DNA of 32,970 bases from Deltaproteobacteria bacterium (lineage in GTDB: Bacteria > Desulfobacterota > Desulfuromonadia > Geobacterales > DSM-12255), in the NCBI GenBank assembly GCA_021849045.1, contig JAJZTK010000033.1:1-32970 (forward strand), written 5' to 3'. The notes beneath the pieces were generated by a model. It had not been told where the DNA came from and ran no database searches. It saw only the letters and a program-made list of their open reading frames with translations. The translations under genes and the position numbers were made by a program. This document shows, piece by piece, positions 1 to 32,970 of the stretch (position 1 is its first letter; every line of letters begins with the position of its first letter).

Positions 1-774
1 GATGCCCCGATCGCCCTCCGTCAGCTGCTGGATCTGGAGGAGAATCTGAAGTCCGGAGATCAGTACTCCGGGAATATCGCTAAGGGCAAGGTTTGGCTGA
101 AAATGACAGATACGGCGCTGGGAGGGATTTCCGACATGGTCAGACAGGCCAGGAGGGTAGCCGCCAACATCGGAAGTGGCAGCAGCGATCCGACGGTCAG
201 CGCCAATGCCGTTTCCCAACTGAACGAAATCAAGAAGCAACTGGTGAACCTCGGAAATACCCAACTGGGCGACCAGTATATCTTCAGCGGCTTCAAGGAT
301 TCAGTTGCTCCATTCAGTACCGGCGCTAACACCTATGCCGGGACAACGGATGCCATCAACATCAATACCGACAAGAATCCGAGCTCCCAGGTTGCGATCA
401 ATGTTACCGGCGATAAGGTGTTGACCGGCGCCGGTGGGGGGGTGAACATCCTCCAGGAGATCGACAACCTCATTAACGCCATTAATACAAACAATATACC
501 GTCTATTCAGGCGTCAGCCACCCAGCTCGACAAGTCGTCGGCCCAGGTCGACAACGCCCGGAGCGACGTGGCTGGGAGAATGATGCGTCTGGACAGCGCG
601 GAAACATTTGTCACCCGTAACAAGAACACGGTCCAGAGCCTGATAGATAATATCCAAAATGTTGACATGATTAAGGCTGCGACAGAGTTGACCCAGCAAA
701 AGAACGCATTTGAGGCTGCCCTGTCGGCGACGGCAAAAATATCGCAACTTTCCCTGTTGGATTATCTCAAGTGA
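1..774 (+). CDS. flgL: Flagellar hook-associated protein 3 (hook-filament junction), 5' end missing
   Basis: The reading frame is open from base 1, so the gene starts outside the window; 257 C-terminal residues are present. FlgL (HAP3) forms the junction between flagellar hook and filament outside the cell. The sequence shows flagellin-like features: a helical stretch followed by LGDQYIFSGFKDSVAPFS, a form of the QYIFSG motif typical of FlgL, a variable Thr/Asn/Gly-rich middle, and a C-terminal helix ending AALSATAKISQLSLLDYLK, the expected D0/D1 coiled-coil tail. It is followed on the same strand by flbD, motA and motB, which fits the distal end of a flagellar operon. The internal ATG at codon 35 is not a plausible start because homology-like sequence continues upstream of it. 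Family assignment is confident. Confidence 0.93.
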   Translation, partial: DAPIALRQLLDLEENLKSGDQYSGNIAKGKVWLKMTDTALGGISDMVRQARRVAANIGSGSSDPTVSANAVSQLNEIKKQLVNLGNTQLGDQYIFSGFKDSVAPFSTGANTYAGTTDAININTDKNPSSQVAINVTGDKVLTGAGGGVNILQEIDNLINAINTNNIPSIQASATQLDKSSAQVDNARSDVAGRMMRLDSAETFVTRNKNTVQSLIDNIQNVDMIKAATELTQQKNAFEAALSATAKISQLSLLDYLK

Positions 775-890
775 TAGAAGCAGTTCAAAAGACAAGGTTG
801 TAGTGGTTACCCGCTATCACGATGGGCCTTACGGAGAATGGGCCTTCTCTTGCTGGTGCAGTACTCAATGATACGGTTTTCGGAGGGGCG

Positions 891-1154
891 ATGATCAGGT
901 TGACGAGGATCAATGGTAGTGAGTTTTATCTGAATCCCCAGTTGATCGAACTCATTGAAGAGGGGCCGGAGACCCATCTCACGCTTCTCAATGGTAACCG
1001 CTATCTGGTGAAAGAACGGGTATCGGTCATCATTGAGCGGATGGTTGTCATGCAGGCCAGGATAGCGCGCAGAAGCAATGCGGTGCCGGGCAGAAAATAT
1101 CTCCTCCGGTCCAGGGTCGGGGCGAAACGGATCATGGTCAGCGATGACGAATAA
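891..1154 (+). CDS. flbD: FlbD-family flagellar protein
   Basis: An 87-residue protein beginning MIRLTRINGSEFYLNPQLIE, the typical FlbD-family opening (short basic beta-rich protein of flagellar operons; not the Caulobacter FlbD response regulator). The middle carries the GNRYLVKERVSVIIERM segment seen in the family, followed by a basic tail with several Arg/Lys. I chose the ATG at 891, which follows a GGAGGGG ribosome-binding site at about 882-888, rather than the in-frame ATG at 822, because family members start at this Met-Ile. The molecular role of this family is poorly defined. Its position between flgL and motA is the usual one. Family is confident; function beyond flagellar association is not. 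Confidence 0.85.
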   Translation: MIRLTRINGSEFYLNPQLIELIEEGPETHLTLLNGNRYLVKERVSVIIERMVVMQARIARRSNAVPGRKYLLRSRVGAKRIMVSDDE

Positions 1155-1182
1155 ATTCACTTCTGAGGCGTGTTGATACACT

Positions 1183-1944
1183 ATGGATATTACTACCATT
1201 ATCGGTCTGACCCTCGGCTTTGGGGCAATAATTGGCGGCGCTCTTCTCGAGGGGCTTCATGTCAAGGCCCTCATCCAGCCAACGGCAGCCTTGATCGTCC
1301 TCGGCGGTACCTTTGGCGCTGCTTTTGTCAGTTTCCCCTTTCCAGTGGTTATGAAGGCGTTCAAGGATATCCCCAAGGCCTTCCTGATGCCGAAAGACAA
1401 GCCCGAAACGATCATCAAGGATATGATCAACTACGCGGCCAAGGCGCGGCGTAACGGTCTGATTTCCCTTGAGCAGGAAGCCCAGACGATCAAGGACCCC
1501 TTCACCAAAAAGGGTATTTCACTGGTAGTGGACGGGATAGATCCCCAAAAGCTGCGAGAAACCCTGGAGATCGAGATTGAATCGTACGAGGAGCACGAGA
1601 AGGGGAGTGCCGAGTTCTTCGAGGCGGCTGGCGGCTATGCCCCGACCATCGGTATTATCGGTGCCGTAATCGGCCTTATCCACGTCATGAGCAACCTTTC
1701 CGACTCATCGAAACTGGGGGCCGGTATCGCCGTCGCTTTTGTCGCCACCATCTACGGCCTGTTGACGGCCAACATCGTCTGTCTTCCCATCGGTACCAAG
1801 CTCAAGCATCGTATCAAAGACGAGCTGCTGCGTCGGAGTATGGTGGTTGAAGGGCTCATTGCCATCCAGAACGGTGAGAATCCACATTTTATCGAGCAAA
1901 AGCTCAAGTCGTTCCTCCCTTCCCACGGACCAGAGAAGAAGTAG
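1183..1944 (+). CDS. motA: Flagellar motor stator protein MotA
   Basis: A 253-residue inner-membrane protein of usual MotA length. MotA and MotB form the stator that couples ion flow to rotation. Visible membrane segments are at residues about 3-22, 32-52, 148-170 and 180-200, with a large cytoplasmic loop between the second and third that holds the charged residues contacting FliG. The GGYAPTIGIIGAVIGLI stretch before the third segment is the classic MotA signature. It is followed eight bases later by motB. The C-terminal tail is short and charged. The ribosome-binding site is weak (a GAGG about 15 bases upstream), so translation may be coupled to upstream genes. Confidence 0.95.
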   Translation: MDITTIIGLTLGFGAIIGGALLEGLHVKALIQPTAALIVLGGTFGAAFVSFPFPVVMKAFKDIPKAFLMPKDKPETIIKDMINYAAKARRNGLISLEQEAQTIKDPFTKKGISLVVDGIDPQKLRETLEIEIESYEEHEKGSAEFFEAAGGYAPTIGIIGAVIGLIHVMSNLSDSSKLGAGIAVAFVATIYGLLTANIVCLPIGTKLKHRIKDELLRRSMVVEGLIAIQNGENPHFIEQKLKSFLPSHGPEKK

Positions 1945-1952
1945 CAGGGATC

Positions 1953-2747
1953 ATGGCCAGGAAAAAAAAGCACGAAAAAGAACCGAACCACGAACGCTGG
2001 CTGGTTTCCTATGCCGACTTCATCACTCTTTTGTTTGCCGTATTTGTGACGCTGTATGCCATGTCACAAACTGACAAAAAAAAGGTGGAAGAAGTGATCG
2101 CCTCACTTCGGGAATCATTCGGTGTTTCAACCCTTTCCGGCGCCGCCCCCAAGCCTGCTGTCATCCAATCCATGGACATGAGCATCATTCCCTCCCTGCG
2201 TCCGGAAGCCATCAAGCCGGCGCCGCGGATGCGCGGTGTGAAGACCGAGGGGAAGGGCCGTGGCAAAGCGGTGGAAAAGGATTTCAGAGAAATCAAGACA
2301 GCCCTCGAAGCCTATCTGATGATGCACGGCGCCAATGAGGAGGTATCGATTTCCATAAATCAGCGGGGATTGGTGGTGAGTCTGAAGGAGGCGGGATTCT
2401 TCGATTCGGGAAGCGCTGTCATCAAGCAGAGTTCCGTGCCGATCCTGGCACGGGTTGTTGAAGCGTTGACCCCCTTCGAAAACCAGTTCCGGGTTGAGGG
2501 ACATACGGATAATGTGCCGATACGAACGGCGACGTTCAAGTCCAACTGGGAGCTTTCCACGACCCGGGCAACCAATCTTGTTCACTACATGATCAACAAC
2601 GAAAACTTTGATCCTGCCAAGGTATCTGCCGCCGGTTTTGGTGAATTTCGTCCGGTTGCCGACAACGGTTCAGCCGATGGACGGGCCAAGAACCGTCGCG
2701 TGGACATCGTCATGCTCTCTCTTGATGCGGAGCGGAGTGAGCCCTGA
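1953..2747 (+). CDS. motB: Flagellar motor stator protein MotB
   Basis: A 264-residue protein with the MotB layout. A short basic N-terminus leads to WLVSYADFITLLFAVFVTLYA, whose Asp in SYADF (about residue 22) is the conserved ion-binding residue. A linker follows, then a C-terminal OmpA-like peptidoglycan-binding domain from about residue 125, with VEGHTDNVPI and the NRRVDI ending typical of the domain. It anchors the stator to the cell wall. It is translated just downstream of motA, eight bases apart, so the two are almost certainly one transcript. Proton versus sodium specificity cannot be decided by eye. The next gene, the RdgC-like gene, converges on it. Confidence 0.95.
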   Translation: MARKKKHEKEPNHERWLVSYADFITLLFAVFVTLYAMSQTDKKKVEEVIASLRESFGVSTLSGAAPKPAVIQSMDMSIIPSLRPEAIKPAPRMRGVKTEGKGRGKAVEKDFREIKTALEAYLMMHGANEEVSISINQRGLVVSLKEAGFFDSGSAVIKQSSVPILARVVEALTPFENQFRVEGHTDNVPIRTATFKSNWELSTTRATNLVHYMINNENFDPAKVSAAGFGEFRPVADNGSADGRAKNRRVDIVMLSLDAERSEP

Positions 2748-2830
2748 TAACACAGGTGCAATGCCAGCTGCACCCCATCCTGAGCCTCTGCCAACAGTTC
2801 CCAGTTCCACATCAACTCCTCAAACGCGAA

Positions 2831-4000
2831 TTATTCGTTGCGTGCCAGCCAGATCTGGATTTCCGCCGCTATTGCAGCCCAGCCACTCCCTAAACGATTT
2901 CCGAGAAATTCGGCAAAAAGCGAATCGAACAGCTGCAGGCCTGTTTCGAGAAGATGCATCCGCTCGTAGAAAACGGCTTCCTGCTCGCTGGCTTGGTCAA
3001 CAGTATTGTCTTTTTCCAGGTGAACCGGTGGACAACGGAACGAGGCAAAATAGAATCGTTCCGCTTTCAGGGTGAGTTTCCAACTATTTTCTTCCTGCTC
3101 CAGGTGGATAGTGGCCTCGGTGATCTTCTTGCCGTTCTGCAAGGCGGTATGTACCTCACCGAAACGACCCTGTGGCCCAGCCACGGTCATTTTCTGAGCC
3201 CCTTCCTCGGTGGCGCTTATCAGGACCAGGCGGTCGTCCAGGTAGGCGGCAAAGGACTCTCCGTTTCCGATCGAACCCGGCTGGTTGACGCGATACTCGC
3301 CAGTGCCGGTCATGCTCCGATGGAGGAGCCAGAGGAGAAAATCCTGTCCCAGCCACTGATTGCTCCGGATCTGGTCGAGAATTGCCGGTGAGGTGGCCAG
3401 GTTTGCCTGCTCTAACGATTGTTGCAGCTCCTCCGGGACCAGTTTGCCGGCCCGTGCCATCGGGTGTACCAGGACCAGGCGCAAGCCCGGAAAGGTCTTC
3501 TTGAACTCCTCCTCGAAAAGGTCGGTCACGCTCTGGCTGAGAGAGGCAAACGTAACGATTTGATTCCGGGTGTCCCAGACCATGTCATAGGTGGCAGGGA
3601 TGGGCAATGTCCTGGCAAGCAGGCGCAGACGGACCGCTTCCTTGATCTCTTCGCGCTTCTGCTTGGGAACCCGATGGAGTCCCGGATGCTCGGCCCGGTA
3701 CTCCTCTTCCGCAACCCTGCAGTACGCCTTTAGGAGTGAGGCGGGAATCTTTCTCTGGTCACGGCGAAGGGTGAACGCGAGATAGTTGTCACGCCAAAAA
3801 CTGGCGGACGTCGAAAATTCACTGAGCTGGTGGTCATCAAGGTTGGCCCAGCCGCAGGAAAGTTCATCAAGGGTGCTCTCGATGGAACGGAAAGCCTGTT
3901 GGGAAAGGCCGTTTGAGGTAAACTCGAACAGATCGCCGGCAGGGAATTCGCCGACAACCTGAAACTGACAGATGCTAACGGTGTTGGAGATGATGCCCAT
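2831..4000 (-). CDS. RdgC-like recombination-associated protein (putative)
   Basis: A 389-residue soluble protein. Its N-terminal half resembles RdgC, a ring-forming double-stranded DNA-binding protein that limits RecA activity in E. coli. The matching features are an early conserved region with YLAFTLRRDQRKIPASLLK (compare the RdgC segment in which Arg/Lys-rich sequence precedes a Pro-start helix), a charged helix KQKREEIKEAVRLRLL followed by PIPATYDMVWD, and a beta-strand pair around NQIVTFASLS. It is longer than E. coli RdgC (about 300), with extra C-terminal sequence of no recognised family. The start ATG at 4000 follows an AAGGAAAT ribosome-binding site. It lies 124 bp downstream of clpB on the same strand but has its own leader. 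Assignment is from pattern memory, so moderate. Confidence 0.65.
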   Translation of the reverse strand: MGIISNTVSICQFQVVGEFPAGDLFEFTSNGLSQQAFRSIESTLDELSCGWANLDDHQLSEFSTSASFWRDNYLAFTLRRDQRKIPASLLKAYCRVAEEEYRAEHPGLHRVPKQKREEIKEAVRLRLLARTLPIPATYDMVWDTRNQIVTFASLSQSVTDLFEEEFKKTFPGLRLVLVHPMARAGKLVPEELQQSLEQANLATSPAILDQIRSNQWLGQDFLLWLLHRSMTGTGEYRVNQPGSIGNGESFAAYLDDRLVLISATEEGAQKMTVAGPQGRFGEVHTALQNGKKITEATIHLEQEENSWKLTLKAERFYFASFRCPPVHLEKDNTVDQASEQEAVFYERMHLLETGLQLFDSLFAEFLGNRLGSGWAAIAAEIQIWLARNE

Positions 4001-4124
4001 ATCGATTTCCTTGCTCCTTTGGCTTAAGGTGGAAGGATTGGATACACCTTTTCACATTGACGAGCAAGGAAATACTCTTGGGACGGTCAGTCCGTGGCCG
4101 TAGATTGACTGCTATCGCTATTGG

Positions 4125-6719
4125 TCACAGCTTCATGATAACCAGGCTCTCGCCCGTGACTGCCAGATCGATCTTGACCGTATCGCCATCCTGGAATTTT
4201 CCGGCCAGGAGCATCAAGGCCAGAGGGTCCTGGATGTGCCGCTGGATGCTCCGCTTAAGTGGCCTGGCACCGTACTGCGGATCGAACCCCTCACGGGCCA
4301 GGTATTCCCTAGCCTTGTCCGTTACCTGCAGGTTGATATGACGCTCGGCTAAGCGCTGCTCCAGGGCTGCCAGCTGGATGTCGACAATCCGCTTGATCTG
4401 CTCCAGGGGCAGGGCGTGGAAGATTACGACCTCGTCGATGCGGTTGAGAAATTCCGGTTTGAAATGCTCCTTCAGCGTTTCTGATACCATCGACTTCATG
4501 CGGCCGTAATCGCTGGCGCCGAACTGCTGTATCCATTGGGATCCGAGGTTGCTGGTCATGATAATGACCGTATTCCGGAAATCGACCGTGCGCCCCTGGC
4601 CGTCGGTCAAGCGGCCGTCGTCGAGGACTTGGAGGAGGACGTTGAACACTTCCGGGTGCGCCTTCTCGATCTCGTCGAAGAGGACGATGGAGTACGGCCG
4701 GCGGCGGACTGCCTCGGTCAGTTGGCCTCCTTCCTCATATCCCACATAGCCGGGGGGAGCGCCCAGGAGGCGGGCAACGGTATGCTTTTCCTGGTATTCG
4801 CTCATATCGATCCGGATGATGGCCTGGTCGTCGTCAAAGAGGAACTGGGCCAGAGCTTTGGCGGTTTCGGTTTTGCCGACACCTGTCGGGCCGAGGAATA
4901 TGAACGAGCCGACCGGTCGATTCGGGTCGGAGAGACCGGCTCGTCCCCGTCGGACGGCATTGGCAACCAGAACCAGTGCCTCGTCCTGGCCGACAACCCG
5001 ACTTTGCAGCCGTTTTTCCATGTTTACCAGCTTCTCCGCTTCGGTCTCCAGCATGCGGTTGACCGGTACGCCGGTCCACTTGGCCACGATTTCGGCCACC
5101 ATGTCGCCATCGACCTCTTCCGGCAGCATCTTCCCCGATTTCTGTCGTTGTTCCAGTTCATCCTTGCACTCTGCAATCCGCTTTTCAATGGCAGGGATGT
5201 CGCCGTAGCGCAGTTCGGCGGTTCTGGCAAGATTCCCTTCCCGTTCGGTCTTTCTGGCTTCGTCCTTCTTCTCTTCCAGCTGTTTCTTCAACTCGCTGAT
5301 TCTCCCGTGAATCTCCTTCTCCTGCAGCCAGTGGGTCTTGAGTTGGGCCGACTGGGCCTTCAGCAGTTCCAGTTCGTCGGCCAGTTTCTTTAGCCGCTCC
5401 CGGGCGTGGGGGTCCTGTTCGCGGAGCAGGGCCTGTTTTTCGATTTCCAGCTGAATGATCTTCCGCTCTACTTCATCGATTTCGGTCGGCATGGAGTCGA
5501 TCTCGATCCGTAGTCGGGAGGCCGACTCATCGATCAGGTCGATGGCCTTGTCCGGGAGGAAGCGGTCGGTGATGTAGCGGTCGGAGAGTGTGGCTGCGGC
5601 GATGATGGCACTGTCCTTGATCCGGATGCCGTGGTAATTTTCGTACTTTTCCTTCAATCCCCGCAGAATAGCAATCGTGTCCTCCACGGACGGTTCGCCG
5701 GTGTAAACCTGCTGGAAGCGTCGTTCCAGCGCGGCGTCTTTTTCGATGTACTTGCGGTACTCATTTAAGGTCGTGGCCCCGATACAGTGGAGTTCGCCGC
5801 GTGCCAGAGCCGGTTTCAGCATATTGGAGGCGTCCATGGCTCCTTCGGCGGCCCCTGCTCCGACCAGGGTGTGAAGTTCGTCGATGAAGAGGATGATCGT
5901 CCCTTCGGATTTTTCCACTTCCTTGATGACCGCCTTCAATCGGTCTTCGAATTCACCGCGGTATTTTGCCCCGGCAATCAGTGCCCCCATGTCGAGCGCC
6001 ACCAACCGCTTGCTCTTGAGCGGTTCCGGCACGTCACCGGCTATGATCCGCTGAGCAAGCCCTTCAACGATGGCCGTCTTTCCGACGCCGGGTTCACCAA
6101 TCAGTACCGGGTTGTTTTTAGTCCGTCGCGACAGCACCTGGATGACCCGGCGGATTTCGTCGTCCCGGCCGATTACCGGGTCAAGCTTCCCCTTGCGGGC
6201 AAGATCGGTCAGGTCGCGGGCATATTTAGTCAATGCCTGGTACTTGTCCTCTGGCTGCTGGTCGGTTACCGGTTCGTCGCCGCGAACCTCCTTGAGGGCC
6301 GAAAGGATGGCCGGCCGGGTCACCCCGTTTTCTGCCAGGATGCGTCCAGCCCCGCTTCCCTTTTCCTCGGACAATGCCAGGAGCAGGTGCTCGGTCGAGA
6401 CAAAGCTGTCCTTCATGGCGTCGGCTTCCTTCTGGGCTGCCGCTATGGTGCGGTCGAGTGCCGCGGAAATGTAGGCCTGTGCTGTTGTGCCGCTGCTCTG
6501 GGGCAGCCGCTTGACGGCCGATTCAACTGCATTGCGGACAGCGAGCGGCGCTACGCCGATCTTCTGCAGGAGCGCCGGAACCAGGCCGCCTTCCTGGTCA
6601 ATAAGGGCCAGTAGCAGGTGTTCAGCCTCAATGGCCCCGTTTGACTGCTTGGTAGACAGTTCGTGTGCCGCTGCTAACGCTTCCTGGGTCTTTACCGTCA
6701 TCTTTTCCGGTCTGATCAT
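4125..6719 (-). CDS. clpB: ATP-dependent protein disaggregase ClpB
   Basis: An 864-residue Hsp100/ClpB chaperone, which works with DnaK to rescue aggregated proteins in the cytoplasm. Domains in order: Clp N-terminal repeat domain (about 10-145), first AAA+ domain with Walker [10 protein letters not shown] near residue 205 and Walker B ILFIDELH, a long charged coiled-coil middle domain (about 400-525) that separates ClpB from ClpA/ClpC, and a second AAA+ domain with Walker [10 protein letters not shown] near 608, then the C-terminal small domain. I start it at the ATG at 6719 ([15 protein letters not shown]), which follows AAGGAG, not at the ATG 24 bases upstream. A candidate promoter lies at 6753-6781. 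Closeness to rpoH suggests heat-shock control. Confidence 0.97.
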
Positions 6720-6752
6720 GGTCTGCTCCTTGGTCTCCCTCAATCTACATCA

Positions 6753-6781
6753 AACATAGGAACCACTATGTGTCCTGTCAA
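6753..6781 (-). promoter_or_regulatory. Candidate clpB promoter
   Basis: On the minus strand a perfect TTGACA (6776-6781) is followed after 17 bases by TATGTT (6753-6758), a sigma-70-like pair 34 bases upstream of the clpB ATG. The same stretch also fits a degenerate heat-shock (sigma-32) pattern, CTTGAC-15 bases-TCCTAT against CTTGAA and CCCCAT, so either factor could use it. The placement relative to clpB supports it; the holoenzyme is inference. Confidence 0.5.
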
Positions 6782-7004
6782 GGATGTGCGGATCTTTCTG
6801 TTTCGAGACTGAACAGCCAGGCAAGTAGGTTTGTTTGAAAGGGCTTAGGTGAAACGTGATGTCTGAGAACTGGCGGCTGTTCACAGGTTGCACAGGAAAA
6901 TCGAGTCGTCACCGTAATCGACTTAACGATTACAGCTAGTTACGACTGATATGTTTTGGCACGTTCCTGGTAATAAGCACACTAGTTCATTTTGGAGGTG
7001 TGTT

Positions 7005-7295
7005 ATGAAGCGGTTCATGATTCTCATTATGGTCCTCGGTCTCGTTGCTCTGACCGGTTGCAGCGAACTGCAGGTGATAAAGAATGCAACGTTGCGGGAA
7101 CTTCGGGCCGAAGCGGTAAGTCTGGATACGGTGGCCCATCAGAAAGAGCCGGCTCAGGATCAATTGTTCACGGTGCCGGAACTGCGGCCAGTCAAGAAGA
7201 CCTATGTGGCACAGGCTGAATACAATCCGTTCCTGGCAGGGGGGGGGCAACGGAATACAACGCCGCGCAAAGGAGCGTGGGAGAGAGGAAATTGA
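7005..7295 (+). CDS. Small lipoprotein of unknown function
   Basis: A 96-residue protein with a lipoprotein signal peptide: MKRFMILIMVLGLVALTGC, with lipobox LTGC so Cys19 would be acylated. The remainder is short, polar, and has no domain I recognise. The ATG at 7005 follows TTGGAGGTG, a good ribosome-binding site; the in-frame ATG at 6951 would bury the signal peptide. The tail contains a run of nine G (7239-7247) encoding Gly-Gly-Gly near residue 80, a potential slippage site; a one-base shift would change only the last roughly 16 residues. It is divergent from clpB and ends in a strong hairpin terminator at 7315-7354. Confidence 0.8.
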   Translation: MKRFMILIMVLGLVALTGCSELQVIKNATLRELRAEAVSLDTVAHQKEPAQDQLFTVPELRPVKKTYVAQAEYNPFLAGGGQRNTTPRKGAWERGN

Positions 7296-7314
7296 GATTG
7301 TTTGACAACGGTAT

Positions 7315-7354
7315 TACCAAAAGAGGCGCTGCTCCGGCAGCGCCTCTTTTGGTA
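7315..7354. terminator. Bidirectional terminator
   Basis: A perfect 17-bp inverted repeat (7315-7331 and 7338-7354) around a six-base loop. The stem's outer part is A-rich on one side and T-rich on the other, giving a run of U for both directions. It sits between the small lipoprotein (+) and the converging four-cysteine mini-protein (-), ending directly at the latter's stop codon. Confidence 0.85.
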
Positions 7355-7531
7355 TCAGGATTTGTTGGATGTGACGATAAACGGGAGTTCCTGCTGTTTC
7401 CAGGCGTTTCCCTTGATCTTGGGCCGCGGGTAGTAACGGGGACAGGAGGCAATGACTGCCCGGGCCGGTTGCTTGCAGACCCGCCGACAGGAAGCGCAGA
7501 GTCGATTGGCCTCTTCTTTTGGGTGCTTCAT
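7355..7531 (-). CDS. Four-cysteine mini-protein (unknown function)
   Basis: A 58-residue open frame starting with ATG at 7531 and ending TGA at 7355, just before a strong terminator. It follows a clear CCAGGACC ribosome-binding site. The first half holds LCASCRRVCKQP and then IASCPRYYP, a C-x2-C-x3-C-x10-C arrangement suited to binding a metal, probably zinc. The protein is basic and has no signal peptide or membrane segment. It lies downstream of ilvE on the same strand (35 bp gap) and is probably co-transcribed. I recall similar short Cys-Pro-Tyr proteins in delta-proteobacterial genomes but cannot name a family. The placement between a good ribosome-binding site and a terminator is the main support. 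Confidence 0.68.
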   Translation of the reverse strand: MKHPKEEANRLCASCRRVCKQPARAVIASCPRYYPRPKIKGNAWKQQELPFIVTSNKS

Positions 7532-7566
7532 GGTGGTCCTGGGCCTGTTATGCCTATCAGGCAGTT

Positions 7567-8640
7567 TTAGTTGAATTTTCGGAGCCAGCCGAAACGGTCT
7601 TCAATTTTGCCGTACTGGATACCGGTAAGGGTGTCGTAAAGCTTTTGCGTGAGAGTTCCGACCCCGCCGGTGCCGATGGTCAGGCACTCGCCCTTGTAAC
7701 CGAGGGCTCCGACCGGGGTGATGACCGCGGCGGTGCCGCTGCCGAAGGCCTCCTTGACCGCACCGCTGCGTATATCGGCCATCAGGGTGTCGATATCTAT
7801 TTTCCGCTCCTCGACCGTGAAGCCGAGCATGTCTGCCAGCTTGATGACCGAGTCTCGAGTAACGCCGTGCAGGATGGAGCCTTCGAGGGGAGCGGTAACC
7901 ACCTTGTCGCCGTACGAGAACAGCATGTTCATCGCGCCGACTTCCTCAATGTAGCGGCGTTCCATGCCGTCAAGCCAGAGCACTTGATCGTACCCCTTTT
8001 TCTTTGCTTCCAGTCCCGCCTTCAAAGAGCAGGCATAGTTGCCGCCGGTCTTGGCTTCGCCTGTCCCGCCGGGGACGGCCCGGACGTACTTATCTTCAAC
8101 CATGATCTTGATCGGGTTGAAGCCGGCTGCGTAATAGGCACCAACCGGGGACATGATGATATAAAAGTAGTAATGGTCTGACGGCTTGACCCCCAGGACC
8201 GGCTCCACGGCAATCATGGTCGGTCTGATATAGAGGGAGGTACCGGGAGAGGTGGGTATCCAGTCTTTTTCGAGGCGCACCAGCTCTTCGGTTCCCTTCA
8301 GGAACAGTTCTTCCGGGACGTCAGGCATGCACAGCCGGTCAGCCGAGAGGTTAAAGCGGCGGGCGTTCATATCGGGCCGGAAAAGGGCTATGGTGCCGTC
8401 TGACCATTTGTATGCCTTGAGCCCCTCGAAGATTTCCTGGGCGTAATGGAACACCAGGCAGGCCGGATCAAGGACAAACGGCGCGTATGGTTCAATGCGG
8501 GCGTCAACCCAACCCTGGCCGGCCTTCCACTCGGCGATGAACATCCGATCAGTGAAAAGTTTGCCAAAACCAAGCTGACTTTCATCAGTACATTTGCTTT
8601 TCATTTTATCCGCGGGAAGGGGAAGAATCCGGATGTCCAT
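7567..8640 (-). CDS. ilvE: Branched-chain amino acid aminotransferase
   Basis: A 357-residue PLP-dependent fold-type IV aminotransferase of the longer, eukaryote-like BCAT group. It catalyses the reversible final transamination of valine, leucine and isoleucine synthesis with glutamate. Seen in the sequence: the EIFEGLKAYKW segment near the N-terminus, the Schiff-base lysine in EAKTGGNYA (about residue 195), and VLWLDGMERRYIEEVGAMN, the BCAT signature region. I start it at the ATG at 8640, eight bases after GGAGG; the ATG at 8646 would have only two bases of spacing. The four-cysteine mini-protein follows on the same strand and probably shares the transcript. Confidence 0.93.
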   Translation of the reverse strand: MDIRILPLPADKMKSKCTDESQLGFGKLFTDRMFIAEWKAGQGWVDARIEPYAPFVLDPACLVFHYAQEIFEGLKAYKWSDGTIALFRPDMNARRFNLSADRLCMPDVPEELFLKGTEELVRLEKDWIPTSPGTSLYIRPTMIAVEPVLGVKPSDHYYFYIIMSPVGAYYAAGFNPIKIMVEDKYVRAVPGGTGEAKTGGNYACSLKAGLEAKKKGYDQVLWLDGMERRYIEEVGAMNMLFSYGDKVVTAPLEGSILHGVTRDSVIKLADMLGFTVEERKIDIDTLMADIRSGAVKEAFGSGTAAVITPVGALGYKGECLTIGTGGVGTLTQKLYDTLTGIQYGKIEDRFGWLRKFN

Positions 8641-8745
8641 CGGCATAACCTCCATCAGGTTAAAATCTGAGCCTTAAATGATCCCGGTTTATCACATCGG
8701 ACGGCTCCGGGCAAGGTTTTTCACGGTATATTAGACTGGTACATC

Positions 8746-8775
8746 TTGACTTTTCAACTCCTCCACCTGTATGGT
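8746..8775 (+). promoter_or_regulatory. Candidate sigma-70 promoter for the exported protein
   Basis: TTGACT (8746-8751) and TATGGT (8770-8775) are separated by 18 bases. Transcription would begin near 8782, downstream of the ATG at 8771, which favours the start at 8816 for the following gene. Weak -10 match. Confidence 0.4.
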
Positions 8776-8815
8776 CATAACAGTCTATTTTATAAAAAGA
8801 AAGGGCTCTTATCCC

Positions 8816-9274
8816 ATGAAGAAATCAGCAGGGTTCATGATCATTGCCTTTGTGTTCGGCATGCTCTCGACGGCAATGGCTGCCGGTCTGTTTTCAGGTT
8901 ATGCCGAGACCAAGTGGGGGGCCGATTTGCATGCGGTCATGAAGAACTATCCAAAGGGAGAAATCGCCAAGTTGGGCAACCAACTGCTGTATAAGCAGAC
9001 AGCTCCCAACAAGGAGATGAAGCAACGCACCTTCGCCTTCCGGGATAACCGCCTGAGTGCGGTGTCTGTCACCTTTAATCCAAACTATGTGAAAAAGGCC
9101 GGCATCGAGAATCTCCTCAAAAAGCATAAAAAGTCCTATGGCGCCGGGGCTCTCGACAATTCCAGCGCTCCCCACATGGTTTCCTATCGTTGGGAGGATG
9201 CACGCACAAAGATCACCTTCGCGTACGCTCCCAAACGTGCTGATATGACCGTTCTCATGTATGAGAAGAAATAA
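8816..9274 (+). CDS. Exported protein of unknown function
   Basis: A 152-residue protein with a cleavable signal peptide: MKKSAGFMIIAFVFGMLSTAMAA, cleavage after the AMA near residue 22. The mature part is basic, with about ten lysines between residues 60 and 110 and a final aromatic strand pattern. It is probably periplasmic. I recognise no catalytic motif. The start at 8816 is preferred over the ATG at 8771 because the signal peptide begins there and a promoter-like pair at 8746-8775 would place the transcript start after 8771; its ribosome-binding site (AAGGG about 12 bases upstream) is weak. The gene lies directly upstream of the rpoH promoter and is divergent from ilvE. Confidence 0.75.
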   Translation: MKKSAGFMIIAFVFGMLSTAMAAGLFSGYAETKWGADLHAVMKNYPKGEIAKLGNQLLYKQTAPNKEMKQRTFAFRDNRLSAVSVTFNPNYVKKAGIENLLKKHKKSYGAGALDNSSAPHMVSYRWEDARTKITFAYAPKRADMTVLMYEKK

Positions 9275-9283
9275 TTCATACCC

Positions 9284-9312
9284 TTGAAATCTTGAAAAAT
9301 CATTGTTATAGT
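9284..9312 (+). promoter_or_regulatory. rpoH promoter
   Basis: TTGAAA (9284-9289) and TATAGT (9307-9312) are separated by 17 bases, a good sigma-70 promoter. The predicted start, about 9318-9320, lies inside the CIRCE operator, the usual arrangement for HrcA repression. Confidence 0.75.
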
Positions 9313-9313
9313 T

Positions 9314-9340
9314 TTAGCACTCACTAGAGGTGAGTGCTAA
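9314..9340. promoter_or_regulatory. CIRCE operator (HrcA binding site)
   Basis: A perfect consensus inverted repeat: TTAGCACTC (9314-9322), nine bases, GAGTGCTAA (9332-9340). HrcA binds CIRCE and is normally titrated by GroEL. It overlaps the expected transcription start of rpoH and lies 24 bases before the rpoH ATG, so heat-shock sigma-factor synthesis here should be repressed by HrcA. Confidence 0.95.
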
Positions 9341-9363
9341 ATTTTTTGATTGAGGTGTCGTCC

Positions 9364-10218
9364 ATGACCATGACACTCCCGGTTGTTGCAGACAGTTTTT
9401 CCATGTATCTTGCTGAGATTCGCAAGTTCCCGATCCTGACGGCTGACGAGGAGCGGCTACTGGCCATCAAGTTCTACGAGGAGAAGGATCTTGAATCCGC
9501 CCATCGCTTGATAACGGCCAATCTTCGTTTTGTGGTCAAGGTGGCGTCCGAGTATCGTGCCTATGGCCTGAAGATGCTTGACCTGATCCAGGAAGGGAAT
9601 ATCGGTCTGATGATGGCCGTACGCAAGTTCAACCCCCATCGGGGTATCCGGCTCATTTCCTATGCCGTCTGGTGGATCAAGGCCTATATCCAGAACTTCA
9701 TCGTGTCCACCTGGAGTCTGCTCAAAATCGGTACGACCCAGGCCCAGAAAAAACTCTTCTTCAAGCTCAACCAGGCCAAGAATGCCATCAAGAACGCGCT
9801 TGGCAGCGATGACCTGCACGAGACCGCGCTTACCCTGGACGTGAAGGAGTCGGAGGTGGTGGAGATGGAGCAGCGGATGCACGGCGAGTATTCGTTGGAC
9901 GCCGCCATTGAGGGCCGCGAGGGGGGCACTCTGCTTGACAGCATTGCTGACGAGCGGTTGAGTCAGGAGGAACTCCTTGCCGAGCACCAGGAGTCGGTCC
10001 GGCTGCAGCGCGAAATTACCCGGGCACTCGGGATACTTAACGAGAAGGAGCGGTACATCATCGAGCGGCGCGTGACTGCCGAAGACCCGCTGACGCTGCA
10101 GGAGATTGCCGACCATTTTGCCATCTCGCGGGAACGGGTGCGACAGATTGAAGAGGGGGCGCTCAAGAAAATGCGCAGCTTCCTGGCGCCGATAGTGGTG
10201 GAAGCCCACGCGGCTTGA
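9364..10218 (+). CDS. rpoH: RNA polymerase heat-shock sigma factor (sigma-32)
   Basis: A 284-residue sigma factor of the RpoH group. It has sigma region 1.2/2.1 at the N-terminus, region 2.2-2.4 around DLIQEGNIGLMMAVRKFN and ISYAVWWIKAYIQNFI, an RpoH-box-like segment AQKKLFFKLNQAKNAI (E. coli RpoH has QRKLFFNLR), and region 4 with LTLQEIADHFAISRERVRQIE, a helix-turn-helix that reads the -35 element. I use the ATG at 9364 after GAGGTG rather than the in-frame ATG at 9334, because the CIRCE element would otherwise overlap the coding start. The gene is preceded by a sigma-70 promoter and CIRCE operator, so HrcA controls it. A hairpin terminator follows at 10240-10267. Confidence 0.95.
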   Translation: MTMTLPVVADSFSMYLAEIRKFPILTADEERLLAIKFYEEKDLESAHRLITANLRFVVKVASEYRAYGLKMLDLIQEGNIGLMMAVRKFNPHRGIRLISYAVWWIKAYIQNFIVSTWSLLKIGTTQAQKKLFFKLNQAKNAIKNALGSDDLHETALTLDVKESEVVEMEQRMHGEYSLDAAIEGREGGTLLDSIADERLSQEELLAEHQESVRLQREITRALGILNEKERYIIERRVTAEDPLTLQEIADHFAISRERVRQIEEGALKKMRSFLAPIVVEAHAA

Positions 10219-10239
10219 CACCGAAGATGTTGCACGACG

Positions 10240-10267
10240 GGGCGGCCGGCACGGGCCGCCCTTTTTT
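10240..10267 (+). terminator. rpoH terminator
   Basis: An 8-bp GC stem (10240-10247 with 10254-10261) followed by six T. It lies 22 bases after the rpoH stop codon. Confidence 0.88.
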
Positions 10268-10293
10268 ATTCCACGTTGCAGCAAGATCCGGGA

Positions 10294-10773
10294 TCAGTCA
10301 TCGTCATCGTCCTCCCGCTCGTAGCGGTCATAGCGCCGCTCGTATCGGTAGTTCGGTCGCTCGTACTGCCCCTGGTCGCAGATGACGATGGTCCGTTTCT
10401 TATAGAGTCGTCCGTCCACGTAGACTTTTTCTCTTACCTTCCGACAGTGCCGTTCCTGGTCATAGCCGAGCGGCTCAGCGTAGTAGTATGCCCGGCGGTT
10501 ATCCGTCCGGTACTCCACCGGTCTTTGGGCATAGGCGGCCTCGCGTGCCGCCTGGTCTGATATGTCGGCGATGGTGGCACCCGCAATGGCACCGAGTGTC
10601 GCGCCGATGATCCCTCCCCGCCACGGGTTGCGCTGATCGAGAATAACTCCGGCAATCCCGCCCATGGCGGCGCCGGCAGTGCTGCCCGGTTGTTGGTGGG
10701 CCATGCAGCCGGTCAGTTGCGGCAGCACCAGCACAACAAACAGAAACCAGCACCATAGTGTTAGTGTTTTCAT
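10294..10773 (-). CDS. Glycine-zipper outer-membrane lipoprotein
   Basis: A 159-residue protein with a lipoprotein signal peptide (LPQLTGC; Cys at about 24). The segment GAAMGGIAGVILDQ and then GGIIGATLGAIAGATIAD shows repeated glycines every four residues, a glycine-zipper pair as in SlyB/YMGG-type lipoproteins. The C-terminal third is Tyr/Arg/Asp-rich, ending in six acidic residues, with two cysteines (RHCRKV and VICDQ) that could form a disulfide. The start at 10773 follows GGGAGGTGGAG. An ORF extension to 10791 adds MTREVE and is less likely. The function is unknown; glycine-zipper lipoproteins commonly help envelope integrity. It is convergent with rpoH. Confidence 0.8.
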   Translation of the reverse strand: MKTLTLWCWFLFVVLVLPQLTGCMAHQQPGSTAGAAMGGIAGVILDQRNPWRGGIIGATLGAIAGATIADISDQAAREAAYAQRPVEYRTDNRRAYYYAEPLGYDQERHCRKVREKVYVDGRLYKKRTIVICDQGQYERPNYRYERRYDRYEREDDDDD

Positions 10774-10888
10774 CTCCACCTCCCTCGTCACGTCACGGAC
10801 ATGAACCTGATTCTTCTATGACAGTATAGCGCTGCATACGACGATTGTCTCAACGAGGTCGTGGCAGACGACTTCATTTGGAATAGGG

Positions 10889-10913
10889 AAAAGGAAAGAG
10901 GGCTTTCGCCCCC
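10889..10913 (-). terminator. Probable terminator, minus strand
   Basis: A hairpin with a GAAA tetraloop: arms 10898-10903 and 10908-10913, six pairs including one G-U, followed on the minus strand by a pyrimidine run. It ends ten bases beyond the stop of the zinc-ribbon candidate at 10923. Confidence 0.5.
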
Positions 10914-10922
10914 GTTCCTGTG

Positions 10923-11087
10923 TCAATCACCGCAGCCACAGCTGGCAGCATCCTGCAACTCCTGCATGTCTCCGCTCTGGTACGAAATCTTCCTGCCGCA
11001 CTTCTGGCACCGCCAGAAGAGGCCCCCTCAGCCGGGTAGCAGGACCATCAGCCCCTGGCATGCCTCGCATGTCTTGTTCGGTTCCAT
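10923..11087 (-). CDS. Tiny zinc-ribbon protein with in-frame TGA; candidate selenoprotein or nonsense-mutated gene
   Basis: Reading minus-strand ATG 11087 to stop 10923 gives 54 codons if the TGA at 11028-11030 (codon 20) is read through. The product is M-E-P-N-K-T-CEAC-x9-U-x6-CQKC-G, then a helix-like tail and C-terminal CGCGD. Two CxxC knuckles (Cys7/10 and Cys27/30) flank the TGA, and both sides look like one coherent zinc-ribbon, so they belong together. A GAGGGG ribosome-binding site precedes the ATG. A perfect 8-bp hairpin (11001-11019) starts 8 bases 3' of the TGA, with a loop beginning GG, which fits bacterial SECIS rules. The genome has selA (23354-24748). The alternative is a nonsense mutation. 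I cannot decide between them without homologues. Confidence 0.5.
11001..11019 (-). promoter_or_regulatory. SECIS-like hairpin 3' of in-frame TGA
   Basis: On the minus strand an 8-bp perfect stem (11019-11012 with 11008-11001) has a GGU loop. The loop begins 17 bases after the UGA at 11030-11028, and its first two bases are G, matching the reported bacterial SECIS pattern (apical loop 16-37 bases downstream with G among the first two). Because it lies in coding sequence, part of the symmetry could come from the codons around CQKC. Confidence 0.45.
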
Positions 11088-11163
11088 TGGTTTCCCCCTC
11101 GAAGAGTCTTTCGTCAAATCTACCCTTCACGGGAAAATAAAGTCAAGTATATTGATATTTGAA

Positions 11164-11820
11164 TTATTTGACTTCCACCCGCAGGGTTGCGACGCCGGGG
11201 ATCTCGGCATACAGCCGGTCGCCGGATACGATCGGTCCCACGCCGGCAGGGGTGCCGGTCAGGATGACGTCTCCCGGTTCCAGGGTGAAGATGGTGGAGA
11301 GGTGACTGATGATGGCCGTTACCGTCTGGATCATCAGCCCGGTGTGGCCGTTTTGGCGCAGCTCATCGTTCACGTTGAGGCGGATGGTGAGGTTCTGTGG
11401 GTTGCTGACCGCCGCTGCCGGCACAAAGGTGGAGAGGGGGCAGGCGGTGTCGAACCCCTTGGCGATCTCCCAGGGGAGCCCCTTTTTTTTCTGCTCCGCC
11501 TGCACGTCACGCAGGGTCAGATCGATGGCTACTCCGTAGCCGGCCACACAGGCCAGCGCATCGGGCTGTGTCACGTTCTTGCAGGGTTTGCCGATCAATA
11601 CCGCCAGCTCTGCCTCGTGGTGGCAGTCGCTGGAGTAGGAAGGAATCACGATCCGTTCGCCTTCGCCGATGACCGACGAGGCAGGCTTCATGAAGATCAC
11701 CGGTGTGGTCGGCACTTCGTTGCCCAGTTCATGGATATGGTCGACGTAGTTACGGCCGATGCAGAGGATCTTACCAATGGGGAATTCCTGGCCGGAGGCC
11801 ATGATGCGTGCACTCTTCAT
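11164..11820 (-). CDS. Fumarylacetoacetate hydrolase family protein
   Basis: A 218-residue cytoplasmic enzyme of the short FAH family (YcgM/FAHD1-like, usual length 200-220). These are metal-dependent hydrolases or decarboxylases of acylpyruvate, oxaloacetate or aromatic-ring cleavage products. The family's features are present: ILCIGRNYVDHIHELG near the N-terminus, PVIFMKPASSVIGEGE, the metal-binding HHEAELAVLIG, the AIDLTLRDVQ motif, and VILTGTPAGVG near the C-terminus. The start at 11820 follows GGGAGGG. The exact substrate cannot be deduced; YcgM-type acylpyruvase or oxaloacetate decarboxylase activity is likeliest. It lies between the XRE regulator and the zinc-ribbon gene, all on the minus strand. 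Confidence 0.88.
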   Translation of the reverse strand: MKSARIMASGQEFPIGKILCIGRNYVDHIHELGNEVPTTPVIFMKPASSVIGEGERIVIPSYSSDCHHEAELAVLIGKPCKNVTQPDALACVAGYGVAIDLTLRDVQAEQKKKGLPWEIAKGFDTACPLSTFVPAAAVSNPQNLTIRLNVNDELRQNGHTGLMIQTVTAIISHLSTIFTLEPGDVILTGTPAGVGPIVSGDRLYAEIPGVATLRVEVK

Positions 11821-11904
11821 GGTGGGTGGGTCCCTCCCGGGTGTTGTAGATGGAGCATGGTAGCAGACGATGGCCCGGCGGGCAACGGAGTGAGTATAAA
11901 GACT

Positions 11905-12288
11905 CTACTGCTTCCCGTCGATCTGCCGTTCAAGGTTCTTGATCCGTTTCTCGATGATCTCCGCCAAGAGGCGCAACTGTTCGTATTCCGGCATGGTTTC
12001 CAGTTCTTCCAGGATCATGCGCGTGACCCTTGGGAGGTTGCCAATCGCTTGCGACCGCTCCTGAGCAGCCTGGTGGGTGAATGCCTCCTCTTCGACCTCG
12101 AACACCCTGCAGAGCCGGTCGAGCAGGTTTTTGCCGATGCCGCGGCCATTTTCCATGGCCGATACATAGCGCCGGTCCGTGCCGGTCGCTTCCGCCAGGT
12201 CACCCTGCGACCACCCCCGCTCCTGGCGCAATCTCCGGAGGTTTTGCCCCATCAGCCGGTCTATGTCCTTGGTTATCCGTTTGGTCAT
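11905..12288 (-). CDS. XRE-family transcriptional regulator
   Basis: A 127-residue DNA-binding protein. The helix-turn-helix spans about residues 13-70: GQNLRRLRQERGWSQGDLAEATG and RYVSAMENGRGIGKNLLDRL, a clear XRE (Cro/C1) pattern with the Ser-Gln/Gly-Asp-Leu turn. The C-terminal 50 residues are charged and likely form a dimerising helix, without a recognised ligand domain. The start is uncertain: I chose the ATG at 12288; a TTG at 12354 would add 22 residues of no domain-like character, and another ATG lies at 12252. The ribosome-binding site is weak. The gene is upstream of the FAH enzyme by 84 bp on the same strand and may regulate it; this is inference. Confidence 0.78.
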   Translation of the reverse strand: MTKRITKDIDRLMGQNLRRLRQERGWSQGDLAEATGTDRRYVSAMENGRGIGKNLLDRLCRVFEVEEEAFTHQAAQERSQAIGNLPRVTRMILEELETMPEYEQLRLLAEIIEKRIKNLERQIDGKQ

Positions 12289-12499
12289 CTGTGTGATCCA
12301 GCGAGCGGTATAGTTCGTTTCCGTCCGGAAACTCCTGCCTTTTTGCGTTGTCAAAGGAGAGGCCGGGAGAGGCAGTCTCGTGGCGGTTGACTATAAATGT
12401 AGTTGGTAAACTGTACTGCATGCTAGCAAAAAGGATAGCTAATAGTCACTAGAAATATTCATCAGTTGTAAATTCTTCTTGTTGGACCTGTGGGAATGA

Positions 12500-12703
12500 T
12501 TTACAAAACAGCACCCATTTGTGTACATACACAACACTGCAGAGGCGATGCTGCTGCTCGACACCGGGGCCACGGTGTCGAGCAACTCGCCGGAGGTGGC
12601 GATGCGGCTCAAGATCGAGGAAGCCGAAGAGGCCCGGATTGGGGTAGTCGGGGGCCGGTTGCTGCGGGCGAGGAGGGTTGTCCGGCCAATTGATGACCTT
12701 TGA
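12500..12703 (+). pseudogene. Retropepsin-like aspartic protease fragment
   Basis: A 68-codon open frame whose product contains AMLLLDTGATVSSNSPEVAM, the active-site strand and following helix of clan AA (retropepsin-like) aspartic proteases, with the catalytic Asp in DTGA, then a GGRLLRARR strand. Full members have about 120 or more residues. This piece lacks the N-terminal part (stop at 12497-12499) and the C-terminal flap and second strands, so it cannot form the usual dimer. A GTG at 12521 could start it but has no convincing ribosome-binding site. I read it as a remnant. It sits beside tRNA genes in a region otherwise free of genes from 12355 to 12780, where I see nothing else convincing apart from the terminator. 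Confidence 0.55.
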
Positions 12704-12737
12704 TTTACTTGCAGTTACGAATAACAAGTACCAACAG

Positions 12738-12773
12738 AAAAAGGTCACTTCTCCGGAGAAAAGTGACCTTTTT
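12738..12773. terminator. Terminator after the tRNA-Glu gene
   Basis: A perfect 13-bp inverted repeat (12738-12750 and 12761-12773) with a ten-base loop and A/T-runs at both ends, so it could work in both directions. It lies seven bases past the 3' end of tRNA-Glu on the minus strand and closes the tRNA transcript. Confidence 0.82.
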
Positions 12774-12779
12774 GAGTTT

Positions 12780-12857
12780 TGGCGTCCCCTGCCGGATTTG
12801 AACCGGCGTCGCCGCCGTGAAAGGGCGGTGTCCTGGGCCGGGCTAGACGAAGGGGAC
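12780..12857 (-). tRNA. tRNA-Glu (anticodon TTC)
   Basis: A complete 78-base cloverleaf with encoded CCA. The acceptor stem is GTCCCCT paired with AGGGGAC, discriminator G, anticodon loop CTTTCAC with TTC reading GAA/GAG, and T-arm GCCGG-TTCAAAT-CCGGC. It closely resembles bacterial tRNA-Glu. It probably shares a transcript with tRNA-Lys, which lies 100 bases upstream on the same strand. Confidence 0.95.
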
Positions 12858-12877
12858 AACTGTTGTTTGCGCGGCGA

Positions 12878-12914
12878 TTGGTACAAACTTGGTACAAATT
12901 CAGCCGGGACAAAC
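12878..12914. repeat. Tandem TTGGTACAAA-type repeats between the two tRNA genes
   Basis: Two adjacent 11-base units (12878-12888 and 12889-12899) read TTGGTACAAAC and TTGGTACAAAT. A degenerate third, CCGGGACAAAC, follows at 12904-12914. Such short tandem units recall arm-type binding sites of tyrosine integrases beside tRNA attachment sites. No integrase gene is in the window, so this is a possible scar. Confidence 0.5.
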
Positions 12915-12917
12915 GGT

Positions 12918-12948
12918 AAGAGGTTACGGCTAGCTAACGTAACCTCTT
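12918..12948. other. Hairpin in the tRNA spacer
   Basis: A perfect 11-bp inverted repeat (12918-12928 and 12938-12948) with a nine-base loop lies ten bases from the 3' end of tRNA-Lys. On the minus strand there is no U-run after it, so it is not a good terminator for the tRNA transcript; a processing hairpin is possible. Confidence 0.5.
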
Positions 12949-12957
12949 GATTTTAAA

Positions 12958-13033
12958 TGGTGAGCCGCGTTGGGATCGAACCAACGACCACCTGATTAAA
13001 AGTCAGGTGCTCTACCAACTGAGCTAGCGGCTC
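12958..13033 (-). tRNA. tRNA-Lys (anticodon TTT)
   Basis: A complete 76-base cloverleaf with encoded CCA. The acceptor GAGCCGC pairs with GCGGCTC, the D-arm holds AGCTCAGTTGGTAGAGC, the anticodon loop is CTTTTAA with TTT, and the T-arm is GTTGG-TTCGATC-CCAAC. It is the first tRNA of a Lys-Glu pair on the minus strand. Confidence 0.96.
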
Positions 13034-13113
13034 AAAAACAAGAATGTTTATTTACCAAATCACCTTGGTTCTGGTCAAGCATTATTTTCACTGCCAGCAT
13101 TTTTTTGCGATGG

Positions 13114-13779
13114 CTACAGGACCGGTTCTTTGGCCCGCCGTTTGAGCTCGGCAATGGTCATTGCATAATCGGCACTAGCGAAGACCGCACTGCCGGCAAC
13201 GAACACATCTGCCCCGGCATGGGCGATCCGCGCGATGTTGTCAGTCTTGACGCCGCCGTCCACCTCCAACTCGGCCTCCAGCCCTCTCTTGTCCAGCATA
13301 CCCCGCAACGCCTGAATTTTGGGGATGCAGGCCTCGATGAACGATTGCCCACCAAACCCGGGATTGACCGTCATGAGCAGGACCAGGTCCAGTTCGCCCA
13401 GCACGTATTCCAGTGTGCTCAGGGGGGTGGCCGGGTTAAGCGAAACACCGGCCCGTTTCCCCAAGGACTTGATGAGTTGGATCGTCCGGTGCAGATGCCA
13501 GCAGGCCTCGGCATGAACCACGATGATATCCGCGCCGGCTGCGGCAAAATCGGGAATGTAACGGTCCGGTTCGGTGATCATCAAATGCACGTCAAGTGGC
13601 AGCGGGGTAACCTTGCGTACTGCCTCGACCACCAGTGGGCCGATGGTGATGTTGGGGACGAAGTGACCGTCCATCACATCCAGGTGGATGTAGTCGGCAC
13701 CGGCCGCGGCCACGGACCTGACTTCGTCGCCCAAACGGGTAAAGTCGGCGGAAAGTATGGAAGGTGCTATCTTTTTCAT
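13114..13779 (-). CDS. rpe: Ribulose-phosphate 3-epimerase
   Basis: A 221-residue TIM-barrel enzyme interconverting ribulose-5-phosphate and xylulose-5-phosphate in the pentose phosphate pathway. It starts [19 protein letters not shown], the classic opening with the ligand-binding Ser and Asp. Also present are [20 protein letters not shown] (metal-binding His and catalytic Asp), PLDVHLMI, the VNPGFGGQ signature, and [11 protein letters not shown] with the second catalytic Asp. Length and motifs are normal. A GGAGGGG ribosome-binding site precedes the ATG. It lies 59 bp downstream of rsmB and probably shares its transcript. Confidence 0.97.
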
Positions 13780-13838
13780 GTCCCCTCCAGGGGAAAGCGG
13801 AGCGTAGTACCTGCAGCAGATCGGAACAATAATTTTCG

Positions 13839-15182
13839 CTACTGCCGCCGGAGACGTGCGGCAAAAAAGCCGTCCATCCCGTGTCGGTGCGGCCAGGAAC
13901 GAAAGAAGCCGGCAGAGGTGACGAGATCAGCCTGTTCCGGGAAGAGCGTTCCCAGATTTTCTACCACAAAATCCGGATGACGAGAAAGGAAATCCTCGAC
14001 CACATCCTCGTTTTCAGCAAGTGCCGTGGAGCAGGTCGCATAGAGCAGTACACCGTTCTCCCTCACCATTCCTGCGGCGGCACCGAGGATCGCCCGCTGC
14101 CCTTCGGCCAACCGGGCAGGATCGGACGCTCTTTTCCACCACTTGCCTTCCGGATTCCGGCGGATGACCCCCAGCCCTGAGCAGGGGGCGTCCACGAGGA
14201 CACGGTCAAAGGTCCGGTCGCCAAGGGCCTGTGCAGGTCGGGTTCCATCCAGGGAGACGGTCTCGATACAGGCGATCCCCAGCCGCCCGGCCGTTTCCTC
14301 GATCAGGCGGAGCTTGCGGGGGTGCAGATCCCCGGCAACAATGCGTCCCCGGTTCTCCATCAGTTGGGCACAGTATGTCGTCTTGCCACCCGGCGCGGCA
14401 CAGAGGTCAAGGATATTCTCATCCGGACGTGGGGAGAGGAAGAGGGCCGCCAACTGGGAGGCCTCGTCCTGGATGGTGAAAAAACCGTCCCGGAAGCTCT
14501 CCGTTGCGGCACAGGCAACATGTCCGGCGACCTGGAGCGCGTCAGGGGCGTATGCCGCCGGTACGGTCTCGATCCCTTCCGTTGCGAGCCGCTCCTGGAG
14601 GGCATTGCGGGAGATGCGGAGGGTGTTGGTACGGATGGTGACCGGGGCAGGCTCGGACATGACCTTGGCGAGAGCCGTCGCTTCATCACACCCCAACTGC
14701 TCGATCCACATCTGCACAAGCCAGGCCGGCTGGGAATAGCGGGCCGCCAGGTACGCGACAGGGTCACGCCCGGAATCGGGGTAGCTGATCTGCTCGCGCT
14801 GGCGGTCCGTGGTCCGCAGGACGGCATTGATGAACCCAGCAGCACGGGGGGACAGGTCGTGGGCCAGCTTCACGGTCTCATTCACCGCCGCGGAGACCGG
14901 TACGCGGTCGAGGAACAGGATCTGGTAGATCCCGAGACGCAGCAGGATCAGGACGGCCCGCTCCAGCTTGGCGGGTGGGGTTTTGGAGAACTGGCCAATG
15001 ACATGGTCCAGGGTCCCCTGCCGGCGCAGGACACCGTAAACCAGTTCAGTGTAGAGACCCCGGTCAGGTCCCGAGATTTGACCGCTGGAGAGCTCCCGGT
15101 CGATGAGCAGGTCCGCGTAGGAGCGCTCCTTGTAGATGCGGGCCAGGGTATGAAAGGCGGCACGGCGCGGATTGTTGGTCAC
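13839..15182 (-). CDS. rsmB: 16S rRNA (cytosine(967)-C(5))-methyltransferase RsmB
   Basis: A 447-residue protein with an N-terminal NusB-like RNA-binding domain (about 1-140) and a C-terminal SAM-dependent methyltransferase. Seen are [16 protein letters not shown] (SAM-binding motif I), [15 protein letters not shown] (motif IV) and [14 protein letters not shown], the motif VI cysteine. RsmB methylates C967 of 16S rRNA. I place the start at the GTG at 15182 ([13 protein letters not shown]). The longest open frame begins at 15299 but its first 39 codons run over a strong terminator (15254-15287) of the preceding htpX gene and look unlike the family. It is followed by rpe. Confidence 0.9.
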
Positions 15183-15253
15183 GTAAGTTCTTTCGTCAGA
15201 GGTGTGCGGTGGTATTAGCGGCGCATTACACCGGAGGAACGCTACCTTGTCCA

Positions 15254-15287
15254 CAAAAAAACGCAGGCGCCTTTTCCCGCCTGCGTT
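15254..15287 (-). terminator. htpX terminator
   Basis: A perfect 10-bp stem (15260-15269 with 15278-15287), loop CCTTTTCC-like, followed on the minus strand by six or more T. It lies 25 bases after the htpX stop codon. Confidence 0.88.
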
Positions 15288-15311
15288 CTCGCCGTGCAAC
15301 CAGGCCGCGGC

Positions 15312-16166
15312 TCAGCTCCGCGGCCCGTAGGCCATCTCTTCAAGCCTCCTGACCCTCTCCTCGATAGGGGGATGGGTTGAGAAGAGCGACATGATGCCGC
15401 CGCCGGTCAGGGGATTGACGATGAACATGTGGGCAGTGGCCGGGTTGGCATCCATCGGAATCTGGTGATTAGCCATCTCCAGCTTCCGGAGCGCACCGGC
15501 CAGATAGAGTGGGTTGCCGGAGATCTCCGCCCCACCTTTGTCGGCACCGTATTCGCGCGACCGGGAAATGGCCATCTGGATCAGCATGGCGGCGAGAGGG
15601 GCGATAATGGCCATCGCCAGCATGCCGATGGCGCCGCCCCCCTCTTCGTCCCGGTCCCGGCCGCCGCCGAAGATGGCGGCCCACTGGGCCATGTGTGCCA
15701 GGTAGGTAATGGCGCCGGCTATGGTCGCGGCAATGGATGAAATGAGGATGTCCCGGTTCCGGACATGGGTAAGTTCATGGGCCATGACCCCCATCAGCTC
15801 TTCCCGCGAGAGAATCCGCATGATGCCGGTGGTGGCGGCCACTGCCGCGTGGTCCGGGTTGCGCCCCGTGGCAAAGGCGTTGGGGGTATCGGAGTCGATG
15901 ATGTAGACCCGGGGCAGCGGCATCCCGGCCTGGACGGCGAGCTGGCGCACCATGGAGTACAGGCCGGGTTGCTCTGCCTCGCTTACCTCATGGGCGCCGT
16001 ACATGGCGAGAACGATCTTGTCGGAGAACCAGTAGGAGACGAAATTCATCGCCCCAGCCATGACCAGGGCGAAGGTCATGCCGGACCTTCCGCCGATGGC
16101 TGCCCCGGCCATGACCAGGAGCCCGGTGAGAAGCGCCATGAGAACTGTTGTGCGCAGCATATTCAT
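15312..16166 (-). CDS. htpX: Membrane zinc metalloprotease HtpX
   Basis: A 284-residue inner-membrane M48 peptidase that degrades misfolded membrane proteins. Two membrane segments lie at residues about 5-40 ([18 protein letters not shown], then [16 protein letters not shown]). The zinc motif HELTH is near residue 128 and further ligand candidates follow downstream, with two more hydrophobic segments (about 143-165 and 175-195). The start is the ATG at 16166 after AGAGG; the longer frame from 16232 would run through a promoter. Usual length is about 285-295. A promoter with perfect TATAAT is visible at 16212-16240. It belongs with rpoH and clpB to the proteostasis theme. Confidence 0.93.
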
Positions 16167-16211
16167 ATTCGACCTCTGACATACTCGTATGTGGTGTAGA
16201 CTTTCATCTGA

Positions 16212-16240
16212 ATTATAGTCATTGCCCGTCAAATCCGCAA
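16212..16240 (-). promoter_or_regulatory. htpX promoter
   Basis: On the minus strand TTGCGG (16235-16240) and perfect TATAAT (16212-16217) are 17 bases apart, with the -10 about 46 bases upstream of the htpX ATG. Confidence 0.6.
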
Positions 16241-16343
16241 GGAGAAGCCAGCCTCCCGTTACCGGCCTGCGGTCAGATCGGCTTGACTTTGGATGAAGCT
16301 GAGTTAGGATTTTGGCAAAAGATTGACATAAAGGAGGTGCACC

Positions 16344-16910
16344 GTGGCAACTATTTCATGGGAAACCGATTTTCAACAGGCCCTCAGCCGGGCACAGAGC
16401 CAACAAAGAACAGTCCTTCTCGACTTCTTCAATCCCGGCTGAATCGGCTGCAAACAGATGGATGCGGTTTCGTATCCAGACGTGAAGGTGAGCAACTTCA
16501 TCATCGACAAGGTAGTTCCTCTGCGCGTACCGGCCGATGACCAGCCCTTGTCAACGGAATTCCAGGTTCACTGGACCCCTACGCTGGTCACTCTCGACAT
16601 GTACGGGAAGGAGCATTACCGGACGGTAGGCTTTCTCCCGCCGGAGGAACTCGTCCCGTCCCTGATACTGGGGATAGCCAAGGTGGACTTTGCTGCCCAG
16701 CAGTACAACGACGCCCTCATCAACCTCAACATGCTCCTGGCCGGTTACCCCACGAGCAGCGCCGCACCAGAGGCCGTCTTCCTGAAGGGAGTCTGCGGGT
16801 ACAAGAGCAGCAAGAACGCACAATACCTGAAAGAGGCGTATGAGCAGCTAGCAAGCAATTATCCTGCAAGCGAGTGGACAAAGCGGGCCAACCCGTATAG
16901 TCTCCTGTGA
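16344..16910 (+). CDS. Thioredoxin-like selenoprotein (U-x-x-C), UGA decoded as selenocysteine
   Basis: The GTG at 16344, five bases after AAGGAGGTG, opens a frame that meets TGA at 16440-16442 and continues in the same frame to TGA at 16908-16910. Read through, it is 188 residues. Residues 24-36 read [13 protein letters not shown], exactly where thioredoxins have CxxC, so Sec33 replaces the attacking cysteine. A cis-Pro candidate follows in [10 protein letters not shown]. The C-terminal part (about 110-188) looks like a TPR-type helical hairpin domain. A SECIS-type hairpin lies at 16460-16477 in the right window after UGA, and selA is in the genome. The frame stays coherent on both sides of the TGA. 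Conventional calling would start at 16458 and lose the active site. The role is likely thiol/selenol redox, partner unknown. Confidence 0.9.
16460..16477 (+). promoter_or_regulatory. SECIS element for the UGA at 16440-16442
   Basis: A 7-bp stem (16460-16466 with 16471-16477, one G-U pair) carries a GUUU loop. The loop begins 25 bases after the UGA and its first base is G, matching the bacterial SECIS rules as I recall them. Confidence 0.75.
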
Positions 16911-16944
16911 CGAGGATGCTGGACTTCGTACGATTTCCTGATGA

Positions 16945-16969
16945 GGGGGCAGAAAGTGCCCCCTTTTTT
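16945..16969 (+). terminator. Terminator after the selenoprotein gene
   Basis: A perfect 7-bp GC stem (16945-16951 with 16957-16963), five-base loop, followed by six T. It lies 35 bases past the selenoprotein stop and before cls, so the two are probably separate transcripts. Confidence 0.9.
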
Positions 16970-16998
16970 CTGTCACATGCCAGCCCGGGGAGGGGGTT

Positions 16999-18429
16999 GT
17001 GGATAATTTCCTGACAGGTCTGTTTCTGGTTGCAGTTACCGGACTGTCAATCTTTTCGGCAGGCCATGCCCTTCTCTCTAAGCGAGACCCGCGTTCCGCT
17101 CTCGGCTGGATTGTCACCTGCATTACTATCCCGCTCATCGGGCCATTTCTGTACTGGTGCATGGGGGTCAACTGGATCCGGCGCACTGCCCAGCAATGGC
17201 AGGAGAGCGGCCGTTTTCTCGCCGAAGCCAATGCACTGCCCCATCGCACCGACAATCCCAGAGAAGCATTTCCCCACCGCTATCCGTGGCTGGCCGAACT
17301 CTGCACGCTGGCCGACCAGGTGGTGAGCTCGCGCCTCTGTCCCGGTAGCGGCCTTACCCCTCTGATAAACGGCGAACAGGCCTACCCCGCCATGCTGGAA
17401 GCCATCGAGCAGGCGCAGGACTCCATTCATCTCTGTACCTACATCTTTGACGGCGACGAAACCGGACGCCGTTTCTGTGGAGCCCTGGCAAATGCTGCCG
17501 GGCGGGGCGTAACCGTTAGAGTGCTCATCGACGGCCTCGGCGAAAAGTATTCCTGGCCGCGCGCCCGGAAACTGCTGAAAGGTTCCCCGGTACAACTGGA
17601 ACGTTTTCTGCCACTCCGCCAAGGCGGCTATGTGAACCTGAGAAACCACCGGAAGGTCCTGGTCGTGGATGGAAAGATCGGGTTTTCCGGCGGCATGAAC
17701 ATCAGCGACCGTCACCTGGCTGACAGGTCACATCGGGGATCACCGGTCAGGGATGTTCACTTTCTGGTGGAAGGACCAGTGGTTGCCGATCTTCAGAGGG
17801 TTTTCCTGGAGGACTGGTTCTTTGTTACCGGCGACAACATAACAGATCAACAATACTTTCCGGCACTGCCCCGAAGCGGCGATGCCTTGGTCCGGGCCAT
17901 CGGCGATGGTCCGGACAAGGAGTTCCGCAAGCTCCACTGGATCATCATGGGAGCACTTTCATGCGCTCGGCAGCGCATCGTGATTATGACTCCATACTTT
18001 ATCCCCGACCGTTCCCTGGTCACGGCCATTATCACGGCAGCGCTGCGCGGAGTGGAAGTAACGTTGATTTTGCCGGGGGAAAACAACCTTCCCCCGGTAC
18101 ATTGGGCGAGCCGCTCCTATCTGTGGGAGTTTCTCCAGCATGGCATCCGGGTCTGGTATCAGCCGCCGCCGTTTGTCCACACCAAACTTTTCCTGGTGGA
18201 TGGTGTTTACGGGCTGGTCGGTTCGGCCAATCTGGACCCGCGGAGCCTGCGCCTCAACTTCGAGCTGAACCTGGAAGTCTTTGACCGGGGAGTCGTGGAG
18301 GAGTTGGAGAAGTATTGTACCGAGGCCTTAGCGGCGTCCCGGGAGGTAAGTCTGGCGGAAATGGATGGCCGGCCTCTTCCCGAAAGGGTTCGGGACAGTC
18401 TGGCCAAACTATTTTCGCCGTATCTATGA
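16999..18429 (+). CDS. cls: Cardiolipin synthase
   Basis: A 476-residue inner-membrane enzyme of the phospholipase D superfamily that joins two phosphatidylglycerols to make cardiolipin. Two N-terminal membrane segments lie at about 4-24 and 35-55. Both HKD active-site motifs are seen: NHRKVLVVDGKIGFSGG (about residue 216) and VHTKLFLVDGVYGLVGSANLD (about 394), each with the H-K-D order. ClsA-type layout and length are normal. The start is a GTG at 16999 after GGGGAGGGGG. A bidirectional terminator at 18453-18494 follows. I see no tandem paralogue. Confidence 0.94.
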   Translation: MDNFLTGLFLVAVTGLSIFSAGHALLSKRDPRSALGWIVTCITIPLIGPFLYWCMGVNWIRRTAQQWQESGRFLAEANALPHRTDNPREAFPHRYPWLAELCTLADQVVSSRLCPGSGLTPLINGEQAYPAMLEAIEQAQDSIHLCTYIFDGDETGRRFCGALANAAGRGVTVRVLIDGLGEKYSWPRARKLLKGSPVQLERFLPLRQGGYVNLRNHRKVLVVDGKIGFSGGMNISDRHLADRSHRGSPVRDVHFLVEGPVVADLQRVFLEDWFFVTGDNITDQQYFPALPRSGDALVRAIGDGPDKEFRKLHWIIMGALSCARQRIVIMTPYFIPDRSLVTAIITAALRGVEVTLILPGENNLPPVHWASRSYLWEFLQHGIRVWYQPPPFVHTKLFLVDGVYGLVGSANLDPRSLRLNFELNLEVFDRGVVEELEKYCTEALAASREVSLAEMDGRPLPERVRDSLAKLFSPYL

Positions 18430-18452
18430 AGAGCTGAAAAACATCGTCCCAA

Positions 18453-18494
18453 CAACATGAAAGGGTCGGCTGTTATGCCGACCCTTTCATGTTG
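18453..18494. terminator. Bidirectional terminator between cls and the multiheme cytochrome
   Basis: A perfect 18-bp inverted repeat (18453-18470 and 18477-18494) with a six-base loop, between two convergent genes. The U-runs are short in both directions but the stem is very strong. Confidence 0.8.
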
Positions 18495-18513
18495 CATGTT
18501 CAGACTGCTCTCG

Positions 18514-20568
18514 TTACTGACGATGGCAACGGTTGCATTCGGTATTGTTGTACCAGCGGTAAGGCGTACCCCAGACAACAACCTTTTCTCTGAAGTGACA
18601 GGCGATGTTGGAACAGGTCTTGGTTGCCGCAGTATAGGATGAGCTCAGAGGCTTAAAAGTCACCTGTCCATAGAAGGAAGACGAATAGGTGATCCTCCGG
18701 TCCTTGTCAAAGGCAACGTCGACCTTGCCGTTGACGTGCCTGCCGAAATTGGTGATCGGCACGGCGCTGTACTGGGTGAAGACCGTGGTTTTATTGTTAA
18801 AAATCGTCTTGTTGTACGAGATCGCGTTCAGCGCTTTGACCGTGTCGTTGTGACAGGTCGTGCAGCTCAGTCCCGGCCTGTATCCCATATTATAGGTGTG
18901 GAGGTTCTCTCCGCCACCGGCATCGATCCAGGAATGGCTGTTGCCTGCGCCGCCGTCGTTACCTGCAGAGGCGTAGCTTCTGGGCGGATTCTCGTGGCAA
19001 CCGGTACAGCCAAGGCTGGGTCCACCCCAGGTTACTGTCTTGTACATCCGCGTCTCAACAAGGTTAGCCGGCCGGTAGGATGAGTAACTGGTATAGGGGG
19101 GCACCCCGCCGGGAGTAGTCCAGCTGTTGTAACTGTGGCAGTAAACATTGTTGCAGGTGCCGTTGTAATAAGGGTAACCGCGGCCGTCGGACAGCCTGGC
19201 GCCAACCCGCGTATAGACGGCGCTTGCATTGTCCGGCCTGGCCTTGATGGAGCCTGCCGGAGCACCGGCGTTGTACAGTTCCACTTCCACTATGCCGTTC
19301 CGGTGTTTTGTCCGGTCAATGGGGTGACAGTTGCCGCAGTTGAACAGATAGCCGGTGGCGTTGGCCGTTGCTGTGCTGGTGCTGCCGTAGACCGCCTGGC
19401 TGGCGGTTCCGCTGAAGTGTTTCAGGTGGGACGGTGTATTCGGAGGTGACTCGTGGCAACCGTTGCAGTCCTTGTCAGGGTTGGCGCCCCAGTCACGGGA
19501 GCCGGTACGGGTGGCATGGCAGACGACGTTGGTGCAGGAGCCGCCGGTTGTCTTGAATGTATAGCTGAAGACGAGACCGGCACCGGGGACGACGTCGTAG
19601 ACACCGTTCGCATGCTTGGTCTGATCGCTGATGGTTAAGCCATCGGTAGTAGTGGCGTTGTGGCAGGTGTCGCAGCTCTGGGAATGGGGATAGCCGTGAC
19701 TGTTGGCCTTGGGTGCGCCGCTGATGTAACCGGGCGGATAGCCATGACAGGCATCGCAGGCGGCGACGGTGCCCCACGCGGGAGAGGTGAAGGCGTTCAA
19801 CTGGCCGGTGGCGACCCTGGTGCCATCACTGTGGCAGTAGAACGTGCTGCAGGTGCCAAAGAGATTAACCTGGCTCGGCAGGTAGTCATTCACCGGACCG
19901 CTATACGTCCCGGCCTGGCTGTCCGAGGTGTGACGCGGCTTGACGATCAGGGGACGTCCGACACTTGTGGCATGCTCGAAGCTGGTATGGCTGGGACCGT
20001 GACATGCCTGGCAGTTGGCAGCGCCGGGATAGTACAGGTCATGCTTGGCGTGGCTTCCCGCAGCACCGGTCAGTCCTCCCGACGGTGGCGCACCATGGCA
20101 GACCGCGCAACCACCTGGATAAACGAGCGGAGCAGCTCCCCAGATCGGGGTCACCTGCTCAAAGTGGCAATTGACATTGGTGCAGGTCCCCAGAAGGGGG
20201 GTAGGTGTCTGCATGAATGCCGACGTGCTGTTACGATAGCGGGCCGTGAGCCGGGAATTATTGATGTTGGCAGCCAGCTTGATCTTGCCGTCACGGTGGC
20301 TGCTGGTGTATTTGTCGCTGCCGGGATGGCAGCGGACACAGCCATTGAAGGTGTCCGCAGGGGAAAGATGGGTACGGTGATTCCCCTGAAAACCGCCAGT
20401 GGTGATATTTCGGTAGGGAGCATCGACTGGCCGGTAATCAGGGGGAACTTTACTGCCGTGACATTCGTAGCAAGCGATTGTGGCGCTGGCGGTTCCTGCC
20501 CCAAACAGCAAAATGACGGGGAGAACTAAGGCAAAACACTGCTTTTGCACGGTACGGGTGGTACGCAT
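18514..20568 (-). CDS. Multiheme c-type cytochrome, 16 heme motifs (CxxCH/CxxxxCH type)
   Basis: A 684-residue exported cytochrome with a Sec signal peptide (MRTTRTVQKQ start, cleavage after ASA near residue 29). It holds 16 heme-binding motifs: eleven CxxCH and five CxxxxCH (for example CTNVNCH, CSTFYCH, CNNVYCH). They run strictly in the order CxxCH, CxxCH, CxxxxCH, five times, plus a final CxxCH, with a conserved Trp-Gly between each CxxxxCH and the following CxxCH. This matches the Geobacter-type CxxxxCH/CxxCH domain cytochromes thought to work in the periplasm or outer surface in electron transfer. The ATG at 20568 follows AGGAGGTAG. A Fur-box-like site lies just upstream. Redox partners are unknown. 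Confidence 0.93.
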   Translation of the reverse strand: MRTTRTVQKQCFALVLPVILLFGAGTASATIACYECHGSKVPPDYRPVDAPYRNITTGGFQGNHRTHLSPADTFNGCVRCHPGSDKYTSSHRDGKIKLAANINNSRLTARYRNSTSAFMQTPTPLLGTCTNVNCHFEQVTPIWGAAPLVYPGGCAVCHGAPPSGGLTGAAGSHAKHDLYYPGAANCQACHGPSHTSFEHATSVGRPLIVKPRHTSDSQAGTYSGPVNDYLPSQVNLFGTCSTFYCHSDGTRVATGQLNAFTSPAWGTVAACDACHGYPPGYISGAPKANSHGYPHSQSCDTCHNATTTDGLTISDQTKHANGVYDVVPGAGLVFSYTFKTTGGSCTNVVCHATRTGSRDWGANPDKDCNGCHESPPNTPSHLKHFSGTASQAVYGSTSTATANATGYLFNCGNCHPIDRTKHRNGIVEVELYNAGAPAGSIKARPDNASAVYTRVGARLSDGRGYPYYNGTCNNVYCHSYNSWTTPGGVPPYTSYSSYRPANLVETRMYKTVTWGGPSLGCTGCHENPPRSYASAGNDGGAGNSHSWIDAGGGENLHTYNMGYRPGLSCTTCHNDTVKALNAISYNKTIFNNKTTVFTQYSAVPITNFGRHVNGKVDVAFDKDRRITYSSSFYGQVTFKPLSSSYTAATKTCSNIACHFREKVVVWGTPYRWYNNTECNRCHRQ

Positions 20569-20609
20569 GGCGAACTACCTCCTGGGCCGCGAAGCCGCTT
20601 CCAGGCTAA

Positions 20610-20628
20610 TTTAATGGAAATCATTAGT
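20610..20628. promoter_or_regulatory. Candidate Fur box upstream of the cytochrome
   Basis: The plus-strand 19-mer here matches the Fur consensus GATAATGATAATCATTATC at 13 of 19 positions and contains TAATG-N5-CATTA symmetry. It lies 42-60 bases before the cytochrome ATG in an A/T-rich stretch. A/T-rich intergenic DNA gives chance matches, so confidence is modest. Confidence 0.4.
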
Positions 20629-20636
20629 TATTGATA

Positions 20637-21404
20637 TCAAATAAATGGCACTAAACATTGCAAGGCCCGTTCCAGATTTTCCCTGCTATGTGCCTCAATT
20701 GTCCAGACCGCGTCCGGAGCATACTGCGTCAGAAGAGTAAAGAATGTGCCAAAATCTATCGTCCCGTCGCCAATGGGTGCATGATCGTCCCTTGTCCCCG
20801 CGTTGTCATGGATATGGGTTTCGACGATATGCGGTCCCAGCAGGGAAAACCACTCCTCCATCGACACCTTGTGGAACAGGTTCCAGTGGCCGGTATCGAA
20901 ACAATGTCGGAACCGGGGAGAGTCAATCGCCTCGATGAGCGCCACCAGCGTCGACGGTTCCTCCTCGAAAATATTCTCCACCGCAACGGTGCAGCCGCTG
21001 TCAACGGTCAGGTCCAAAATCTCGCGCCATAGCGGGATACTGTGACGCAGCCAGCTCTCCTGCCGCTCCCCGTAACGCCACCGGTCATAACCCGGATGAA
21101 AGACCAAAATGCGTGGTTTGATGATACAAGCGACCTCGGCCACCTGCCGGAACCGTAAACGGGTCGCCTCACGCAGCAACTGCTCGTCCGAGCCGGGGTT
21201 TAAGTCGATAAACGGCGCATGGATGGTTGCCGTGAGCCCGTTGGCCGTCAACTCCCCGGCCACGGCCTGTACCTGTTCGGGAACGAGCGCCTCGAGCATC
21301 TCAGCCGAAAGGAATATTTCCGGATTCAGGCGTCGCTCCACCAGGAAATCCAGGCTCTCCCCCAGACGGGAAAACGGGACATGGGCGCAAAGCATGCTAG
21401 GCAT
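20637..21404 (-). CDS. Sugar phosphate isomerase/epimerase-like TIM barrel (AP endonuclease family 2 type)
   Basis: A 255-residue protein with the xylose-isomerase-like TIM-barrel pattern. Seen are ATIHAPFIDLNPG, ILVFHPGYDRW, VAVENIFEEEP, FRHCFDTGHWNLF and ETHIHDNAGTRDDH, each a strand end carrying His, Glu or Asp that would coordinate metals as in the AP_endonuc_2 family. Members act as sugar isomerases, epimerases or phosphodiesterases; which one cannot be said. The ATG at 21404 overlaps the channel gene's end by eight bases, so translational coupling is likely. A weak AAGGATC lies upstream. It is followed 68 bp later by the cytochrome. Confidence 0.82.
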   Translation of the reverse strand: MPSMLCAHVPFSRLGESLDFLVERRLNPEIFLSAEMLEALVPEQVQAVAGELTANGLTATIHAPFIDLNPGSDEQLLREATRLRFRQVAEVACIIKPRILVFHPGYDRWRYGERQESWLRHSIPLWREILDLTVDSGCTVAVENIFEEEPSTLVALIEAIDSPRFRHCFDTGHWNLFHKVSMEEWFSLLGPHIVETHIHDNAGTRDDHAPIGDGTIDFGTFFTLLTQYAPDAVWTIEAHSRENLERALQCLVPFI

Positions 21405-22452
21405 GGTGTGGTTGATCCTTTTTCTGTTTATTGATGACCGCGGCAGCGCTCGCCCCGCAGCTGACAAGCTCTTCCAGCTTGGTTATGGAAGACGGATCAC
21501 CCAGGACGATCAAGGTGTCAAGGGCCTCGATCTTCGTATGGGAATCGGGGTTGAACACCATTCTGCCGTTAGTTTTCTTGATACCGACAATTATGACCCC
21601 GATTTCCTTTCTGAATCCGGCCCCAACCAGATTCTCCCCGACAAAGGCAGATTCTTCGGGGATAATGATCTCCTCCATCTGCAGTTCCAAATGTTCACGC
21701 CCCGTGGCTATCTCGATAAAATCGACCACATTGGGCCGCAGTATCGCTTGGGCCATACGACTGCCGCCAATCAGATAGGGAGAAACCACCTTGTTGGCAC
21801 CGGCACGTTTCAGCTTGATATCCGACCCCTCCTCACCCGAGCGGGCCAGGATAAAGAGGTCGGGATTCAGGCCGCGGGCCGTCAACGTGATGTAGACGTT
21901 TTCCGTATCGGAAGTGACCACCGAGATCAGCCCCTTGGCCCGCTTGATGCCGGCCCGGAGCAGCGTATCATCCTCGGTCGCATCACCGCGGATATGCAGA
22001 TACTCCTCCTGGTGGAGCCTCTCATGTACCTCGGGGTGTTTCTCTATCACCACAAACGGCAGCGGCTTGGCGGCAAACTCCTTGCAGATCAGGGCGCCGA
22101 TGCGCCCGAAGCCGCAGATGATATAGTGATCGTTCAGGGCGAGGATCTTCTTTTCCACCTTTTTCCTCCCGATGATGCGTTGGAACTGCCCCTCGAACAT
22201 GATCTGGGCCAGGCTCCCCACAATGTAGCCGATGACGCTGACACCGATGATGATGAGGAAAATCGTGAAAATCTTGCCGATATCGCTGAGCGGGGTGATC
22301 TCCCGAAAACCAACGGTGCCGAGGGTGATGACCGTCATATAGAGGGAGTCCAGGGGGCTCCACCCCTCTATGACCATATAACCGGTGGTGCCGACCGTCA
22401 TCAGCAGGGCCAACACCATAATGGAAACTTTCAGATGTCGTACAGGATCCAT
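21397..22452 (-). CDS. Potassium channel with RCK domain (Kch/MthK-like)
   Basis: A 351-residue two-helix ion channel. The first membrane segment (about 6-28) and the second (about 58-80) enclose a pore helix and filter ITLGTVGFRE; the TxGTVGF form is a variant of the K-channel TVGYG and resembles prokaryotic RCK-gated channels. RCK_N follows with HYIICGFGRIGALICKE (GxGxxG nucleotide or ligand-binding fold) and an RCK_C (TrkA-C) domain from about 250 to 330. It gates K+ flow in response to a cytoplasmic ligand. The ATG at 22452 follows GAGGGAG; the frame could extend to a TTG at 22488. It shares an eight-base overlap with the TIM-barrel gene. The conserved channel pairing here is not one I know. 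Confidence 0.88.
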   Translation of the reverse strand: MDPVRHLKVSIMVLALLMTVGTTGYMVIEGWSPLDSLYMTVITLGTVGFREITPLSDIGKIFTIFLIIIGVSVIGYIVGSLAQIMFEGQFQRIIGRKKVEKKILALNDHYIICGFGRIGALICKEFAAKPLPFVVIEKHPEVHERLHQEEYLHIRGDATEDDTLLRAGIKRAKGLISVVTSDTENVYITLTARGLNPDLFILARSGEEGSDIKLKRAGANKVVSPYLIGGSRMAQAILRPNVVDFIEIATGREHLELQMEEIIIPEESAFVGENLVGAGFRKEIGVIIVGIKKTNGRMVFNPDSHTKIEALDTLIVLGDPSSITKLEELVSCGASAAAVINKQKKDQPHHA

Positions 22453-22574
22453 GGACTCCCTCGGGCGGCCATAGATTACTCTCCGCAAAAGAGCAAGGCA
22501 AGCCTTTTTGAGCGGTTACCGGGGAAACCATTTATGTCAGACCCCCATTCTCATGAAATACAACGGGGAAGTTC

Positions 22575-22602
22575 TTGACATTTTATGTATACTGTATACA
22601 AT
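22575..22602 (+). promoter_or_regulatory. Promoter of the GntR-selA operon
   Basis: A perfect TTGACA (22575-22580) and TACAAT (22597-22602) are separated by 16 bases. The GntR operator-like palindrome lies in the spacer and overlaps the -10. Confidence 0.72.
22586..22600. promoter_or_regulatory. GntR (FadR-type) operator palindrome
   Basis: A perfect 15-base palindrome TGTATAC-T-GTATACA fills the promoter spacer and overlaps the -10 element. FCD-domain GntR regulators often bind short GTATAC-type palindromes, so the regulator coded at 22633 probably represses its own operon. Confidence 0.65.
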
Positions 22603-22632
22603 AAAACAACGTCGAACTATTGAGGTTTATTC

Positions 22633-23340
22633 ATGAGAAGAGTTACTGAAAAGCACCTCACCCTGAGAGAAAAAATCCTGGAGTCCATCAGGGAGGCTAT
22701 CATCAAAGGAACCCTCAAGCCGGGGGAGAAAGTAGCCGAGCCCGAACTGGCGGAACGTTTCGGTATCAGCCGCACCCCGATCCGGGAGGCATTTCGTCAG
22801 TTGGAATCCGAAGGGTTCCTGGTGGTGATCCCGCGCAAGGGGGCAGTGGTAGTTTCGTTCTCGCCAAAGGAAATCGAAGAGTTTTACGCCATCAAGAGCA
22901 TTCTGGAAGGGTATGCGGCCCGTAGGGCATGCGAAAACCTGAGCGACAAGGAAATCGACAAACTCAAGGCCATCAACGACAAACTCCGGCAACTGGCCAA
23001 CGAGGACGACATAAAGCATTTCTTCAAGATCCACAACGAATTCCACGAGCTGTTCATAAAGGCAGCGGACAACGAAAAACTCCACGATCTCATATCGAGC
23101 CTGCTGGGCAAATTCCAGCGACTCCGCCTCACTTCGCTCAGCCTGCCCGGGCGCATGGCCGTCTCGGTGCAGGAGCATGACAAGATCATCGAAGCGTTCC
23201 GCGACCGCGATGCCGAACAGGCCGAGCAACTGGTCCGCAAGAATGCCGAATACGGCGGCAAGGTTCTGATGCACGGCAACGAGGAAAGACCCGTTGTCAA
23301 CGTTGCAGAGCAACTGGCCTCCCTGCAGATGGACCTCTAG
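22633..23340 (+). CDS. GntR-family transcriptional regulator, FadR (FCD) type
   Basis: A 235-residue repressor. The N-terminal winged helix (about 10-75) shows ILESIREAIIKGTLKPGEKV and RFGISRTPIREAFRQLESEG, the GntR signature. The C-terminal FCD effector domain is helical with the Asp/His ligand pattern: EFYAIKSILEGYAAR, HNEFHELFI and SVQEHDKIIEAFRDRD. FCD regulators usually sense small carboxylates with a bound metal. It is preceded by a TTGACA promoter with a palindrome and followed after 13 bases by selA, so it probably controls selA. The ligand is unknown. Ribosome-binding site GAGGT before the ATG at 22633. Confidence 0.92.
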   Translation: MRRVTEKHLTLREKILESIREAIIKGTLKPGEKVAEPELAERFGISRTPIREAFRQLESEGFLVVIPRKGAVVVSFSPKEIEEFYAIKSILEGYAARRACENLSDKEIDKLKAINDKLRQLANEDDIKHFFKIHNEFHELFIKAADNEKLHDLISSLLGKFQRLRLTSLSLPGRMAVSVQEHDKIIEAFRDRDAEQAEQLVRKNAEYGGKVLMHGNEERPVVNVAEQLASLQMDL

Positions 23341-23353
23341 ACCGGGAGGCCAC

Positions 23354-24748
23354 GTGTCCCAGCTGTTTCGTGCCATCCCCAAGGTTGACCGACTCCTCCT
23401 GCTGCCGCCCGTTGCCAGGCTTTTGTCAGTACACCCGCGCCCGGTCGTTCTCCTGGCAATCCGTACCGTGCTCTCCGCACTCAGAGCCGAGGCACAAAAC
23501 GGCACACTCATCCGGGACGCGTTGACCGACACCGCTCTATCGGCACGGATCGAGCGGGAACTCTCCCTGCAGACCGCTTCACACCTCCGCCGGGTCGTCA
23601 ACGGCACCGGCATCGTCCTCCACACCAATCTCGGCCGCTCACCGCTCCCACCGAGCGTCAAAAGCCAACTGAACGAAATCGGCTTCGGCTACTCCAACCT
23701 GGAGATGGATCTGGCGACCGGCTCGCGTGGGACCCGCTACAGCCATGTGGAAGAGCTTCTGTGCGAGCTGACCGGTGCCGAAGCGGCGCTGGTGGTGAAC
23801 AACAATGCCGCTGCCGTCCTGCTGGCTCTCTCCTCAATCGCAGCCGGCCGCGAGGCCATTGTCTCCCGTGGGGAATTGGTGGAGATCGGCGGGGCATTCC
23901 GTATCCCGGATGTCATGGCTCAGAGCGGGGTGCGGTTGCGGGAGGTGGGGACCACCAACCGGACCCACCTGAAGGATTACCGGTTGGCCGTAACCGAACA
24001 GACCGGGTTGCTGTTGAAGGTTCACTGCAGCAACTTCGCCATCGTCGGCTTCACCGCCGAGGTGACGGCCACGGAGTTGGCAACGCTTGGCCGGGAAGTC
24101 GGCATACCGACCATGGTCGATGCCGGCAGCGGCAACCTGATCGATCTAAAGCCGCTCATCGGCTGCGACGAGACAACGGTCCAGGAGTATGTCCGGGCAG
24201 GAATGGATGTGGTCACCTTCAGCGGCGACAAGCTGCTGGGTGGGCCGCAAACCGGCATCATCGTAGGGAAACGGGCGTTTATCGACCCGATGAAAAAGCA
24301 CCCGCTCTTACGGGCGCTCAGGGTCGACAAGCTCACCCTGGCAGCCCTTGAAGGAACCCTGCGTCTCTACCGCGACGAACGGCAGGCCATTGCCGAAATC
24401 CCGACGCTCAGGATGCTCACGCTAACGGGAAAAACGCTGTCTGACCGGGCCAGATCGATAACCGGCCGACTGCGGCGCCGCTTGCCGAAGACCATCAGCC
24501 TTGCCGTAGTCAAAGGAACGTCACAGGCCGGCGGCGGTTCGCTGCCGCTGCTCCAGCTTCCCACCGCCCTCATCAGTGTTGCGGTCGAACGCCTTTCCGC
24601 TCAGGAGATCGAAGAACGGCTGCGCGACTGCCCGGTCCCGGTCATCGGCCGCATCCACAGGGATTCCTTTCTCCTGGATCTCCGGACCATCCTGGACGAT
24701 GACCTGCCGTACCTGATCGAGGGGCTGCAAACGCTGTCAAAAGATTGA
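23354..24748 (+). CDS. selA: L-seryl-tRNA(Sec) selenium transferase
   Basis: A 464-residue PLP enzyme converting Ser-tRNA(Sec) to Sec-tRNA(Sec) with selenophosphate, so the organism makes selenocysteine. E. coli SelA is 463 residues. Motifs include VVNGTGIVLHTNLGRSPL, AALVVNNNAAAVLLALS, and the PLP lysine in TFSGDKLLGGPQ (about residue 293). The start is the GTG at 23354, six bases after GGGAGG; the longer frame from 23294 overlaps the regulator. It is 13 bases after the GntR regulator in one operon. selB, selD and tRNA-Sec are not in the window. Confidence 0.96.
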   Translation: MSQLFRAIPKVDRLLLLPPVARLLSVHPRPVVLLAIRTVLSALRAEAQNGTLIRDALTDTALSARIERELSLQTASHLRRVVNGTGIVLHTNLGRSPLPPSVKSQLNEIGFGYSNLEMDLATGSRGTRYSHVEELLCELTGAEAALVVNNNAAAVLLALSSIAAGREAIVSRGELVEIGGAFRIPDVMAQSGVRLREVGTTNRTHLKDYRLAVTEQTGLLLKVHCSNFAIVGFTAEVTATELATLGREVGIPTMVDAGSGNLIDLKPLIGCDETTVQEYVRAGMDVVTFSGDKLLGGPQTGIIVGKRAFIDPMKKHPLLRALRVDKLTLAALEGTLRLYRDERQAIAEIPTLRMLTLTGKTLSDRARSITGRLRRRLPKTISLAVVKGTSQAGGGSLPLLQLPTALISVAVERLSAQEIEERLRDCPVPVIGRIHRDSFLLDLRTILDDDLPYLIEGLQTLSKD

Positions 24749-24887
24749 CCGAATCGGAATTGTCACGATCTTGCTGCATGTAGCCCTCCGCCTTTTCCGT
24801 GCCTCCCCTTTCACCGAGCATTCCCCATTACAAAAACAATTCCGGGGCATTAACGCACCTCGCGATTCATGTCATCATCCGAGAGTA

Positions 24888-24914
24888 CCCGGCTATCGTC
24901 AGGTGACGACCGGG
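24888..24914. other. Nested inverted repeat upstream of the giant surface gene
   Basis: An inner perfect palindrome TCGTCA-GG-TGACGA (24896-24909) sits inside an outer CCCGG/CCGGG pair (24888-24892 and 24910-24914) with a three-base asymmetry. It abuts the sigma-54 promoter. It could be an activator-binding site or fold as RNA if transcribed from upstream. Confidence 0.5.
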
Positions 24915-24928
24915 GCACAAAAATTGCT
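24913..24928 (+). promoter_or_regulatory. Sigma-54 (RpoN) promoter
   Basis: GGGCAC, five bases, TTGCT matches the -24/-12 consensus TGGCAC-N5-TTGCW with one mismatch and the invariant GG and GC ten bases apart. The start would be near 24939, about 57 bases before the ATG of the 1585-residue protein. Confidence 0.6.
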
Positions 24929-24995
24929 GATAACCGGAGTACTTTATCGGCATAGCCCATAAATCGGCATCTGACAAGGATCCCCAGGTACACCA

Positions 24996-27900
24996 ATGCA
25001 AACGACCCTGTCAAAGTTCCTGTCACGGCTGTTCCCGCCAGCAGCAACCCTGGTAGCGCTGCTTTTCTGCCTCCCAACCGACTCCCACGCCATCTTCAAC
25101 AACTGGAGCAGCAGCGGCCCGGCCGGGGCCGTTGTGAAATCATTGGCCATAGACCCGGCAACACCGACGACCATCTACGCGGGAACCGCTAATGCCGGCG
25201 TTTACAAAAGCACGAACGGCGGCTCCACCTGGAACAGTGCAAACTCCGGCCTGCCGGGCAATGCTGCGATCAATGCACTTCGGCTTGCCGGCAGCTCCCT
25301 CTATGCCGGCAGCCAGGGAAACGGCCTCTTTAAGAGCAGTGGCGGAGCAAGCTGGAGTACCGTCAACGGCGGCTGGGCGGCCACGGCAAACATCTCCGCC
25401 GTGGTCGGCAATGGCACCGACATCTATGTCGCCATCAACGGCGGCGGCGTTTACAAGGGGGCCGGTGGCACGACCTGGGTCTCCTTGAACGCCACCGGCC
25501 TGACCAGCGGCAATATTCTTTCCCTTGCCGTGGTCCCGACCTCGCCGGCAACCCTCTATGCCGGCAGCAACGGCTCAGGCGCCTTCCGGAGCACCGATGA
25601 CGGCGCCACTTGGGCTTCCCTAAACACCGGGCTTCCGGGAAGCAGCACCATCACCGCCCTTGCAGTGGACAGTTCGGCGACTCCGTTCATCTATGCGGGC
25701 ACCGACCTGGGAAAGGTCTACCGGATCGCCAACAACTCCTCCACCTGGAGCGAAACCACGACCCAGCCCAGCTCCGGTGTCGCCATCAGTGGTATCGTCA
25801 CCAAGGGAACTGAAATCTACGTCATGACCGCCGGCAAGGGGCTCTTTCACAGCACTGACGGCGGTGCCACCTGGTCCCCGCTGAACAGCACGCTTCCCAA
25901 TACGACAGTGAATGCCCTGGCGCTCGACCCCATCAGCACCTTCAACCTCTACGCGGGAACCGGCGGTGGCATCTTCAAATCGACCAACAGCGGTATAACC
26001 TGGGGCGACAGCAACAGCGGGCTTTTACAGGCCGATATACGGGCATTTGCCATCAATCCGACGACCCAATCCCTTGTGTACGCCGGTTCGGCAGGCGGGG
26101 GAGTTTTCAAGAGCAGTAACGGCGGCGCTGCCTGGTTGCCGGTCAATACGGGACTGACCAACACCTTCGTGAACGCACTGGCCATTGACTCCGGAACACC
26201 GTCGACGCTCTATGCCGCAACCGGCGGCGGCATATTCAAGACCATCAACAGCGGTACCAGCTGGACCGCGGCCACGACGCAGCCGACGACTCTCGACGTG
26301 CGTGCCTTGGTCATCGATCCGGGCAATCCTGCCACGCTCTATGCCGGCACTGCCGGCGGCGGCGTCTTCCGTTCGATCAACAGCGGCGACGCCTGGGCCG
26401 CATACAATACCGGCCTGACGGATCTGAACGTGGTCGCACTGGCCATCAGCGCCAGCGACCTCTTTGCCGCCACCAGCGGCAGCGGCGTCTTCCACTGGGG
26501 GGGCACCGCCTGGGCCGCCGTCAATAGCGGCTTGACCAGCAGCATTATGAATGCTCTCGCCATCGACTCCGCAACACCGACCACCCTTTTCGCCGGCACC
26601 AACACAGCCGGTGTATTCAAGACCGTCAACAGCGCCACTACCTGGAACGCCGCCAACAGCGGCATCTCCGGCCTTTCAATCAAATCGTTCGCCATCAGCT
26701 CCACGACACCGGTTTTCGTCACCGCCGGCACCAACGGTGGCGGGGTCTTTTTCACCACCAACGGCGGAACGAGCTGGACCGCCATGAATACCGGGCTCCC
26801 CGACCTGGTGGTCAATGCCCTGGCCGCCAACACGGCCACCACCAAAAAGGTCTACGCCGGCTCGGCAAACTCGGGCATCTACTCCCTCAATGTCAGCCAG
26901 ATCTCGACGGTCACCCCTGCCGGACCAACCCCGGCCAGCGCGGTGGATTTTGGCAAGACCAATATCGGCGACACGAACGGCATCGACTTCACCCTGGGAA
27001 ATTCCGGCACCGTGGCGCTCCAGCTCTCCTCGCCCACCATTGCCGGCGTCGACAGCACCCTGTTTACCATAGCCAACGCCACCACGGGGAGCCCATGTGG
27101 CAGCTTTCCTCTGACCATCGCCGCCGGCGGAAGCTGCACCATCAAGGTAAACTTCGCCCCGTTGTCCGTCGCCACCACAAAGAGTGCCTCACTAATTGTC
27201 GGTTCCGATGCACCGAACCAGCCGATTACCGTCTACCTGAAGGGGGGCGCCGGGCCAGCTCCCCAGGCGATCATCACCGCACCTTTGGGAGGTACGGTCA
27301 GAAACCCGTATCCGGTCGCCGGGACCGCGGTCGACAACAGCGGTTGGGGTCTGGCAAAAGTGGAGGTCTCATTTGACAGCGGCACCACCTGGACCCCTGC
27401 GACCATCACACCCGCAGGGGCTCCGAACTGGAACTGGAGCTACTCCTGGACCACCGGCAGCAACGGGACGTTCGGCATCAGGGCACGGGCAACGGACAAC
27501 AACGGCTTTGTCCAGACCAACTTTACCGGCCTGACCAAGACCGTCACCATCGACAATACCCCACCGGTGACCACCATATCGGCCAAACCGCCTGCCCCGG
27601 ACAAACTCAAGAGCGGGAGTTTCAGCTTTGCGGCCAGCAAGGGTGGCTCTACCTTCGAGTGCCGGATCGACTCAGCGGCATTCACTTCATGCACCTCTCC
27701 CTATGCGTATGGCGGTCTCACCGATGGTGCCCACACCTTCAACGTGCAGGCGTACGACGGCATCCCCCCGGCGCCCGGAAACAAGGAGACCACGCCGCAA
27801 AACTACACCTGGACCGTGGATACGGTCCCGCCCACCACTACCATCTCCGGCAAACCGGCCGCATTCACCCAGTCGAACATGGCCACGCTCGTCTTTGCCG

Positions 27901-29753
27901 CCAACAAACCCTCAACCTACTCCTGCACGTTTGACGGCGGGGCGGCCGCCCCCTGTTCGAGCCCTTACGGCAAAGGCCCGTTGGCGGAAGGAAGCCACTC
28001 CTTCACGGTCCAGGCCATCGACCAGGCGGGCAATCAGGAGATAACCCCAACCTCGTATACCTGGATCGTGGACACGATCAAACCGACTTCGACCATCGCT
28101 GCAATGCCGGCCCAGCTCACCGGAGCGACCTACTCCTTTACCGGCACGGCCAGCGATGGCGGCTCAGGGGTCAGCCTGGTGGAGGTCTCTTTCGGTGGGA
28201 GCAACTGGTACCCGGCAACCGACACCGCTGTCGGCCCGGCCCTCCCCTGGTCGAGCTGGAACTACCTCTGGACCCTGCCGATAAACGGCACCTACACGCT
28301 GCAGGTCCGCTCGACGGATAAGGCCGGAAATCAACAACAGACGCCGGCAAGCGCCAACTTCAACGTTGCCAACCCCCTGCCCACGCTGGCCATCACCGCC
28401 CCGGGCAACAACGCATTAGTCGGCAGTGCCTCCACACGGGTCATTAACGGAACAGCTGCGCCCAATTCCGGTGGTCTCCCGCTGCAGAAGGTCCAGGTGA
28501 CCATTTTCCCGACAACAAACCCGCCGGGAACGCTCTCCTGGACGAATGCCATCGGCGCCGCAACCTGGAGCTACAACTGGACACTGCCCACAGACGGGCT
28601 CTATACCGTCCAGGCGCAGGCCCTGGACAGCGCAGGGAATCCTTTTGCCGTCGCCAGCAACAACGTGACAGTGGACGTCACACCGCCAACGTCGACCATC
28701 GCGCCCGCCAACAACTATCAGCGGGGCAACCGTATCGCCCTCACCGGAACGGCGGACGACAACCTCACCGGCGTCAGGCAGGTGGACATCATCGTAACCG
28801 ACAACTCAAACGCCACGACCACGACACCGGCCGCCTACAACTCCGTTACCAAGTCCTGGAGCTTCACCAGCGGCATCCTGACCGACGGCTCCTACCGCAT
28901 TCAGTCCCGCGCCACCGACAACGCAGGCAATCAGCAAGGCATCCCGGCCAACGTGACCATAACTCTGGACAACATGCCGCCCGTCACGACCCTGACCGGA
29001 AAGCCTCCCTCTCTCACCAACTCTCCGGCCCCGACGTTCACCTTTGCGGCAAACGAGACGGCCACCTATGCCTGCACCCTGGACGGCGCAGCCAGCTCCT
29101 GCACCAGCCCAAAGGGCTACACCGGGTTGACAACCGGCTCCCATACCTTCTCGGTGCAGGCAACCGACCTTGCCGGCAACATCGAGCCGACCCCTGCCAC
29201 GTACACCTGGTTCGTCGACCTGGTTCCCCCGGTCGTTACCGCTGTTACCCCGCCCGACGGCAGCAAACGGATCAGCGTCACGGGGAGCCCGATTACGGTA
29301 AAATTCAGCAAGGACCTGGACCGGGCAACGGTCACTGCCGCCACCCTCACCCTCGCCGACACCATCACCGGCAATACGGCGGTCGGCACTGTCAGCTACG
29401 ATGCACCGACAAGGACCGTCATGTTCACCCAGACGGGAAAATTGAGTTACACCACCTCTTACAGAGCAACGATCAATGGCATGGCAGACCTGGCCGGCAA
29501 CACACTGGTGCCATTCAGTTGGGCGTTCAGCACCGACCCTGACGGAGATTTCAACCTGGATGGCCGGGTCGACATAGCCGACGCCCTCGAATGTCTCAAA
29601 GTGGCAGTCGGCCGCCAGACCCCGACGGCAGCCCAGCTGTTGCACGGCGACGTCGGACCGTTGCAGGGCGGCAAGCCGCAGCCGGACGGAAAGATCGATA
29701 TCAGCGACGCGGTTGTCATTCTTGAGAAAGTGGTGGGTATTTCCACCTGGTAA
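24996..29753 (+). CDS. Large secreted protein: beta-propeller repeats, Ig-like domains, C-terminal dockerin-like module
   Basis: A 1585-residue exported protein with a signal peptide (about 1-32, cleavage near SHA). Residues about 60-635 hold 14 repeats of roughly 42 residues, each with YAGT-x-GGGVFKS and TTW-type strands, like photosystem-assembly/BNR-type propeller blades; two seven-blade propellers would fit. Then a choice-of-anchor-D (ASPM/SPD-2/Hydin-like) domain (about 644-752), six or seven Ig-like modules (about 756-1408), several with paired Cys and GxHTFxVxAxD, an SbsA-type Ig domain (about 1410-1515), and a dockerin-like C-terminus with two Ca-binding loops, DGDFNLDGRVDIADA and PDGKIDISDAVVI. 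It is probably surface-located and sigma-54-controlled. The cohesin-like partner is next door. Enzyme activity is not evident. Confidence 0.85.
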   Translation: MQTTLSKFLSRLFPPAATLVALLFCLPTDSHAIFNNWSSSGPAGAVVKSLAIDPATPTTIYAGTANAGVYKSTNGGSTWNSANSGLPGNAAINALRLAGSSLYAGSQGNGLFKSSGGASWSTVNGGWAATANISAVVGNGTDIYVAINGGGVYKGAGGTTWVSLNATGLTSGNILSLAVVPTSPATLYAGSNGSGAFRSTDDGATWASLNTGLPGSSTITALAVDSSATPFIYAGTDLGKVYRIANNSSTWSETTTQPSSGVAISGIVTKGTEIYVMTAGKGLFHSTDGGATWSPLNSTLPNTTVNALALDPISTFNLYAGTGGGIFKSTNSGITWGDSNSGLLQADIRAFAINPTTQSLVYAGSAGGGVFKSSNGGAAWLPVNTGLTNTFVNALAIDSGTPSTLYAATGGGIFKTINSGTSWTAATTQPTTLDVRALVIDPGNPATLYAGTAGGGVFRSINSGDAWAAYNTGLTDLNVVALAISASDLFAATSGSGVFHWGGTAWAAVNSGLTSSIMNALAIDSATPTTLFAGTNTAGVFKTVNSATTWNAANSGISGLSIKSFAISSTTPVFVTAGTNGGGVFFTTNGGTSWTAMNTGLPDLVVNALAANTATTKKVYAGSANSGIYSLNVSQISTVTPAGPTPASAVDFGKTNIGDTNGIDFTLGNSGTVALQLSSPTIAGVDSTLFTIANATTGSPCGSFPLTIAAGGSCTIKVNFAPLSVATTKSASLIVGSDAPNQPITVYLKGGAGPAPQAIITAPLGGTVRNPYPVAGTAVDNSGWGLAKVEVSFDSGTTWTPATITPAGAPNWNWSYSWTTGSNGTFGIRARATDNNGFVQTNFTGLTKTVTIDNTPPVTTISAKPPAPDKLKSGSFSFAASKGGSTFECRIDSAAFTSCTSPYAYGGLTDGAHTFNVQAYDGIPPAPGNKETTPQNYTWTVDTVPPTTTISGKPAAFTQSNMATLVFAANKPSTYSCTFDGGAAAPCSSPYGKGPLAEGSHSFTVQAIDQAGNQEITPTSYTWIVDTIKPTSTIAAMPAQLTGATYSFTGTASDGGSGVSLVEVSFGGSNWYPATDTAVGPALPWSSWNYLWTLPINGTYTLQVRSTDKAGNQQQTPASANFNVANPLPTLAITAPGNNALVGSASTRVINGTAAPNSGGLPLQKVQVTIFPTTNPPGTLSWTNAIGAATWSYNWTLPTDGLYTVQAQALDSAGNPFAVASNNVTVDVTPPTSTIAPANNYQRGNRIALTGTADDNLTGVRQVDIIVTDNSNATTTTPAAYNSVTKSWSFTSGILTDGSYRIQSRATDNAGNQQGIPANVTITLDNMPPVTTLTGKPPSLTNSPAPTFTFAANETATYACTLDGAASSCTSPKGYTGLTTGSHTFSVQATDLAGNIEPTPATYTWFVDLVPPVVTAVTPPDGSKRISVTGSPITVKFSKDLDRATVTAATLTLADTITGNTAVGTVSYDAPTRTVMFTQTGKLSYTTSYRATINGMADLAGNTLVPFSWAFSTDPDGDFNLDGRVDIADALECLKVAVGRQTPTAAQLLHGDVGPLQGGKPQPDGKIDISDAVVILEKVVGISTW

Positions 29754-29787
29754 CAGCTGTATGAATTGCGAAACGGAGTGGTTATTT

Positions 29788-31002
29788 ATGAGAGTGACGA
29801 AATCATGCGCAGGGCAGGGCATGCTACTGCTCCTGCTGACCCTTATTCTATCCGGTTGCGGTGGTGGTGGCAGCACGAGCGGCACCGTTGCCAATGCACC
29901 GGCGACAACCACCCTGAGCGGCGTGGCAGCCAAAGGGATCATCAAGGGGGGAACCATCAGTGTCTACCTTGTTCCCCCTTCAGGCGACATCACCCAGAAG
30001 AGCCGTATTGTGCCTGACCTCACAACCGATACGGTCAACGGCACCTTCAGTGTCAATATCGGCACCAGTACCGGCCTGATCCTGCTTGAGGCAAGCGGAG
30101 ATTACATCGACGAGTCCGACGGCAGCAAACAGACGGTAACCGGCCTCCGCTCCGCCTTCGTGATCGGTAACGGCGGCGGGGTCGTTCCTGCGGCCATAAC
30201 ACCGCTCACGGAAACAGCCGTACAGACCGCACTGACTACCAATGGCCAGATCGGGACAAACCTGACGCAAGGCGCCATTACCGCTGCCAACACCCTTGTT
30301 TCCGACCTCTTCCAGTTCGACATCCTCGCCACCCAGCCGGTCGAGCCTCTCAACATTGCCATGAACGCGGCCACCCAGGCCCAGCGGGATTACACACTTG
30401 CCCTTGCTGCCATTGCCAAGCAAAGCAAGACCAGTACCCTCGGCGGGGTGATTAACGGTTACCGCAGCGACCTCTCCTCGATAAAGCGCCTGTCCCAGGC
30501 CAGCGTGGACGGTTTCAGGAAGGGGCTCACCGACTTTTTGGGTGACAGCACATACAATAAGACCGGCATCTCGTCCGTCACCTCTGGCCTCAGCCAGGTC
30601 GGCTACTATACCACCACCCTCAAGCTGGGCGCCACCGGCCAATTCGCCACCGGGACCATCATCCGCGGGGTCCAACTGACGCTCAATCTCCCCCCGGGGA
30701 TCTCGATCAGGGCGGATTCCGGAGGAATTCCGCTTGATGGAATCATCACCGCTTCCGGAGTCGCCGCCAACGGCTCATACTTCATTCCGGCAAAATACGA
30801 CGCCACGGCACGCACGCTGAGCGTTGCCCTGATCAACAGCAACGGCTTCGGCAGCGGCGAGTTTGCCACCATCAAGCTGCTGACCGCGTCGAACGTTGTC
30901 CCCACGGTCAGCAGCTTCACGGTCACCAATACCAAAGTAGTCACCCAAGGGGGAGCCGACATCACCGGCATGACGACCATCTACCCCACCCTGTCGCAAT
31001 AA
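29788..31002 (+). CDS. Lipoprotein with a cohesin-like C-terminal domain
   Basis: A 404-residue lipoprotein (signal MRVTKSCAGQ, lipobox LSGC, followed by Gly/Ser-rich linker), so it is anchored by lipid, likely at the outer membrane. The middle (about 40-270) is Thr/Ala-rich with no clear family. The C-terminal 130 residues (about 272-404) resemble cohesin: the strand LTLNLPPGISIRA, TLSVALINSNGFGSGEFATI, and a final SFTVTNTKVV before Asp/Gly turns, as in cohesin type I folds. This suits binding to the dockerin-like end of the preceding gene. The start is the ATG at 29788 (not 29713 or 29761) to keep the signal peptide at the N-terminus. It ends in a terminator at 31021-31054. The cohesin match is by eye. 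Confidence 0.75.
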   Translation: MRVTKSCAGQGMLLLLLTLILSGCGGGGSTSGTVANAPATTTLSGVAAKGIIKGGTISVYLVPPSGDITQKSRIVPDLTTDTVNGTFSVNIGTSTGLILLEASGDYIDESDGSKQTVTGLRSAFVIGNGGGVVPAAITPLTETAVQTALTTNGQIGTNLTQGAITAANTLVSDLFQFDILATQPVEPLNIAMNAATQAQRDYTLALAAIAKQSKTSTLGGVINGYRSDLSSIKRLSQASVDGFRKGLTDFLGDSTYNKTGISSVTSGLSQVGYYTTTLKLGATGQFATGTIIRGVQLTLNLPPGISIRADSGGIPLDGIITASGVAANGSYFIPAKYDATARTLSVALINSNGFGSGEFATIKLLTASNVVPTVSSFTVTNTKVVTQGGADITGMTTIYPTLSQ

Positions 31003-31020
31003 GAATCCACTTTTCATGAA

Positions 31021-31054
31021 AAAAGGGGCTGCGCCTTCCGGCACAGCCCCTTTT
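31021..31054. terminator. Bidirectional terminator
   Basis: A 15-bp stem with one mismatch (31021-31035 with 31040-31054) and TTCC loop, flanked by A and T runs. It separates the cohesin-like lipoprotein gene (+) from the converging barrel gene (-). Confidence 0.85.
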
Positions 31055-31076
31055 GCTTGCGCGCTGTTCAAAGAGA

Positions 31077-31721
31077 TCAAAAGGAGTACTTCAGCCCCAA
31101 GCTCATGACCATGCCGCCGAACTCCCATTTCTGCTTGGTCCGGCTGAGGGTTGTTGGGTCGGTCAACTCGATCTCCGGCCTGGCGGAAAACCACTTGAAA
31201 CCGGCGCCCGCTGTCCAACGTTCGGAAATCTTGAAATCGGCGTCGGCAACCACCTGATACCCCAGTGCCGCTCCGTGATTGCTTTCCGAAACATTGTTCG
31301 CCGGCGTTGTCTGGTCGTTGAGCGTGCTGTTGATGAGGCCGAAATAGTAGCCGATACCGGCGCCGCCAGAGAGAACAATCTTCTCGAAGTCGAGAATCCC
31401 CTTGGCGGTCAGGGTGACCGGTACCCCGTAGGCGGTCCTGTCCACGACACGACTTGCCCTGGTCTCTTTTCCCGACGTCGTGTAGAACCCGGTCCCTATT
31501 TCAAAGGCCACATACGGCTCCGGCCGGTAGCCGGCAGCCAGATCAAGGCTGTAGCCGGTGTCAAAGAATTTGAACCCCTTATAGTCGGCGCCATCCCTGC
31601 CATTGGGGAGGAATATCCCGCCCTTGGCCGAGAAGTAGGAGCTGTCGGCCGCAAACGCAGGCATGGCATAGAGAAGAGCGGCAGATACTGCAACGGCAGC
31701 AATGGTTGTCCTGTTAATCAT
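31077..31721 (-). CDS. Outer-membrane beta-barrel protein
   Basis: A 214-residue exported protein with a Sec signal peptide (MINRTTIAAV..., cleavage near AFA at residue 23). The mature part is built of alternating aromatic/aliphatic strands such as YSLDLAAGYRPEPYVAFEIG and GGAGIGYYFG, and ends with a terminal aromatic residue (LGLKYSF), the usual BAM-targeting signature of outer-membrane barrels (OmpA-like or eight-strand type). The start at 31721 is chosen for the signal peptide; the frame extends to 31805. It lies 13 bases after the FlgO-like gene, so it is third in a minus-strand operon. Function unknown. Confidence 0.82.
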   Translation of the reverse strand: MINRTTIAAVAVSAALLYAMPAFAADSSYFSAKGGIFLPNGRDGADYKGFKFFDTGYSLDLAAGYRPEPYVAFEIGTGFYTTSGKETRASRVVDRTAYGVPVTLTAKGILDFEKIVLSGGAGIGYYFGLINSTLNDQTTPANNVSESNHGAALGYQVVADADFKISERWTAGAGFKWFSARPEIELTDPTTLSRTKQKWEFGGMVMSLGLKYSF

Positions 31722-31734
31722 AATTGCACCGGTC

Positions 31735-32283
31735 CTATCTGGTATTGCCCCACAAAAGGGCTCTGATATCCCCATCGATGGGAAGTGCATAGTCATGGGC
31801 GGCAATCACGTGATTGTCGCCTGCCCCCACCAGCTTGATATCCACGAAGAGGTTGCTCATGGAAGGGGCATAGGTGCCGACGAGCACGGCCTGGGCCTGG
31901 TGATTGCGGGAGATCTCCTTCACCTCGCGGGAGAGGAGGAGTTCGCCGGCACCCTCCTTGACAAAGATGCTCCCCCTGAGCTTGAGCTCAATGACACTGT
32001 AGCCGTTCATGGTGAGCCGCGTGGAGAGCTGCTCCGATATGGCGCGACCCAACCGGGAACTCTGCAGGTCGTCGATGTTTACCAGGCTGGCCACAATGAT
32101 CGGTTGCTGCCGGTCCAGTCCCCTGGTGGGGGGTATGCTGGCCAGCAACCGGTCGACGGCAGTGTGGCTGGCCGTAATGAGGCGCGCATCGGCAGCATAC
32201 GATGGCGGCTCGATCTGACGCGAGAAGAGCGCGCAGCCGCTCACCATGAGAAGTACCGACAATAGTAGCAAAAACCTTTTCAC
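31735..32283 (-). CDS. FlgO-family lipoprotein
   Basis: A 182-residue lipoprotein (MKRFLLLLSVLLMVSGC, lipobox VSGC) with a FlgO-like domain from about residue 38. Its IIVASLVNIDDLQSSRLGRAISEQLSTRL segment matches the FlgO pattern of strand then Ser-Arg-Leu-Gly helix. In Vibrio, FlgO is an outer-membrane protein needed for flagellar stability. Here no flagellar genes are near, so the role may differ. The start is GTG at 32283, four bases overlapping the preceding stop (32280-32283), which indicates translational coupling. The barrel protein follows after 13 bases. Confidence 0.78.
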   Translation of the reverse strand: MKRFLLLLSVLLMVSGCALFSRQIEPPSYAADARLITASHTAVDRLLASIPPTRGLDRQQPIIVASLVNIDDLQSSRLGRAISEQLSTRLTMNGYSVIELKLRGSIFVKEGAGELLLSREVKEISRNHQAQAVLVGTYAPSMSNLFVDIKLVGAGDNHVIAAHDYALPIDGDIRALLWGNTR

Positions 32284-32951
32284 CTGTCGGTTACCTCCAG
32301 TTTCCTTAACGGCCTCTGCACGCTGTTCTCCTTCACGAAGAGCCCCAGGTCCGCATCCTCCAGATAGTAGATGTCACTCTTGCGCATGACGAACTGCTTG
32401 TCCCTGAGGATGGTCGACGTAACGATCAGTTCCGTCGGGGTGGCGCCGCCGGCGTACTGGCCCATGCCGTAATCGGCCAAAGCAGCCAGCCCGACGGAAC
32501 CCGGAAGGGCTCCCGAACCGCTTGTAGCGAGGTCGCGCAGCACCCAGACCCCGGCGGTCAGCGCCGAGAAACTGCCGGGAACATGGGCATAGCGGCTGCT
32601 TTCGTGGCGGACCAGTTGGGTTTCGTACAGAAGCTCGACTGCGCCGTCCTTTTCGGTCGTAACCGGCATCCCCCGGTTGACCATCCGGGTGATGAGAAAG
32701 TTCCGCAGGGCAAACCCGAAGGTGGAACTCTCTTCGCTGGTGGAAACAAAAAGCTGCTTGCCGTCCAGTTCCGGGACCTTCTTCAGCGTTACCTGGGTCT
32801 GGCCGGTAATGTCGTCGGCAAGCACGTCCCAATGATGGGCCGACCTGACCTTCTTCTGGGATGAGATGGGAAAATTCCTGGCGATCGGGACTTGAGAGGC
32901 GCAGCCGGTAACGGTGACAACGAGGGCAAGCAGTATCAGACGTGCTTTCAT
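32280..32951 (-). CDS. Lipoprotein of unknown function
   Basis: A 223-residue lipoprotein (MKARLILLALVVTVTGC, lipobox VTGC). The mature part has a soluble alpha/beta character with a strand-rich middle (QLVRHESSRYAHVPG) and a Gly/Ser segment around residue 140. I recognise no named family. It is the first visible gene of a minus-strand envelope operon with the FlgO-like lipoprotein (four-base overlap) and barrel. Its ATG at 32951 lies 20 bases from the window end, so its promoter is out of view. Confidence 0.75.
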   Translation of the reverse strand: MKARLILLALVVTVTGCASQVPIARNFPISSQKKVRSAHHWDVLADDITGQTQVTLKKVPELDGKQLFVSTSEESSTFGFALRNFLITRMVNRGMPVTTEKDGAVELLYETQLVRHESSRYAHVPGSFSALTAGVWVLRDLATSGSGALPGSVGLAALADYGMGQYAGGATPTELIVTSTILRDKQFVMRKSDIYYLEDADLGLFVKENSVQRPLRKLEVTDR

Positions 32952-32970
32952 TATGGCTTGGAGATCGGAA

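Follow-up and report, generated by a model that had tools for sequence, protein, structure and literature searches.

Evidence for a UGA-encoded selenocysteine in a thioredoxin-like protein with a TPR-like C-terminal region from a Geobacterales bacterium

In the genome of a deltaproteobacterium of the order Geobacterales, a gene-length reading frame is interrupted by a single TGA, and the question that this locus raises is whether the codon ends translation or is decoded as selenocysteine (Sec). The stretch of DNA analysed, hereafter the window, comprises 32,970 nucleotides (contig JAJZTK010000033.1 of assembly GCA_021849045.1), and its features are collected in Table 1. The frame 16344-16910 contains the TGA at 16440-16442 as its single internal stop and translates as ...LDFFNPG-U-IGCKQM..., with the TGA in the place of the first active-site residue (UIGC) of a thioredoxin-like domain. 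A reading made earlier from the letters of the sequence (the sequence-only reading) had placed the codon precisely here; its coordinates are right, and the same codon is TGA in 105 genes. It had also proposed a Shine-Dalgarno-type site 5' of the GTG start, which is present (Table 1), and had predicted that a gene caller would start at 16458. Indeed, the ORF that results mechanically when the TGA is avoided (16458-16910) starts at ATG 16458, comprises 150 amino acids and lacks the UxxC active-site motif. As no NCBIfam release 20 model scores above its cut-off for the window protein, ordinary pipelines probably cut the gene at this ATG.

Table 1. Features of the seleno-thioredoxin-TPR locus and of selA in the window
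Feature	Coordinates	Strand	Remarks
Seleno-thioredoxin-TPR gene (predicted)	16344..16910	+	188 residues, GTG start, stop TGA 16908-16910
Ribosome-binding site AAGGAGGTG	16331..16339	+	4 nt 5' of GTG 16344; direct from sequence
UGA codon for predicted selenocysteine, residue 33	16440..16442	+	TGA here in 105 of 136 distinct homologous genes, Cys codon in 29
Active-site motif U-I-G-C, residues 33-36	16440..16451	+	
Bacterial SECIS-like hairpin	16459..16478	+	stem 16460-16466/16471-16477, outer U-A pair 16459-16478, loop GUUU
Thioredoxin-like domain, about residues 4-104	16353..16655	+	PF13098 37.5 bits, cut-off 27; 49 of 49 aligned members match
TPR-like helical C-terminal region, about residues 106-183	16659..16892	+	window member below Pfam TPR cut-offs
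Intrinsic-terminator-like hairpin with T tail, between gene and cls	16943..16965	+	1 found vs shuffle mean 0.9: weak alone
selA, selenocysteine synthase	23294..24748	+	TIGR00474 613 bits, cut-off 268

Homologues were sought at two levels. A search of 141 genomes of the order with the read-through protein as the query yielded 50 long matches with E-values no higher than 1.1e-36; they are spread over 49 genomes and include a frameshifted copy. Their codon for residue 33 is TGA in 30 cases, TGC in 13 and TGT in seven. At the level of the phylum, a profile of 49 aligned rows (A1) was run against 395 genomes, up to eight candidates per genome being scored. The 91 matches listed with E-values of up to 7.1e-37 come from 84 genomes; a single internal stop codon, in each case TGA, interrupts 80 of them, and the other 11 are uninterrupted. 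Four of these matches duplicate genes of the order set, and one TGA match (L103), for which a second domain had been picked, was left out. The resulting 136 distinct genes (50 from the order and 86 from outside) carry TGA at this position in 105 cases (30 and 75, respectively), TGC in 22, TGT in seven, and ACG and GAG in one each; the frameshifted copy (L064) is counted among the 105, and it was omitted from alignments A1 and A2 and from the tree described below. In relatives that have neither the motif nor a TGA, the site was assigned via its position in the profile.

The sequence-only reading had staked its case on Sec or Cys at residue 33 of the homologues, as opposed to unrelated residues, and on conservation upstream of the TGA. 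The first holds for 134 of the 136 distinct genes, two relatives having neither Sec nor Cys, and in the TGA genes that were fetched the matched stretch contains no other TGA, and this one coincides with the active-site codon. The second is equally evident from the 49 aligned rows, in which residues 4, 6, 14, 28 and 29 are invariant or nearly so. All rows of A1 share W6, F28, T78-P79, D85, G88, E90, R93 and G96 in the redox domain as well as E143, A144, G149, V150, L162, W178 and P184 in the C-terminal part. Viral contigs scanned with profile A1 gave 19 stretches with a pattern match, none of which encodes a relative, and a tblastn search of plasmids gave no match.

Bacterial SECIS elements are hairpins located just 3' of the UGA with a G within the first two bases of the loop. 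As claimed from the sequence, a 7-bp hairpin with a G-first loop begins at the 18th base after the UGA. A predicted hairpin with a G among the first two loop bases and a loop start 16-37 nt after the codon is a property of all 105 TGA genes, compared with nine of the 31 non-TGA genes, and at least six of the seven pairs form in the register of the window hairpin in 85 of the former and in one of the latter. We then compared folding energies with those of synonymous recodings that keep each gene's own codon usage. The 45-nt stretch after the UGA of the window folds at -14.0 kcal/mol versus a mean of -8.1 for 200 recodings (z -2.5); 3.5% of the recodings fold as low, and the window hairpin taken by itself reaches only that level. 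Across the family, the mean z was -1.61 in the 105 TGA genes (95 below 0 and 68 below -1), as opposed to -0.37 in the 31 non-TGA genes; nine control stretches, each covering 102-105 TGA genes, gave means of -0.10 to -0.45. Furthermore, stem pairs change on both sides: pair 19-34 is G-C in 86 genes and A-T in 11, pair 20-33 is A-T in 60 and G-C in 19, and pair 21-32 is T-A in 80 and A-T in four, although these changes are not independent events because the genes are related. The three controls, i.e., Sec versus non-Sec genes, recoding and both-sided pair changes, set the hairpin apart from constraint on the protein.

Within the order, covariation is modest. Among 28 distinct TGA rows, eight break two or three pairs of the stem in the window register and three more break one; the covariation score was equalled by four of 500 shuffles, and a register slid by -2 still leaves 74% of the cells paired and scores higher (0.282 versus 0.172). 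The argument for the hairpin is therefore carried by the wider gene set and the recoding control. One subgroup of eight rows appears to use a shifted stem. Within the Sec rows, the 14 codons that begin directly after the UGA rank eighth of 181 stretches for synonymous conservation, the stretches at the top overlapping them; in the Cys rows they rank 32nd of 181. Conservation exceeds expectation by 0.21 in these codons of the Sec rows and by 0.05 elsewhere in the gene; the corresponding values for the Cys rows, which are close relatives, are 0.16 and 0.13. No SECIS family of Rfam was detected in the window at the gathering threshold, nor between 16400 and 16560 at E up to 1.

The machinery for Sec incorporation was the remaining point on which the sequence-only reading could have failed, absence of selB, selD and tRNA-Sec having been named as counter-evidence. 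All are present above cut-off in the window's genome: tRNA-Sec with 74.7 bits (cut-off 47), selB with 383 bits (cut-off 242) and selD, itself with one TGA, with 361 bits (cut-off 125). The selA gene that had been noticed within the window was recognized by its NCBIfam model (Table 1), so that tRNA-Sec, SelA, SelB and SelD are all encoded in the genome. The same genome contains a second selD-like region (L021, L022; G000 contig C3:3489-4422) with one TGA and with two frames split at a short run of Ns. Taken together, conservation and the genome's machinery argue for decoding as Sec, and we consider it almost certain that the gene in the window is a real selenoprotein gene. The selenoprotein called from raw sequence is thus supported, and its family, which occurs phylum-wide and mostly in the Sec form, is liable to have its genes shortened by ordinary gene finders.

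Cys-containing members are informative about the history of the family. A tree was calculated for 133 genes with residue 33 masked and without an outgroup (the partial genes L154 and L156 and the frameshifted L064 were left out), and five changes among Sec, Cys and other residues suffice on it, compared with a mean of 28.7 after shuffling. Twenty Cys genes from Geobacteraceae (L042-L061; genera g10 and g12, the latter including Geomonas) form one clade (100/100), which in a quick tree is nested among Sec genes from two families, f3 and f1, the latter being that of the window. A tRNA-Sec above cut-off is present in all 20 genomes of this clade, and in G030, which is among them, a TGA thioredoxin persists. 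This suggests that Sec was replaced by Cys without loss of the Sec trait and that the hairpin was lost in this clade; the direction of the change follows from parsimony on a tree without outgroup. Outside the order, tRNA-Sec was above cut-off in five of nine genomes with non-TGA versions. Sec-to-Cys substitutions are described as rare in bacteria and as documented mainly for FdhA and SelD (PMC13188914, a review from 2026). A nested Cys clade that has kept its tRNA-Sec offers natural pairs of orthologues with which to address why Sec is retained in some bacteria and abandoned in others. In the distant family f63 (L152, L155, L157 and L159-L164), six of nine members have CxxS, one has CxxC, and in two the first position is occupied by a residue other than Sec or Cys; with its motif degraded, this family may have partly lost its redox function.

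The domain make-up bears on what the protein does. Profiles assign the first part to the thioredoxin-like proteins: in addition to PF13098 (Table 1), PF13899 and PF00085 are just passed by the redox part of the window protein (PF00085 with 24.3 bits), and PF13899, like PF13098, matches all 49 aligned members. Among chains of known structure, a putative disulfide isomerase (2kuc) and C-terminal domains of DsbD come nearest in sequence. An AlphaFold model based on a four-row alignment is unreliable for the thioredoxin part (pLDDT below 50 for residues 1-98), and the assignment of the thioredoxin fold therefore rests on the profile matches. Residues 101-188 are modelled as a helical array with block means of 65-92 pLDDT. 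The TPR-like character that the sequence-only reading had ascribed to the C-terminal region was borne out by TPR_6 matches in 34 of 49 members at E 0.01, by this helical model and by its best Foldseek matches, the TPR domains of YbgF (2xev, E 1.3e-3); at E 0.001, Foldseek returned nothing for the model. The nearest TPRs to this part are those of YbgF and BamD. Reading of residues 1-28 revealed no hydrophobic leader, which points to a cytosolic location.

The window gene lies between htpX (15312-16232, minus strand) and the cardiolipin synthase gene cls (16999-18429, plus strand). When 136 loci with flanks of unequal length (50 in the order and 86 outside) were compared, neighbours clustered as cardiolipin synthase (38 loci), a protein that we take to be RsmB-like (26 loci) and HtpX (13 loci), all within the order. 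Outside the order, the largest neighbour cluster, a response-regulator-like gene in mixed places and on mixed strands, comprised 14 of 86 loci, and no neighbour gene recurs phylum-wide across the 136 loci. The window gene looks free-standing. Further downstream, the window encodes a multihaem cytochrome (18514-20568, minus strand) with the Geobacter CxxxxCH...CXXCH motif (PF09698, PF14522) and a 1585-residue protein (24996-29753, plus strand) with a sortilin/BNR-like repeat part, several bacterial Ig-like domains and, by eye, a look-alike of a dockerin-type calcium-binding repeat at its end.

A second subgroup (L119, L121, L124, L125, L130, L138, L139, L143 and L144 of family f33, as well as L071-L073) has a motif like [FY]DG[U/C]xGC..M and not NPGUIGC. 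In seven of the nine f33 loci the gene lies on the same strand, 24-129 bp 3' of a methylmalonyl-CoA mutase gene; in seven it lies 5' of a biotin-ligase gene (gaps of 24-145 bp in six and 407 bp in one), and in seven a biotin carboxylase gene is found further upstream. Pantothenate kinase and EF-G are encoded downstream; the neighbour genes were named on one locus, L119. In family f33 the arrangement may point to a redox function in the vicinity of CoA enzymes that depend on biotin and B12, and it says nothing direct on the window gene.

As judged from its sequence features, the window gene probably encodes a thiol-disulfide reductase that depends on Sec and docks through its TPR part, the selenoprotein call being included in this estimate. 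The product would be a cytosolic selenoprotein of 188 residues, in which UGA 16440-16442 would be translated as Sec by SelB and tRNA-Sec, guided by the downstream hairpin. The predicted thioredoxin-like domain has the motif WTPT with the cis-Pro typical of such domains, and its U-x-x-C site would most likely reduce disulfides or other oxidised sulfur groups, with Sec attacking and the downstream Cys resolving. A thioredoxin-type reductase may recharge the site, and the TPR-like region would most likely dock the redox domain on a client or partner. The specific partner that had been suggested for this region stays a guess because no neighbour gene recurs across the phylum.

A chaperedoxin-like role is an unlikely alternative to such a reductase. 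By analogy with E. coli CnoX (YbbN), the TPR part would hold oxidised or unfolding clients and the Sec site would form mixed selenenylsulfides with them. CnoX, a thioredoxin-TPR holdase according to PMC8129009, and the window protein have the order thioredoxin-then-TPR in common, and PF14561, the domain by which we presumed CnoX could be sought, is matched in the control genomes of E. coli and Caulobacter and unmatched in the window's genome, so that the niche may be free. Against this, the TPR-like sequence extends over only about 80 residues and is nearest to the YbgF/BamD type, and PF14561 is unmatched in all 49 members at E 0.01. Moreover, the cysteine that E. coli CnoX employs lies outside its SxxC motif (PMC8129009), whereas the window protein has an intact redox motif. 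It is doubtful, and in our view even a little more so, that the mostly Sec-containing thioredoxin-TPR family as a whole represents a selenium-dependent chaperedoxin of CnoX-less anaerobes that, in one Geobacteraceae clade, exchanged Sec for Cys and gave up the SECIS hairpin while the Sec machinery was kept. If true, it would provide a natural experiment on the benefit of Sec in a thiol oxidoreductase.

With the Sec-dependent reductase as the preferred reading, the possibility that the UGA is an ordinary stop and that the real product is a truncated TPR protein translated from ATG 16458 appears very remote. The mechanical ORF 16458-16910 does exist, but conservation in the family extends to residues encoded 5' of the UGA and to both positions of the active site, Cys replaces Sec in 29 genes, no Shine-Dalgarno-like sequence was seen on reading the bases just before 16458, and a hairpin constrained chiefly in TGA genes would be left unexplained. 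A pseudogene or a sequencing error at the first active-site codon is refuted by the recurrence of the same TGA in 105 distinct genes of many families, including a 98%-identical gene in the separate assembly of Geobacter argillaceus (L001), and is practically out of the question.

How does the protein relate to known systems? The best NCBIfam matches of its thioredoxin part, in 49 of 49 members, are the C-terminal (gamma) domain of DsbD and the selenoprotein TsoB. Membership in either was rejected, the scores being far below the cut-offs (38.9 of 330 bits for DsbD and 39.7 of 805 bits for TsoB); 188 residues leave no room for the membrane part of DsbD, and no export signal was seen in the window protein when it was compared with the two. 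From CnoX/YbbN, with which it shares the sequence of domains, it differs in its type of TPR, its shorter length and the Sec in its motif. The Sec-containing thioredoxin (PF00085, UxxC) of Geobacter and others likewise has a UxxC site and an in-frame TGA. This thioredoxin is the product of a separate gene that scores 66.6-87.7 bits with PF00085, in contrast to the far lower PF00085 score of the window protein, which has an extra C-terminal region; it was found in five of six genomes searched, the window's own being the exception. A TGA thioredoxin listed in PMC1914089, GSU3446, may correspond to either of the two genes.

The closest counterpart is a family that has been predicted before under the name 'thiol:disulfide interchange protein'. 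The window protein combines a PF13098 domain with UxxC, the two features under which that family is listed. In genome G050, which we take to be G. uraniireducens, the gene studied here is the only TGA-bearing PF13098 match among the matches listed, and one separate TGA thioredoxin is present. One TGA gene of each sort is also what the table of PMC1794560 (2006) gives for G. uraniireducens: the 'thiol:disulfide interchange protein' is predicted there as a selenoprotein of G. metallireducens, G. uraniireducens and Syntrophus aciditrophicus, and a 'thioredoxin' selenoprotein likewise for G. metallireducens and G. uraniireducens; in that table the former family is not given for G. sulfurreducens. 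The family is characterized by PF13098 and UxxC, with WP_011366075.1 as representative, in PMC13188914, and it appears as 'Trx-like 2 (Thiol disulfide interchange protein)' with UxxC in PMC2398784. In the entries of PMC1794560 and PMC13188914 that describe it, a TPR-like C-terminus, a phylum-wide spread or a sequence is not mentioned, and no thioredoxin-TPR selenoprotein appeared in the titles and opening lines of abstracts of the literature searched or in a term search of one review. UxxC, PF13098 and occurrence in Geobacter are what the two have in common, and from these listings and the gene counts in G050 we infer that the window gene very probably belongs to this family. Beyond the sequence-only reading, then, the gene is a member of a family that is spread across the phylum and that is very probably already listed among the predicted selenoprotein families.
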